A stretch of DNA of 64,000 nucleotides, from contig JAJQJQ010000008.1 in the NCBI GenBank assembly GCA_028622995.1, positions 2,046,001 to 2,110,000 of the forward strand, in the 5' to 3' direction. How positions within the stretch are numbered: position 1 is the stretch's first letter; each line of letters starts with the position of its first letter. Position numbers and translations under genes: made by a program. The notes under the pieces are model-generated. The model was not told the origin of the DNA, searched no databases, and saw nothing but the letters and a program-made list of their open reading frames with translations. The DNA comes from Panagrolaimus kolymaensis. Lineage: Eukaryota > Nematoda > Chromadorea > Rhabditida > Panagrolaimidae. Positions 1-64,000 of this stretch are shown in pieces.

Positions 1-751
1 TTCCAAGTCAAATTCAAATTTTCAAAGGGGAATTAAGAGTCTGTTCGGTTGAGAAATGGCATCTTAATCATTAAATGGCTTAAAACTCCGAAATTAACCA
101 CTTAGTGTCTAAACCTGTTTCACTCGTCGGAAGCACATTTATTGGGCTTACAAACACCAGCAAACCCCATTTTAAAACCTTTCTTCCTCATAGTTGGCCA
201 TCCCGTTTTATCGCGGACAGAACTTTCCGAACAACCTGGTAAAAATATTTTTGTTATTGTTGTTAAATTAATTTTGTCTTAAATAATAATGTAAGGAAAA
301 TAAAGCAATTTATAGCTACAATACATACTTGCTAAAAGATGATGGCAAAATTATAGTTTTATTTACTTCTTTTTAGCTCTGTTTCATCCATCCATCCATC
401 AATTCCCACAATTTATTTGTTTACCTTTTTGTGTCCATTAAATTTTTATCACATTTTTTTCTCAAAGTTTACTGATAACAAAAAACCAAGTAAAAAGAAA
501 CTTACATTTTGAATATGATTTATACACAACGTTATAATCAATAAATTGATTGGTACTTATTTACATTAAGCATATGTATTGTTTTCGGACAATACAAATC
601 GAAGGGATCAAGAAAGATTTTTTTCGTTGAATATTAGCGAAAGAATTTCGTGAATCAATAAATTTAAATCTAATTACAATCATGATAATTATTTTTAGTT
701 TCAAAATAGATATTTTGACTGGCGCAACAACAAACGTTGAATTTCTTAAAT
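1..751. other. Non-coding stretch upstream of the first HEPN gene
   Basis: No exon with coding character was found here. Bases about 85-160 resemble bases about 24665-24740 (shared wording around 'gtctaaacctgttt' and 'cccatttatt'), so part of it is a diverged dispersed or duplicated intergenic repeat lying near HEPN-family genes in both places. The last part presumably holds the promoter of the gene starting at 752, but no individual element can be named. Confidence 0.5.
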
Positions 752-3700
752 ATGGATACTGTTGATCATAATGAGTTGGTTTTATCCCTTTTTTATGTTA
801 AAGCTTATAGGTATGTTTACAGAATTTTAAACCACTGCCGCATACATCAATTTTTGAATAAAGCCAATGAAAAATTGCATGGAATTTTTCGGAATCGATG
901 GTTTATTTATAAAAATCTTATAAATCCAGGTGGAGTAGACGACAATCAATGGAATGAAGATGGAATTTGTGGAGCTGAATTACTACAACTTAAATTTTCC
1001 AACCTCCCATCTCCAATGACAAATGTAATTAAAAATCAAAAACTCGATTTATGGGATGTGACACTAACATACCAAGCGATCGATGCGGTTTCAAAAAAAA
1101 TCAAAGCTTTTGGAGTACCATTTGACATAATTGAAGAAGAAATGATAAAAGAATTAAAAGATATTCGAAATTCATTTATGCATGGAAGTAATAACTTCTT
1201 TTTTTTCACTAATTTCATTACATGTTTTTTATAGCGTCAAAATTAACGGATGATGAATTTACTCTATATTGTGACCAGCTTACTGATATTATGCTTAAAG
1301 GAGGGGAAAGCCTAGTGGATATAGAAAAAATTAAACAAAATATAATGCAAGTTGGTCAACCTAAGATCGTTGAGGATGATAAATCAAAGTTTGCAAAATT
1401 GAAGGGAGAAGCAAACAAATTATTTAAGGTATGATCAGAGAATCGTGTTTACATAGTGTAATTTCTAATTATTTCAGTCAGAAAAATTAAATGAAGCTAT
1501 TGAAGCATATAATAAATGCTTGGATATTTCTGGTTTGACGCTTGAAAATCAAGCAATAATTTATTCAAATCGAGGTGCAGCATACTTAATGCTAAAAACC
1601 GAAGGATCTTTATTGATGGCTAAAAGAGATGCAGAATGGGCTGTTCAATTATGGCCTTGTTGGTGGAGAGGTTATTTTCGTTTGGGTAAAGCTCATATGG
1701 AACTTCAAGAATGGTCAGAAGCAGAAAGTGCATTAATCAAAGCTGTGGCTTTAAATTCAGAATCAATGGAAGCTCAAGATGCATTGAGTGACGTGAGAAG
1801 AGAAGTAAAAATCTAGATTTGTTTATATTGGGCTTAACTAACAGAGAAATTTAGAATGGAATATTATCTCGCCATGATCATATTAATCCTGCTTTGCATC
1901 CACAAACAGAATCAGTAGAAGAACAGACTAACGCGATGATAGCACAATTAGGATTACCCGAAGATATGGCAAAGAAAGCCATGAAACTTCTTCCACAAAC
2001 ACCATTCGTTAATATTGTTAAAGGCCATGAATATCGAGATGGAATGGGTAACGTAAAACAAGATTACTTAATGGCAGCTAAACATTATACAAAAGCAACA
2101 GCTGATGGAATTCCAGAAGGAATGTATAATTTAGCATTGTTATATCTTCATGGAAAAGGTGTCAAACGTGATTATTATTTGGCGCTTCATTGGTTAAATA
2201 AGGCAGCAAATTCAAAGCCGCTAATGGGTTTAATGGTATATAAAGCTTTAAAAAAAGTAAATGTCAAAATCAAATTTTCAGATGGGAAGCGGTATAGCAG
2301 AAGCTCAACATACTCTAGGCCTCATGTATTCTGAAGGTACAGGTGTAACACAAAATTACAAGGAAGCAGCAAAATGGTATGAAAAAGCCGTCAACAATGG
2401 CTTTGGTCCATCTGCAAATAATTTAGGAATACAATATAAAAAAGGGCTGGGGGTTGAAAAGTCACTTTCAAAAGCATATCAATATTTCAAGTTAGCTGCA
2501 GAGAGAGGCGATACTCCGGGAATGCAAAATTTATCAAACTGTTACCTCAGTGGTGAAGGAACGGGATCCGTGTTACCTACTGATGAGGATTTGAATGAAG
2601 GTAATTAATTATGATAAAAATTACACATTTCTATTTTACCTTTTAAATTTTAGGAAAAAAGTGGTTAACAACAGCTGCATCAAAAGGTGATATATTAGCA
2701 GAAAAGCATTTGGAAGCCGTTGAAAGCGTTCCTAAAGAATTTCAAAAGTTAGCTGCAATTTCAAAAGTTATGAATCCAGGAAAGGTTGAAAAAGCAAATC
2801 CATTAGATAAAGAGCAATATGGCAAATATATTCAAGTAAAATAAATATATTATAGAAAAAATTAAATGTAATGAGATTTGTTTAAGGAAGCCGCTAATAA
2901 AGGATCATGGACTGCAAAGCGACAGATTGAAATTTGGAAAAATATTAATGCCGCTATGGATGCTTTTAAAAAGAGTGACCTTGCAAAAATGTGCGCATGT
3001 TTATCCAAAGCTATTCGATTGGACCATCAAATAGCTAAAATTCCAGAGTTGTTAGAACCCATCATCATAGTAAGCTGAAAACAAAAAAAAAGTTTTCTCT
3101 CAAAACAAACCGAATTTATTTTTAGGAATGGGGAGAAACACATTATAAAGAGATTGATGTTGCAACTTGTTTGGTACAACTAAACACAAAAAATGGGAAT
3201 TTGATGGACATAATTGATGAATATTTAAGACACATTCACGGTGATAGATATTTTCTTGAAATGCGTATATCAGGTCATATTCATCATAAGGAAATGAAAG
3301 AAGCGCTAAATTTATCAAAAAAGTGTTTGAAAGTAAATCTTTTTAATCATTATCTTTTAAAAGCTTGAAATTTGTTTTAGCTTTATCCTGATTCATTTCG
3401 ATTTATCTACGTTCATGCAATAGTTTTAGCAATGCATGAAAATGCACCAAAAGAAACTTTAAATGCATTTGATGCATTTCTAGACGTTGCTCCTGAAGAT
3501 CATGATAAAGTTCCAGTGTGTCATTATCGAAAAGCATCGTATTATGGTTTAACAAAAAATAATGAAAAATTTCTTGAATGTTTTGAAGCTGGTTTAAAAA
3601 GTGAAAGGAAACAATTACCTTGCTTTTTACCATATGATTTTCCGCTCAAAAGTACTTTAGAAGCTGCTTATCACATAATGAAGAAAAAAGAAATAGTTGG

Positions 3701-4635
3701 ACTAAATGGAGCAGTTGAGAAAGTTGCAGGTAAAAAAATTTGTAAAAACAATATTAATAAAAATTATATTTTATGCAAATTTTGAAATGCACTTTTATTT
3801 GTAAAAATCATTTTTTAGCTGTTACTACAATTACACAACTCTCCCAACAACCGCGAATGCCACAACAAATTAATAATAGAGAAGATTTTTTGTTAAGACC
3901 CAAAAGAAAATATTTGCTTACAAATCATCGGGCATACTTTATAAACATGGAAGATAATTTTAATAATAGCAAAAATACAAATATACTTACAACTATCAAA
4001 CCAACAAAAACGCCACAAAAACCAAGTTTAATTAATTTGAAGAAAATTACTTTAAGAGAAATGGATTTGAGCGGTGAAAAAGTTTATAATGGTTGTGTTC
4101 TCGAAGCACGAATTATTGATTGGCCATTTGTTATGGTTGGAATTGCAACGGTTATCGAAGATGAAAATGGTGATGCTGAAAGGTAACTATTTTTAAAATG
4201 ATATTTTATCATAAAAGAAGCGTTTTTTTAGAGTATCAATTTATAATTGGCCAAAATCAAAAATAATTGAAAAAGTAATGTGAAAGTTTCGAATGAATAC
4301 CATAATTTCTATTATTAATCCTTATCTTCGAAAAGGTACCGATGGTCAATTTATTATTCGAGTGGAAGATCCGGTGTATATTAATTTTGGTTAGTTTTAA
4401 TTAGCGCAGACTATGCAAATTTATTGCGTATTATTTTTTTTTTGAAAAATAATTTTTAGATAACGCTTTGTCGGAAAAACGATGTCATTGTTGTGGAAAA
4501 GAAGCAGAACTTTTGAAATGTGCAAAATGTTTAATGGCTAAATATTGTTCGAAAGAATGTCAAAAACTTGATTGGATTGATTTCAACCACAAAGAAATTT
4601 GTAAATATATTAAAAAATATGCAAATGTTTTGTAA
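752..4635 (+). CDS. HEPN-TPR-Sel1-MYND protein, copy 1 (in-frame stop before MYND)
   Basis: Thirteen exons fit the paralogue pattern: 752-774, 823-1187, 1235-1428, 1478-1804, 1855-2256, 2282-2600, 2654-2835, 2887-3069, 3126-3332, 3381-3729, 3819-4182, 4232-4389, 4460-4635. The order is: short N-terminus (MDTVDHNE); DZIP3-like HEPN domain with DLWDVTLTYQAI and the RNase-type Rx4H motif (IRNSFMHGS); one co-chaperone-type TPR block (NQAIIYSNRGAAYLM... WWRGYFRLGKA); several Sel1 repeats (GMYNLALLYLHGKGV, SANNLGIQYKKGLGV); a helical TPR-like middle; a beta-rich region (LEARIIDWPFVMVGIATVIEDENGD); and a C-terminal MYND zinc finger (CHCCGKEAELLKCAKC...CSKECQ). Exon 12 reads an in-frame TGA at 4281-4283 that paralogues lack, so the MYND would be lost unless readthrough, editing or a sequence error applies. 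The intron at 2257-2281 is only 25 nt. Function inferred: RNA-acting HEPN protein with protein-interaction repeats. Confidence 0.8.
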
Positions 4636-4998
4636 GAAAAAAAAATAATGTGCTTTAATTTTTTTATACTAAATTCGCATTTATAAACTTACTTTTCCAG
4701 TAAATTATTAAAAATATGTATAAAGATTTTTATTTTAAAAAAATAGTTACAGTATAATTTTTAAATATGAAATGTCAGTAAATAAAGTTTTTTTCTCGAA
4801 TTGAAAAATGTTTGGCATTCTATAATGGACAGAAATCAATTGAAGCGTAATCACTCTTCCCCATTTTTATCTTGCATTTTTTTGTCGTTCTTGATTTTTT
4901 TGATTATTTATTTGGCACACCGCTAACCATTTTCTAAAATTTTCTTCCTTACAATCATTTTTATATTTTTTCTTCTCAATTTTTGTTTCATAAAAAAA
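4636..4998. other. Intergenic spacer
   Basis: Very AT-rich spacer between the first HEPN gene and the F-box-like gene. AATAAA-like strings (for example near 4780) could be the polyadenylation signal of the upstream gene. Nothing else was seen. Confidence 0.5.
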
Positions 4999-5823
4999 AT
5001 GAGTGCCAATATTGTATCTATTAATTCAATTTCCAGCATTTTTGATTCTCCAAGACGTCAATATTTTTCACTTCCATTCGGCATTATTAATTTTATTACC
5101 CAAAATCCATGTTCAGCTCTTGGCCTTCAAAAGCTTCAAAAAACTTGCAAATATTTTTTTGCAAAAAATAAAATTATTGTTACTGATAAATTCATATATC
5201 AAGAAGATGCTTATTTAAAAACTACAAGCCATTTTAAGTGGCTGTACTTAAACAATGTTAATTTTGAATTTCCTTCGGTCAAATATTGGCTAAATTTCGA
5301 TTTTATTATGAATAATGAAGCATCGATGAGTTTATCCAAAAGTATTTATCGATGTTCATTAAAGCATTTAACACTTCGAAATCAAAATTTAAGTTTTAAA
5401 CAAATAAACTTTCTTCTTGATGGAGGAAAAATTACTAGACTTTTATTTAACAATGTTAATATTCGAGATGATCATGGAGAAATAGTTTCATGTGATAAAA
5501 TCCTTAAATATGTTCCAAATATTCGAAACTTTGATTATGATTGCGAAAATGATATTTTCAACACGCAAACTTTCGAAAAAATGAATTCTTTGAATTTCAA
5601 ATCAAAATTTAAATCGTTTGCCTTAAGAATTTCAAATTTATCCGCTGATGTGGATTTTTTATTTTTATTGAAATTTATCAGCAATAATGGAAGTAGGGCA
5701 ACACATTTCGGTTTTCAATTAAAAAAGGAATATTGTGAATTACTCGTATCTTCTATCGATATTATGCTTCAAAATTTGGAAACACAAAATTGGCCAATAT
5801 TTTCATATTTTATAGAAAATTAG
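4999..5823 (+). CDS. F-box-like nematode protein, single exon
   Basis: A 274-residue uninterrupted reading frame. It begins MSANIVSINSISSIFDSPRRQYFSLPFGIINFI in sense, with an N-terminal block (residues about 18-60: PRRQxFSLP, NPCSALGLQKLQKTCKYFFAKNKIIV) that recurs at 16403, 34335 and 36695 in this window. The pattern (short helix, 'NP-S-A', then an L-x-K-x-C-K-x-F motif) fits divergent F-box-like substrate-receptor proteins expanded in nematodes; this assignment is from memory of similar sequences. The rest is an LRR/FTH-like alternation of short hydrophobic segments with a conserved 'LNGG/DGG-I' and 'CDKIL...VP' core. Possible role: cullin-RING ligase adaptor in the cytosol. No intron is needed, unlike the copy at 16403. 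Confidence 0.7.
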   Translation: MSANIVSINSISSIFDSPRRQYFSLPFGIINFITQNPCSALGLQKLQKTCKYFFAKNKIIVTDKFIYQEDAYLKTTSHFKWLYLNNVNFEFPSVKYWLNFDFIMNNEASMSLSKSIYRCSLKHLTLRNQNLSFKQINFLLDGGKITRLLFNNVNIRDDHGEIVSCDKILKYVPNIRNFDYDCENDIFNTQTFEKMNSLNFKSKFKSFALRISNLSADVDFLFLLKFISNNGSRATHFGFQLKKEYCELLVSSIDIMLQNLETQNWPIFSYFIEN

Positions 5824-5932
5824 TTAATCGTTAATAATTCAAATTCAAATTATATGAATTCGAAAAATCGAAGAACATGTGTTTATATTGTATACTCCAT
5901 GATTTAATTCTTTGCCTTTTGTTTCCATTTAA

Positions 5933-7118
5933 GACGGGTCCACCGACAAAATTTTAGATTTTGGTAGAGAAAAATTTTTTTTTGACTAATCCGATGTAAA
6001 ATTGGATAGAGATTCAGGAAAAATTGGTCTCGAAGCTCAGAAAATTTTTCTCGACCTATGGCAGAAAATTTGCATATTTCAGAAATAAATTCATGAAAAA
6101 TCAGGGATATGGATATTTTTTTATTCTTCTCTATTTCTATAGGTTTTCAACCATGGGGAATCGAATGGCATATACCATTAATAGCCTTTGATATCGTTTT
6201 CATGGAGAAACGTGCATACCTCTGTACTTAGCCCGGGAAAACTTTTTTTCTGGTTATGTTGGGTGGAGAACCGCCTAATACATATTGTAGTAGAGGATCT
6301 CAGCTATCTTATGGTATTTATTTCAATTCCTACGGGATGCCCTAACCTACATTGTCAAGCAATGCCAAGATAGTCATGAAATTTTTTTCATGTTTTTTGA
6401 CCAAAAGTATTTTTTTATATAAGTAAAATGTAAATGTGGTAATTCAAAAGTTCCTTAGAATAATTTTTTACATATATGTGTCTTCTCATAATTTATAAAA
6501 TAAATCTTTTTATTTTTTCGACCTAAAAAATAAACTCATTAAAAATTAAATTCTGAAAAGACACATATATGTAAAAAATTATTCTAAGAAACTTTTGAAT
6601 TACCACATTTACATTTTGCTAATATAAAAAATACTTTTAGTCAAAAAACAATAAAAAAAATTTCATGTCAAATGTGGTCTCGTTTGGCTCGAGCTCAAAG
6701 TCACTTTGTTTTTTTTTTTTTTCGGTAGATCGATAGAGGAGATTCCGGGCTATATTTCACTTGTGGTACCTCATCCTGATCGTATTCAGGAAAAAAGTTT
6801 TGAAGGGACATATGTGGACGTATAGCTGTTTCTCCATGATAACTATATGAAAGGTTACAAATGGTATATGCCATTCGATTCTCTATGGTTGAAAACCTAT
6901 AGAAATAGAAAAGAATAAAAAAATAACCATATCCCTGATTTTTCATGAATTTATTTGTCAAAATATGAAAATTTTCTGCCATAGGTCGAGAAAAATTTTC
7001 TGAGCTTCGAGACCATTTTTTCCTAAATCTCCATCCAATTTTACATCGGATTAGTCAAAAAAAAAATTTTCTCTACCAAAATCACAACCAGTTGTAAAAT
7101 ATTGTCGGAGAATCCGTC
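5933..7118. mobile_element. Foldback non-autonomous transposon, TTAA target site
   Basis: The two ends are inverted copies: the left end GACGG... at 5933 mirrors ...CCGTC at 7118, each flanked by TTAA (5929-5932 and 7119-7122). The arms match over roughly 350-400 bp (for example the segment near 6030-6140 mirrors 6930-7020) and then diverge. A second, inner palindrome has arms near 6375-6490 and 6560-6665. The frames of 60-93 codons inside are arm-derived shadows, not genes. Size, palindromy and TTAA fit a piggyBac-type or similar MITE; no transposase is present. Confidence 0.85.
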
Positions 7119-7305
7119 TTAATGTTATCACTTTCTTTCTTTTTTAAAGACTATTTATTACACCTGTATTAGAGGACCAACCAAAAGAAAGTTTATATTT
7201 TTTGTTGCTATGATTATGGTTTGTACACTTGTTATAATCAATGAGTTACTTGGATTATTTATGCACATTTTGCATGGATTATTGTTAAAAAAATCAATAA
7301 TGTGC

Positions 7306-10300
7306 TCAGTTTATCAAAACGAGAGAAAGAATGATAACAAATAATTCAAACTTGGCAATTCTATCACTGTTATTAGATATTGTGATAAGATTTGTTTGAG
7401 TTGTCAATAGTGTTATTGGCGTTGTAGCAAGGGACGCTTTTGAACTTGCCGTCAAATTAGGAATTAATGGAGTCGTCTGAGTTGCATTAACATTTCCATT
7501 TCCAGTGGTTGTTGTTATTGTAGCGAGGGACGACATTGTTGGGTTTGTTAAAGAAGGAGTTACAGTTGTTTGAGTTATTTCTGTACTGACGACATCTTCA
7601 TTTTCAGTAGTTTCCATTGTAGAAGTTGTTGTCTCTATAGGTATCGTAACGTCCCCTTGAATATGATATTCTATCAAAAATCCATTATTCTCAAAATCAT
7701 TTTCAGCATAATTAACATAAAAATTCCAAGCTAACAAGCTAGTGTTTTGCAACAATGATTGACTAGTTGGATATGTTTCCAGCGTAGGCTTTGGAGAGCC
7801 ATAAACATCAATAATAAAAATATCTGTCAAAAATGACATTGGTCCATTCATATACCAAAACTTTGTAGTAGCAAATGTTTGCTTTATTCCAGAATAAGAC
7901 GGTGATGCCATTACACCTTTTTGAAGACCAGTCGAAACAACTTCAACAAATTCCACGACTAAAATTAACGTTTTTTAAAAACTTTTGAGTGAGAGAGAGA
8001 GAGCAAACTTTGATCATGACTTGACAAATGAATAGATAAGCTACTAGATGAAGGAATGATAATGGTTAAGGCTTGAGAATATATTCCCACCGATTGCCAT
8101 TGGTATGCGTCAGAACTGCTAAAAATGAAACTTTTACAAAATTATTAATAAAAAGTGGGGGGAAAAGGGTGATATTTTACTTTTTCAAAAGTCTACTCAT
8201 AATTTCTGAAGTTATGAGCTTCCAAAATCCATCTGAATGGCTCTAAAACAGATGGTGGGAAAAAGTCGTCGAATCACCCTTTTATTATTTATAGTTTTGA
8301 CAACAAAACTTACTTGAAATCAAACAATTTCTTATTATTTACTGTACTTAAAATAGTATATACGGCATTGCTCTCACTACCAGCTGTCATGGAATTAATC
8401 CAAATATGCGGTAATTCTTGTGGTCTACCAGTAAATGCAAGAATAATAATTTCACAAGCTCCAGAATTCATTGCAGCATTGGATATATCATATTCTCCAT
8501 CATAGGTTACTTGAAAAACTGTATCTGTTTGTTGACAGTTTTTGTCGTTATCTAAAATTAAAACTTTTACTTTTAATTTAATTAATTTTGATTACCATTT
8601 GACATCTTGAAAAGTATTGTATTTTGGTTACTATAAGATGAAAATGATGAGCTGTAAATTGTAAAACAACCGGAAGAGGATTTTATGCTTTTCGCTACTG
8701 ATGATGACGAAGCGTTTGGTAGCAAATTTAAACTGAAAGGTTTCAATTGTATGTTACTTACTGATTTGCAAATTAACTTTACACGACTCGAGTAACAATT
8801 ATAAATAACAAAACTATTCAAATTTTTAGTAAGAAGCTATGTGAGTTTTTGTTTTCAAAAATGCTAAAGCACGCTCTCAAAGGAAGCTCTCACATGCAAG
8901 TGAGTTATGCTCAGCTTTTTTAAGCCAACTTTTCTAAAACCTTACTCGCCAACAACTTGATTCAAATCATTACTATCATAGACAATAAATCCAGAATCAT
9001 CAGTGAATTTGTTATCATAAGTCACAAACATTTCCAACGTATTTGTAGTTGTACAAACCGTAATAGCATCATTGACATTCATATCAGGCAACCATAAAAT
9101 ATGTTTAGGATACGTGTCATTGAGTTTTACTTTTGAAACAGTGGGTGTTGGAATCATATCGATGTAAATTGACCAAAACTTATTTTCAGCTAAAACTGGT
9201 TCTAGTCCTGAACCAGAATGAAATTGTACAGTTATTTGGTTGTTTGGTGAAAAATATCGTTCTATAGCTCCGGTAGATGCTGTCATGCTAAAACAAAATG
9301 GTTTTAAAAGTGTGTAAAATTTCAAAAAAAAGTTTACTTTTGATCAATAGCATTGTCATCTTTTAAAATTACAAAGTCAACCAAACTTCTCAAATGATTA
9401 GTTATCACTAGATGTAAATAAGAATCAAGGCAATCTGGATTTCGAGTTATCTAAAAATTTTATTTTGTATTGTTGGCAATATTCATATAATTAACATTTC
9501 TAGTTTTTTGAGTTTACAGCTTAGGAATTATTGAAAACATAGAATTGTTTTTCCGTTTTTAAAACTTTTTAAGCTCCAAAAACAACCAATATCCTAGCAG
9601 CTCTAATTTGCATACCATATATTCACAATCCATATTACTGCAATAAGTCATTGTACTTTTTTGAGGATAAAAATAAGCTGTTGAGTTACAAGAAATAACA
9701 AAGATTCTATCGGAGCAGACACATTCTAAAAAATCAATGATAAATGTTTACTTTTTTGGTGAATGGTTATTTACCATATAGCTGCAACTCAGCAGAAAAT
9801 CCAGCAGCTTGAGTATTTCCATCACCCAAAAATATTAAACTTCCATTTTGAAGTTTATTTGTGACAATGTATTGTATGGGATAGTGATCATACATTGAAA
9901 TTACTAGACTTTTGTTGCCATTATTGTCATAATTTATTGACAATACATCACAACAAGCTTCATATAGAAATTCTGTTATAACAAGAGTGGCTTCATGGTT
10001 TGTTGGAATGGATATCGGATACTCGCATATCTTAAAGTGTGTTTTTATTGTATATTGTTAAACCTTAGTTAAATATAAAAAAATACTTGAAAAATTGGAT
10101 AACCATTGTTATAATCAATATTGCTGTAAACAATGGTATTTGTGGTATCATTTGTTTTAGGAGGTTTACATCCAATAGGATTATACATATTTTCAGATTC
10201 AACAGCGGATACAAGCATAAAAAATTCTATTGTTGTAGTATTGGCAAATTGATATTCATAGACAAGTCGAAATGATGTTCCAGTAAAATAGAAAACTTTT

Positions 10301-11191
10301 GAACTGTCATTGATGGTAAAACTAAAAAATAAGTTCAACCATAATGATTTTTAAAATATAAAAGGCATTTCAGTTTTTAACTTACTTTTTTATAATTTTA
10401 TTACCATCACCATAAAGTATCAACTGAACTTCATCAGCTATGTTAAGTTGATTTACGACCACTTTTAATTGTTGTGATAAATCAATAATAAATATCCATT
10501 TGCAAAGTTTATAATCACTCTCTCCTTGTCCATAACTATTGGTAATTGGAATTACTTGAGTTGGTTGAGATTTATCAAAGTAGATTGTTTGCAAATTTAA
10601 TGGACAACTCAATTCATCATTTATAGCTAAAAATTTTTTTAAAAAATAAAGTTTAAAAAAGATAACATACAATATGGCACCACTGCAGCCTGAAAAGCCG
10701 ACCATTTTGTATCAGCAAATGTAAAAACATTGACGGATAAATAATTAGAATAAGTTAAAAATGTTACTACATCAAAATTAGAGTTATAGTCGCTAAAATA
10801 TATGCCTACATCATAGTATAAAATAAAATTCAATTAGTGTTGTTGCTTACTCTATATTTTTAGTTACTAAATAATTTATATCATCCAAAAACTTTATGTT
10901 GTCTACAGCTCCATTGTACAAGGCAATCCATAAGTTTATGGTTTCATCCGTCTACAAAAAGTACATAAAAACATTTTATTGATCAAAAATGATTTAAAAA
11001 CTTACTCCAATAAATCGGGCATTGCAACAAAGACCAGGTAATAGAGTATGTGGAAAATTAGAAGATTGAAAAAATGTTAAACTACTGATATTAAATACAG
11101 GTGTGCTTTTATCACAACTCACAACATCAAAACAGTGAACATTGTTTTGAAGACTAACGAAATAAAGAAATAAAAGCAGAAATTTATTCAT
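7306..11191 (-). CDS. Secreted CUB-like-domain protein with mucin tail and GPI-like C-terminus
   Basis: The gene starts at 11191 with a signal peptide (MNKFLLLFLYFVSLQNNVHC) and runs leftwards through about a dozen exons (for example 11191-11006, 10951-10851, 10792 to about 10680, about 10625-10387, and on to a last exon ending at 7306). Splicing was checked by frame for the first four exons; later boundaries are approximate. Repeating units carry the layout of nematode CUB-like domains: Cys, then YP, then C-x-W/hydrophobic, then a D-x-L/V core (for example KLCKWIFIIDLSQQLKVVVN; YPISIPTNHEATLVI). The last exon (about 216 codons) is rich in Thr/Ser over its second half and ends in a hydrophobic tail (KFELFVIILSLVLIN), suggesting a GPI signal or membrane anchor. 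CUB-like genes of C. elegans are often pathogen-responsive and intestinal; a similar role here is inference. Confidence 0.7.
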
Positions 11192-11666
11192 TTTAGGGCA
11201 AAAGCTATTAAAATCAATAAATCAACAATGCTTTTTTTTTTGCTGCTGTAAAATGTGTTAATTGTCGTCTTATCAGTAATACAAATAATAACAATTAGTT
11301 CATAGTTAGAGACTAGCCAAATATTTTAGACAAAGGGAAAAAAATAACATTCTTTCGTTTTGTGTGATAATCGCATTAAAAATGAAAAAGTTTTTTCTCA
11401 TTAAAACCGAAAATCGGTTAGAAATCTACGAGTATTCACATCGTCAAATATCTTACACAAGAAGCCTTTACCAAAATTTTATAAAAATACATAACTTTTT
11501 TTTATCATTTAAATCAAAAAACATTTTTTGCTTTCTTTAATTTATTGCTTGCTTTTTTCCCAGCTAAAGCAAATAGGAAAAAATTTAATAAACATTTTGA
11601 ATATTTACTTAAATAACAATTAAATATCTGATTTTTTTATCCAAAATAAAAGACGATTAAAAAAGT
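11192..11666. other. Promoter-side spacer of the CUB-like gene
   Basis: A 475-bp AT-rich interval between the start of the CUB-like gene and the end of the next leftward gene. It must carry the promoter of the former and the terminator of the latter. No motif could be singled out. Confidence 0.4.
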
Positions 11667-14600
11667 TTATGAATACACAGCACAGGAATATTCTTTCAAA
11701 TATTTGCATACTTTTTTGTGATTAAATTCAATCCAATCAAGTTTTTGACATTCTTTCGAACAATATCGTGCCATCAAGCATTGAGAACATGGCTTAATTA
11801 TTGCTTCCTTTCCACAAGTATGGCATTGTTTATCTGCTAAACTGTGATCTGAAATTTATTTGATAAATCACCATTTTTTGTGGCATTTTTAAACCATTTT
11901 TGATTCAAAAACTTAAAATTTCATTTTTTTTTTGAATAATTTTTTGTTTTCTAAAACCCAATACCGTACCAATTTTAATAAATTCTGGGCTTTCCACTCG
12001 AATGATACTTTTTCCATCTTGTGCTTGTCTCATATAAGGATTAACAATCGATAAAATAGTATTTGGTCGAAACGTTTTCATTAATTCCATTGACATGGGC
12101 CATTTGTAAATTGCTATCCTAAAATAAAATTTCTCTTTTCTTACAATTTTTAAATGAAAAAAAATTATGCCTTTCAGTATCACCATTTTCATCTTCCATA
12201 ATTGTTGCAATTCCAACCATAACAAATGGCCAATCAATTATTCTAACTTTAAGAATATATCCATCATAAACTTTATCTTTTGTTGGATCCATATCGTTTA
12301 AAGTTATGGGTTTTAAGTCATTGGAAAATTTCCGACTTGGAGTATTTGGAGGTTGAGCGATTGTATTAGCAATTTTAAATTTCATTTTAGAATTTTCTTC
12401 CAATTTTACAATTGTTTCCCGATTATTTAAAATTAATATTTTTCTTTTGGGATTTGATAATTTTTGCTGTATATTTTGAATTGAAGAATTTGGAGCTGAA
12501 AACAATTTTTTTACATATGTACATAAATTTCAAGAAATCTTGAATCAAAAGTATTTTTGCATATATTTTTTTCCTTTACAAATGCAGCTTTTAATTATTA
12601 GTTTACCTGTTGATGAAATATTTTTCCCCTCCGACTCGGTTTGTTTTCTATGAGTATAAACAAATTCAAGAAGCTTTTTATCAGGAAAATTATATGGCAA
12701 AAAACAAGGTAATTGTTTCTTATCGCTTTCTAAACCAGCTTCATAGAATTCAATGCATTTTTCTTTATTTCCCAATAAAAAATAATATGTTGCTTTTCGA
12801 TACAAGCATGTTGGTACTTTATCATGATCGGGAGGAGCAGCGGCGAGAAATTTATTCAATGCTTTGAGGACTTCGGGTGATTGATGGTTTTCTTTTGGCT
12901 TTTGCTGTGCTAAAGCTGTTGCTCGAACATAAAGAAATCGGAGGGAAGTGGGGTAAAGCTAAAATGCGTTTTTTAAAATAACAAAAATCAATAAGTGAAG
13001 GTACCTTTAAAGCTTTACTAATCAAGTTAAACGCTTTATGCCATTTTTCATCACAAACATAACAAATGATTTGCATTTCAAGAAAAAATTTATCATTCGG
13101 AAATATTTTTAAATAGTCTTCCATGTATTCTGTCAATCGATCATTTTTTGTATACAATCTTATGAAACATGTGATAGCATCGAAATCATTAGGATGAGTT
13201 TTTAGTCGCTCCTAAAAAATTAATTTTTGTTGAAAAAAATCGGTGCGGCTATAAAAAATGTTTATAAAATACCACGACGACGGGAACCAATAATTCTGGA
13301 ATTTCAACAATTTGATGATCCAATCGAATGGCTTTGGATAAACAAGCACAAACTTCAGCGGAATCATTCTTTTTAAATGCTTCAATCGCAGCATTCATAT
13401 TTTTCCAAATTTCTATATGTCTTTTTGCAGTTATTGATCCTTTCTTTGCTGAATCCTAAATTAGTTCTTATTTAGTTTTTTTTGTAGTAAATTTTTTTTA
13501 TGGCGTCATACTTTAATATATTTTCCATATTGTTCTTGATCTAATGGATTTGTTGTTCTCTTTACTATTCCAGGAAATATTTGTTTTGTTACAGCTATAT
13601 CTTGAAAATCGTTTAATGTAGCATTTTCAAGTTCTTCCAATTCTCTTGCTGCCCAGCCATCACCTTTTTCTGCAGCTTTTCGCAACCATTTTTTGCCTAA
13701 AGTAAAAAATATTTTTCAATTTTTGTCAAAAAATAAAATTATTTTTTTAACCTTCAGCTATATCAGCTTTAGTCGGCATTAAAGATCCAATGCCTTCACC
13801 TTTGAAATAGCATTTAGCTAAATTTTGCATTCCCGGAGTATCTCCTCTTTGGGCAGCTAATTTAAAATATTGAAAAGCTTTTACAGCAGATTTTTCAACT
13901 CCTTGCCCATTTTGATATTGAATTCCAAAATTATTTGCTGAGCCACCCATTCCATTGATGATAGCTTTATCATACCATTCTGCTGCTTGTTTATAATCTT
14001 GATTTACACCTATACCCTCGGAATATATTATTCCAAGCATATGTTGAGCTTCAGGAACTCCACTACCAGTCTAAAACCTTATTTTTAGAATAAACTTTTT
14101 TCTTTAAATCTCTTACAATAACAGGTGGTGGCTCTGAATTTGCTGCTTTTTTATACCAATAAAGAGATTCCTTAAAATCCCTTTCGACACCTCTTCCATG
14201 ATGATATAATTGGCCCAAATTATACATTCCTTCAGGAATCCCATGAGCTGCAGCCTTTGCATAATATTTTAATGCCATTTCATAATCTTGAGGAACCCCA
14301 TTTCCATCTCTAAATTGATGTCCTTTAAGAATATTGCCATGGGGGGATTTCATAGCAAGTTCATGAATTTTTTTAGCTTGATCTTTACTTATTCCCATTC
14401 GAGAACATAGATCTTCTATCTGCTCTTCCTCTGATTTGGGTTGTAAATCGGGATTTAAATGATCTTTACGCGATAAAATTCCGATCTAAAAAGATAAAAA
14501 AAAATTTTTGCTTTAATATGCAAATTTTCGAGGAAAATATTACTTGATTTCTGACAATACCAAGTTCATGAAAAACTTCTTTTGATCCTCGATTTAATAC

Positions 14601-15608
14601 CAATGCTTTATTAAGTGAATCTTCAGCTTCATGCCATTCTTTAAGGCCAATCTGTGCTCGACCCAATCGAAAGTAACCTCTCCACCAACATGGTCGAAGT
14701 TGAACAGCCCAATCTGCATCTCTTTTAGCCATCAATAAATATGTTTTTGTATTTATCAAAAAATATGCAGCACTTCGATTTGAATAAATAACTGCTTGAT
14801 TTTCAGGTGTCGTACCAGAAATATTTAATAATTTCGTATATGCTTTTATTGCTTCTTCAAAGTTGTTTTCCTAAAATTTGTTAATTTTGACAAAATGGTT
14901 AATAAATAAACTAACTTTAAATAATTTATTAGCTTTCTCTTTTAACTTTTCAAATTGAGGTTTTTCTGGTTGAATTTCAACAATTTTTGGTTCACCAAAT
15001 TTCATTAAATCTTTTTTAAATGTTTCAACTTCAGAAGGATTATTGCCTGATCGAATTAATATATCTGTGAGTTGATCAGAGTAAATTGTAAATTCATCGT
15101 CTGGTATTTTGCAATCTGAAAACTGATGCTTTATTTAAACTTAAAAAATGAATAAATATAAATCTTTTACGTCTATGTGCAATTTCATTTCTTAATTCTC
15201 TTAAATCATTTATAAGCCTATCTTCGCCAACATCGGTAACAACTCCATGATTTCGAATGGCTTTGGAAACAGATTGAATGGCGATATTAGTTAAAGTAAT
15301 ATCCCAAAGATCAACTTTTCCGGTCTTTAAAACATCAGCGATTTTTGGAAAAACAGCAGTACAAAGTGATAGCAACATTGCTCCATATTCTTCTGTATCC
15401 TTCCATTCGCTTTCATGAGATTCGCCTTTAAGCTTTTTATAAATGGACCATCGATTCCTGAAAATTTGATGCAATTTTTCTGTAGCTTTATTCAAAAATT
15501 GTTGAATTCGACAATGGTTGAGAATTCTGAAATAAAAAAAAAAGATGAATGGAATTTTTAATAATTTATAACAAAAATTATTACTCATTTTGGGCATTTT
15601 CATCCATT
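11667..15608 (-). CDS. HEPN-TPR-Sel1-MYND protein, copy 2 (apparently intact)
   Basis: Exon 1 encodes MDENAQNE starting at 15608 and splices to the HEPN exon (ILNHCRIQQFLNKATEKLHQIFRNRW... KVDLWDITLTNIAIQSVS... LRELRNEIAHRR, with the Rx4H RNase-type motif). Then come a Hop/SGT-like TPR block (ENQAVIYSNRSAAYF... WWRGYFRLGRAQ), Sel1 repeats (GMYNLGQLYHHGRGV; AQHMLGIIYSEGIGV; SANNFGIQYQNGQGV; GMQNLAKCYFKGEGI), a helical middle, the beta-rich region (LKVRIIDWPFVMVGIATIMEDENGD) and a MYND finger (CHTCGKEAIIKPCSQC... CSKECQ) ending at 11667. Every exon is open in frame, giving roughly 1,000 residues; this is the best template for the family. The intron at 14071-14095 is 25 nt. A 140-bp hAT-like element lies just upstream of the start codon. 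The likely site is cytosolic; substrate unknown. Confidence 0.85.
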
Positions 15609-15644
15609 TTTTTTAGTTGGCAATGTCGCATAGATAAATGGAAG

Positions 15645-15784
15645 CAGCGATGGCAGCCAATAGACAAATCTGTCTATCGCAACCGACAGCCCCACACTTT
15701 TTTGCGCCAGACAACGAAAGAAATTTTTTTTTACCGTGTCTGTCGGTTGCGATAGACAGATTTGTCTATTGGCTGCCATCGCTG
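15645..15784. mobile_element. hAT-like MITE with 8-bp target duplication
   Basis: Perfect 45-bp terminal inverted repeats at 15645-15689 and 15740-15784, starting CAGCGATGG, flanked by the 8-bp direct repeat AATGGAAG (15637-15644 and 15785-15792). A CAG-type end and 8-bp duplication are hAT features. The arms are identical, so the insertion looks recent. It sits about 37 bp upstream of the ATG of HEPN copy 2, inside its probable 5' UTR or promoter. Confidence 0.92.
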
Positions 15785-15792
15785 AATGGAAG

Positions 15793-16402
15793 TGCAGCAA
15801 AATTAGTAAATTTTTGCCGCTCATATTTTTTTTCTCCAAATAATCGAATGTCAAACTACAACTTTTGAATGAAGTTTGAAACTTTTTTTATAAAAGGGGA
15901 AAATTTTGATAGTTTCTAGAAAAGAACATTGGTTGTATTTATTACTTTTTTCTAAATAACTAAATTTAGTGGATATTGGTATAAGAAACTTTTTAAAAAA
16001 ATATGAGTGTATTTGTGATTTTTAAATTTATATTTTTTTCTTATTTTCTTATTTTCGTAATTTTAAATTTGACATTTTCCTTTTTACTTTTTTTGCCTTT
16101 GTCCAAATCTTTTTTTCTCTAATTTTTTATTGTTTCTTTTTTCACGCGACCGTTAACTGTGGGAAAGCAACCTTTATCCAAAAATATTGGTGAATCATCA
16201 ACTGGCACATCCTTCATTTTTTTCTCAAAATAAAAACATCGTTTCTTTTATTCTTATATGTTTGATTTAACTTTTGGTTTTGACATTTCGTAAATAAAGT
16301 TTATATATATAAAGCAACAACAACTCTGCCTACAACTAAACCATTTATTTTATTTTTTATTTTTTTGTGAGTTAGTGAATTTTTTTTTACCTTTCTGTCG
16401 AT
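15793..16402. promoter_or_regulatory. Divergent intergenic region
   Basis: This interval separates the leftward HEPN copy 2 from the rightward F-box-like gene at 16403, so it should carry at least one promoter. A TATATATAAA run near 16302-16312 lies about 90 bp before the ATG at 16403 and is a plausible TATA element. Nothing else was recognised. Confidence 0.4.
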
Positions 16403-17547
16403 ATGAGTGATATATCATCATCTGATGGGGAAACAACTTATTATTCTTCTGAAAGTGAAATATTCCGTTATGATTCGGATGACTCGGATGCTTATTCGGG
16501 TTCATCCATCCTTCGTCATCCTAATCCTGATACCTTTAATACATTTCGACGTCAGAAATTTTCCTTTCCATCTACTTTGATTCATTATATTTCAAATAAT
16601 CCTAAATCTCCAGAAGGACTTCAAAAGCTTCAAAAGAGTTGCAAATATTTTTTTGCCAAAAATAAAATCGTTGTTGTTGAAGACAGAATTGTGGTTGAAG
16701 AAAATGGTAAGTGCTAAAAGAAAACTCTCCAAAATAAAAGGCGCTTGGGCTTTAAAATTTAATTACTTTTTGTTCTTTTTTTAAAAATATTATTTTAATC
16801 TCAAATTTTAAAGCCCGTGCTTTACTTTTTGTAGCGAACGAGAGGAGAGTTCCAAACCCAGTTCCAATACCAAATCCAATTTTAGAATTTACCAATGAAA
16901 ATATTTTTCTTACTCGCAAAGATTGTTTCCCTCTTGAAATGGACGTGATGTTTAAATATTGGTTTACTAAAGCTCTAAAAGCGTATGGCGGCGAAAAAGG
17001 CTATATGAAAAATATATTTCGATGTAGCCTTAAAAAAATTTCTTTGTATTTTCAAACTTTTACTTTGAATGAATTTAATATTCTTTTGGGTGATGGAAAA
17101 ATTCGAAGTTTTAAGTTCACAAATGTTAGAATTTATGATGATCACAACGATTTGGTTACATTTGATCAAATTTTGGCAAAAATTCCATATGTCAGAATAT
17201 TAAAATACATTGGCAGCAATAATGAAATTTTTACAACCAAAACTTTTGAAAAAATGAATTCCATTAAATTTTATTCGAAATTTAAAGATTTTTATATCAT
17301 GATTTTTCAACATTCCAGTGATGTGGATTTTTCAACGCTATGCAAATTTTGTCACAATAATGGTGCTTCTAAAAAATTTACGTTTAAAGTTGAATTTGGA
17401 ATGAAAAATTCTACTGAAATTTTGGATAAATGTGAAAGCTGTTTGCAAAGATGTGTAAAAGAAGAAAACCTTGAAAATTTTTTTTTAAAAAAAGTTGGGT
17501 CAGCCATGCTTATTACCAATATTAATCTAAATTTTCGTTTTCGGTAA
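16403..17547 (+). CDS. F-box-like nematode protein, two exons
   Basis: Exon 1 spans about 16403-16701 (acidic Ser-rich N-terminus, then RRQKFSFPSTLIHYISNNPKSPEGLQKLQKSCKYFFAKNKIVVV). Exon 2 begins near 16835 after TTTTTGTAG and stays open to 17547, joining in frame as ...EENG-ANERRVPNP. It shares the N-terminal F-box-like block and the 'LLGDGKI...FDQILAKIPYV' core with the genes at 4999 and 36695. The intron holds an inverted repeat (arms GGGCTTTAAAATTT and its complement), possibly a small hairpin element. Predicted role: substrate-recognition subunit of an SCF-type ligase (inference). Confidence 0.7.
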
Positions 17548-18314
17548 ACCTTGATTAAATTTTTTTTCTTATCATTGTTTATTCATTTTTTTATGCATTA
17601 GAAACTGTTGCATTTTTTTTGTTTGTAAATTTATTTTTCTTTTTTAAATTTTTACTATATTAACTTTTTTATTCTGCTTTTCTTGAATTAATAAATTTAA
17701 TTAAATTTTAAACTTCCTGAGACTCGACACAAAATATTGTTGATGATATCGGCTGCTAACTTTTTTTATTGAAAAGCTTCACTAATGTGCATTTTTTGAA
17801 ATACACATATTTAAAGCTCATACTTCATCAGTTCCATTTATTCCATTTAGCTGTTGTGGATTATTGCTAGTGTCATAGCAACCAAGTCTAACCAACAGCT
17901 GACTTGTTTTTTTTTTGTTGACGAAGGGTGTCCCTTGATGTTGTTGCGGCTCAACATTTTTTCTTGTTGGCACACACACGCATTTGAAAGGTCTAATTTC
18001 TTGGATTTATCGACTTTTTCTTTGAAAAGTAAAATTTTGTTTTTGCTTTATTTTTGCTTTCTTGGATTATTCAAATAATTTTGTAATATTTATTGTTTGT
18101 TTCAAGACAAAAATTTGAAAAAAACCAAAAGTTTTGTTACGAACTGGGCGACAATAAAATTTTTGTTTTTTTGGAACTTGAATTACTGATGAAAAACTCT
18201 CGTTTCCTAACTTTTCCCCTCCAATTTTTAAAAATCGAATATATATATTTCTTTGTGGATTACTTTGTAAAGCATTTTAAATATCTTTTTTTAGAAGAAA
18301 AATCAGTAGTAAAT
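17548..18314. other. Intergenic spacer
   Basis: About 770 bp of T-rich DNA between two rightward genes. The short frames in it (for example 17854-18078) are low-complexity Phe/Leu/Lys readings without splice support. The part just before 18315 is the probable promoter and 5' UTR of the membrane-protein gene. Confidence 0.4.
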
Positions 18315-19433
18315 ATGGCAGATACCGATATTGACTACAAATACGTTGCATTTATCTTAGCTGTAATGATATGCACACCATTACTATACTTATTATTCAT
18401 ATCAGTTACATCAAGACTTACCAAAAAGTTATTAAAGAAAATTTTTCCTGTACCTAATGAAGATGAACTACTCACTGATCTTTATGAAAATAATATAAAA
18501 TTAAAATTACCTGGAGAAAGCTCCGAAAATTTGGTAGCAAATGATAAACCGGTAAGCATTGGACTTTAGGTTTTGGCGCTGAAAGAAAAAAAATCCATTT
18601 CATTCTTTATTTTTACAAATTTGTTTTAGATTCAATATTCAAAAAATAGTTGTAAAGCAAATTGGTTATATCCAACTCCATTAGTATTATGTCTCGCATT
18701 TCATCTCTTTATAATTTTATTTTACTTCAACACACCTGATCGAAGTGGCACTATTCGATCATATGGTACACCTGATATTACTATCTTTCCTCGAACCATT
18801 AACATCCGTTCCAAACCTGTAACTTCGAATCCATGTAATGCTACGAAGGATTCAGAAGAAGTATTTAAAAAGTTTGTATTTTTATGGAAAGAACAAAATG
18901 AAACTCTAATGGTAAGGAATATATGTATTTTACCCCTCTGTTTTCATTAATTTCAACCAACCAACCTAGCATTTTTAAAAATATTTTTATTCTAATTTTT
19001 TTTTCAGAAGCTTCAAAAATGGAGAGATAATGTTAACGATACTGATACGCCTTCAACGATAAAAGAATATTACATTCAAAAGATAGAAACAACTGAAGAA
19101 AAGATAAATGTTTCAAGCGCTAAATTAGAATCGGATTTTCAAATTTATAAAAACTGTTTTATGAAAAAAAATGATTCGAGACGCAATTTTATAGCCATTC
19201 GCTACTTCGTTCCTTTGCTCATTTTCACTTTATTTATTTCAATTTGTTGCACCGTTCAAATTCATTACAGTTCATATTTAACATCTAAAGGATTGCTAGG
19301 AAGATGTGATTTTTTGAGAAGAGTAAATTTATCTCTCAATTTTCCATTAGAATATGGCTTTTTTATTTCAATTGCAACATTATTTTTTTATAAACTGACT
19401 TTGGATGAAGTACCTGAAGAATTTTTAGTTTAA
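18315..19433 (+). CDS. Multi-pass membrane protein of unknown family
   Basis: Three exons, 18315-18551, 18630-18911 and 19008-19433, join in frame with consensus splice sites (...NDKP-IQYSKN...; ...ETLM-KLQKW...), giving about 315 residues. Membrane segments are visible at residues about 12-32 (AFILAVMICTPLLYLLFISV), about 98-115 (LVLCLAFHLFIILFYF), near the C-terminus (FVPLLIFTLFISICCTV) and just before the end (YGFFISIATLFFY). Between the second and third lies a polar loop with NxS/T sites and a short helical, coiled-coil-like stretch, probably lumenal or extracellular. Overall shape: four-pass protein with a large central loop. Family not recognised. Confidence 0.75.
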
Positions 19434-19920
19434 AGTATTTTTGCCAAATATAAATTCGTTTAGATTTTTTGTTGTTGTTTATTCTTGTATGTTTTTTCCT
19501 TCTTCGTGTTCTGTTAGTTGTAATCATCCATGGAATTTGTGAGCCAATTCCATAAAATGCTATATTTCCTATTCAAGTTCCAAGAGAGAAAAAAGAGTAC
19601 AAAATCATCCAAAAAAATAATTAATAAAAGCTTTATTTTTTCTAAATTCTTAGCAAAAACACAATTATTACAATTTAAAAATTTATCTGTTTAAAAAGAA
19701 TTTTGCATATATAAATAGCTTAATAAAATGTTGGCTGGCATTATTAAATAAAAAATGCAAAAAATTAAAAAATATAAAGCAAAGATGAAATTAAAGCTTT
19801 AGTAAAAAAGTTGCATATTTAAAGCCAAGGAAAAATCAATTAAAAAAAATTGGCTAGCAGATAAAACCTAAAAAAATAGATAATTGCAAACTTAATTTTT
19901 AAGTATTCGAAAAAGAAAGT
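19434..19920. repeat. 3' flank duplicated with 24740-25230
   Basis: The sequence around 19460-19580 (including 'aatcatccatggaattt' and 'ccatatttcctattcaag'-like wording) reappears diverged at 24760-24870, each time just beyond the 3' end of a HEPN/TPR-MYND gene. The tandem duplication unit therefore included intergenic DNA. No gene is visible in it. Confidence 0.7.
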
Positions 19921-22900
19921 TTAAGAATTAACAGCGTTGGAATATTTTTTGAGATATTTGCAAACATCTTTGTGATTGAATTGAATCCAATCGTGTTTTT
20001 GACATTCTTTCGAGCAATAAGAAGCCATCAAACAAATTCCACATTGCATGGTTTTTGCTTCTTTTCCACAACAATAGCACCGATTTTCAGTGGAAGAATT
20101 GTCTAAAACATTTTTTTATTGTTTTTTTAAACTTTAAAGCTATTTAAGTTTTTATACCCAAAGTAATAAATGCAGGACTTTCAATTCGAATCAAAGTTTT
20201 TCCATCTTGAGCTTGTCGCATGTATGGATTAATAATCGAAATCATAGTATTTGGGCTGAAAGTTTTCATGCATTCAATTTTATTGTCCATATTTGGCCAA
20301 CCATATATTGCAATTCTAAAATTTACATTTAAAAATTTTTCCATTACAAAATATTTTCGTATACCTCTCAACATCACCATTTTTATCTTCAATAATTGTT
20401 GCAATGCTAGACGCAATAAAAAACCAATCAATTATTCGAGCTTCCAAAACAAAACCATTATAAACTTTATCTTTCGTTGGATCCATATCTTTCAAGGTTA
20501 TGGGTTTTAAGTTAGCTAATTTTGGTCTTGGAGGAATATTCGGTGGATTTTTTATGGTAATATTTATTTGATGTTTGTTCGATTTTGATTCAATAAAAAT
20601 AAAAGCATCTCGATTGTTCTTCAATAAAAGCTTTCTTTTAGGATTTAATAAAATTTGATCCATATTATTTTGAATTGGTGAAGAAGGTGTGATGACTAAA
20701 AATTGTTTGCCGTCATTTTACTTTTCAGAATTTGCATTTAGTTAAGGAAAGAGATACCTGTTGGGTTATGACCGCCGGGCTTTTTACCTCCAATACCAAT
20801 TTTCATTATTTCATACATTTTTTCCATCATATTTTTTCCAGGAAATTGATAAGGCATAAAGCAAGGTAATTGTTTCTTTTCGCTTTGTAATCCCGCTTCA
20901 AAACATTCAATAAATTTTGGATTATTTTGTTTTAAGATATAATATTGAGCTTTTCGATAGTGACATGCAGGAACTTTATAATGATCTTTGGGAGCGATGG
21001 CAAGAAATTTGTCAAATGCATTTAAAGTTTCTTTTGGTTGGCTTTCTTCATATAAGGATAAAACTATGGCGCGAAGATATAAAAAGCGGAGGGAACTTGG
21101 AAATTGCTAAAAAAGAGAAATGTTTAATAAATCATAAAAAAAATATTGGAAGATTGTAAGTATTACCTTTAAAGCCAAATCAGCAAATTTGAGAGCTTCA
21201 TTCAAATTTTTATGAAATCCAATAGTATAACCAATAATACGCATTTCAAGCAAATATTCATCATTTGGAAATTTTGCTAAATGGTTGAAAATTAAATCCA
21301 ATCGCATGTTTTTCGAATTTAAGTTTATAAAACATGTGATAGCATCAAGATCATTTGGATGGGTTACATAACGTTCCTAAAAGCATAATGATTTAAATTT
21401 ATTTATTTTTTGCCGGCAAACATAAAAACTTACCTCGATGGCTTTTCTTAATAATTCAGGAACTTGAAGAATTTGATGATCAATTCGTGTGGCTTTTGCT
21501 ATCCCTGCACAAACTACAGCAGAATCGTTTCTTTTAAATGCATTGACAGCGGCATTTAAATTTTCCCAAATTTCAAGATGTCGTTGGGCAGTTTTTGAAC
21601 CTTGGGCTGCTGCATCCTAAAATCCATGGTTTAACATAACTTTTTTTTATGGTTTACATTTTATTTACCTTCACTGCTTTTCCAAATTGTTCTTGATCCA
21701 ATGGATTTGCAATCAAGCTAGAGTCAGTGGAAAACATCTTCATAACCGATGCCATGAGATTATCGACTTCAGAAAAATTTTCACGTTCTTCTAAAGTTTT
21801 TGCAGCCATTAAATCTCCTTTTGAGACGGCAATCCGTAACCATTTTTTGCCTAAAAGAAGGGCACAAATGGTTTTTTAACAAAAAATTAGTTATAAAACC
21901 TTCAGCAATATCAGCTTCAGTTGGGATAGCAGAACCGGTGCCTTCAGCACTAAAATAGCATTCAGCTAAATTTTGCATTGCAGGAGTATCACCAAGTTGA
22001 GCAGCCATTTTGAAATGATGAAATGCTTTTGTAAGGGATTTTTCAACACCTTGACCATTTTTAAATAACAATCCCAAATTATTTGCAGATGGTCCAAAAC
22101 TATTGTTTACAGCTTTTTCATACCATTCTTTAGCTTGTTTATAATCTTGTCTGACACCCGTGCCTTCTGAATACATTAATCCAAGAGAATGTTGAGCTTC
22201 AGGAATGCCACTACCTTTCTGAAAATTTTTAAAAAAATGTATTTTGAAAACTTTTTTTTTGGCTTCAACTAACCATAAGATTATAAAGTGGCTTAGAATT
22301 TGCAGCTTTTCTCAACCAATGGAGTGCTAATTCATAATCACGTTTTACCCCTTTTCCATCAAAAGTTAATTTGGCTAAATTATACATTCCTTCAGGATTA
22401 TTATTATTTGCTGCTTTTGCATAATGAGCTGCAGCTTTTTCATAATCTTGTGCAACTCCCATTCCATCTCGATATTGATGACCTTTAAGAATATCCTCAA
22501 ATTGTGTCATATTTAAACCCCTTTCAAAAAATTCTTTTGCTTGTTTTTCACTTATTCCCATTCGAATTTGAAGTTCTTTAAGCATTTCTTCCATTGATTT
22601 TGGTTGGATATCTGGATTTAAGGGGTCGTGGCGGGAGATAGACCCAATCTAAAAATAGATACAAATTTATATTATTACATTTTTTGGGATATTAAAGTTC
22701 CTAAAAAGCTAAGCCACTTACTTTACTTCGAATGAAACTCAATTCATCTCTTGTTTCTTTAGATGCTGGATTTAAAGCCAAAGCAGAATTGAGAGATTCT
22801 TGAGCTAATTCAAATTCACCATGCTCTCTTTGAGCTCGACCCAATCGAAAATAGCCCCGCCACCAACAAGGCCAAAGCTGAATACTCCATTCTGCATCTC

Positions 22901-23805
22901 TTTTAGCCATTAACAAAGAATTTGGAGTTTTCACCATTAAATATGCGGCACTTCGATTTGAATAAATTATTGCTTGAGATTCGGGTGATAAGCCAGGAAT
23001 GTCCAATGCTTTATTATATACTTGAGTGGCTTCAGCGAATTTACTTGCCTAAAATTAATTATTTTTTTTAACAAAAAAATGCAACAAAAAAAATACTTTA
23101 ACTTACCAAATAAAATTTATTTGCATCGTTTTTCAATTGGTTGAATTTGGATTTTTCATCAACAGCTTCTGGTATTTTTTGCTGACCAAATTCCATGAGA
23201 CTCTTTTTAAAAGTTTCGATATCTGAGGGACTATCTCCAGTTCGAATTAAAATATTTGAGAGTTGTTTCGAATAAATTAAATATTCAGCATCGGATAATT
23301 TGCATTCTACAAAAAGAAAATAAATTTAGTTTTTTAATATTTATTTTAAATCAAAAAACCCAACTTCCATGTGCAACTAAATTTCTAATTTCTCTTAAAT
23401 CATTGATAAGTTTTTCTTCATCTTTATCAAAAGAGAAACCATGGCTTTTGATTGGTTTGGAAACACCTTGAATGGCCAAATTTGTTAAGGTGACATCCCA
23501 TAAATTAATGTTTTCTTTCTTCATCACTTCTGCCATGGGTGCTGGAACTCCGGAACATAAAGCTAATAACATTGTTCCATATTCCGGTATCCATTCATTT
23601 TCATTTGGTCGTTTTTCATGATTCTTTAAAAATTTCCATCGATTTAGAAAAATTTTGTGCAATTTTTCTGTGGCTTTATTTAAAAATTGATGAATTCGGC
23701 AATGATTGAGAATTCTGAAAAATTTATTTGTCTTTTAAATTTGGAAAAAGAAAAAAAGGTTTTAAAATTTACTCACTCATTTTGATCGTTGGTTGTTGTT
23801 TCCAT
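19921..23805 (-). CDS. HEPN-TPR-Sel1-MYND protein, copy 3 (apparently intact)
   Basis: It starts at 23805 (METTTNDQNE) and ends at 19921 (...YSNAVNS). Domains in order: HEPN with NLWDVTLTNLAIQGVS and LREIRNLVAHGS (Rx4H kept); TPR block (DIPGLSPESQAIIYSNRSAAYLM... WWRGYFRLGRAQ, 23006-22701); Sel1 repeats (22594-22265 and 22176-21900); a helical middle including MRLDLIFNHLAKFPNDEYLLEM (21307) and NAFDKFLAIAPKDHYKVPACHYRKAQYY; the beta region (LEARIIDWFFIASSIATIIEDKNGD); and a MYND finger (CYCCGKEAKTMQCGICLMASYCSKECQ). It is close to copy 4 and shares duplicated flanks with it. All exons are open. The TPR block resembles co-chaperone TPRs that bind Hsp70/Hsp90 tails, and the MYND finger usually binds proline-rich peptides; those functions are family knowledge, not shown here. 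Confidence 0.85.
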
Positions 23806-25231
23806 GATTAAAATGCAAAATTAAGAAAATTGCTACAAAAAATTTCTTCGAACAAAATGGCGCCTGGGTTTGTAGTTGCTCTATAATTGGGAGAAAAAAG
23901 TCACAGAGACCAGATTATTTGAATAAAAGTTTATTTATAATTCAAATCTTCAAACTTTGCCTAATTAAACCGCACGCAAAAAAAATAGATTGGAACGAAT
24001 CGGGAAAGACCACATATTGAAATAAAGTTACTTAAGAAGAAAAATATCTAACTTTAATTTACAAATACAAAATCGCTTTAAAAAAGTAAAACTAAAAAGT
24101 TAACTAAATGAAAGAAAGAGATAGAGAAAGGACGCACCATTTTTCAATGATTTCATTTTTTAAGAAAACAAAAATTGGAATATATTTTTTTGTGCGATCG
24201 CAAATTATGGTTCTCAGAAACGGGCAGGGCAAAAATAGTCTTAAAGTTAGCCAGCAGGTGTGATGATGAGCCATAGATAGAACATTCTTCCCCCAAAATA
24301 GGCAGGCAAAAAAAAATATTTATATCCTTGTTGATAGAAAAAAACAAAACATAAGAAAAACGAAAGACGATAAACAATATTTCGCGAATGATGAAGAAGA
24401 ACGACCAAAAGCCTTGGGAAGATGACTTTTAAAACAAAGAATATTTTGTGAAAAATTGCAAAAAATAAAAAGCTAAAAAAATGATATCCGCATTTTCTTT
24501 GCGCAAACAAGGAAAAAGGAAAATGAAAGAAAACAACCTTTGGAAATGAAAATGATATTATCTACCGAAAATCTTGAAGGAAAAAAATGAGCCAAAAATA
24601 TTATTAGAATAATCGAAAAAAACAAAGTTTGCAAAAAAAATATTTCAAAAAATTTAAAATAAATTTAAAAAGAGAACTCCAAAATTATCAACATAGTATC
24701 TAAACCTTTTTCAATCATCGAAAGCCCATTTATTAGTAAATTGGATTAGATATATTTTTGTTTGTTTATTCTTGATATTCTTGAATTTTTTTTCTTCATG
24801 TTTTGTTAGTTCTAATCATCCATGGAATTTAAGAACCATTTTCATAAAATGCCATATTTCCTATTCAAGCTCCAATGTTGCCCATGATTTATAAAAAAGA
24901 AGTACAAAATCATTCAAAAAAATTATAATAAAAGCTTTATTTTCTTCAAATTTTTAGCAACAAAAAATAACAATTATTAAAATTTTAAAATTTATTAGTT
25001 TAAAAAAATTTTTGCGTACATGTATAGCTTAAAAAAGTTCTAATTACAATTTCCAAAAAAATATGTAAAAAAAATTTAGAAATAAAAATGCTAAGAAAAG
25101 AAAACATAAATCAAAATTAAAATAAAAGCTTTTTTAAAATAGGTTGATATTTAAAGACAAGGAAAAAAAATGGTGGCAGATAAAAAATAAAGAAGTTAAA
25201 ACTTCATTTTTTTTAATTTATAAAAGAATGT
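23806..25231. repeat. Gene-free duplicated intergenic block (copy 1 of 3)
   Basis: No gene. Bases about 24150-24630 recur, diverged, at about 28570-29030 and 33170-33640 (shared marks: a 'gtgcgatcgcaaatt'-like run, 'gccagcaggtgtga', 'gatgagccatagat', 'acaaccttt ggaaatgaaa'). Each copy lies upstream of a leftward HEPN/TPR gene, so these blocks are the conserved 5' side of the tandem unit and may hold shared regulatory sequence. Bases about 24665-24740 match 85-160. Confidence 0.75.
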
Positions 25232-28200
25232 TTATGAATTAACGGCGGTGGAGTACTTTTTGAGATGTTTGCAAACATCTTTGTGATTGAATTGAATCCA
25301 ATCAAATTTTTGGCATTCTTTCGAGCAATAAGAAGCCATCAAACAAATTCCACATTGCATAGTTTTTGCTTCTTTGCCGCAGCAATAGCACCGATTTTCA
25401 GTTGAGGAATTGTCTAAAATATTTTTATGGTTTTTTGAACCTCGATTCGTCAAATATTCTTACCCAAAGTAATGTATGCGGGACTTTCAACTCGAATCAT
25501 ATTTTTTCCATCTTGAGCTTGTCTCATGTAAGGATTAATAATCGAAATCATAGTATTTGGTCGAAAAGTTTTCATGCATTCAATTTTATCGTCCATCTTG
25601 GGCCAATTATAAATAGCCATTCTAAAATTTACACTTGGAAAAAAATGTTTTATTTGTAAGTCTTTTTTACCTTTCAACATCTCCATTTTTATCTTCAATA
25701 ATTGTTGCAATGCTAGACGCAATAAAAAACCAATCAATTATTCGAGCTTCAAGGATAAAACCTTCATAAATTTTATCTTTCGTTGGATTCATATCTTTCA
25801 AAGTGATGGGCTTTAAATTGACCAATTTGGGTTTTGGAGGAATATTAGGTGGATTTTTTATGGTTGATATGATGATATTTTTATTCGCGTTTGTTTCAAT
25901 AAAAATAATAGTTTCACGATGTTGGGTTAATAATAATTTTCTTTTAGGATTTGAAAAAATGTAATCCATGTTAGTTTGGATTGGTGAAGGATTTACGACT
26001 AAAATAGCATTATTTTATTCTTGGCTTGTATGAGTAAAGAAAAAAGGGATTACCTGTTGGGTGAACATCGCCAGGCTTTTTAACTCCATATTTATTAATT
26101 TCATACATTTTTTCTAATGAATTTTTTGCTGGAAATTGATATGGCAAAAAGCAAGGTAATTGTTTCTTTTCACTTTCAATTCCAGATTTATAACATTCCA
26201 TAAACTTTGGATTATCTTTTTTTATTAAATAATAATGGCATTTTCGATAATGACATGCTGGAACTTTATCATGATCGGAAGGAGCAATAGCAAGGAATTT
26301 ATCAAATGCTTTAATAGTTTCTTCAGTTTGATTACTATTCAAAGCTAAAACAACAGCGCGAATAAATAAAAGACGAAGGGAATTTGGAAAATACTGAAAT
26401 AAAGAAATTTTTAAATTTGAGTATTTTTTTTTTGAAAAATGAAAATACCTCTAAAGAAATATCAGCTAATTTGAGGGCTTCATTAATGTCTTTAAGAATT
26501 ATAAACCCACTAATACCCATTTCAAGCAAAAATTCATCATATCCAAAATTTGCTATATGTTCCATAATTATATCCATTCGCATGCTTTTTGAATTTAATC
26601 TTATAAAACATGTGATAGCATCAAGATCATTGTGATGGGTAACGTAACGCTCCTAAAATAATTTAGTATTAATTTTTGCTTTTAAATAAAAATTTTATTT
26701 ACTTCAATGACGTTTCTTAATAATTCTGGAACTTGAACAATTTGGTGATCCAATCGAATGGCCTTTGCTAATCCCGCACAAACTCCAGCAGAATCATTTC
26801 TTTTAAATGCTTCTAAAGCGGCATTTAAGTTATTCCATATTTCAAGATGTCGTTGGGCAGTTTTTGAACCTTGGGCTGCTGCATCCTAAAATCCATGGTT
26901 TAACATAACTTTTTTTTATGGTTAACGTTTTATTTACCTTCACTGCTTTTCCAAATTGTTCTTGATCCAATGGATTAGATTTTATACTTGGGTCAGTGGA
27001 AAATAACTTCATTAATGATGCCTTTTGATGATCAATTAGAGAAATCTTTTCACGTTCTTCTAACATTTTTGCAGCTATTGTATCACCTTTTTCCGCAGCA
27101 ATTCGTAACCATTTTTTGCCTAAAATTTTTGAAAAATACTTTTGCCTACTTTATTTACAACTAAATACCTTCAGCAATATCAGCTTCAGTTGGGATCTTA
27201 GAACCTGTGCCTTCAGAATTGAAATAACTTAAAGCTAAATTTTGCATTCCTGAACAATTTCCGCTTTCAGCTGCCATCTTGAAATATTGAAAAGCTTTCG
27301 AAAGCGATTTTTCAACTCCTTGCCCATTTTTATACATCATACCAAGATTATTCGCCGAACCGCCATATCCATTCTTTACGGCTTTTTCATACCATTCTGC
27401 CGCTTGTTTATAATCTTGTCTAACACCTATGCCATCAGCATACATAAGTCCAAGAGAATGTTGAGATTCTGCAATTCCATTTCTTTTCTGAAAAAAAGTT
27501 GTTTTTTAGTGCTCTGATATAATTTTATTTAACCTCCACTAACCATTTGATTATGAAGTGGCTTAGAATTTGCTGCTTTTTTTAACCAATGAAGTGCTAA
27601 TTCAAAATCACGCTTTACACCTTTACCATCTTTATATAACAAAGCTAGATAATACATTGCTTCAGGATAATCCTTATTAGCTGCTTTTGCAAAATGTGCC
27701 ACAGCTTTTTCATAATCTTGTGCTACTCCAGTTCCATCTCGATATTGGTGGCCTTTAAGAATATCGCTAAATTCAGGCATATTTAAACCCTTTTTATAAA
27801 TATCTTTTGCTTGTTTTTCGCTTATTCCCATTCGAATTTGAAGTTCTTTAAGCATTTCTTCAATTGATTTTGGTTGGATATCTGGATTTAAGGGATCATG
27901 GCGGGAGATAGATCCTATCTAAAAATAGATACAAATGTATATTATTACATTTTTTGGGATATTAAAGTTTCTATAAAGTTAAAACACTTACTTTACTTCG
28001 AACATTACTCAATTCATCTCTTGCTTCTTTTGAATCAGGATTTAAAGCTAAAGCTTTATTGAGGGATCCTTGAGCTTCATTTAATTCACCATGCTCACTT
28101 TGAGCTCGACCCAATCGAAAGTAACCTCTCCACCAATTTGGCCATAATTGAATGGCCTTTTCTGCATCTTTTTTTGCCATCAACAAAAAACTTTGAGTTT

Positions 28201-28435
28201 TGAGCATTAAATATGCGGCACTTCGATTTGAATAAATCATAGCTTGATTTTGAGGAGATAAACCAGAAATATTCAAAATTTGATTATATTTTTCAATGGC
28301 TTCATTAAATTTATTTGCCTAAAAATTATTTTTAAACTAAATAATAAAACAAAAGCAAGAAATTCAACTAACTAAATAAAATTTATTTGCTTCATCTTTC
28401 ATTTGTTCAAATTTAGCATTCATAATTTCTGACAT
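25232..28435 (-). CDS. TPR-Sel1-MYND protein, copy 4, HEPN domain missing
   Basis: The first coding exon encodes MSEIMNAKFEQMKDEANKFYL starting at 28435, where paralogues have the segment following HEPN; no HEPN exon lies upstream. The rest is complete: TPR block (28276-27971, NISGLSPQNQAMIYSNRSAAYLM), Sel1 repeats (27855-27529, 27445-27161), helical middle (27066-26056), beta region (25969-25465: LEARIIDWFFIASSIATIIEDKNGD, INPYMRQAQDGKNMIRVESPAY) and MYND finger (CYCCGKEAKTMQCGICLMASYCSKECQ) ending at 25232 with ...YSTAVNS. Closest to copy 3. Without HEPN it could compete for the same partners as a dominant form; that is inference. Confidence 0.82.
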
Positions 28436-29659
28436 TTTTTTCACAAAAACAAAAAACAAAATATACAGAAAAAATATTTACCTTTTTTTTTTATTTTATT
28501 TAAATAAACTTGTATGCAAAATTAAACTAAAAAATTCACTATAAGAAAAGAAGAAAGTGATCACTATTTTCCAAAGATTTTTTTCTTTTAAAAAAAGAAA
28601 GGAAAAAATGGGATTATATTTTTTTGCGCGATCACAAATTTTAGCCGCAAAAGAGACAGGTCAAAAAAAGGATAGCCTTTCAAACAAGTAAGCAGAAAAT
28701 ATGAGCCATACCAGTCAAATCTTCCTATAGCAGTATACCCAAAAAGTGGGCTGGCAATATACATCCTTGTTGATAGAGAAAAAGGATAAAGAAAATGAAA
28801 GATGATAAACAAAATTTCGCGAATGGAGAAGAACGATGGCCTTGGGAAGATGACTTTTAAAACAAAGAATATTTTGCAAAAACTTAGAAAAATGGAAAAG
28901 CCAAAACAGTAAATTCACATTTTCTTTGCGCAAACAAGGATAAGGAAAAATGAAAGTAAACAACCTTTGGAAATGAAAATGTTATTATCTACCGTAAATC
29001 TTGGGAAAAATGAGCCAAAAAAATAATAAAGAAAAAATGGAAACCAAGCTTGCAAAAAACGTTTCAAAAATAAAAATGAAAATAAGAATCTTTTTTAAAC
29101 TTATAAAAAAAACGAAATTAAGCTGGAATAAATAAAATAAAACTTTGAGAGAAAATGAAGAGGCATGAATAAAAAAAATGTAGGAACATTGTTTACTTCA
29201 AAGAAAGATGTTTAAAAAAGGATTGTATATAAAATAATTCTGTGATTGCTAACACCTCAGCATCCTTTTCCCATTGTTTTTATACATATTTATTTTGAAA
29301 CTTTTTTTATTTGTGTGACGACCCATTACAGTACATACAATATTGATGTGTTGCTGCTTGTTTGTTGTAAGAAAAGTAATCTTAATTTTTTTTGAATTTA
29401 TTAAATGTGAATTTTCTTATTTCAAGCATGAAAAACTTTTAAAATGCTTTAAATAAAATTGAAAACCAAAAAAAAATTGGGATCACAAATATTTATTAAT
29501 GCATACCAGTAAAAATTAATTTCAAAAATCAAAATATTAAACAAAAAAATCATTCATTTTAAAATAAAATTATTTAAAAGACAACAAAAAAAAAGTAAGT
29601 TTGAATGATTCAGTTATTGATTTGTTTTATGGTCTTTTGGTTCCAACGGTGGGTCGAGC
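28436..29659. repeat. Duplicated intergenic block (copy 2 of 3)
   Basis: Bases about 28570-29030 are the second diverged copy of the block described at 24150-24630. The remainder (to 29659) is AT-rich with no supported exon. In the complete paralogues the HEPN exons occupy the position just upstream of 28435, so this is where copy 4 lost them. Confidence 0.7.
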
Positions 29660-32600
29660 CTAAATATAACGATGTTGATATCCATTTGGATAAAAATACA
29701 CGCAAACACCATATGGGCGAAGATCATCTCCATTTTCTAGCGTCCAATATTCTCCTAGATGATTATCACCAGCTCGAACAACTTTGAGATTTTTTGGATT
29801 AGCTCGGCATTGCAAAATAACTCGATAAGTGCCCGTCTAAAAAATTTGGATAAAAAAAGAATAAATTATTTTTTGAAATATTTGCATAACTAAAAACTAA
29901 CTTTGTTAATTTCGCATTGATAATCACTGCTATACATTAAAGCTGTGTTTGGATCGGGTGAGCAATAAATTCCTTTACCATAAGCCATTCGAACGCATTT
30001 ACGTAAATCAAATCCAGATTCAACGATTTTAAGGATATTTGCTTCCGAAGTGCCGTGATAAGCCATGGGCCATTCATCGGGAATTATTCGATTGGAAGTG
30101 CTTGGTTGACCCAACCATTTATTATTTTCATATTTTCCACGAACCTAAAAAGTATGTAGCATTTTATAAATCTAAATTTACATATATTTTCGTTGCCAAA
30201 CTTGAGAACAAATTTACTTTGAATTAACAAATTCGGCTCGAGACTTTAAAGTGCTATTTTCCAGTTTTTTAACTTACTTTAATGGCAAATCGACGAGCTT
30301 CGATTGGACGAATATATGGTTTACCAGCGCAAAACATTTCAATTTGATTTTGCTAAAATTAGAATTATAAAAAAATAAGTTTAATCAAAATTAAAAAAAA
30401 GAAAAAAAATTATTTACCAAATTAGTATTAATATAATCACAACTATATTGCATATCAAAAAGATCTGGGTGAACATAATAAAATCTGCAACCCGTCATAC
30501 TCATGCCAAGATTCATGGTGATTCTGCTACCTTCACAAATTTCATAACAAACTAAAGTTCGACTGGAATTTAACATTTGACACTAAAAATTAACGAAAAT
30601 TTTAAAATTTATGAAAACCTGCACACAAAATAAAAAAGGCGGCTAGCTATAGTAAAAAAATTTTCAAAATCTAATTTAAAAAATTAGGGGACAAAATAAA
30701 AAAAGTCTTACATTATAAAATAAATGTTGATGTTCAATGGGAATTTTTTCTTGTTCCGCGATGGCTTCCTTAAGTTTACCAACCATAACTAACGTTGATA
30801 TTTGAATAGTGAAGCTTCGACCATCCATAATTTGAATACTAAAAAAATAAAAATAAATTTAATCCTCAAAAAAACTAAGATTAAAAAATGGCTTACGTAA
30901 GGCAAGCATTGTCCCTTGAAGTGGGCCGCTTATTTCCTAGTTTACAAAGAGATAGCATAGTTTCAGGTTCATATTCCAATTGTTCTGCATTTTCATCAAA
31001 TAAATCCGAACGAATGCAATAAAAGTCACATCTTTCAATGGTTTCCCCCAAATTCATTTTCAATGTTACACCATTTTCAACTTCATAATAAACTAAATTA
31101 TAATTTTCTTCAAGAAGTTTACACTAAAATAAAAAATATGATAGTAAAATTTAAAAAATTCGTTTTTAGCTATTAAAAAATAAAAATACATACTCATTTT
31201 AGAAGCAAAATTTTAATAAATTTGCAAAATATGTAACTAATTTGCCCCGAAAAAAAAGAAGCAACGAATGAAAAAAAAACTTACGTTATAAAATAAATGT
31301 TGATGATTCACAGGAATGGCATACTTTTTCATGATAGTCTCTTTTAATTTTGATACATCACCTAATGGATTGGCTTTAATCTTAAGCTTTTTTCCATTCA
31401 TTATTTGAACCCTTAAAAATAATCAATAAAATAAAATAACTAAACTTTGCTTCAACTTTAGAATATTTTAGCTTACTTTAATTCAATAATCCAAACCTCA
31501 TCTTTTTTAAAATCTTTCCCAAATTTCATTCCATCTCGATATTGATGGCCTTTAAGAATATCACTGAATCCTGGCATATTTAAACCCTTTTTATAAACAT
31601 CTTTAGCTTGTTCTTCACTTATTCCCATTCGAATTTGAAGTTCTTTAAGAATTTCTTCCATTGATTTTGGTTGGATATCTGGATTTAAAGGATCGTGGCG
31701 GGAGATAGATCCAATCTGAAAACAGACACAAATATATATTTTTACATTTTATTTGGTTAAAAATCCCTATAAAGCTAAAGCACTTACTTTACTTCGAACA
31801 AAACTTAATTCATCTCTTGCTTCCTTTGATTCAGGATTTAAAGCCAAAGCTTGAAGAAGCGATTTCTCAGCTGCATTCCATTCTTTAAGTTCAACTTGAG
31901 CTCGACCCAATCGAAAGTATCCCCTCCACCAACAAGGCCAAAGCTGAATGGCCCATTCTGCATCTCTTTTAGCCATTAACAAAGAATTTGGAGTTTTCAC
32001 CATTAAATATGCGGCACTTCGATTTGAATAAATTATAGCTTGAGATTCGGGTGATAAACCAGGAATTTCCAAAGCTTTATTGTATACATCAATGGCTTCA
32101 ACGAATTTATTTGCCTAAAAGTAATTATTTTTTAGATAAAACAAAAAATAAAGCAACTAACTAAATAAAATTTATTTGCATCGTTTTTCAATTGATTGAA
32201 TTTGGATTTTTCATCATTAGATTCGGGTATTTTTTGCTGATCAAATTCCATGAGGCTCTTTTTAAAAGCTTCTATATCTGAGGGGCTATCTCCAGTTCGA
32301 ATTAAAAAATTTGAGAGTTGTTTCGAATAAATTAGAAATTCAGCATCGGATAATTTACATTCTATAAAAAGAAAACAAATTTAGTTTATATATATTTTTT
32401 GTTAAATCAAAAACCCAACTTTCGTGTGCAACCATATTTTGAATTTCAATTAAATCATTGATAAGTTTTTCTTCATCTTTATCAAAATTGAAACCATGAC
32501 TTTTGATTACTTTGGAAACACCTTGAATGGCCAAATTTGTTAAGGTGACATCCCATAAATCAATAATTCCAGTTTTCATGACTTCTGCCATGGGTGCTGG

Positions 32601-32849
32601 AACTCCTGAACAAAGGGGCAATAACATGCTGCCATATTCCGGAGTCCATTCATTTTCATTTATTCGATTTTCAAGGGTTTTATATTTTGACCATCGATTT
32701 AGAAAAATTTTGTATAAATTTTCTGTAGCTTTGTTTAAAAATTGATGAATTCGGCAATGATTGAGAATTCTGAAAATTTAATAGTTTGTTAGAAAAAGAA
32801 AAAAGTGTTTTAAAATTTACTCATTTTGATCATTTGCTGTTGTTTCCAT
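29660..32849 (-). CDS. Chimeric HEPN-TPR-UBL-UBL-ADP-ribosyltransferase-like protein (copy 5)
   Basis: It starts at 32849 (METTANDQNE). The HEPN exon carries DLWDVTLTNLAIQGVS, but the motif reads IEIQNMVAHES: the catalytic-position Arg is Gln (CAA). The TPR block is at 32072-31767. The next exon begins as the Sel1 exon of the family (MGISEEQAKDVYKKGL... YRDGM) and switches, inside the same open exon near 31527, to KFGKDFKKDEVWIIELK. Two ubiquitin-like domains follow (VQIMNGKKLKIKANPLGDVSK...; IQIMDGRSFTIQ...LVMVGKLKEAI), then a C-terminal ADP-ribosyltransferase/PARP-like fold: YHGT (His), GKGIYCSPDP with a following A..YS, and DLRPYGVCVYF near the end, stopping at 29660. Sel1, middle, beta and MYND parts are gone. 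Likely role: ADP-ribosyl transfer guided by UBL and TPR contacts (inference). The UBL-ART part may once have been a separate gene. Confidence 0.75.
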
Positions 32850-34334
32850 GATAAAAAGGCAAAATTAACAAAGATTGCTACAAAAAATTTCTTTGAACAA
32901 ATTGGCGCCTGGATTTGTTGTTGCTCTATAATTGAAATAAATGAAAGAGACGACGTTATTGGAAAAATTTTATCAAACTTTTGTCAAATTAAATCACAGG
33001 CATAAAAAAAAAGGTTAGATAAAAGCTAATCGGGAAAGACGACCAGTGAAAATAAAGATACCAAAGAAAAAATCTAATTTTAATTTGCAAAGATAAAATC
33101 GCTTTAAAAATTTAAAAAAAATTTATTTAGAAAAGAAAGAATGAGATAAAGTAAGCAATCACGATTTTTCAATGATTTTTTTTTAAGAAAGCAAAAAATT
33201 GGAGCTTTTTTGTGCGAACAAAAATTATGATTTTCGAAAGCGGCGGGGCTAAAATAGTCTTCAAATTAGCCAGCAGGTGTGAGATGAGCCATAGATCGAA
33301 TATTTCCCCCCTAAAAATGGGCAGAAATATAAATATATTTACATCCTTGTCTTAAAAAAATAAGAAAAATGAAAGAAGCTAAACGAAATGTTGCGAATGA
33401 AAAAAAAATCACGGCTGGGAAAACGACTTTTTAAAACAAAGAATATTTTGCGAAAACTAAAAAAGAAAAATCAAAAAAATGATATCGTCATTTTCTTTTG
33501 CGCAAACAACAAAAAAGGAAAATGAAAGAAAACAACCTTTGGAAATGAAAACGTTATTTACCGTATGAAAATCTTGAAGAAAAAAAAAGCCAAAAAAATA
33601 ATTTGAAAAATGGAAAAAAAGTTTGCAAAAAAATCTCAATAAATGTAAAACAAGTTTTAAAAATAAATCTCAGAAATTTAATTATAAAAAATTCACAGAA
33701 ATTTCAAAAGTAAAAATAAATGTAATATCAAAAATTTGTTAGATCTAATCCCAATTTTTTTGGCAAGCCAAAATCTTTCACCCTTCCATCCCAGGTTTAC
33801 CTTAAACATTTTTTAATTTTTAAAATGTAGAAAAAGTAAAAAATAGAAAAATTTCTGAATGACAAATTTTCTTTTATCTGATTTTAATTATTTTTGAACT
33901 TTACTTTATCAATTTTCTAAATAAATTTTCTTGCTTATTATTTTTATATATTAACCAGAATGGTTGGACATCACTCATTTTTGCATTGTTTGAATTGGAA
34001 AAAATATGGGAGTCATTCTCTAAGCTAATACGACCAAGAATAAGCTCTGAGCCAATAAATATAGCAGAGTTCGGATTTTTTTTCTCGAAAAATATTCTAG
34101 TAAAAAAAATATCGAATGTCAATACACTTTAATTCTTTCAAATTTCTGTTTCTAACGCTTTATTATTTTTACCTTTAGAGATAAAAAAATTATTTATCCG
34201 AAAGGCATTCTTAAGATAAAAAAAAATGGGAGAAAAAGTTTGGCAAAAAGTTTCGCTGGCAAATGCAAACTTTTTTTAGTTTTGTTTTCTCACAGAATTT
34301 TTTTTTGTTATTTGCGATTTTTAAATTAAAAAAG
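32850..34334. repeat. Duplicated intergenic block (copy 3 of 3) and spacer
   Basis: Bases about 33170-33640 are the third diverged copy of the 5'-side block of the tandem HEPN unit. The rest, to 34334, is AT-rich with no supported exon; the frame at 33901-34122 has no splice or homology support. Confidence 0.65.
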
Positions 34335-35410
34335 ATGGATAATCAAAATCTTTCTTCTTATTTTATTCCTTCAATTCCTAAGTATTCTTTTGCTTCCCCT
34401 CGGTCACAAAATTTTTCAATTCCCTATTCTGTTATTAATTACTTAACAAAAACTCCATCAAATGTTAAAGGATATAGAAAATTGATTCAAACATGCAAAT
34501 ATTTTACTTCCAAAAATCATATTGTTCCTATTCAAATTGTTTTCGTAACAAAGGAAGATTCTAATGGATGCGCCTGGGATCACCAACCAACTTGGAGATA
34601 TTTAAAATTAAATAGAACAAAATATAAAATCTGGTCAACTGAAAAGTTAATAGTAACTAAACGAAATATTGCTTCGAGGGTTATAGTTCCAAGAATGTAT
34701 CGATGTGATGCAAAATTATTGAAACTTGAAAAACAAAATATTTTGTTTCATCAGGCACAGTTAAAAGATTAACGATCACCGATACAATTGTAAAATATAA
34801 AAATGGAGAAATTGTTACTATCGAAAATATTATTGAAAAGGCTCCAAGTGTAATCAAATTTTTTTAGTAAGTAAATTTTAAATTTGGTGTTTATTTTCGG
34901 CGCCAAAAAACAGATTTTTTTTTTCAGAAACTGCAAAAAAATAGATTCATCTTCAATTACCGAAGAAACGGCTAAAAACCTAATTAAAATTCCCCATTTC
35001 CAAAACCTTCACAAATTTCAATTTATTGGTATTCCAGAAACGTTTGATTTTAAAAATTTTTTTGATTATTCACGAGTAAGTTTTATAAAGTTTTTTTTGT
35101 TAACCTTTTTGTCATAATTCATTTCCATTTTAGCGTCATCTCCTTTGTTGCGGCCATTACACATTTCGAAGTGATATATCTGATCAATATAAAAACCAAC
35201 TTGAAAATTATACCAATGAAATCATAAACAGCTTTGAAAAACCAACTTGCGCCCCGCCAATTATATTTTTTTCTGGTCAAAATAAAGAATCAAAAAAATT
35301 TTTACAAAACAATAATTTTGATTTTATGCTTCACGTAGCTTTTTTGCGAGATTTCAAAACTTTAGCTTTTAAAAGTTTTAGAACTTTCCCAAGCTTTAAT
35401 TCGCGTTGAT
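34335..35410 (+). pseudogene. Degenerate F-box-like gene
   Basis: It starts MDNQNLSSYFIPSIPKYSFASPRSQNFSIPYSVINYLTKTPS and keeps the N-terminal block (YRKLIQTCKYFTSKNHIV) up to about 34745. There a deletion and frameshift replaces the expected 'FNFLLNGG' core (ILFHQ then, in another frame, SGTVKRLTITDTIVKYKNGEIVTIENI). A TAG follows in the second segment near 34867, where intact members read F-x-Y. Further pieces with family-like spacing (34950-35075, 35133-35408) can be spliced, but the joined frame is not clean. Read as a decayed member of the family seen at 4999, 16403 and 36695. Confidence 0.6.
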
Positions 35411-35822
35411 ATCCTTTTTTGAATTTCCTTTGTCATTTCGAAAACAAATAAAATCACAGATTCTCTTGCGGCATTTACCTTTTGGAATTCCATATTGAGA
35501 AAATAGATTTGAGTAAACTAAAATTAGATACCATAAATTCTTAAGCTTGTTATGACTAACGTGAAACAAAATTCCTGGTACTTGATCAAGTGTCTTTGAT
35601 TTTTTGTCTATTTTTTATTTATCCTTGATGGTCTCTCAATTTTCTCGTTACAAATGTTTTTCGTTTTTGTTTTTTTAATACTCAAGATCAACCTTTTTTT
35701 AATTTTTTTAAATAAATAATTTATGAACTAAAAGTATAATAAATAAAAAAAGACACATAAAAAAAATAAATGTGAGCCATATAAAAGTAGAGCACAGATA
35801 AATTAACATACATATTTTAAAA
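35411..35822. other. Convergent spacer
   Basis: AT-rich DNA between the 3' ends of the degenerate rightward gene and the leftward F-box-like gene. AATAAA strings occur on both strands near 35710-35770. No gene. Confidence 0.45.
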
Positions 35823-36695
35823 TTAGTCATCAATGAATTGAGTAATAATTTTTTTATTATTATCGAAGACAAGTTGCATGAAAACAAGGTTTGCATTTAG
35901 CCAAGAAAATAATTTCTCATTTATTTTTGCCAAAAATACATCATAATGATTTTTTAATTTAATTCCTTTGAATTCAATAAAAATATGCGATTTCTTTTTC
36001 ATATTTTTTCTAATAAATTTGCATAAAATTAACATATCGATTGTTGGGGATAAATGATAAAATAATAAATATAAAGTCTTTAGTTTAAAATTAAGTTTAA
36101 TGGTATTCATTTTTTTAAAAGTTTGATTTGTAAAAATTTCATTTTCACATTCGTATTTAAAATATTGAACCTTTGGAACTTTTGCAAGAATTTGATCACA
36201 AGTAACTAAATTTTCATGAGCATCATAAATATTAACTTTGCTTAACCAAAGCAAAATAATTCTTCCTCCATTTAAAAGAAAATTAAATTCAGATAATTTT
36301 AAACTTTGACGAAAAATAATTAATTCTTTGAGGTTACATCGATAAATGCTTGATAAATCAATTCCTTGTTCACGAATAGAAAATTTTAAAACAGGCCAAT
36401 ATTTGATTCCTTTTGTTTTTGGAAGATCAATTGAATAACAACCATATGATTTGTTAAAAATGTTTGTGCGAAACGTACTATCATAATAAAGTGGTGAATT
36501 AATAACAACAATTTTATTTTTTGAAAAAAAATATTTGCAAGTTTTTTGAAGCTTTTTCAATCCATTTGCTGAGCAAGGATTTGCGTTGATATAAGAAATC
36601 AGTCCAAATGGAATACAAAAATATTGACGTTGTGGAAAATTAAATGTTTTTGGGTTTGGATGGTTTAATTTCCCAAGACTAATAATTGGCGGCAT
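35823..36695 (-). CDS. F-box-like nematode protein, single exon
   Basis: An open frame of about 290 codons. The first ATG is at 36695 (MPPIISLGKLNHPNPKTFNFPQRQYFCIPFGL); the frame is open further upstream but without an ATG. It shows the family block PQRQYFCIPFGLISYINANPCSANGLKKLQKTCKYFFSKNKIVVI, then FNFLLNGGRIILLWLSKVNIYDAHENLVTCDQILAKVPKVQYFKYECENEIF, and a C-terminal half with alternating hydrophobic residues. It is closest in layout to the gene at 4999 and appears intact. Predicted cytosolic ubiquitin-ligase adaptor (inference). Confidence 0.72.
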   Translation of the reverse strand: MPPIISLGKLNHPNPKTFNFPQRQYFCIPFGLISYINANPCSANGLKKLQKTCKYFFSKNKIVVINSPLYYDSTFRTNIFNKSYGCYSIDLPKTKGIKYWPVLKFSIREQGIDLSSIYRCNLKELIIFRQSLKLSEFNFLLNGGRIILLWLSKVNIYDAHENLVTCDQILAKVPKVQYFKYECENEIFTNQTFKKMNTIKLNFKLKTLYLLFYHLSPTIDMLILCKFIRKNMKKKSHIFIEFKGIKLKNHYDVFLAKINEKLFSWLNANLVFMQLVFDNNKKIITQFIDD

Positions 36696-36942
36696 AATTA
36701 TTGACGGGTGACGAAGAAACTTGAAAACTAAAAAACTAATCAAAGATTTATATATATTTTCTCCTTTTTATTCTTTCATACTGCTTTTTCTTTTCAAGAA
36801 ATGTTTACACCAAAGCAAAAATCAATAAAAATAATAACGGTCAACCAAATTTCCCGCACAAAGAAACAATACTCAAAAGCCGCAAAAAAAAAATTGCTTC
36901 GAAGTACATATATCGAAAGATAAATTATAGTAAAACTATAGT

Positions 36943-37568
36943 TAGGGATGGGCAAGAGCTTCAAAAACGTTAGTGTTCCCTGCCTTTTTTTTCGTCCATA
37001 TCTTTTTTTTCAAGCGGGTGATGGTAGAATTTTTTTGTTAGTTTTATTATTTATTTCCTCATGACTATAATATATAATTTTTAACGCTGATTTTAAATAT
37101 GTAGCGCTAAAATACGTTGTTGCTTCAAAGTTGCAAGATACATACATTTTTGGCTCGTTGACCCCAACCTCAGCTCCCTTTTGACAAGCTACTTATACCA
37201 TCGGATAGAGAATTCAATTTTATAAATACAGTAAAAATTACAACTTCGCAGAACTTCGCAAACCCATTCATTTTAAAGAAAAACCAATATCGTAACGTAA
37301 AAATCCTTGAAAAAATGCTTTTTTGATATAAAAATACTAGTGGCATTCTGCGTCAAAAGGGAAAAGCGCCTTTGATGAAGTGATGTAAAAGTGTCACCCG
37401 GACGAAAAAAAATTAATTTTTTAATATTTAAATTGTATCTTTAGCTTATTTTTTAATTGACTTTCGATTTTTCATTAATTCAAAAGTTATTTCAAATGAG
37501 CTAACGAATCTTTTGAGATAGAAACCAAAAAATTCTGTCGATTTTGAAAAAAACGCTGCCCATCCCTA
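36943..37568. mobile_element. hAT-like non-autonomous element with 8-bp TSD
   Basis: The ends are TAGGGATGGGCA (36943) and its complement TGCCCATCCCTA (ending 37568), flanked by the 8-bp duplication ACTATAGT (36935-36942 and 37569-37576). TAGGG-type ends with 8-bp duplications are typical of hAT elements. It is 626 bp long with no coding capacity. It lies about 100 bp beyond the stop codon of HEPN copy 6. Confidence 0.88.
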
Positions 37569-37664
37569 ACTATAGTTTAGGAATTTTTTAAAAACAATTA
37601 CAAAAAAAAATAATATTTCGTTCTCGAAGATATATTTTTTTTAGCCAGAATAAAAGTGAAAAAT

Positions 37665-38744
37665 TTAAGAATTAACAGCGCTGGAATATGGTCTAACAAA
37701 ACTTAATTCATCTCTAGCTTCCTTTGATTCAGGGTTTAAAGCTAAAGCTTTATTAAGAGATTCTTGAGCTTCCTTTAACTCATCAAGCTCTCTTTGGGCT
37801 CGACCCAATCTAAAATAACCTCTCCACCAACATGGCCATAATTGAATTGTCCATTCCGCATCTCGTTTTGCCATTAATAAAGAATTTGGAGTTTTGGCCA
37901 TTAAATATGCGGCACTTCGATTGGAAAAAATCATTGCTTGAGACTCGGGTGATAAACCAGAAATATCCAAAATTTGGGTGTATGTTTCAATAGCTTCATT
38001 AAACTTGTTTGACTAAAAATAATTTATAAACTTATTTTGGCAAAGTTTTTGGATTAAACCTTAAAAAATTTATTTGCTTCTTCTTTCAACTGAGCAAACT
38101 TTGATTTTTCATCATCAACTTCAGGAATCTTTTGTTGACCGAATTCCATTAAACTTTTTTTAAATTCATCTATGTCACAAGGATTATCTCCTGATCGAAT
38201 CAAAATATTAGTCAATTGATTGGAATACATTGAAAATTCATTATCCGTTAATTTAATTTCTAAAAAAATTTACTTTTTTATATTCCATAAATCAGAAGAC
38301 CAAAAACTTACTTCCATGTGCTACAGAATTTCGAATTTTTCTCAAATCGCTAACAAGTTTATCTTCATCTTTATCATTCGAGCCTCCATAACTTTTTATT
38401 GCTTTTGAAACAGCTTGAATGGCATAATTTGTTAAAGTTACATCCCAAAGATCAAGCTTCTCATTTTTAAGAATATCAGCCATTTTGGATGGAACTCCTG
38501 TACACAATGACACCAACATAGCTCCATATTTAGGAGTATTTTGCCATTCATTCTCTCCAGGTTGGCTTTCAAGGTTTTTATAAGTTTTCCATCGATTAAG
38601 AAAAATGTGATGTAATTTTTCTGTGGCTTTATTTAAAAATTGATGAATGCGGCAATGATTAAGGATTCTGAAAATTTTACAACTAAATTTATATTTAAAA
38701 ATATTAATTAAAATTTACTCATTTTGATCATTTGTCTCCATCAT
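37665..38744 (-). CDS. HEPN-TPR protein with internal deletion to the family C-terminus (copy 6)
   Basis: It starts at 38744 (MMETNDQNE). HEPN: KLDLWDVTLTNYAIQAVS and LRKIRNSVAHGS, Rx4H kept. Then the linker exon and the TPR block (DISGLSPESQAMIFSNRSAAYLM... WWRGYFRLGRAQ, 37970 onward). The TPR exon runs to DELSFVRP and continues directly into YSSAVNS-stop, the last residues of the MYND exon in copies 3 and 4. About 3 kb of the usual gene (Sel1, middle, beta, MYND) is therefore missing, yet the frame and the ancestral stop are preserved, leaving about 310 residues. Either a processed internal deletion that still works as a minimal HEPN-TPR protein, or a lucky pseudogene. Confidence 0.8.
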
Positions 38745-39783
38745 AAAAATAAATATCAGAAATAAGAAGAAAAAACTAACAAATGAAACTTTTCCCCCGA
38801 ATTAAATGGCGCTCTTTTCCAAAAAAACGCTTTAAAAAAAGGTTTGTAAATGGCATGCAATGAGAATACAAATGCTTTGTTTGTAGTTTGGTTTTCTCTT
38901 TTGTATTTGTTCAAAGGGATATAGTGAAACTTTTTCTTATAAACATGGCAAAAATAGTAGCTGAATCTCACAAAAAAATCAATTTATAAAGGGCACTTTA
39001 ATAAAGAAAATGAAATTTTTAAATCCATTTGTTTTTCTTTGAAAATAAAAAAATGCCAAAGATTTTTAATTTAATAAATCAATAACCTGATCAAAGTACA
39101 AAATTTCGTTTATAGTTTGGATTCCTCTTGATTGCAGTGAATGAAAAAAAGGGTGCAAAAACATTTTTTAAGATGATGAAATAAAGTTTTGTTTCGCAAT
39201 AAATTTGAATGGACAAAAATTGTGAAGCTGGTTTTTTTAAACGTAATTTTGCAATAAAACTCGATAAAATTCTTCTTTTTTTTGACCTTTAATTTTTTTA
39301 TGGTGTATTTTTTTCAACCATTTTTAAATAGCGAACAACGTTTTTTTGTGCATCCTTTTTTCTCAAACTTCTTTTATTTAACGACTAAAAAAGGTAATAG
39401 AAAAAAATTCGCTATTTGCCATATTAAATGTTTTGTTTGCTTATTTTAACGAAAAATGAGTATAATAATATTTGTTAAATATTTGTAAATAAAATTTTCT
39501 ACACAACTTTTTTTGGTTTAAATAGTCTTTCTTTTTTTAAAAGTTTTTCAAACAAAATCAGTTCCTACTTCGTTTTTTTAGTAGAAAAAAAGGTGTTTGA
39601 CAACTTTTTTTTTATGATTCACTTTCTTATCTTTTTTTTGCTTTTCATTCTCCATTTCCAAATCTCTTTTTTATGCAAACACTTTTTTTCCAAATTATTT
39701 TTGATAAGCGTGCTTTCCAAGTTTTTTAAACATAAAAAAAGATAAATAATTTTCCACGTTTTTATTTCATTATCTTTTTTTCG
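38745..39783. other. Divergent intergenic region
   Basis: About 1 kb between the leftward HEPN copy 6 and the rightward ADP-ribosylglycohydrolase, so promoters for both should lie here. It is extremely T/A-rich with long T runs. The frame 38756-38971 has no support as a gene. No distinct element was recognised. Confidence 0.4.
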
Positions 39784-41377
39784 ATGAATTTTTTATTATT
39801 GATTTTATTATTTCTAGAAAATTTTACAAATTTACAAATGGAAACTTCACCAAAATCTCCAGAAATGAAACGAATTTTTGGTGCATTTTATGGTCAAGTT
39901 ATTGGTGATGCTTTAGGTGTCACGTGCGAATTCTTGGATGCTCCAACAACTTTGAAACGGATAAAAGAAGTTAAAGAAAAGGCAGCTAAAAGTTCACCAA
40001 CAAATCCTATCACTTTTATGCCTATGGTTGGAAGTGAAGAGAGAAGCATTAAAGCTGGGCAGGTAAGTGACCAAAAAAATTTATAAAAGCAATAAATTTT
40101 TTAAACATTGTTTGCTTGCAAAAAATTTGTCTTCTTCTTTTAAAATAATAACTTTTTGTTGTTGTTTTTTCTTCTATGCTATTTTTTAGTTTACTGATGA
40201 CACCGAAATGGCTTTATCCCTTGCTCGATCGATCATTGCCAAAAAAGGATATGATAAAGTCGACGTTGCTTGCGCATATGCATATTGGCTAGTTGGTACT
40301 CGACCATCCGATGCTGGGATTACAACTCAAAATGCTTTAGAATGTGATATTTTAACCATTTCGGGTAAATACTTTAAAAATATTTTTCACATAATTCTTC
40401 TAATTAGCCAAGTAAATTTTTTTAGGTAAACGTATTACTCCAAATTGGCGAAATGAATTAAATGAGCAACAAAAACTTCAAATTTTTGAAAAAATCTATC
40501 ATAATGTTCGAAGAAGTAATACTAATAGTTTGAGCAATGGATCGTTAATGAGAATTTCACCTTTGGCAATTGCATTTAGAAATGAAAGTATTGAAAAGTA
40601 AGTAATAAAATTTGTTTTTTGAAGAAGAAAAATATTAGTTCAATAAATTTTTTTAAAGTTTGCAATTTTTAATATAAAATGTTCCAGATTACGAGATGTG
40701 GCTAAACAAGATGCCCAAATAACTCATGCTCACCCGATCGTTCACGATGCTGCCGCAACTTATGTGGTTGCTTTGGCTGCACTTTTGAATGGAAAAAATA
40801 AAGATGTTAGTTTTAAAAAAATTCATTTTACCATAATAATATTTACTTTTGTCATTATTTTTAGGAAGCTTATGAAGAAGCGTATAATTCTGCTGAAACT
40901 GATATGGTTCGAGAATTTCTTAAAGATGCCAAAACTCATGACATTCCAGTCAAATTGCATAACGAAGATAAATCAAAACCTTTTCTTGTGACCAATGGCG
41001 ATGGCAGTAAACAAGGATATCTTGGAGTAAACCTTTTATCCATCTTTTCAATAATAAAAGTTATATTGTAATTTTAGGTTGCATTTCAAAGTGCCTTTTA
41101 TCAACTCCTTCATGCTGAAACATTTGCTTCGGGATTGGAAGCAGCCATAGCTCGAGGAGGAGACACGGATACAAATGGTTGCATTGTTGGTGCATTAATT
41201 GGAGCAAGATTTGGTTCGGATCAAATTCCAAAAGATTGGATTAAAACCATTCGAAATGCAGAACCATGTTTATTGAGCTTTGGAAATGTTCGAAAAAATT
41301 TGAATATGGATTTTTTGTCCATCAAAGATATCGATTCTTTGATTCCTGCATTGGCGGCTAATATTACAATGCTTTGA
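39784..41377 (+). CDS. ADP-ribosylglycohydrolase (DraG/ARH family)
   Basis: Six exons join in frame: 39784-40062, 40190-40364, 40426-40597, 40688-40805, 40865-41026, 41078-41377. Family signatures: FGAFYGQVIGDALGV near the N-terminus; FTDDTEMALSLARSI (Mg-binding acidic cluster) at the start of exon 2; NSLSNGSLMRISPLAI; TH-H-P-VHDAA; and GGDTDTNGCIVGALIGA near the C-terminus, the second metal-binding cluster. All main motifs are present, so it is likely active. It would remove ADP-ribose from proteins or nucleic acids, or cleave related small molecules. The first 18 codons (MNFLLLILLF...) look like a signal peptide, but a second ATG at 39838 (METSPKSPEMKRIFG) gives a normal cytosolic start; the latter is more likely for the family. 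Confidence 0.9.
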
Positions 41378-41517
41378 TTTATACTTTGCTTGATAATTTA
41401 TTACTTTGTAATTCATTTAATATTAAGTTTTTGGTAAATAAAAAATTTATTTAATAAATAAAAAAAATGAACAGAAAGTGAAGGACGTAAAAAATTTAAC
41501 ATTTATCTTGTTGAAAT

Positions 41518-42032
41518 TAGGGTTCCGATCCTCCCCCGAAAAGAGAAAAAGTCGGGGAACGGGGAATCCCCGAAAATGGATTTTGAGTCGGGGAATTCCC
41601 CGGCCGAGGAGAGCATCTGTCGGGGACGGGGAATCGGGGAATCCCCGAAATTCAAAAAATTTTCCCCGACATTTTGAAAAGCCATTTTTTAAAGGAAATT
41701 TTTTCTTTTGTGTAAATAATAGCATATTTAGTCTTAATTAATAAGAATCTAGAGTTTGGGCTAACAAAAACCCATGTTTTAAACAAAATAAAAATTCTCC
41801 CCGTATTTTTCCCCGTGAAAAATGGATCGGGGAAGGGACGGGGAATTCCCCGATTGGGAAAGCTGAATCGGGGAATCCCCGGCCGGGGAACGATATTGGT
41901 CGGGGACGGGGAATCGGGGAGTTTCCCCGGCCCGGGGAATCGGGGAGTTTCCCCGGCCCGGGGAATCGGGGAGTTTCCCCGGCCCGGGGAATCGGGGAAA
42001 ATCCCCGAGTTCGGGGGAGGATCGGAACCCTA
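41518..42032. mobile_element. hAT-like MITE with GC-rich palindromic interior
   Basis: Inverted ends TAGGGTTCCGATCC (41518) and its complement (ending 42032) are flanked by the 8-bp duplication GTTGAAAT (41510-41517 and 42033-42040). The interior is striking for this AT-rich genome: many CGGGGAATCCCCG-type palindromes, and three tandem copies of a 26-bp unit between about 41915 and 41993. Frames read through it are compositional artefacts. Confidence 0.9.
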
Positions 42033-42040
42033 GTTGAAAT

Positions 42041-42501
42041 ACTTTATGCAAATAAATTATTTTGTTGTTGTCTATTTTACTAATTATTCTGTAAAAAAGA
42101 TTTTATTTAAAATGAGTTTTCATGTTTAAAATTTAATTTTATTGTGGAAAATTTGCAACAACAAAAAAAATATATTTGTGCTGATTCAGTTTATTTAGTG
42201 GAGAAAAAAAAATCTTTCATATGCTTTATTGATAAGGAAAGGTAGTTTTTTTATCACTCAAAATAATTTTATGTTTGACAAAAAAATATCTTCTTCAAAA
42301 AATCGATGCATTTGCCCGTTGAATGAGCAACATAAAATTTGAGAAAAAAAACTTATTTCTTTCTTTCTATTTCTTTTTCATTTTTGATAGTCGGGAGCCT
42401 TTCTTTACTTCTTTTTTTTATTTTAAGATTTTATTTTACTTTTAAAAAGAAATATTTTTTCCTCTAATTTTTTTTTGATTTTTAGTTTACATTTTGATTA
42501 A
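42041..42501. other. Promoter-side spacer of the first F-box/LRR gene
   Basis: AT-rich, no exon seen. The segment just before 42502 resembles those before 47902 and 50226 (T-rich run, then a short 5' UTR), as expected for tandem copies. Confidence 0.4.
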
Positions 42502-44812
42502 ATGTCAGAAAAAAACATCACAAGTAGTGCTAGCAGCGACATATCCAAGACATATATGGAGAGTCAATGTAAAAATTCTATTGAACCTGCTTTAATAAAG
42601 GTAAATACCTAAATTTGTTTTAATAAATACCTCAAAAGTTTCGAGATATTTTTTAGCCATCAAAAGGATCACAAAACAGCAATTTAAAAGGAGCTGAAAG
42701 TGGAGAAGATGGCGACACTAAAACTATGTTACTTACTGATCTTCCAAATGAAATCCTTGTATGTTTTTTTATATCTGAAAAAAGGATTTTTTATATTTCC
42801 TCCCTTGCTTAGTTTCTTTATTTAAAAAGTTTTAAATTTTTAGGGTAAAGTTTTGAATCAAGTTTCTTTTGACGATCTCTTCAACCTCGAAATTGTTTGC
42901 AAACGATTACAAAATTATGTTTTGAATTTTGTTTGGCCGATGAAAGATTCATTAACCCATGAATCAATCATCCAATATACTAATTATACTAATATTCCAC
43001 CACACAAAAAAATGGATTTAATGGTGTGCACATTGACAAAAAACCGAGCTTGGCGTTGAAGCGCAATAATTTTTCAAAGAGAGATTGGCAATATTGAGGT
43101 GCTAAATAATAACGCTTAAAGCACCTCAGGCTTTGTAATCTTTTTTTATTATATTAACATAATTATATCCAAAAAATATAAAGTTTTTCGTAATTTCCTT
43201 CAAAAAAAAATTATTTTTGCTATTTTGATGGAAGCCTTTATTCGCAAAAACACCAAATTTAGACCTCCCAGCGCGAAAATAGCTCTTTTCAACCAAAAAG
43301 AACAAAAAAGTAAAGTAAGGCAAGCTTGTTAAGTAATACATATTTATTTATCTTCATATTTTTGACATTAAATACCGTTAATTCTTGTTTTAAATAAAAC
43401 CAAGAACTTAATCCGATTCGACCAAGACAAAAATCAATCAACTCGATTGGCTTTCAAAACGCATCAAATTTTGAGTTTGTAAAAAAAATGTGCACACCCT
43501 TAAATGTAGTGGAACGAAAATATACAAAGACATAAAATTACCATCGAATCTGTAAGTTGTAAAACCATTTACCATCCTCTAACTACATATGTCAAGAATA
43601 TGTTTTAGGTGAAAGCAGTTTTGTCACGAAGCACAAATATTCGAAATATTGATCTCTCCTATTATTCGCACACTCTTAAAAAAAAAGTTTGTTTACTACT
43701 CTCAATGGTGCCAAACCTTATTAAGCTCGATTTATCACATATACGTCTATTAAATCCTAACCTAGTTACCATTGCTCATTCGTGTCCAATGTTAGAAGAA
43801 ATTTCTTTGGAATGTTGCTTTCCTTATTATGAAGAATATAATGATGCTTTAATAACACTTTGCGAGAAATGTCCAAATATAAAATATATGAATCTCGCTG
43901 AAAATAGGATTGGCAATTTTTTTGATTTCCTTCCTCTTGGACTTCTTTATTTGAATCTCGATTTTTGCAATATTGCATTAAATGACATGAATGTTTTAAC
44001 TCAAAGAGCTCCAGACCTTGAAACGCTTATTTTGGATTATAAAGAAACCTATGAGCCAATAACTGATATGAATATTTGGCTTTCGAAATTGACTAAACTA
44101 AGATTCTTACAAATTGATCAAGTATCACCACGATCATCGATTCCACCTTTAGATTTCACAAATTTGCTTGAATTAGAGAAGCTTAGTTTATGGAGCAATT
44201 ATTTAGTAAAAATTTCAACGTTGGAATCACTTCAAAATTGCCCAAAATTAAAATCTTTGGATTTAAGCCATAATCCTCTGGATAGCAAAATGACTTTGGA
44301 AATGTTAAAAAAATGCAAAGCTTTGAAGTATTGCGATTTCAGTGAATGGTCAGATTTGAATGATAACCTTATTGATTTTGTTCAACATAATCAAATTGAA
44401 GTAAGCTTAATTTAAACAAAATATTCCCTAATTTTATTTTTAACTTTAAGTACTTAAATCTTGACAACTGTGATGATAAACTAACAAAAGATTTATTAAA
44501 ATCACTTATTAATGATTGTGAAGTATGTTTTTAATAAAAAATAAGTAAATTTTGATTGCTAAACTTTTTTAGTCACTCAATTATTTAAATATGTGGTGCC
44601 ACAGAAATAATAATTACAGCGAAATTTTAACATCTATTCTTTCTGAAACTCTTACTCCTCCACGAAAAAATATTTTGAAAATAATTGTTCATCCAAAAAC
44701 GACGATATATACTTTCTTTTCAAAATGTAAATGGTGTAAAGTTATACGATGGAAAAGGAGCGATCCATCGCCAAGGCCATTTCCCGATTTCACCGACGTT
44801 CAAATCCAATAA
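42502..44812 (+). pseudogene. F-box/LRR protein, tandem copy 1, interrupted by a transposon
   Basis: Start MSEKNITSSASSDISK (42502), then a short basic exon, then the F-box: MLLTDLPNEIL / GKVLNQVSFDDLFNLEIVCKRLQNYV (from 42844). The exon is cut at 43021 by a TTAA-type element (43022-43499); downstream the family tail (RHKITIES) resumes before a donor at about 43551. The LRR exon is long and intact (43609-44415: LIKLDLSHIRLLNPNLVTIAHSCPMLEEISLECC...), followed by a small exon and a last exon ending at 44812 (TPPRKNILKIIVHP...CKWCKV). The insertion adds a stop soon after IPPHKKMDLM, so the F-box and LRR halves are uncoupled unless the insert is spliced out. Intact members would be SCF substrate receptors. 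Confidence 0.75.
43022..43499. mobile_element. TTAA-type MITE inside an F-box exon
   Basis: Ends TGGTGTGCACATT and AATGTGCACACCC are inverted copies with one mismatch, flanked by TTAA (43018-43021 and 43500-43503). The 478-bp interior has no coding capacity and contains a short hairpin (GAGGTGCT ... AGCACCTC, about 43095-43127). The two undisrupted tandem copies lack it at the same place, which defines the insertion precisely. Confidence 0.88.
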
Positions 44813-45161
44813 CAAGTAAAAATAATGTTTTTCATCAAAATAAAATTGTTTATTATATTTATTGAATTTTATAAATATTTAATGAGAAAAAAATGTGATT
44901 TTTCCAAATGCGAATGTTAGTCCAAAACAGAGAGACTAGAAAAAAAGAAAGCATACATCTCAAAAGCCTTTTTCACTCACAATATTGAAAATAATTTTAA
45001 TAATTCTATGAAAAAACTTTTAAATAATTTTTTTAAGTTAATTTAAAACATATAAATTCAACATTGCTTTTATCTTCTAAAATTTTTTATTTATAAGTTT
45101 TCTTAAGAAAGCTGAATATTATTAAGTTTTCAAAATAAAAGCTTTTACTTATTTTTCTGTG
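44813..45161. other. Convergent spacer
   Basis: About 350 bp between the 3' ends of the F-box/LRR gene and the leftward transporter. AT-rich; no gene or clear element. Confidence 0.45.
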
Positions 45162-47071
45162 TTAATCACGTATACCGTAAAAATCCAATTTAGCATCGCT
45201 ACAAGTGATGATGCCACGATTTGTTGAAGTAACATTTTGAAACGCGCCACAACAATTTGTTGATGCTTTCGAGTTTTCTGGTTTATGAGAAATAAATGGT
45301 TGAACATAACATGGATATTTGAATTGGGTTGTTGAAAGTTCATGGATTGCTGAATATGTTGCAGCTAAACCACCAAAGAACCCGACAGCTGAAAGTATTA
45401 AAATATTGGTCAGTCACCCCTAATCCGTAACGAAAAAAATTTACCAATAATGATTCCAGAAAGAATTAAAAGTAATTTTGGGACTTCATTTAACATTTCT
45501 TTGAAGCTCAAAGGTTCAAAATCCTTTTCATCTTGATATCCTCTATCCAATTTCATTCTCTCTGCTTTTTTCTCACCCGAAATAAAGAATATATAGAAAA
45601 GTGGTGGAAGGATTAAACTTGTTAAAGCAAAAGTAGTACCGCCCATAAGATCCAGTAATGGACCAAACGTTGGAACAGATTCTGCTACAAATGCCACTGC
45701 GACCATCATAGCTGTACGAACAAGGACCCTTTTGTAGCCAAATTCTGGAAAACCACCGATAAAATTAAAATAATGCAAGGAAGAAAGTTATAAGAATATA
45801 AAAAAATTTACCATGTGGCACATTTAATAAATCTTCAACTTCTTGATTTAAAGGATTAAAAACAATTGTTAATGTCAAAATGCAATGGATTGCAATAAGT
45901 AAATTAACGGCTTGTTGAATCCATTGAGTTTGAATGGAATTTATTACTGAATCTCGAAGGGAATCTCCATAAGTTATATAACCCATAAGACAAACTGGGG
46001 CATACATGAATAATAAAACTAAAAAAAATAAACTCATTCAATAACGAAAGTAATTAAAAAAAATGATTACTTCCAAATGCAAGAATAGTACTTTTATTAA
46101 ATTCCGATGGCTTTTTCATATCATGTTGAATTGTGGGAAAAGCTGAATGGCCACCAAATGAAAAAAGAAGAGTGCCAAGACCCAGAAAATAATTATTTAT
46201 TCTAAATTTGGGTTCATGATGATCTTTGGAACAATAATCAAAATCTATCATAGCTCCAATAAGAATGAGAAAAATGGCAGCAGCCGTTGTAAACATTGCA
46301 AATACAACAGCCCACCAAAAATCTTGTGGAGATTTAAGGAATAAAATAGGCATCAAACAAATTGCAACAATTAAAATTACATAACAAAAACTTATTTCCA
46401 CATGAGAAATGGATTTGATAGTATCATGAATATTTTTAGATGAAAGTAATAAATAAACCACGGCAATTCCAAATTGCGTTAAATCCACGCACAATGAAAC
46501 TAGAGTCTTGCATAGAGGTCCCATAGCCCGATAAGCCATTTCTGGATAAGGCTAAAAAAAATTTTAGAAAAGGTAAATAAAATTAAGAACAATTAAATAA
46601 TTAAGATTTACTTTTCGACAATGTGAGCGATATTCAGGCCATCGACGTAAAAGAATATCCCATGAAAATCCTAACATCAATGAAGTAAACATGGTTAATA
46701 AATTCATTATCAATAGAAAAGACATTCCCAAAATAATTCCTAAAATAAATATTGCAAAAAAATGATTCTTGATTTCCAAAAATAAATGAAAAAATAATTT
46801 TCTAACCTAATTGGATCATGGCAGTCGGCAGAGCTACTAATCCACCTCCAGCTAGGTCTCCCACCACAAATAATCCAGTGATAAACCAATTTAAGCCTTT
46901 TTCCTTTTCAAATATTCCATTTTTAAATGTGTATTCAAAGTTTTCGGATGATCCAGAAGATCCACTTTTTTTACCTTGTGATTCATCAAGTTTAGAAGTC
47001 TGACTAGAATTTTCTTTGATGGTAGTCAATGGAATTGAATTATTTTGAATTCTAGATATTCCATTTTCCAT
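45162..47071 (-). CDS. Amino-acid transporter (Aa_trans / SLC32-36-like)
   Basis: The probable start is 47071 (MENGISRIQNNSIPLTTIKENSSQ), a polar cytosolic N-terminus; the frame is open further upstream but without family-like sequence. Six exons follow. The first membrane segment has the family signature LNWFITGLFVVGDLAGGGLVALPTAMIQLG; later segments include CKTLVSLCVDLTQFGIAVVYLLL, FCYVILIVAICLMPILFL, FLGLGTLLFSFGGHSAFPTIQHDM (typical Aa_trans motif), FFLVLLFMYAPVCLMGYITYGDS and VLVRTAMMVAVAFVAESVP. The last exon (about 45389-45162) adds GFFGGLAATYSAI and a Cys-containing tail. About 11 membrane helices, as usual for proton- or sodium-coupled neutral amino-acid carriers in plasma or lysosomal membrane. 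Substrate cannot be told. No lesion seen. Confidence 0.88.
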
Positions 47072-47901
47072 TTTTGCTTTAAAAAATAGTTGAAAAGTTT
47101 GTTGATGAAGATAAAAAACCAGCGCAAATAATAACAACAAACAATCTTGAAAAATTGTAAAAAAGAAATTATCAAAAATTTTGTAATTCTCGACACATCC
47201 AAAAACGTCCAAATGCAAATTTCTTTTAATCTTTTTCCAAAAAAAAATTAAATAAAAGAAAATACAAATTTGGTGGATTGAAAAAAAGGCAAAACTAAAG
47301 CATAAAAAAAGAAAAGAAAAATTAATTTAATTTAATTTGAAAAATAAAGAAAAATTATTTAACTTTTAAAAGTAAACGGAATTGATTTAAGAAAAAAATA
47401 ATAATAATAAAATAACCCATTTTTTGCTAAGGAAGTAAAACCTTTAAATTGATTGTGTTCAGAATAAAAAAAATCAATTGATGGAATGATTTTTAATTAC
47501 CACTTTTTCGTTAAATAACAAACTTCAAGAGAAATGCGAGTAGAATAAAAAAAAGGTTGATCGTCGATCTTTGTTAAGAAAATAAAAAGGGGAACAAAAA
47601 ATTAATTTAAAAAAATTCAAGGTCATTGAAAAAAAGAAGGAACAATACTCTTCTAAAATTTAGTTAAATATCATAAAAATGAAACTAGAAAAATGTTTTC
47701 ACTCTAAATTTCAAAAAAAGAAAATGAAATTTATCGAATGAATGAAATTTGAAATATTAAAAAAACTTAATTACTTCTTTCTTTCTTTTTCTCAATATTA
47801 TTAAATAGTTGGCGTGCTTCTAACGTTCATTTTTTATTTTTAGTTGATATAAATTTTTTTCTTTTGATCTTTTTTTCCCAGTTTATTATTCTATAAGATA
47901 G
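47072..47901. promoter_or_regulatory. Divergent region between transporter and F-box/LRR copy 2
   Basis: About 830 bp that must contain the start regions of both genes. Purine-rich left half (many GAAAAAA runs), T-rich right half. No discrete site could be supported. Confidence 0.4.
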
Positions 47902-49688
47902 ATGTCAGAAGAAAATAATGTCACAACTTCTGCTAGCAACACCAGATCCAGGCCATATTTGAAGCGTCAATGTAGAAACTCCGAAAAGTCTGATCTAATA
48001 AAGGTAAATTCATAAATTTGTTTAAATAAATACTTCAAATCTTTCCAAATAATTTTTTTAGAAATCAATAAGATCTCAAAACCGAAATTTAAAAGCAGTT
48101 GAAAGTGGAGATAATGGCGACACTAAAACCATGATACTTACTGATCTTCCAAATGAAATCCTTGTACGCTTTTTTTATATTTCCTCAATTATTTAGTTTT
48201 TTTATTTAAAAACTTTTAAATTTGTAGGTCAAAATTTTGAACCAAGTTTCATTCGACGATCTCTTTAAACTCGAAATTGTTTGTAAATGATTACAAAAAT
48301 TTGTTAAAGACGTTGTCTGGCCGATGAAAGATTCATTAACCCATGAATCCATTATCCAATATACTAATTATACTTATATTCCATCAAACAAGAAAAATTT
48401 TGGAAAAATAAAAAGACACAAAATTAACATTAAATCTGTGAGTAATAAAAAGTTTTCCATTCTTTAGTTTGGTCAACAACAAAAAATTGTTTTAGGTTAA
48501 AGCAGTTTTGTCCCGAAGCAAAAATATTCATAATATTGATCTTTCAATATATTTTTCCATGATTGATAATAAAGTTTGTTCATTACTTTCAATGGTGCCA
48601 AATCTTATCAAGCTCAATTTATCATTTATAAGTTTGAAAAAGGCAGACCTTTGTATTATGGCTCATTCGTGCCCGATGTTAGAAGAAATTTCTTTGGAAC
48701 GCTGCTTTTCCCTTAAAGAAAAATCTGTTTTTAGTTTAAGAACACTTTGTAAGAAATGTCCGAATATTAAATATATGAATCTAGCTATGAATAAGATCGG
48801 GAAAGTTTTTGATTTTCTTCCAATTGGGCTTCTTTATTTGAATCTCGAATATTGCAATTTTACTTCAAATGACATGAATATCTTAGCTCGAAGAGTTCCA
48901 AATCTTGAAACACTTATTTTAAGTTATTCTAATGATGATAATCCAACGACCAACATCAATATTTGGCTTTTAAAATTGACTAAACTAAGATACTTGCAAA
49001 TTTCTAGTTTATTCGATCGACCCGTTATTCCGCCTTTGGATTTTACAAATTTGAAGGAATTAGAAAAGCTTTGTTTATTGCAAAATGATTTAGTAGAAAA
49101 TTCAACCGTTGAATCACTTCAAAATTGCGCAAAATTAAAATCTTTGGATTTATGTTATATTACTTTAGATAGCAGAAGAGCATTTGAAATGTTAAAGAAT
49201 TGCAATGCTTTAAAATATTGCAGTTTTAGTGGATGGAGAGGATTGAATGGTGGTCTTATTGATTTTGTTCAACATAATCAAATAGAAGTAGGTTTTATTG
49301 AAATAAAACATTCCTTATCTTAATATATTAATTTCAGTTTTTAAAAATTAATTGGTGTAAAGATATAACAAAAAATGTAATAAAAACACTTGTTAAAGAA
49401 TGTGAAGTAAGTTTTTATCAAAAATGAAGTAAACCTGGATAATAAAATGGATTTTAGTCCCTCTCTTATTTGGTTTTTTTGAACCGCCTAGATAATAAAT
49501 ACGACGAAATTTTATCATCTATTCTTTCTGAAACTCTTACTCCTCCACGAAAAAATATTCTGAAAATAATTGTTCATTCCGAAACAAAGTTAACTTTCCC
49601 TTCAATTTGTGAATGGTGTGAAGTCATACTAGGGGAATGTAATGCTCCTCAGCCATTTCTCACTTTAACAAATGTTTGGAACAAATAA
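47902..49688 (+). pseudogene. F-box/LRR protein, tandem copy 2, nonsense codon in the F-box
   Basis: Start MSEENNVTTSASNTRSRPYLKRQ (47902), basic linker exon with MILTDLPNEIL, then the F-box exon VKILNQVSFDDLFKLEIVCK-stop-LQKFVKDVVWPMKDSL. The stop is TGA at 48288-48290, where copies 1 and 3 have CGA (Arg): a single C-to-T change. Beyond it the frame is open again and joins a complete LRR exon (about 48496-49323: LIKLNLSFISLKKADLCIMAHSCPMLEEISLERC...) and a last exon ending at 49688 (TPPRKNILKIIVHSETKLTF). Apart from that one base the gene would be intact, so it is a young lesion, a sequence error, or a gene using a downstream start. Confidence 0.75.
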
Positions 49689-50225
49689 TAAAAATAATTG
49701 TGTTCTTCATTATATAATTGTTTATTATGTTTATTGAAATAAAAATTAGAAAATAATACATAGAAAATCGACACATTTAGTTTGGCAAAAAATTTGAAAA
49801 CATAGTCCTTAATCAGCAAGTGAAAACGAATTTTAATAAAAGAAAAAAATCATAAATTAAGCCATTAATTTATCAAACTTTTTTTATCCAATAAATTCAA
49901 CTATTTTTTAGGTTGGTTAAACCCATTTTACGCTATTGCATACTAAGCTTCAAACTTAATTTACTGACTTTTTGAAATAACATTTTTTGGCGCCAAATAA
50001 CCCTCTTCCATATTGATTTATTTTGTCCCACAGCTTAAGATAAATATAAACTATTGGCTCCTTCATTCTTTTTTTTTGTGGGTCAATGACTTGTGTGTTC
50101 ACTATTATTAAATAGTTGGCGTCCTTGTCTCCTTCCATTTTTTCAGTTGTTATTCTATTTAAAAAAATATATACATCACTTTTTATTCTGTAATTTTTGT
50201 TAGTTCAAGTTTAAGTTTTGTTCAG
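49689..50225. other. Spacer between F-box/LRR copies 2 and 3
   Basis: AT-rich; includes a short run (about 50098-50140) that resembles the region before copy 2 ('attattaaatagttggcg'), showing that the promoter side was duplicated with the gene. No exon. Confidence 0.5.
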
Positions 50226-52058
50226 ATGTCGGAAGAAAATGTCACAACTTCTGCCAGCATCAGTAGTAGATCCAGGCCATGTTTGAAGCGTCAATGTAAA
50301 AATTCCGTTGAGCCTGGTTTAATAAAGGTAAATACAATTATTTTAAAACAAATTAAAAAGGTTTTCTTTGTTTTAGACTCCAAAACAACTTCGAAAAAGA
50401 AATTTAAAAGTTGCAGCAGAAAATGAGGGTAAGGAAACTAAGGCCATGTTACTAACGGATCTTCCAAATGAAATTCTTGTAAGTTTTTTCATATATCTAA
50501 AATTTTTATATTCTGATGATTGCCGCGATATTTAAAACTTACATTTGTAAAAAATTTGTATATTTTTTAGCGTAAAATTTTGAATCAAATTTCATTTGAC
50601 GACCTTTTCAACCTCGAAATTGTTTGCAAACGATTACAAAAAGTTGTAAAGGGCGTCGTTTGGCCGATGAAAGATTCGTTTAACCAAGAATCCATTTTCA
50701 AATATACTAACTATCCTCTTATTCCACCAAACTTTATAAATTATCAATATAATAATGTGAAAGAACATAACATTACCAACAAATCTGTAAGTAATAACCT
50801 TGATTTCTAATAACATATATGATATATCAATAAAGTATTTTTTTAGGTGGAAGCAATTTTGTCCCGAACAAATAACATTCAAAATATTGATCTTTCCATT
50901 TATTCGTTGACACTTAACGAGGAAGTTTGTTCGTTACTTTCAATGGCTCCAAAACTTATTAAGCTCAATTTATCATTTCTATTTTTAAAAAATGCTAACT
51001 TAGTTACCATTGCTCATTCATGTCCGATGTTAGAAGAAATTTCGTTGGAGTGTTGCTTTACTGACGAAGAAGAAGAATTGAATGATGGTCTAAAAACACT
51101 TTTCAAGCAATGTCCAAATATTAAATATATGAATCTCGCAGAAAATACACTTGGCAATTTTTTTGAGTTCCTTCCCCTTGGACTTCTGTATTTGAATATC
51201 GGACACTGCAATTTCACTTCATATGATATGTATATCTTAGCTCAAAGAGTTCCGAACCTTGAAACACTTATATTGGATTTTTTAAATAGCGACCTTCACA
51301 CAACCGACATGAATATTTGGCTTTCAAAATTAACTAAATTAAGATTCTTGAAAATTGATAATATAACCCCACGACCAGCTATTCCGTCTTTGGATTTTTC
51401 AAATTTGCATGAATTAGAAAAGCTTTGTTTATGCGCAAATGACTTATTTGAAACTTCAACTGTGGAATCACTTCAAAATTGCCCAAAATTAAAATCTTTA
51501 GATTTAAGCTATAACTCTCTGGATAAGAGCAGAGCATTTGAAATGTTAAAGAATTGCAATGCTTTAAAATATTTCAGTTTCAGTAAATGGTATTATTTGA
51601 ATGATGACCTTATTAATTTTGTTCAGCATAATCAAATTGAGGTAACTTTTTTTTAAAATATTTTTTTTTATATTCATTAAATTAACTTTTAACTTTCAGT
51701 ATTTAAACCTTGGCAACTGTGATCATCATCTAACAATAAATTTAATAAAATCCCTTGTTAATTATTGTGAAGTAAGTTTTTATTAAGAAGAAAAGAAGTA
51801 AAGTTTAATAAAAAAAATGGATTTTAGTCACTCAATTATTTGATTATGTGGAGCCCTAATTCTAATTACGGCGAAATTTTAAAATATATTCATTCTGATA
51901 TACATAGTCCTCCACGAAAAAATATTTTGAAAATAATTGTTCACTATGATACAAAGATATCTTCCTCTTCTTCATCGTGTAAATGGTGTGAAGTCATACC
52001 TTGGAAAAGTAGCGATACTTTGCCATTTTCCGATTTCACCAATGTTCAAATCCAATAA
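50226..52058 (+). CDS. F-box/LRR protein, tandem copy 3 (intact)
   Basis: Start MSEENVTTSASISSRSRPCLKRQCKNSVEPGLIK (50226). The second exon ends MLLTDLPNEIL; the F-box exon (about 50571-50785) reads RKILNQISFDDLFNLEIVCKRLQKVVKGVVWPMKDS; the LRR exon (about 50847-51641) carries leucine-rich repeats (LIKLNLSFLFLKNANLVTIAHSCPMLEEISLECC; CPNIKYMNLAENTLGNFFEFLPLGLLYLNIGHC; LETLILDF; LKSLDLSYNSLDKSRAFEMLKNCNALKYFSF). Two short exons then lead to a terminal exon ending at 52058 (TPPRKNILKIIV-type motif, CKWCEVIPW). No internal stop; this is the reference copy of the trio. It fits an FBXL-type SCF substrate receptor: the F-box binds Skp1, the LRR binds the target (family knowledge). Confidence 0.82.
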
Positions 52059-52255
52059 TATAAAAAATAATGTTTTTAAAAAATTGTTTCTTTTGGTTTA
52101 TTGGTTTTTATTAAATGCGAAATATAAAACGATAAAAAACTGCCATGTTTTTAGCGAAAAGTTTTAATACATAGTTAATAAGCGGCCGGGAAAAAAGATT
52201 TAATAAAAATAAAAACAGAATAAATTTTTTATAAAAAAAAATTCAAATTAACTAA

Positions 52256-53018
52256 TTATTTTATCAATCTTTGTTTATCCATGTCATTAGAATTATTTTT
52301 CCACCGCGGCATCATTGGACGAAAGCAACAAAGAAGAAAATTGCTGCTTTTTTTCGTTTTTTCAGCAACATTTGATGATTCTCCAATTTTCATGAGACTT
52401 GTTTTAAATTTTTTGAGATCTAATGGTTTATCTCCCAAGTCAATTAGAAGCTTGGATATTTTATCCCAAAATTGAGTAAATTCTTTATCCGTGACTTTAT
52501 AATCTGAAAAAATAAATAACGAAAATTAATTATTAAATATTGAATGTTTTAATTAAAGAAGCCAGCCTTACTTCCATCATGCATAATCTTGTTTCGAATA
52601 TTTCTTATTTCATTAAGAAATAAGTTTTCTTTTTTTGTTCTTTCTTTGTCTTTTTTGTTTTCATTTATGGCGGATGGAATAGCTAGAATCGCCATATTTG
52701 TCAAAGTTATATCCCATGAATCAACTTTTCCAGTTTTTAATTTTTCTTCAAAGCTTTCGTTAAGTTGACGCGAAAAACTAGTTAATTGAAATAATAATTC
52801 TCCACAAACTTTGCCATCTTTCCATTTCCAAAGTTTTTTATTATTTGGGAAATTTTCTTTTCGGTAATTCGACCATCGATTCTTAAAAATTTGATGAAAT
52901 TTTTCAATGGCCTTTTTTAAAAGTTGAAGGATGCGGCAATGGTTAAGAATTCTTTAAAAGTAGGAGACTAAAAGTTATTCTAATTTATAAATAAAACTCA
53001 CTCGTTTGAGCCCTCCAT
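52256..53018 (-). CDS. HEPN-only protein (copy 7)
   Basis: It starts at 53018 (MEGSNE) and splices to the HEPN exon: ILNHCRILQLLKKAIEKFHQIFKNRW... KTGKVDSWDITLTNMAILAIPSAI... NEIRNIRNKIMHDGS, with the Rx4H RNase-type motif intact. A last exon (DYKVTDKEFTQFWDKISKLLIDLGDKPLDLKKFKTSLMKIGES) matches the segment after HEPN in paralogues and then ends at 52256 with a short Lys/Ser/Cys-rich tail (CCFRPMMPRWKNNSND). There are no TPR, Sel1 or MYND parts, giving about 210 residues. Most diverged HEPN of the set; a stand-alone HEPN protein is plausible, since the frame is clean. Confidence 0.75.
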
Positions 53019-53505
53019 TTTAATTGAAAAATATTATCAATTAATTTATAAAAAATAAAACCTTTTTTTCGAAAATTATTATAAAACTATGGAAGCTAAA
53101 AAATGCAAAATAACACAGCTTCTTAAAACAGTCTTTATTTTAAGTAAGTCTGTTTAGAAAAAGAGAAAAATTTCCAACAAAAAAGTGGCTATGGCTTCTT
53201 TTAATTAAAAAATATCATATTTTTCTAACTTTTTTATATTAAAAACCGAATCCATAGAAAAAAGAATGCTATTTTTGGAAACTCTCACTATATTCTCTCT
53301 CTTTTTATTTTTAAATGTTTTCTATTTGGTTCTCGGAAAATTCAAATAACATTTAAAAAATCTCATAATCTCCAAGGATTAATTACAAAAAAGGTTTATT
53401 CACTTTTTTTAACATGAAAACACAGAATACGCAAGAGAAAAAATTCACAAAAGCAATTCTTTTTTAATGATGTAAAAAAAATTATGAATGTGCATTGGAG
53501 TTTAT
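53019..53505. other. Spacer between HEPN-only gene and the split MYND gene
   Basis: About 490 bp, AT-rich, no exon. Probably the promoter of the HEPN-only gene and 3' flank of the split gene. Confidence 0.4.
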
Positions 53506-53809
53506 TTAATTTACTGCTAAAGAATATATTTTAAGATAGCTGCAAATTTCTTTATGATTAAAATCAATCCAATCAAGCTTTTGACATTCTTTCGAACAAT
53601 ATCGGGCAACTAAACATTTAGCACATCGCAAAGTTTCAGCTTCTTTTCCACAAAAGTGGCATCGTTTTTGGGATAATGAATTATCTAAAAATCAAAAAAG
53701 ATTTTTAATTCCACTGAATTTTATTTTTTAAAAAGGTTTTTTACCAATATTAATATGAGCTGGACCTTCAATTCGAATAATATTTCCGTCTCTTGCTTTT
53801 CTCATATAT
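53506..53809 (-). pseudogene. 3' end (MYND exon) of HEPN-family gene split by a transposon (copy 8)
   Basis: The MYND exon ends at 53506-53508 (CHFCGKEAETLRCAKCLVARYCSKECQ...YSLAVN) and is preceded, across a short intron, by the end of the beta-region exon (RKARDGNIIRIEGPAHINIG). That exon is cut at 53809; its continuation (FRPNCMISIINPY) is found at 63625 onward, beyond the 9.8-kb element. The duplicated target bases are ATAT (or TA). The gene enters from beyond the right edge of the window, so its 5' part cannot be judged. Confidence 0.88.
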
Positions 53810-54494
53810 AAAGCGGTAAAATCTAAAATTTTTTTGCCCGGTTCAAAATTTTATCAGACACCCTGTTTTTTTGTAAATTTTTTTTGCAAGTCATCATTTC
53901 ACAAAATACTCGTTGTTTTGTAAATGAATTTACAATTTTACTATCATTTCCTCTAACATTTGTATATTTGTAAAAAATCCAAAATTTTTTTACAAATTGA
54001 CAATGTCTGGTATTTTATCTAGAAAAATGTAATTTTTTTTTACAAAAACAACCGAAATTCCTAAACATTTGATATTTTGTAAAAAAATTTACAATAAAAC
54101 CACTAGTTTCTCAAACATGTGTTATTTTGTAAGAAATATTTACAAATTTATATGTATTTCAAAAAACTAAGATATTTTGTAAATCTTTACATAAAATGCA
54201 GTGATCGTTTTGTAAATGGATGATTTACAAAAAATGCAGTGATCGTTTTGTAAATGGATGATTTACAAAAAATGCAGTGATCAGTTTGTAAATGGACGAT
54301 TTACAAAAAATGCAGTGATCATTTTGTAAATCGAAGGGAAAGCAAAATAAAGCGGCGATAACCCAGCAATCCACTCAAATCTTTCGTTTTTTGTATGCAA
54401 ATATTTTCAAAGTATTTAACTTTTTATTTTATATTAATGTTGTCAAAAACATAACAATTAATTTATTCATAACAAAAACAAAGCAATAAATATA
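53810..54494. repeat. Left terminal inverted repeat
   Basis: It pairs with 62935-63620. The outer about 65 bp and inner about 430 bp match closely; a middle part (about 53875-54060) has diverged in sequence but keeps the same style: repeated TTTGTAAA/TTTACAAA palindromes. From about 54197 a 38-bp unit (GCAGTGATCG, then TTTTGTAAAT, then GATTTAC) is repeated about 3.5 times. These are probable subterminal binding sites for the transposition protein. Confidence 0.85.
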
Positions 54495-54522
54495 TTTATA
54501 ACAAAGCAAAAACAACATAATA

Positions 54523-57258
54523 TTATTTTTTCCCCTTTTTTAAACGAGAAGATTCCCCAACTAAAGATTTTGTTACAGTATTCATCATTTTTTGCTTTAT
54601 TATTGGTGATTCATTTGATTTTCTTTTTCTACCAGCTCGAGTAGCCTTTTGTGTTTTGATAATTTCAGGAGAATCCTCGTAGATCGTTTCGTTTATTGTG
54701 TTTTCTGCGGTATTTTCACCTTTTTCATTAGCAACTACCTGCTTTCTTTCAACATCGTCTTCTTCTGCTTTTTCCCACATTCTGCTTACCAATTCATTGT
54801 TTTGTTTGAGAAAACGTTCGATATCTTTATTTTCTGGATCAAGAAGAGAATTTCCATCATGAGAGTTAGTCACCATTGTATCAATCAATTCATTATTTTT
54901 TAACACATCCAACAAAGTTTCAAATGGTGCTAAATGAATTTATTTAAAAGATTATTTATAATCGAAAAAACTAACGTGGATTGAAGTTTTGCAATTCATG
55001 TACTGTATCAAAATAATTCTTCATATCATCGTCATTTAGCAACTCCCTCGACTTTTTTCCAACTTCCAAAAGCTTTTGTAGTTTATTGAAATCAGGTTTG
55101 AAAGGCATTGGCATTAGAGAAAGATCTGGCATTGTCTGAAAAATAAATCCATAAGAAATGTTAGCAATTGTTTAAAAAAAACTAACATTAAAGACGTCTA
55201 AGTCCCAATTTTCTGAATTAGGCACGCATCGCAACCACCGACTCGATCGAATATAAGGAGCAACTTGAACTTTAACTACTGCATCTAAAACTATCATGTT
55301 TTTAGAAACTTAAAAGAAACACTAACCTGCGTTGACATAAATCCGAAACATGTGTTGTCCTTTCAATTTGCCAAAGTTGTTTAAATGAAGCTTCAAAATC
55401 GAGTTAAAATCATAAACGTTCAAGAGATGCGTGGCTTGTCGAACACCAGATAAGGTATTGAATAGGTTGAGCATAGCTAAAGTTCCATATTTTAAAACAT
55501 TTATTAATTTAAAAACAAATTACCTTTTGGTGATAAACATTCATTCATATTTAATTTTTGAGAGAACCTTCCAAAAGCACCATCGATATCAATGTGTGTA
55601 TGTCCAACTTCATTAAAGCACACGTAAAACTCTTTGATCTTTGTTTGTTTTTTTAGCAACCACCCTAAAGAGCCCAGTACATTGTAACATTTGTTAGCAC
55701 TGCAGTTATCCAACTGGATTGCAACTACCACCGGAATTACTTTGCACATAACAATGGAATTGATAATTTCTGAAACAATTGAATTTGAACCACCAGGAAA
55801 AGCATCAGCAACATTGAAATAACCATCAATTAAAAATCCATGACCATCATCGGCTGAAAAGATAACATAGTGTATCATCTACAAAAGTAAAACCTTACAT
55901 TCTCTATGTATTATTATTGCATTTAAATTAAAGAAAGCCATGTCAGCATCACCAAGCGTTTTTGTTCGGTTTCTATTCAAATGTGGAAGTTTAGTCTTAT
56001 TTTTGCTCATACCATCATGAGATAAGCTTAGCAAACTTCCCGGTCTTTGTCTTGAAAACATCTTTCTTACTTCATAATCAGCTCGGTCAGCTCTGAAACT
56101 ATGTTTGTTAAATATAATAATAAGTAAAAATTACTTGATGTTTTCCCAATGATTCTGACGATGCCTTCGAACTTCCTCTTTGTTTACAACTTTATTATGT
56201 TGAGCACAAATTCTCAAAGCACAACAGTTCTTACACTTAGTAAAAGAGTTCGTTTGTCTCCAATGTAAAGATGGTTTGATACCATTTAAATAATAATTTG
56301 GAAGCAATCCTTTATCAGGTTGAACGAGTTGCATAAAATCTCTTAAAAATCACCTATGATTTACACTAAAATACCAAAATAACTTACTTTTTTGTAATTC
56401 CAGGTGGCATCAGCATCCCTTCACATGTCGGTAAATCCTGTGCATAATCTTCCAATAACAATACTATTTTTGCCATCGTCTCATAATATTTGCAACTTCC
56501 ATGCGTAATGCTATCATTTCCATGAAGAGAACCTTGCATAGCTCCAATATCAAGTTGTTTCATAAAGACTTTCAACCTGAAATTTAATAATTCATTGGCG
56601 TGTTACTTCTTTTTTTACTTACCTATTATCAGGTATTATATAAATTGCAGCAAAAACATTAACACAAACCTCGCCACCTGCAACTACCGTTGATAGAACA
56701 CCATTATTATAACATTGTCGTACCAAAGTAAATTGAAACTCTCGCATTTGTGCTTTATCAAGAGGAAGTGAGCATCGATATTTTTGGATTAAATAGCTAA
56801 AAAATGTGTTTTAGATATCTTTATATACTAATCACTCACATCGAAAGGAATCTTGTGCAATACTTTGCACAGCAACTACCAACACCAATAATTTCAAGAG
56901 GTGTTGCAGGCTTAAATGTACCGGTGAATAAAGCGTCAAGATCTTTGTTGAATTTTTCGATTTCTTCTATAGCTGAAAATAAAGAAGATATTTATATTTA
57001 TCGTTTGTACAGGTACTTACTTTTATTGAAGATATTTTCCTCAACAGACTTTTGCATGCTATCTTCATCGTCAAAAGCATCATCATAATCATCCAACCAA
57101 GTATCTTGAGTTGACGGATTTTGAGAATTGTAAATACTTTCTGCTGCAACTTCCTCCGAAAAAACATCATCATTTGTTTCTTGAGAAGTATCAACATTGT
57201 TTGTAAAACTATGTTGAGAAGAAGTAGCAACTTCCACAGGAACATCAGAACTTTCCAT
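54523..57258 (-). CDS. RNase H-fold transposase-type protein (DUF7869-like)
   Basis: It starts at 57258 (MESSDVPVEVATSS, acidic N-terminus) and has about nine exons, ending at 54523 with a Lys/Arg-rich tail (RAGRKRKSNESP... RLKKGKK, nuclear signal). Middle exons include a Cys/His cluster (CKNCCALRICAQHNK) and then three acidic motifs spaced as in RNase H-like transposases: LSLSHDGMSKNKTKLPH, VAIQLDNCSANKCYN and FNEVGHTHIDIDGAFGRF. This trio is the hallmark of the widespread 'DUF7869' family of mobile-element proteins (recalled, not searched). All exons are open in frame. The likely role is strand cleavage and transfer at the TIRs. Second gene of the left unit, about 180 bp beyond the knuckle gene. 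It carries at least six sense copies of the GG[T/A]AGTTGC motif. Confidence 0.72.
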
Positions 57259-57440
57259 CTTTTCTATTAATAACAATGATTTAAACTAAAAATGGTTTAA
57301 AAGTGTTTGATAAATTAAGAAAGCAATAATATTTTAACAGATTAAACAAAGTTAAAGGCAGATAAAGGTAAAATAACAAAAAGTGTTTATTTCAAGAACA
57401 AAACAAAAAGCAACAACAAAAAGATACAATAGCAAAAAAA

Positions 57441-58517
57441 TCAAAGTTCTGGATATTTGATGTGAAATTGATGACCACCACATTGATAACAAGCTACTAC
57501 CATTGAGGACAATTTCTGACAAAATGAGGTCCACCACATTGATAACAAGCTACTACCATTGAGGACAATTTCTGACAAAATGAGGTCCACCACATTGATA
57601 ACAAGCAACTACCGATTGAGGACAATTTCTGAGAAGATGAGGACCACCACAGTTGAAGCATGCTAAACCATTCTCACAGCTTCTCCATTCATGATTTCCT
57701 TGAAGACACAGATGACATACTTTAGATTTTGTAATATTTGGACAATTATCATATTGATGACCTTTACCGAAGCAATGTGAGCATACAGCTAAAAAATGAA
57801 AAGTTATTTCAATATTATGTGCAAAAACTCACAATAAGGACAATTTCGTGCATAATGTCCTTCTCCATTTCTTCCATAAGTTTTGCACCTCAAACAAACA
57901 ACCATATTTGGACATTCTTTATTATTGTGGCCATCACCCAAGCAATTTGAACAATCATAAGGTTCTTCTATAAAACTAATATTAGATTATAACGTTTATA
58001 GATGATACCTTACCATAATTTAAGAAAGCAGAAGGTTGTTTTCCATTAGCAACTTCCTGATCATCAGTCGTCCATTCATTATCAACAACTGGACCATCCA
58101 CTTTATCCACTAAAGTTTCCCAAGGAATTTGTTGAAGAACGTCAGCTTGAGCACGAGCAAAAGGGAGATGATGTTCCTATAAAGTAACGATATACGAGAT
58201 AAGACAAATAAAACATACGCTCAAGACCTTTTCCATAAATTCAAATACAATGTAGCAAACATTTGCAACTCCCCGTCCAAGAGTAATAGCAGGAGCAGAA
58301 AGACATACATCAAGAGTTTCAATAATTCTTTGAAGAAATTGACGATCGACATCCCTCATTCTTTTTCTACGCTTTGTTTCACCATCCTAAAATGAACCTG
58401 TATTTAAAACAAATGGTAAGTAAAACATACAATTATTGTTAAAAGTTCGCGAAGTCTTCTGATCACCTTGTGAAAATCATGATTGATACGTTGACGAGAA
58501 TTTCCATTCTGTACCAT
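57441..58517 (-). CDS. Gag-like CCHC zinc-knuckle protein of the transposon
   Basis: It starts at 58517 with MVQNGNSRQRINHDFHKVIRRLRELL. Helical N-terminal half (RDVDRQFLQRIIETLDVCLSAP... NVCYIVFEFMEKV), acidic linker, then a C-terminal run of zinc knuckles: CSNCLGDGHNNKEC, CLRCKTYGRNGEGHYARNC, CSHCFGKGHQYDNC, CHLCLQGNHEWRSC, CFNCGGPHLLRNC, CYQCGGPHFVRNC. Such knuckles bind single-stranded nucleic acid. In the array a 56-bp tandem duplication with a missing base puts a TAG at 57553-57555; the older frame would have run on to a TGA at 57441. The protein as read ends at 57553. It is first gene of the left unit and its 5' UTR and start codon mirror those of the right unit. Candidate binder of the element's repeated 9-mer (inference). 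Confidence 0.75.
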
Positions 58518-59064
58518 CTTTGCAACTACCTGACCACTTGTTAGAAGAATAAACGATACAAAGTTCAAAGCGGAAAGAAAAAAAAGTAATAAATGTTTCA
58601 GAAAAAAACGCGAAAAAAGTTATGTTTTTACGGAAAAAAAGGGAACGGAAACGAAAAATGAATGAAACTGATTCTTTATTCTTCCAGCAAATTTTTTTGG
58701 CATTTTGCTCCCAATATTTTGCTTGCAATGAGCTCTTTTTCAAACTTTGTAAAATTTTTCATTTCTCTTTCATCTTTCATTTTCAATAAATTTTTTGAAC
58801 GTTTGCATGTTTTTTATAATTGAATTATTATTTACCTGCTAAAAATAATTCCCCCGATTGTTAATTAAGGTACTTGTATCGTTTTTACGTATGTACTTCC
58901 TATTTTTTCGTTTCCGTTAGCTTTTTTCTCGTAAAAACATAACTTTTTTCGCGTTTTTTTTCTGAAACATTTATTACTTTTTTTTCTTTCCGATTTGAAC
59001 TTTGTATCGTTTATTCTTCTAACAAGTGGTCAGGTAGTTGCAAAGATGGTACAGAATGGAAATG
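58499..59064. promoter_or_regulatory. Mirrored central bidirectional promoter
   Basis: Arms of about 160 bp (58499-58658 and 58905-59064) are inverted near-copies. They span the first codons (MVQNGN on both sides), a 5' UTR with one GGTAGTTGC placed four bases before the ATG, and upstream sequence with a T-run and an ACGCGAAAAAA box. The unmatched centre (about 58659-58904) separates two divergent starts. The left and right units would therefore be expressed together from equal promoters. The inverted repeat could alternatively be an origin or recombination site. Confidence 0.8.
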
Positions 59065-60314
59065 GTTCACCCAATGGAAGAAATGGAGGAAACGATGAAG
59101 CTACAGAAGGTTTTCATGCTGCAATGGAGATGATTACAGGTGTTTGTGATTCAACCGCTGAATATTTACAACAGATCGTGCATGAATTTCAAAGATTGGG
59201 TATGATAGTTGCTAAAGATGGATTACATCAAGATGAAATGAATGGTGAAGGAAGGGAAGTTGCAAATGGTGAAAGTTTTGGTGATGACGAGGTAGTTGCT
59301 AATGTAAGCTTTTTACTTTTCTCATGCTTTTATTTTTGGAATACTTTAGCATTTTGATGTTGTTGTCTTTGTAAAGACTTACTATTCAATGAATCCTGAA
59401 TTGGTGGATGAACATCGGAATGTTTTTATAATGTTGAAAAATCTTTTGAATCCTGAAAACTGTTATGTTCATGGTTCAGCTTTACAAAGAACGATGATTC
59501 GAACTTCTGATTTAGATGTTGTCTTACGTTATGAGAAAGATTTCGAGGTAGTTGCTAGTAAAGTTATCCCACATGTTTCGGATTTTCGAATTATTCATGA
59601 TGCACCCGTAAGTTCTTTATAAGTTTTTCATGACTTATCGTGTTACTTTTAGGTAAAGCTTTGTAAATTTACTATTGGTAATGTGAAAGTGGACTTGTCT
59701 GAAGATGGAGGTGTTATCGATGGAGTGCAAGCTGGTAACTTCTTTTATGGAATATTTCGTCGAAGAGAAGATATTCGTGTAATGGCTCTTATCCTCAAAC
59801 AATCTGGAGAATTCTTTGGAACGTATGGAACTAAGAACAAAATGATCGGAGGGTTTGTTCTTTTCCTTTTGATACAATTTAATGTTCTTTATTTAGTATT
59901 GGACTCACAACTTTACTGATTTATGGTGCCCAACAAATTCAACTCCTTCCGAAGTTTTTGGTCAGTCGAATGGGCTATTTCAAGGATTCAAATTCAACGT
60001 TTAACGATGCCTATTGGAAAGAAATGGAAGTTGCGACCGAATATGATCTTACAAATGCTGTTTTTATCAAACGATTTGGCATGATTTTGGAAGCCATTTG
60101 CAATACAGACTTCAAGATTACGATCAACGTCATGGCTGAAGAACAACAAGTACCTCTATCTACTCCAATGGTGATCTTTGCTCCTCCACGAAATAAAGAG
60201 AACGCTGCGTGGATTATGAAGTATAAGCGAAGGAAGTTGCTGCTTGAATATTTCAAGAAGATCTTGGGTTACTGGAAAGAAGATCCATGGAGCTTTTTAA
60301 AGCGAATTAAATGA
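59046..60314 (+). CDS. TRF4/Cid1-like terminal nucleotidyltransferase of the transposon
   Basis: It starts at 59046 with MVQNGNGSPNGRNGGNDEATEGF. Four exons join in frame (...EVVAN-HFDVVVF...; ...HDAP-VKLCKF...; ...KMIGG-IGLTTLL...). The catalytic fold shows the Pol-beta signature: YVHGSALQRTMIRTSDLDVVLRYE (G-S, then D-x-D), third acid in KFTIGNVKVDLSEDG, and a helical C-terminal core (DIRVMALILKQSGEFFGTYGTKN... GLTTLLIYGAQQIQLLPKF) like the PAP-associated region of non-canonical poly(A)/poly(U) polymerases. About 365 residues. It likely adds nucleotides to RNA 3' ends; ATP or UTP preference cannot be read. Such enzymes include RDE-3/MUT-2 of C. elegans, which tails transposon RNA for silencing (family knowledge); an element-owned copy is unusual. 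First gene of the right unit. Confidence 0.78.
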
Positions 60315-60504
60315 ATTCTCCGTTGTTTTATGAAGTTTTGTTTTTTTCCTTTAATTGTTTTGTACTTTTTTAAATTGTTTCGTTTTGTTGCACATAAATA
60401 ATATTTGTTATCTTCTTTTGTGTATCATTTTACCGTGGAAAACGTTTGATTAAGCATCTTATTATCTTATCTTAGCTACGTTTTACTTACTATTTCTTTC
60501 TTAG

Positions 60505-62861
60505 ATGTCACCGTCAGATGAAGAATTCGATGGCACGGCCCTTTTGGCAAACAAATCCAGTTCGCACAGTACTGCATCAGCCGTTTTTCAGCAAACTTCA
60601 ACGGACTCAATGTTGGATGCGGTAGTTGCTAATGTTGTAATTTTCTGCTTTTATCTTTATTCATTGTTCATTTTTTAGATTCTATCGCCTGATACCGCTA
60701 AAACAACAAAATCAAAGAGAAAGCGAAAAGCTCTATCAACTTCTTCACCAAAAAAACAAAAACCTATGATAAAGATTCCACAAGTTAAAGAACACGATGT
60801 CATTAAAGAACAATGCAGAGTTCAGGAATCTTCTTTGGCAGTTGCTAGATCTGAAATCCATTTTGTTGATGCACAATTACAGTTGGAACAACTTGTACCG
60901 TACACTTTTTATAGAGAAATATGTCAAAAGCATGTGGATGATTTTGTTCGACTGTTGCGTGAAAAGAAGTTTGATTTCAAATTGTGCATCTTTACTGTAT
61001 GTCAACATTCAGATGGAAGGAAATTTATTGTCTTGGATGGTAATCATCGTCTCGCTGCTATGTTAATCGCTTTCGCTGGAGGGAGTTGCCAAGTCTCATG
61101 CAGGATGATTCAAAAAGTTTTGACAAACAGCCAAATGTTAGCCTTATGTCATGATCTTACAAAACCATCTCAATCTCTTGAATTGCGCTTTTTGGATCAA
61201 GTAAGATATTACTAAGATTAATTGAAAATATTTTATTTTTTCTAGGTATCAATTCTTCGCAATTTTATGGGGGAAAAGAATATCAAAACATCTTCTAGAG
61301 TTTATCCTGAACAAGTTGAAATGGCAAAGAAACTTGCTTACGGTGCTAACGAATATGTGGTGGAAGTTGCTCAATTACCTGAAAATGATTACAAGGTTGT
61401 TTTCCAGTACCTAAAGGCTTTTCAAAATGACCAAGTACCTGTAAGTGTTTCTTTTATGGATTGATTTATAATTATTTTTATAGGATTACCCAGGTGCAAC
61501 GTTTCACCATCATGCATATTTAACACATTCAACGAATTTACCTGATTTGAAAGCTAATTCATTCTGGAAAAAGCTTTTTCGTCTTTATAAAAAGAATACA
61601 AAACTTGTTATGACTGCTTTGATGCCTAAAGAAGATGGAACCTTTCGAACATTGAAAGAAGTTGTTGAGGTAAATTTTTAAAAAAGCTGCTTTATTAGTA
61701 TAGTTTTTTTTAGCATTTCACTAATCCTCCACGATTCCTTGATGCATTAAATTCGTTGGGTATTGTGTATTTTAATTTGGAAGTTGCTAGTGAAGCTTTA
61801 GCTGGTGGAATCTTTACTGATAATCAACTTTATACAGCTTTAAAAAACAGAAGGTTTGATATTTCTTTGGAAATAAATTTTTAACTCTTTATTTTATAGT
61901 CGCTTTGCTCATGTTGGAAATGGTACTCAAATGTGCACCGAAGAACAAATCAAAGTGAAGCTACAAGCAATCTTAAAAGATAGCATTGTTGTAGTAGATG
62001 AAAGTACCTTTATTTCATACACATTAGAATCGTTCACCGATGTTTTGACATCTTCTTCATTTTTCTTCATTTACAGGCCTTGGGTACGTTTTTGAAAAAT
62101 TATGATTTTATTAAACTTGTATTTTTAGTTAACTGATGAATTACTGGAAAAGGTAGTTGCTTGTTTAAAACCTGATGGATTACTGATTATTTTGGGTCAA
62201 GTTGATCTCAAGGATTTTTGCTCCGCTCTGAACTTTACAAAACCTACTATAAACTTTACTATAATGCTGGAAGAATGTATTTCAGGTAAACTATTTTTTC
62301 ATTTTTATTGAATCTTTTTTTGTTTTAAAGAAGTTATTCATGATGAACCTTATGATAACTCCATGGATGTTTCAATTTTTGTTGTTAAACAAAGCTTGGT
62401 TGTACCGATGGAAGTTGCTTTTGGTGACAGAGTTCCTAAACTTACCTTAAACAAAATTGTCACAACTGAAAGTTTTAACCAAATCTTCGCAACTATTCTT
62501 CCACTTGAGGGCATTTGTAAACGTGATGTTATGGTAGTTGCTCCACCTGCAAGCAGTAAGTTGACATCAAAATAATTTATAACAATGGTTTGTTTCAGAG
62601 ACTAAACATTTTACTCAAGTCGTTAACCTTATGTTTGAAACAAAAAGAGCGAAATTTATATATTTTACTGAAGAAGATCGAAAGGCTATAAGAAATTGCA
62701 TCAACGAAGTTGTTTCAACTCCTATTTCAACAAGTAACGTTAAAGAAAGTACAAAAGATCTCGGCACCACAATGGAAGTTGCAACTGATTCTCATTCTTC
62801 ACCTGCTGTAATACATTCTCCTACTGCCGCTTCTCAAGATGCATCTCTTAACCAATCTTAA
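60505..62861 (+). CDS. ParB-like domain nuclear protein of the transposon
   Basis: It starts near 60505 (MSPSDEEFDGTALLANKSSS) and has about eight small exons, ending at 62861. A basic nuclear signal (TKSKRKRKALSTSSPKKQK) precedes a ParB/sulfiredoxin-like domain: QLVPYTFYREICQKHVDDFVRLLREKKF... FTVCQHSDGRKFIVLDGNHRLAAMLIAF, where the DGNHRLAA motif corresponds to the nucleotide-binding box of ParB-type proteins. A long second part contains FAHVGNGTQMCTEEQIK... FFFIYRPWLTDELLEKVVACLKPDGLLIILG, which resembles the end of a Rossmann methyltransferase fold; this is weak. ParB-methyltransferase fusions are common in phages. Ser/Thr-rich C-terminus. A DNA-binding or partition-like role at TIRs is inference. 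All exons open. Confidence 0.65.
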
Positions 62862-62934
62862 GATCTTATAAAATAACAACAACACTATGAACTTTGTTTT
62901 ATTTGAACGTTTTTGTTTTTTTGTTTTATTTATT

Positions 62935-63620
62935 GCTTTGTTTTTGTTATGAATAAATTAATTGTTATGTTTTTGACAACATTAATATAAAATAAAAAGT
63001 TAAATACTTTGAAAATATTTGCATACAAAAAACGAAAGATTTGAGTGGATTGCTGGGTTATCGCCGCTTTATTTTGCTTTCCCTTCGATTTACAAAATGA
63101 TCACTGCATTTTTTGTAAATCGTCCATTTACAAACTGATCACTGCATTTTTTGTAAATCATCCATTTACAAAACGATCACTGCATTTTTTGTAAATCATC
63201 CATTTACAAAACGATCACTGCATTTTATGTAAAGATTTACAAAATATCTTAGTTTTTTGAAATACATATAAATTTGTAAATATTTCTTACAAAATAACAC
63301 ATGTTTGAGAAACTAGTGGTTTTATTGTAAATTTTTTTACAAAATATCAAATGTTTAGGAATTTTGGTTGTTTTTGTAAATTTTTCAAAAATCTTTTACA
63401 TTTTAATATAATTCGAGTGTTTTATTGCTATAATGTAAATTTTTTAAAAATTCTTTACAAATATCCATTTTATAGAAGGATCCTTGTTAATTTGTAAATG
63501 AATTTACATCTTTACCATCATTTTGGCAAACACATGTATATTTGTAAAAAAATTTACAAAAAAACAGGGTGTCTGATAAAATTTTGAACCGGGCAAAAAA
63601 ATTTTAGATTTTACCGCTTT
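62935..63620. repeat. Right terminal inverted repeat
   Basis: Mirror of 53810-54494, including the 38-bp subterminal array (about 63085-63235) and the terminal 65 bp. The middle (about 63370-63560) differs from the left copy but keeps TTTGTAAA/TTTACAAA pairs. The 3' end of the ParB-like gene lies about 75 bp before it. Confidence 0.85.
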
Positions 63621-63624
63621 ATAT

Positions 63625-64000
63625 GGATTAATAATTGAAATCATACAATTTGGTCGAAAAGTTTTCATCATTTCCCAAATACTTGTATCTTTTGGCCAAT
63701 TATAAATTGCTGCTCTAAAACCAAATTACTACCGTTAAGAAAAAATATTAAATTATGTATATTTTACCTTTCAACATCACCATTTTCATCTTCGATAATT
63801 GTGCTAATTCCATACATTTGAACTGGCCAATCTATGATTCGAGCTTCCAAAAAATATCCATCATAAGTTTTATCTTTTGTTGGATCGATATCTTTTAAAT
63901 AAATTTTTTTTAATGATTCAAAACTTGGCCGCTTTGGAGTATTTGGAAGTTTAGCAACGGATGTTGTAATCATTTTTCCGTTATTTTCGATCATCATTTT
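63625..64000 (-). pseudogene. 5'-ward part of the split HEPN-family MYND gene (copy 8), cut by window edge
   Basis: The exon 63997-63764 encodes MITTSVAKLPNTPKRPSFESLKKIYLKDIDPTKDKTYDGYFLEARIIDWPVQMYGISTIIEDENGDVER in sense, equal to the beta-region exon of the other copies. The next exon (about 63715-63625) reads AAIYNWPKDTSIWEMMKTFRPNCMISIINPY and stops at the transposon boundary. Together with 53506-53809 it makes one gene interrupted in the codons after INPY. Upstream exons are outside the window. Confidence 0.85.

Follow-up and report, generated by a model that had tools for sequence, protein, structure and literature searches.

The TRAMP complex unites a knuckle protein (Air1/2) with a terminal nucleotidyltransferase (Trf4/5). 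Dense, polar short words that act in DNA across a genome are known from DNA uptake sequences, Chi and KOPS. At the RNA level, the knuckles of LIN28 bind GGAG and recruit TUT4/7, according to the part of the source drawn on here (PMC6240794). The corresponding part of a study on ZCCHC14 (PMC10537345) describes recruitment of TENT4 to viral RNA (HBV and HCMV), tailing that protects the transcripts, and binding through a SAM domain and a pentaloop, the proteins belonging to the host. Among transposons, Tm1 Mutator/Foldback elements of root-knot nematodes encode a 496-aa FLYWCH-MULE transposase and generate 9-bp duplications, as set out in the portion of PMC3169594 considered here. Searches of open-licence papers turned up no description of the element treated below or of its tag.

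The window, that is, the whole 64-kb stretch of DNA analysed, contains a 9.8-kb transposon with four genes bounded by terminal inverted repeats (TIRs). Its features are as follows.

53806..54492, no strand: left TIR, pairing with 63546-63624 (79 nt) and 62927-63380 (454 nt)
54523..57258, minus strand: gene B, DUF7869 transposase-like protein, 10 predicted exons
54731..58530, minus strand: 12 GGNAGTTGC tags, 10 of them GGWAGTTGC, starting at 54731, 55039, 55721, 56492, 56680, 56872, 57146, 57227, 57605, 58049, 58265 and 58522
57553..58517, minus strand: gene A, predicted CCHC zinc-knuckle protein, 5 predicted exons, five knuckles preceding the stop
58500..59063, no strand: divergent centre, 141-nt inverted duplication of the 5′ leader, 89%
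59033..62782, plus strand: 15 GGNAGTTGC tags, 13 of them GGWAGTTGC, starting at 59033, 59255, 59291, 59547, 60026, 60232, 60621, 60837, 61081, 61362, 61779, 62152, 62410, 62533 and 62774
59046..60314, plus strand: gene C, nucleotidyltransferase-like protein (GSALQRTMIRTSDLD), 4 predicted exons
60505..62861, plus strand: gene D, ParB/sulfiredoxin-like protein (VLDGNHR), 9 predicted exons, with a relative in Panagrolaimus davidi
62927..63624, no strand: right TIR

The left TIR holds 3.8 tandem 38-nt units, the TAG stop of gene A falls within a 56-nt tandem repeat, and exon 6 of gene B is interrupted by an in-frame stop. Each arm of the central duplication carries one tag, starting 13 nt upstream of the ATG. 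A genome search for the window family found at least one full copy and at least one deletion derivative (C40). The same 266-Mb genome harbors a diverged four-gene relative with the same gene set (C1).

Gene B matched PF25273 (DUF7869) with 64.2 bits against a cut-off of 26; by this domain and its terminal inverted repeats, the window element resembles a DUF7869-type TIR DNA transposon. The outer TIR ends are alike, ATATAAAGCGG in the window and ATATAAGACGCC in C1 and in a further relative, C31. ATAT stands at both ends in all four insertions with located ends (window, C1, C5 and C31), and could be a target site duplication or part of the TIR; no ends were located for C8, C40 and C51. Like Tm1, as far as the part of PMC3169594 considered here describes it, the element has composite TIRs carrying internal motifs; unlike Tm1, it has four genes, one of them DUF7869 transposase-like. 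Membership in Tm1 was rejected, given that none of the four gene B stretches scanned had a MULE match and that no 9-bp duplication lies beside the window element.

The A proteins of the window and C1 each contain five knuckles by pattern. The window protein scored 16.2 for Pfam zf-CCHC, below the cut-off of 20.8, and the C1 protein had no zf-CCHC match; its 18 weak PDB matches were mostly retroviral Gag or nucleocapsid chains, with AIR2 (E 0.024) third after a Gag and a nucleocapsid protein. For gene C, the window protein gave Polbeta scores of 19.8 and 17.4 bits, below the cut-off of 26.9, and an MTPAP-like score that was also sub-cut-off; its C1 counterpart had no nucleotidyltransferase match in Pfam, no PDB match and no protein-database relative. 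A GS...DxD stretch is present in both C proteins (39 aa, E 0.004), which otherwise share little. A single-sequence database search with gene D returned one relative, from P. davidi, and the resemblance to ParB/sulfiredoxin comes from the name given to this relative. A search with the D alignment returned no relative and was thus the less sensitive of the two. The P. davidi relative, together with short introns and base composition, points to a nematode as the source of the DNA.

An earlier note on this DNA described about 23 full copies of GG[TA]AGTTGC, all sense, with a strand flip at the centre of the element. Our counts agree: 13 copies lie on the plus strand (59033-62774) and 10 on the minus strand (54731-58522), with no exceptions, and the remainder of the 64-kb window has none. 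The looser form GGNAGTTGC is sense at 27 of 27 sites and likewise switches strand at the element centre. Near copies, put at about seven in the note, are more numerous: 10 additional one-mismatch copies lie within the element, all sense, and 8 lie beyond it in the 64 kb, four per strand. Genome-wide, GG[TA]AGTTGC occurs 2,206 times in 265.8 Mb (1,100/1,106 by strand), against 3,633 copies of the reversed control word, corresponding to ~8 per Mb versus 23 in 8.4 kb of the element. Two observations that the note had named as damaging to such a signal were equal antisense counts and host exons of equal density; the antisense count is 0, and host exons cannot match the element’s density because the word is this rare. 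Moreover, the best sense-strand 9-mer with two wildcards scored 131.7 in the window element, versus 12.1-35.9 in 18 control blocks from the same genome; none of 8 shuffles exceeded 15.2. The score of 35.9 belongs to a control block at C5 with its own one-stranded word.

C1 carries a word of its own, ACGNNCTAG, which an open k-mer search brought up and a later polar search recovered. All 32 copies are sense, with the strand switch at the C1 centre; the genome-wide count is 1,817, and none lies within the 64-kb window. In each of the four C1 genes, one copy starts 10-54 nt past the stop codon. At two places the polarity of the copies is not independent: two C1 copies belong to a single TIR pair, and two window copies to a single leader pair.

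Both words are placed in messages. In the window, 25 of the 27 GGNAGTTGC sites fall in predicted CDS and two in 5′ leaders, with none in the 24 predicted introns. The note had placed the copies in several frames and in both 5′ UTRs; all three frames and both leaders are indeed occupied, but 18 of the 21 exact CDS copies share one frame (VVA/EVA), with 2 in a second (GSC) and 1 in the third, and the two leader copies are one event, since both sit in the inverted 141-nt duplication. Selection on a short peptide, [EV]VA in the window and forms such as NVL, NEL and NDL in C1, would suit the frame common to 20 of 25 GGNAGTTGC CDS copies and to 23 of 27 single-exon ACGNNCTAG CDS copies (the latter count including two copies whose frame was reassigned to that of the ORF). 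Stop codons contribute to the bias: because of TAG, one frame is closed to the word in C1, and one to the T variant in the window. We regard such a protein-level repeat as highly improbable, given that some copies stand in other frames and seven in UTRs, and given a synonymous choice that is fixed: 18 of 18 [EV]VA tripeptides of the window element are spelled xxG-GWA-GTT-GCN. Synonymous shuffling of the window CDS yielded a mean of 2.56 and a maximum of 7 copies in 500 shuffles versus 21 observed, and 1.89 versus 28 in C1, which argues for constraint at the nucleotide level and upholds the note’s view that protein sequence does not explain the copies. The P. davidi relative of gene D contains no [EV]VA.

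Pooling both families gives 59 copies, of which 52 lie in CDS, 7 in predicted UTRs and 0 in predicted introns (predicted intron length 1,072 nt in the window and 904 nt in C1), pointing to mature mRNA as the carrier. One additional C1 copy is present only across an exon-exon junction of the predicted gene A model. Along the messages of both families, tags occur on average once per 250-350 nt, mostly within codons, and in each of the four arms their gaps are more regular than the mean for random placement (P 0.063, 0.0009, 0/20,000 and 0.044). Predicted folding did not put the tag in RNA loops or in notably open RNA, with unpaired values of 0.340 for the window tag (0.311 for same-composition 9-mers, 0.441 overall) and 0.486 for the C1 tag (0.408 and 0.450, respectively).

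As the note had reported, two window copies close exon 1 of the two right-hand genes, the exons ending in GGTAGTTGCTAAT. Together with the exonic, sense placement, this would be compatible with a splicing or export enhancer read by the host and helping recognition of many short exons. That explanation is nonetheless decidedly unlikely: the word is not the same in two families of one host, copies are missing from some exons (including C exon 3 and D exons 4 and 6) and present in UTRs, the intron-split C31 has no such word, and neither has the rest of the window. Alternatively, a family-specific small RNA/Argonaute programme might pair with the word, either licensing the element’s mRNAs or baiting silencing. 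The word is family-specific and sense, and its spread across all transcripts would leave a copy on most fragments; however, neither element holds a complementary copy, and a guide would normally need more than 7-8 fixed bases, which leaves us doubtful of this explanation.

The relatives in the genome refine the picture. The note’s expectation that other copies carry the motif held for C40, a close copy and deletion derivative of the window family in which all 7 shared GGNAGTTGC sites are preserved, but not for the diverged C1, with its different word, or for C31, with none. Tags are present without intact A and C genes in the deletion derivatives C40, C5 and C8 and in the fragment C51, all of which we take as offspring of full elements; no full element behind C51 was found in the genome. 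In gene B, C51 is 64-65% identical to C1, and it has a drifted version of the C1 word, ACGC..TAG (5 sense, 0 antisense); at one aligned site, ACGTTCTAG in C1 stands opposite ACGCGTTAG in C51.

C31 has TIRs and intron-split genes B and D (transposase and ParB-like), with no CCHC or nucleotidyltransferase motif even under relaxed patterns. Its best word scored 17.6, within the control range of 12.1-35.9, and flexible searches of C31 and C7b (spaced words, up to three wildcards, dyads) gave nothing clearly beyond control level. C31 is older, its TIRs being 93.5% alike, and a ~1.9-kb gap breaks its gene B; it may once have had A and C and lost them. A faint AAC.TCTA was seen in C31 (6 sense, 0 antisense, 0.37 expected). 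No word was found in C7b, which has gene D and is not a clean negative because relaxed patterns gave a nucleotidyltransferase-like match upstream of D, in the orientation of D. C12 and C36, where only a DUF7869-like stretch was seen, likewise gave no word. A CCHC match near C36b was set aside, as it sits in another ORF, apparently a retroelement gag.

These data bear on a further alternative, in which transposase B or the ParB-like D reads oriented DNA sites that point to both TIRs and might, for instance, direct a complex that translocates or spreads. Such a signal would agree with the perfect polarity and central flip in both families, with the resemblance of D to ParB/sulfiredoxin through its relative’s name and with the fairly even spacing of sites along the DNA. 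We consider it unlikely, because C31 has B and D yet lacks the word, and predicted introns hold 0 of 59 copies though non-coding DNA should be easier to use. Furthermore, none of the four genes was recognisable as a helicase or translocase, and one C1 copy is created only by splicing in the predicted gene A model.

The tag, its polarity, its placement in predicted exons and its dialects are observed directly, and the tag co-occurs with A and C in the few comparable elements, namely two tagged families versus one negative (C31). Among the options listed in the earlier note, an RNA tag for the knuckle protein or the nucleotidyltransferase is best supported, because the word differs between families, is confined to predicted CDS and UTRs and was not found in C31, the one other relative with two gene types and TIRs, which has no detectable A and C; the splicing enhancer and the polar DNA signal fit less well. 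A general host reader is less likely, since two families in one host use different words. We therefore favor, with about an even chance of being right, a family-specific tag on mature mRNAs that would be read by the element’s own CCHC-knuckle protein together with its nucleotidyltransferase. In this plausible mechanism, each family would write its own word along its mature messages. The knuckle protein of gene A, the most likely reader, would bind the tag, and the putative nucleotidyltransferase of gene C would act at the 3′ ends of tagged messages. The family’s mRNAs could thereby be told apart from those of the host and of other families, and be stabilised or otherwise handled separately. 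More tentatively, we speculate on a self/non-self code in which each family has a private 9-letter word in every message and encodes both the matching knuckle reader and a nucleotidyltransferase that adds tails. Word and reader would diverge jointly into dialects, and the spacing would allow fragments cut by host silencing still to be recognised and re-tailed. The two words suggest that such elements may give their own messages a private label. If so, a DNA transposon would distinguish its messages from every other by means of a word running through its coding sequence. This would amount to self-recognition by code in a eukaryotic mobile element, and would offer a natural setting in which to follow the co-evolution of an RNA word and its reader.

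Like DNA uptake sequence dialects, Chi and KOPS, the words are dense and polar and form dialects between relatives; unlike them, each is limited to a single element family, where it stays within predicted exons and UTRs. The pairing of CCHC-knuckle and nucleotidyltransferase proteins, both predicted here, is reminiscent of LIN28–TUT4/7 and TRAMP, but the predicted proteins are transposon-encoded, the word is dense and family-specific, and a Mtr4-like helicase, as in TRAMP, was not recognised among the element genes. With ZCCHC14–TENT4, as presented in the part of PMC10537345 considered here, the locus shares parasite transcripts that carry a short element, recruitment of a tail enzyme being our proposal in the present case; it differs in having a linear word every 250-350 nt on average and proteins encoded by the element itself.

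The window element is a TIR transposon with four genes between its TIRs, arranged as two divergent pairs. Splice models were drawn by eye, with introns of 36–51 nt. The window element and its main relative comprise the following features:

53806-54492: TIR of the window element (~0.7 kb)
62927-63624: TIR of the window element (~0.7 kb)
Gene A, window: CCHC zinc-knuckle protein, predicted from a by-eye splice model
Gene B, window: DUF7869 transposase-like protein, in-frame stop present, by-eye splice model
Gene C, window: nucleotidyltransferase-like protein, by-eye splice model
Gene D, window: protein whose sole relative found, from Panagrolaimus davidi (a nematode), is named ParB/Sulfiredoxin domain-containing by its source
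C1:9851231-9860817: relative in the same genome, whose four genes and their arrangement match those of the window element

The in-frame stop of gene B (55879-55881, minus strand) immediately precedes the DUF7869 core. Next to it are splice-like letters separated by only 15–20 nt (55879-55898), and the site is either a nonsense mutation or an intron of very small size. At the end of gene A, a knuckle is tandemly repeated in 56-nt units (57441-57675), and the stop codon falls within a tag copy that has one mismatch (GGTAGTAGC, 57549). Elsewhere in the window, positions 700-53000 hold recurring gene families, with the peptide RILNHCRI appearing six times in six-frame translation, as well as three ORFs of leucine-rich-repeat-like type at 43609, 48496 and 50847.

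The polar 9-mer GG[T/A]AGTTGC described in the earlier note was recovered as claimed, with 10 minus-strand copies left of the element's centre, 13 plus-strand copies to its right, and none in the opposite orientation or elsewhere in the window. Ten further one-mismatch copies within the element are all sense, whereas the eight in the window outside it divide 4/4 between strands. A better consensus is GGNAGTTGC, with 27 copies. Genome-wide, the 9-mer occurs 2,206 times in 265.8 Mb, evenly between strands and more rarely than a reversed control word. Among patterns containing at least three different letters, the best spaced 9-mer on the sense strand of the element scored 131.7, compared with 12.1–35.9 in 18 control blocks and at most 15.2 in 8 shuffles. 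This family is represented in the genome by at least one full copy and at least one deletion derivative (C40), at 95–98% identity. The derivative retains all seven shared GGNAGTTGC sites, one altered at the free third base only.

Protein searches of the same genome located relatives of the element, among them C1, whose A, B and D proteins are 24–38% identical to those of the window over the aligned stretches (tblastn). Gene C gave no tblastn alignment at E 0.01, its match being limited to 39 aa at the GS...DxD stretch. The window word GGNAGTTGC occurs once in the 19-kb C1 stretch. An open k-mer count there yielded CTAGAACGT, the positions of which revealed a strand flip, and a polar-word search ranked ACGNTCTAG first. 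The C1 element carries 32 copies of ACGNNCTAG, 18 on the minus strand to the left and 14 on the plus strand to the right, with none antisense and none in the remainder of the 19 kb. One extra copy is formed solely across an exon junction of the predicted gene A model. Short copies at C5 and C8 are deletion derivatives of this family, with nine polar word copies each. The TIRs also differ: those of the window element contain 3.8 tandem 38-nt units (54186-54331 and 63088-63233), and in the C1 family a 25-nt unit with TTTGTGCAGCACAAA takes their place; thus, the sub-terminal repeats vary between families too.

Coding sequence holds 25 copies of GGNAGTTGC, distributed 20, 3 and 2 among the frames, and two more start 13 nt upstream of the ATG in 5' leaders, inside an inverted duplication. 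All 18 [EV]VA tripeptides of the four window proteins use identical codons and a preceding G. For ACGNNCTAG, 23 of the 27 coding copies share one frame (two assigned from the ORF, as the gene B splice model slips at that point), four lie in a second and none in the third, where TAG would be a stop. The other five lie in predicted UTRs, where each of the four genes has one that begins 10–54 nt past its stop codon; two of the five represent one site present in both TIRs. Synonymous shuffling (500 shuffles), which the earlier note had proposed, gave a mean of 2.56 (max 7) against 21 observed for GG[T/A]AGTTGC and 2.72 (max 7) against 25 for GGNAGTTGC in the window element; for the C1 word it gave 1.89 (max 7) against 28, junction copy included. 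The spread over three frames and leaders, the fixed codons and the low shuffled counts bear out the view that protein sequence fails to explain the copies. As judged from sequence, the constraint lies on the nucleotides of the word, not on the protein.

A further fragment, C51, comprises the 3' half of gene B, 64–65% identical to that of C1, flanked by TIRs 99.3% alike. In it, ACGC..TAG has five sense copies and no antisense copy, against 0.06 expected under a second-order model, an optimistic figure since the search itself selected the pattern. We read this as a drifted form of the C1 word. The alignment spans five C1 tags, of which one coincides with a C51 tag (ACGTTCTAG in C1, ACGCGTTAG in C51), one is 6 nt off and three have no counterpart.

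None of 59 word copies falls in a predicted intron (window, 24 introns, 1,072 nt; C1, 19 introns, 904 nt). The chance of this is ~6 in 10,000 under even placement, or ~3 in 100 when just half the length of every short intron is counted as available. In each of the four arms the copies are spaced more evenly than the random mean, clearly so in two and marginally in the other two, and RNA folding gave no indication of a loop context. We favour a word that would act in RNA rather than in DNA.

C31 is a relative that has genes B and D, the former with a gap of ~1.9 kb; its TIRs are 93.5% alike. Its best word score, 17.6, lies inside the control range; a faint AAC.TCTA occurs six times sense and never antisense (0.37 expected). 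Patterns that detect the CCHC and nucleotidyltransferase motifs in both the window and C1 found neither in C31, which could have lost genes A and C. No word was found in C7b, a locus with gene D, but a relaxed nucleotidyltransferase-like match upstream of that gene means that it is not a clean negative. Deletion derivatives and fragments aside, the word and the A plus C genes are thus present or absent together in the three elements that remain (window and C1 with, C31 without), a small number. Another gene A relative lies at C19:2875272-2875984 (41% over 84 aa), and a gene D relative adjoins a satellite of 136-bp period with 55 copies of CAGTTGCTA in the stretch covered (C7:3689353-3696780). 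TAAAACTG is a further one-stranded word, found 29 times on one strand and never on the other in C5:2403000-2422000 (19 kb, largely non-coding; mostly 2408697-2421970); eight other 18–20 kb stretches hold 0–1 per strand, and the 64-kb window one on each.

Two words in one genome suggest that the reader is family-specific. Because C31 has B and D but no word, A and C remain as candidate readers among the element's own proteins. The open-licence papers listed by literature searches yielded no description of such a tagged element; parts of the idea are already known, and the whole is not known to us. Two precedents are LIN28 with TUT4/7, where a knuckle protein selects RNA through a short word and recruits a nucleotidyltransferase (PMC6240794), and ZCCHC14 with TENT4, a host pair exploited by viruses for protecting viral RNA (PMC10537345). 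Based on these precedents, the family-specific words and the two remaining candidates, we take the word to be a probable self-tag on mature mRNA. It would be read by the element's own A and C proteins, with a putative benefit in stability, export or escape from silencing.
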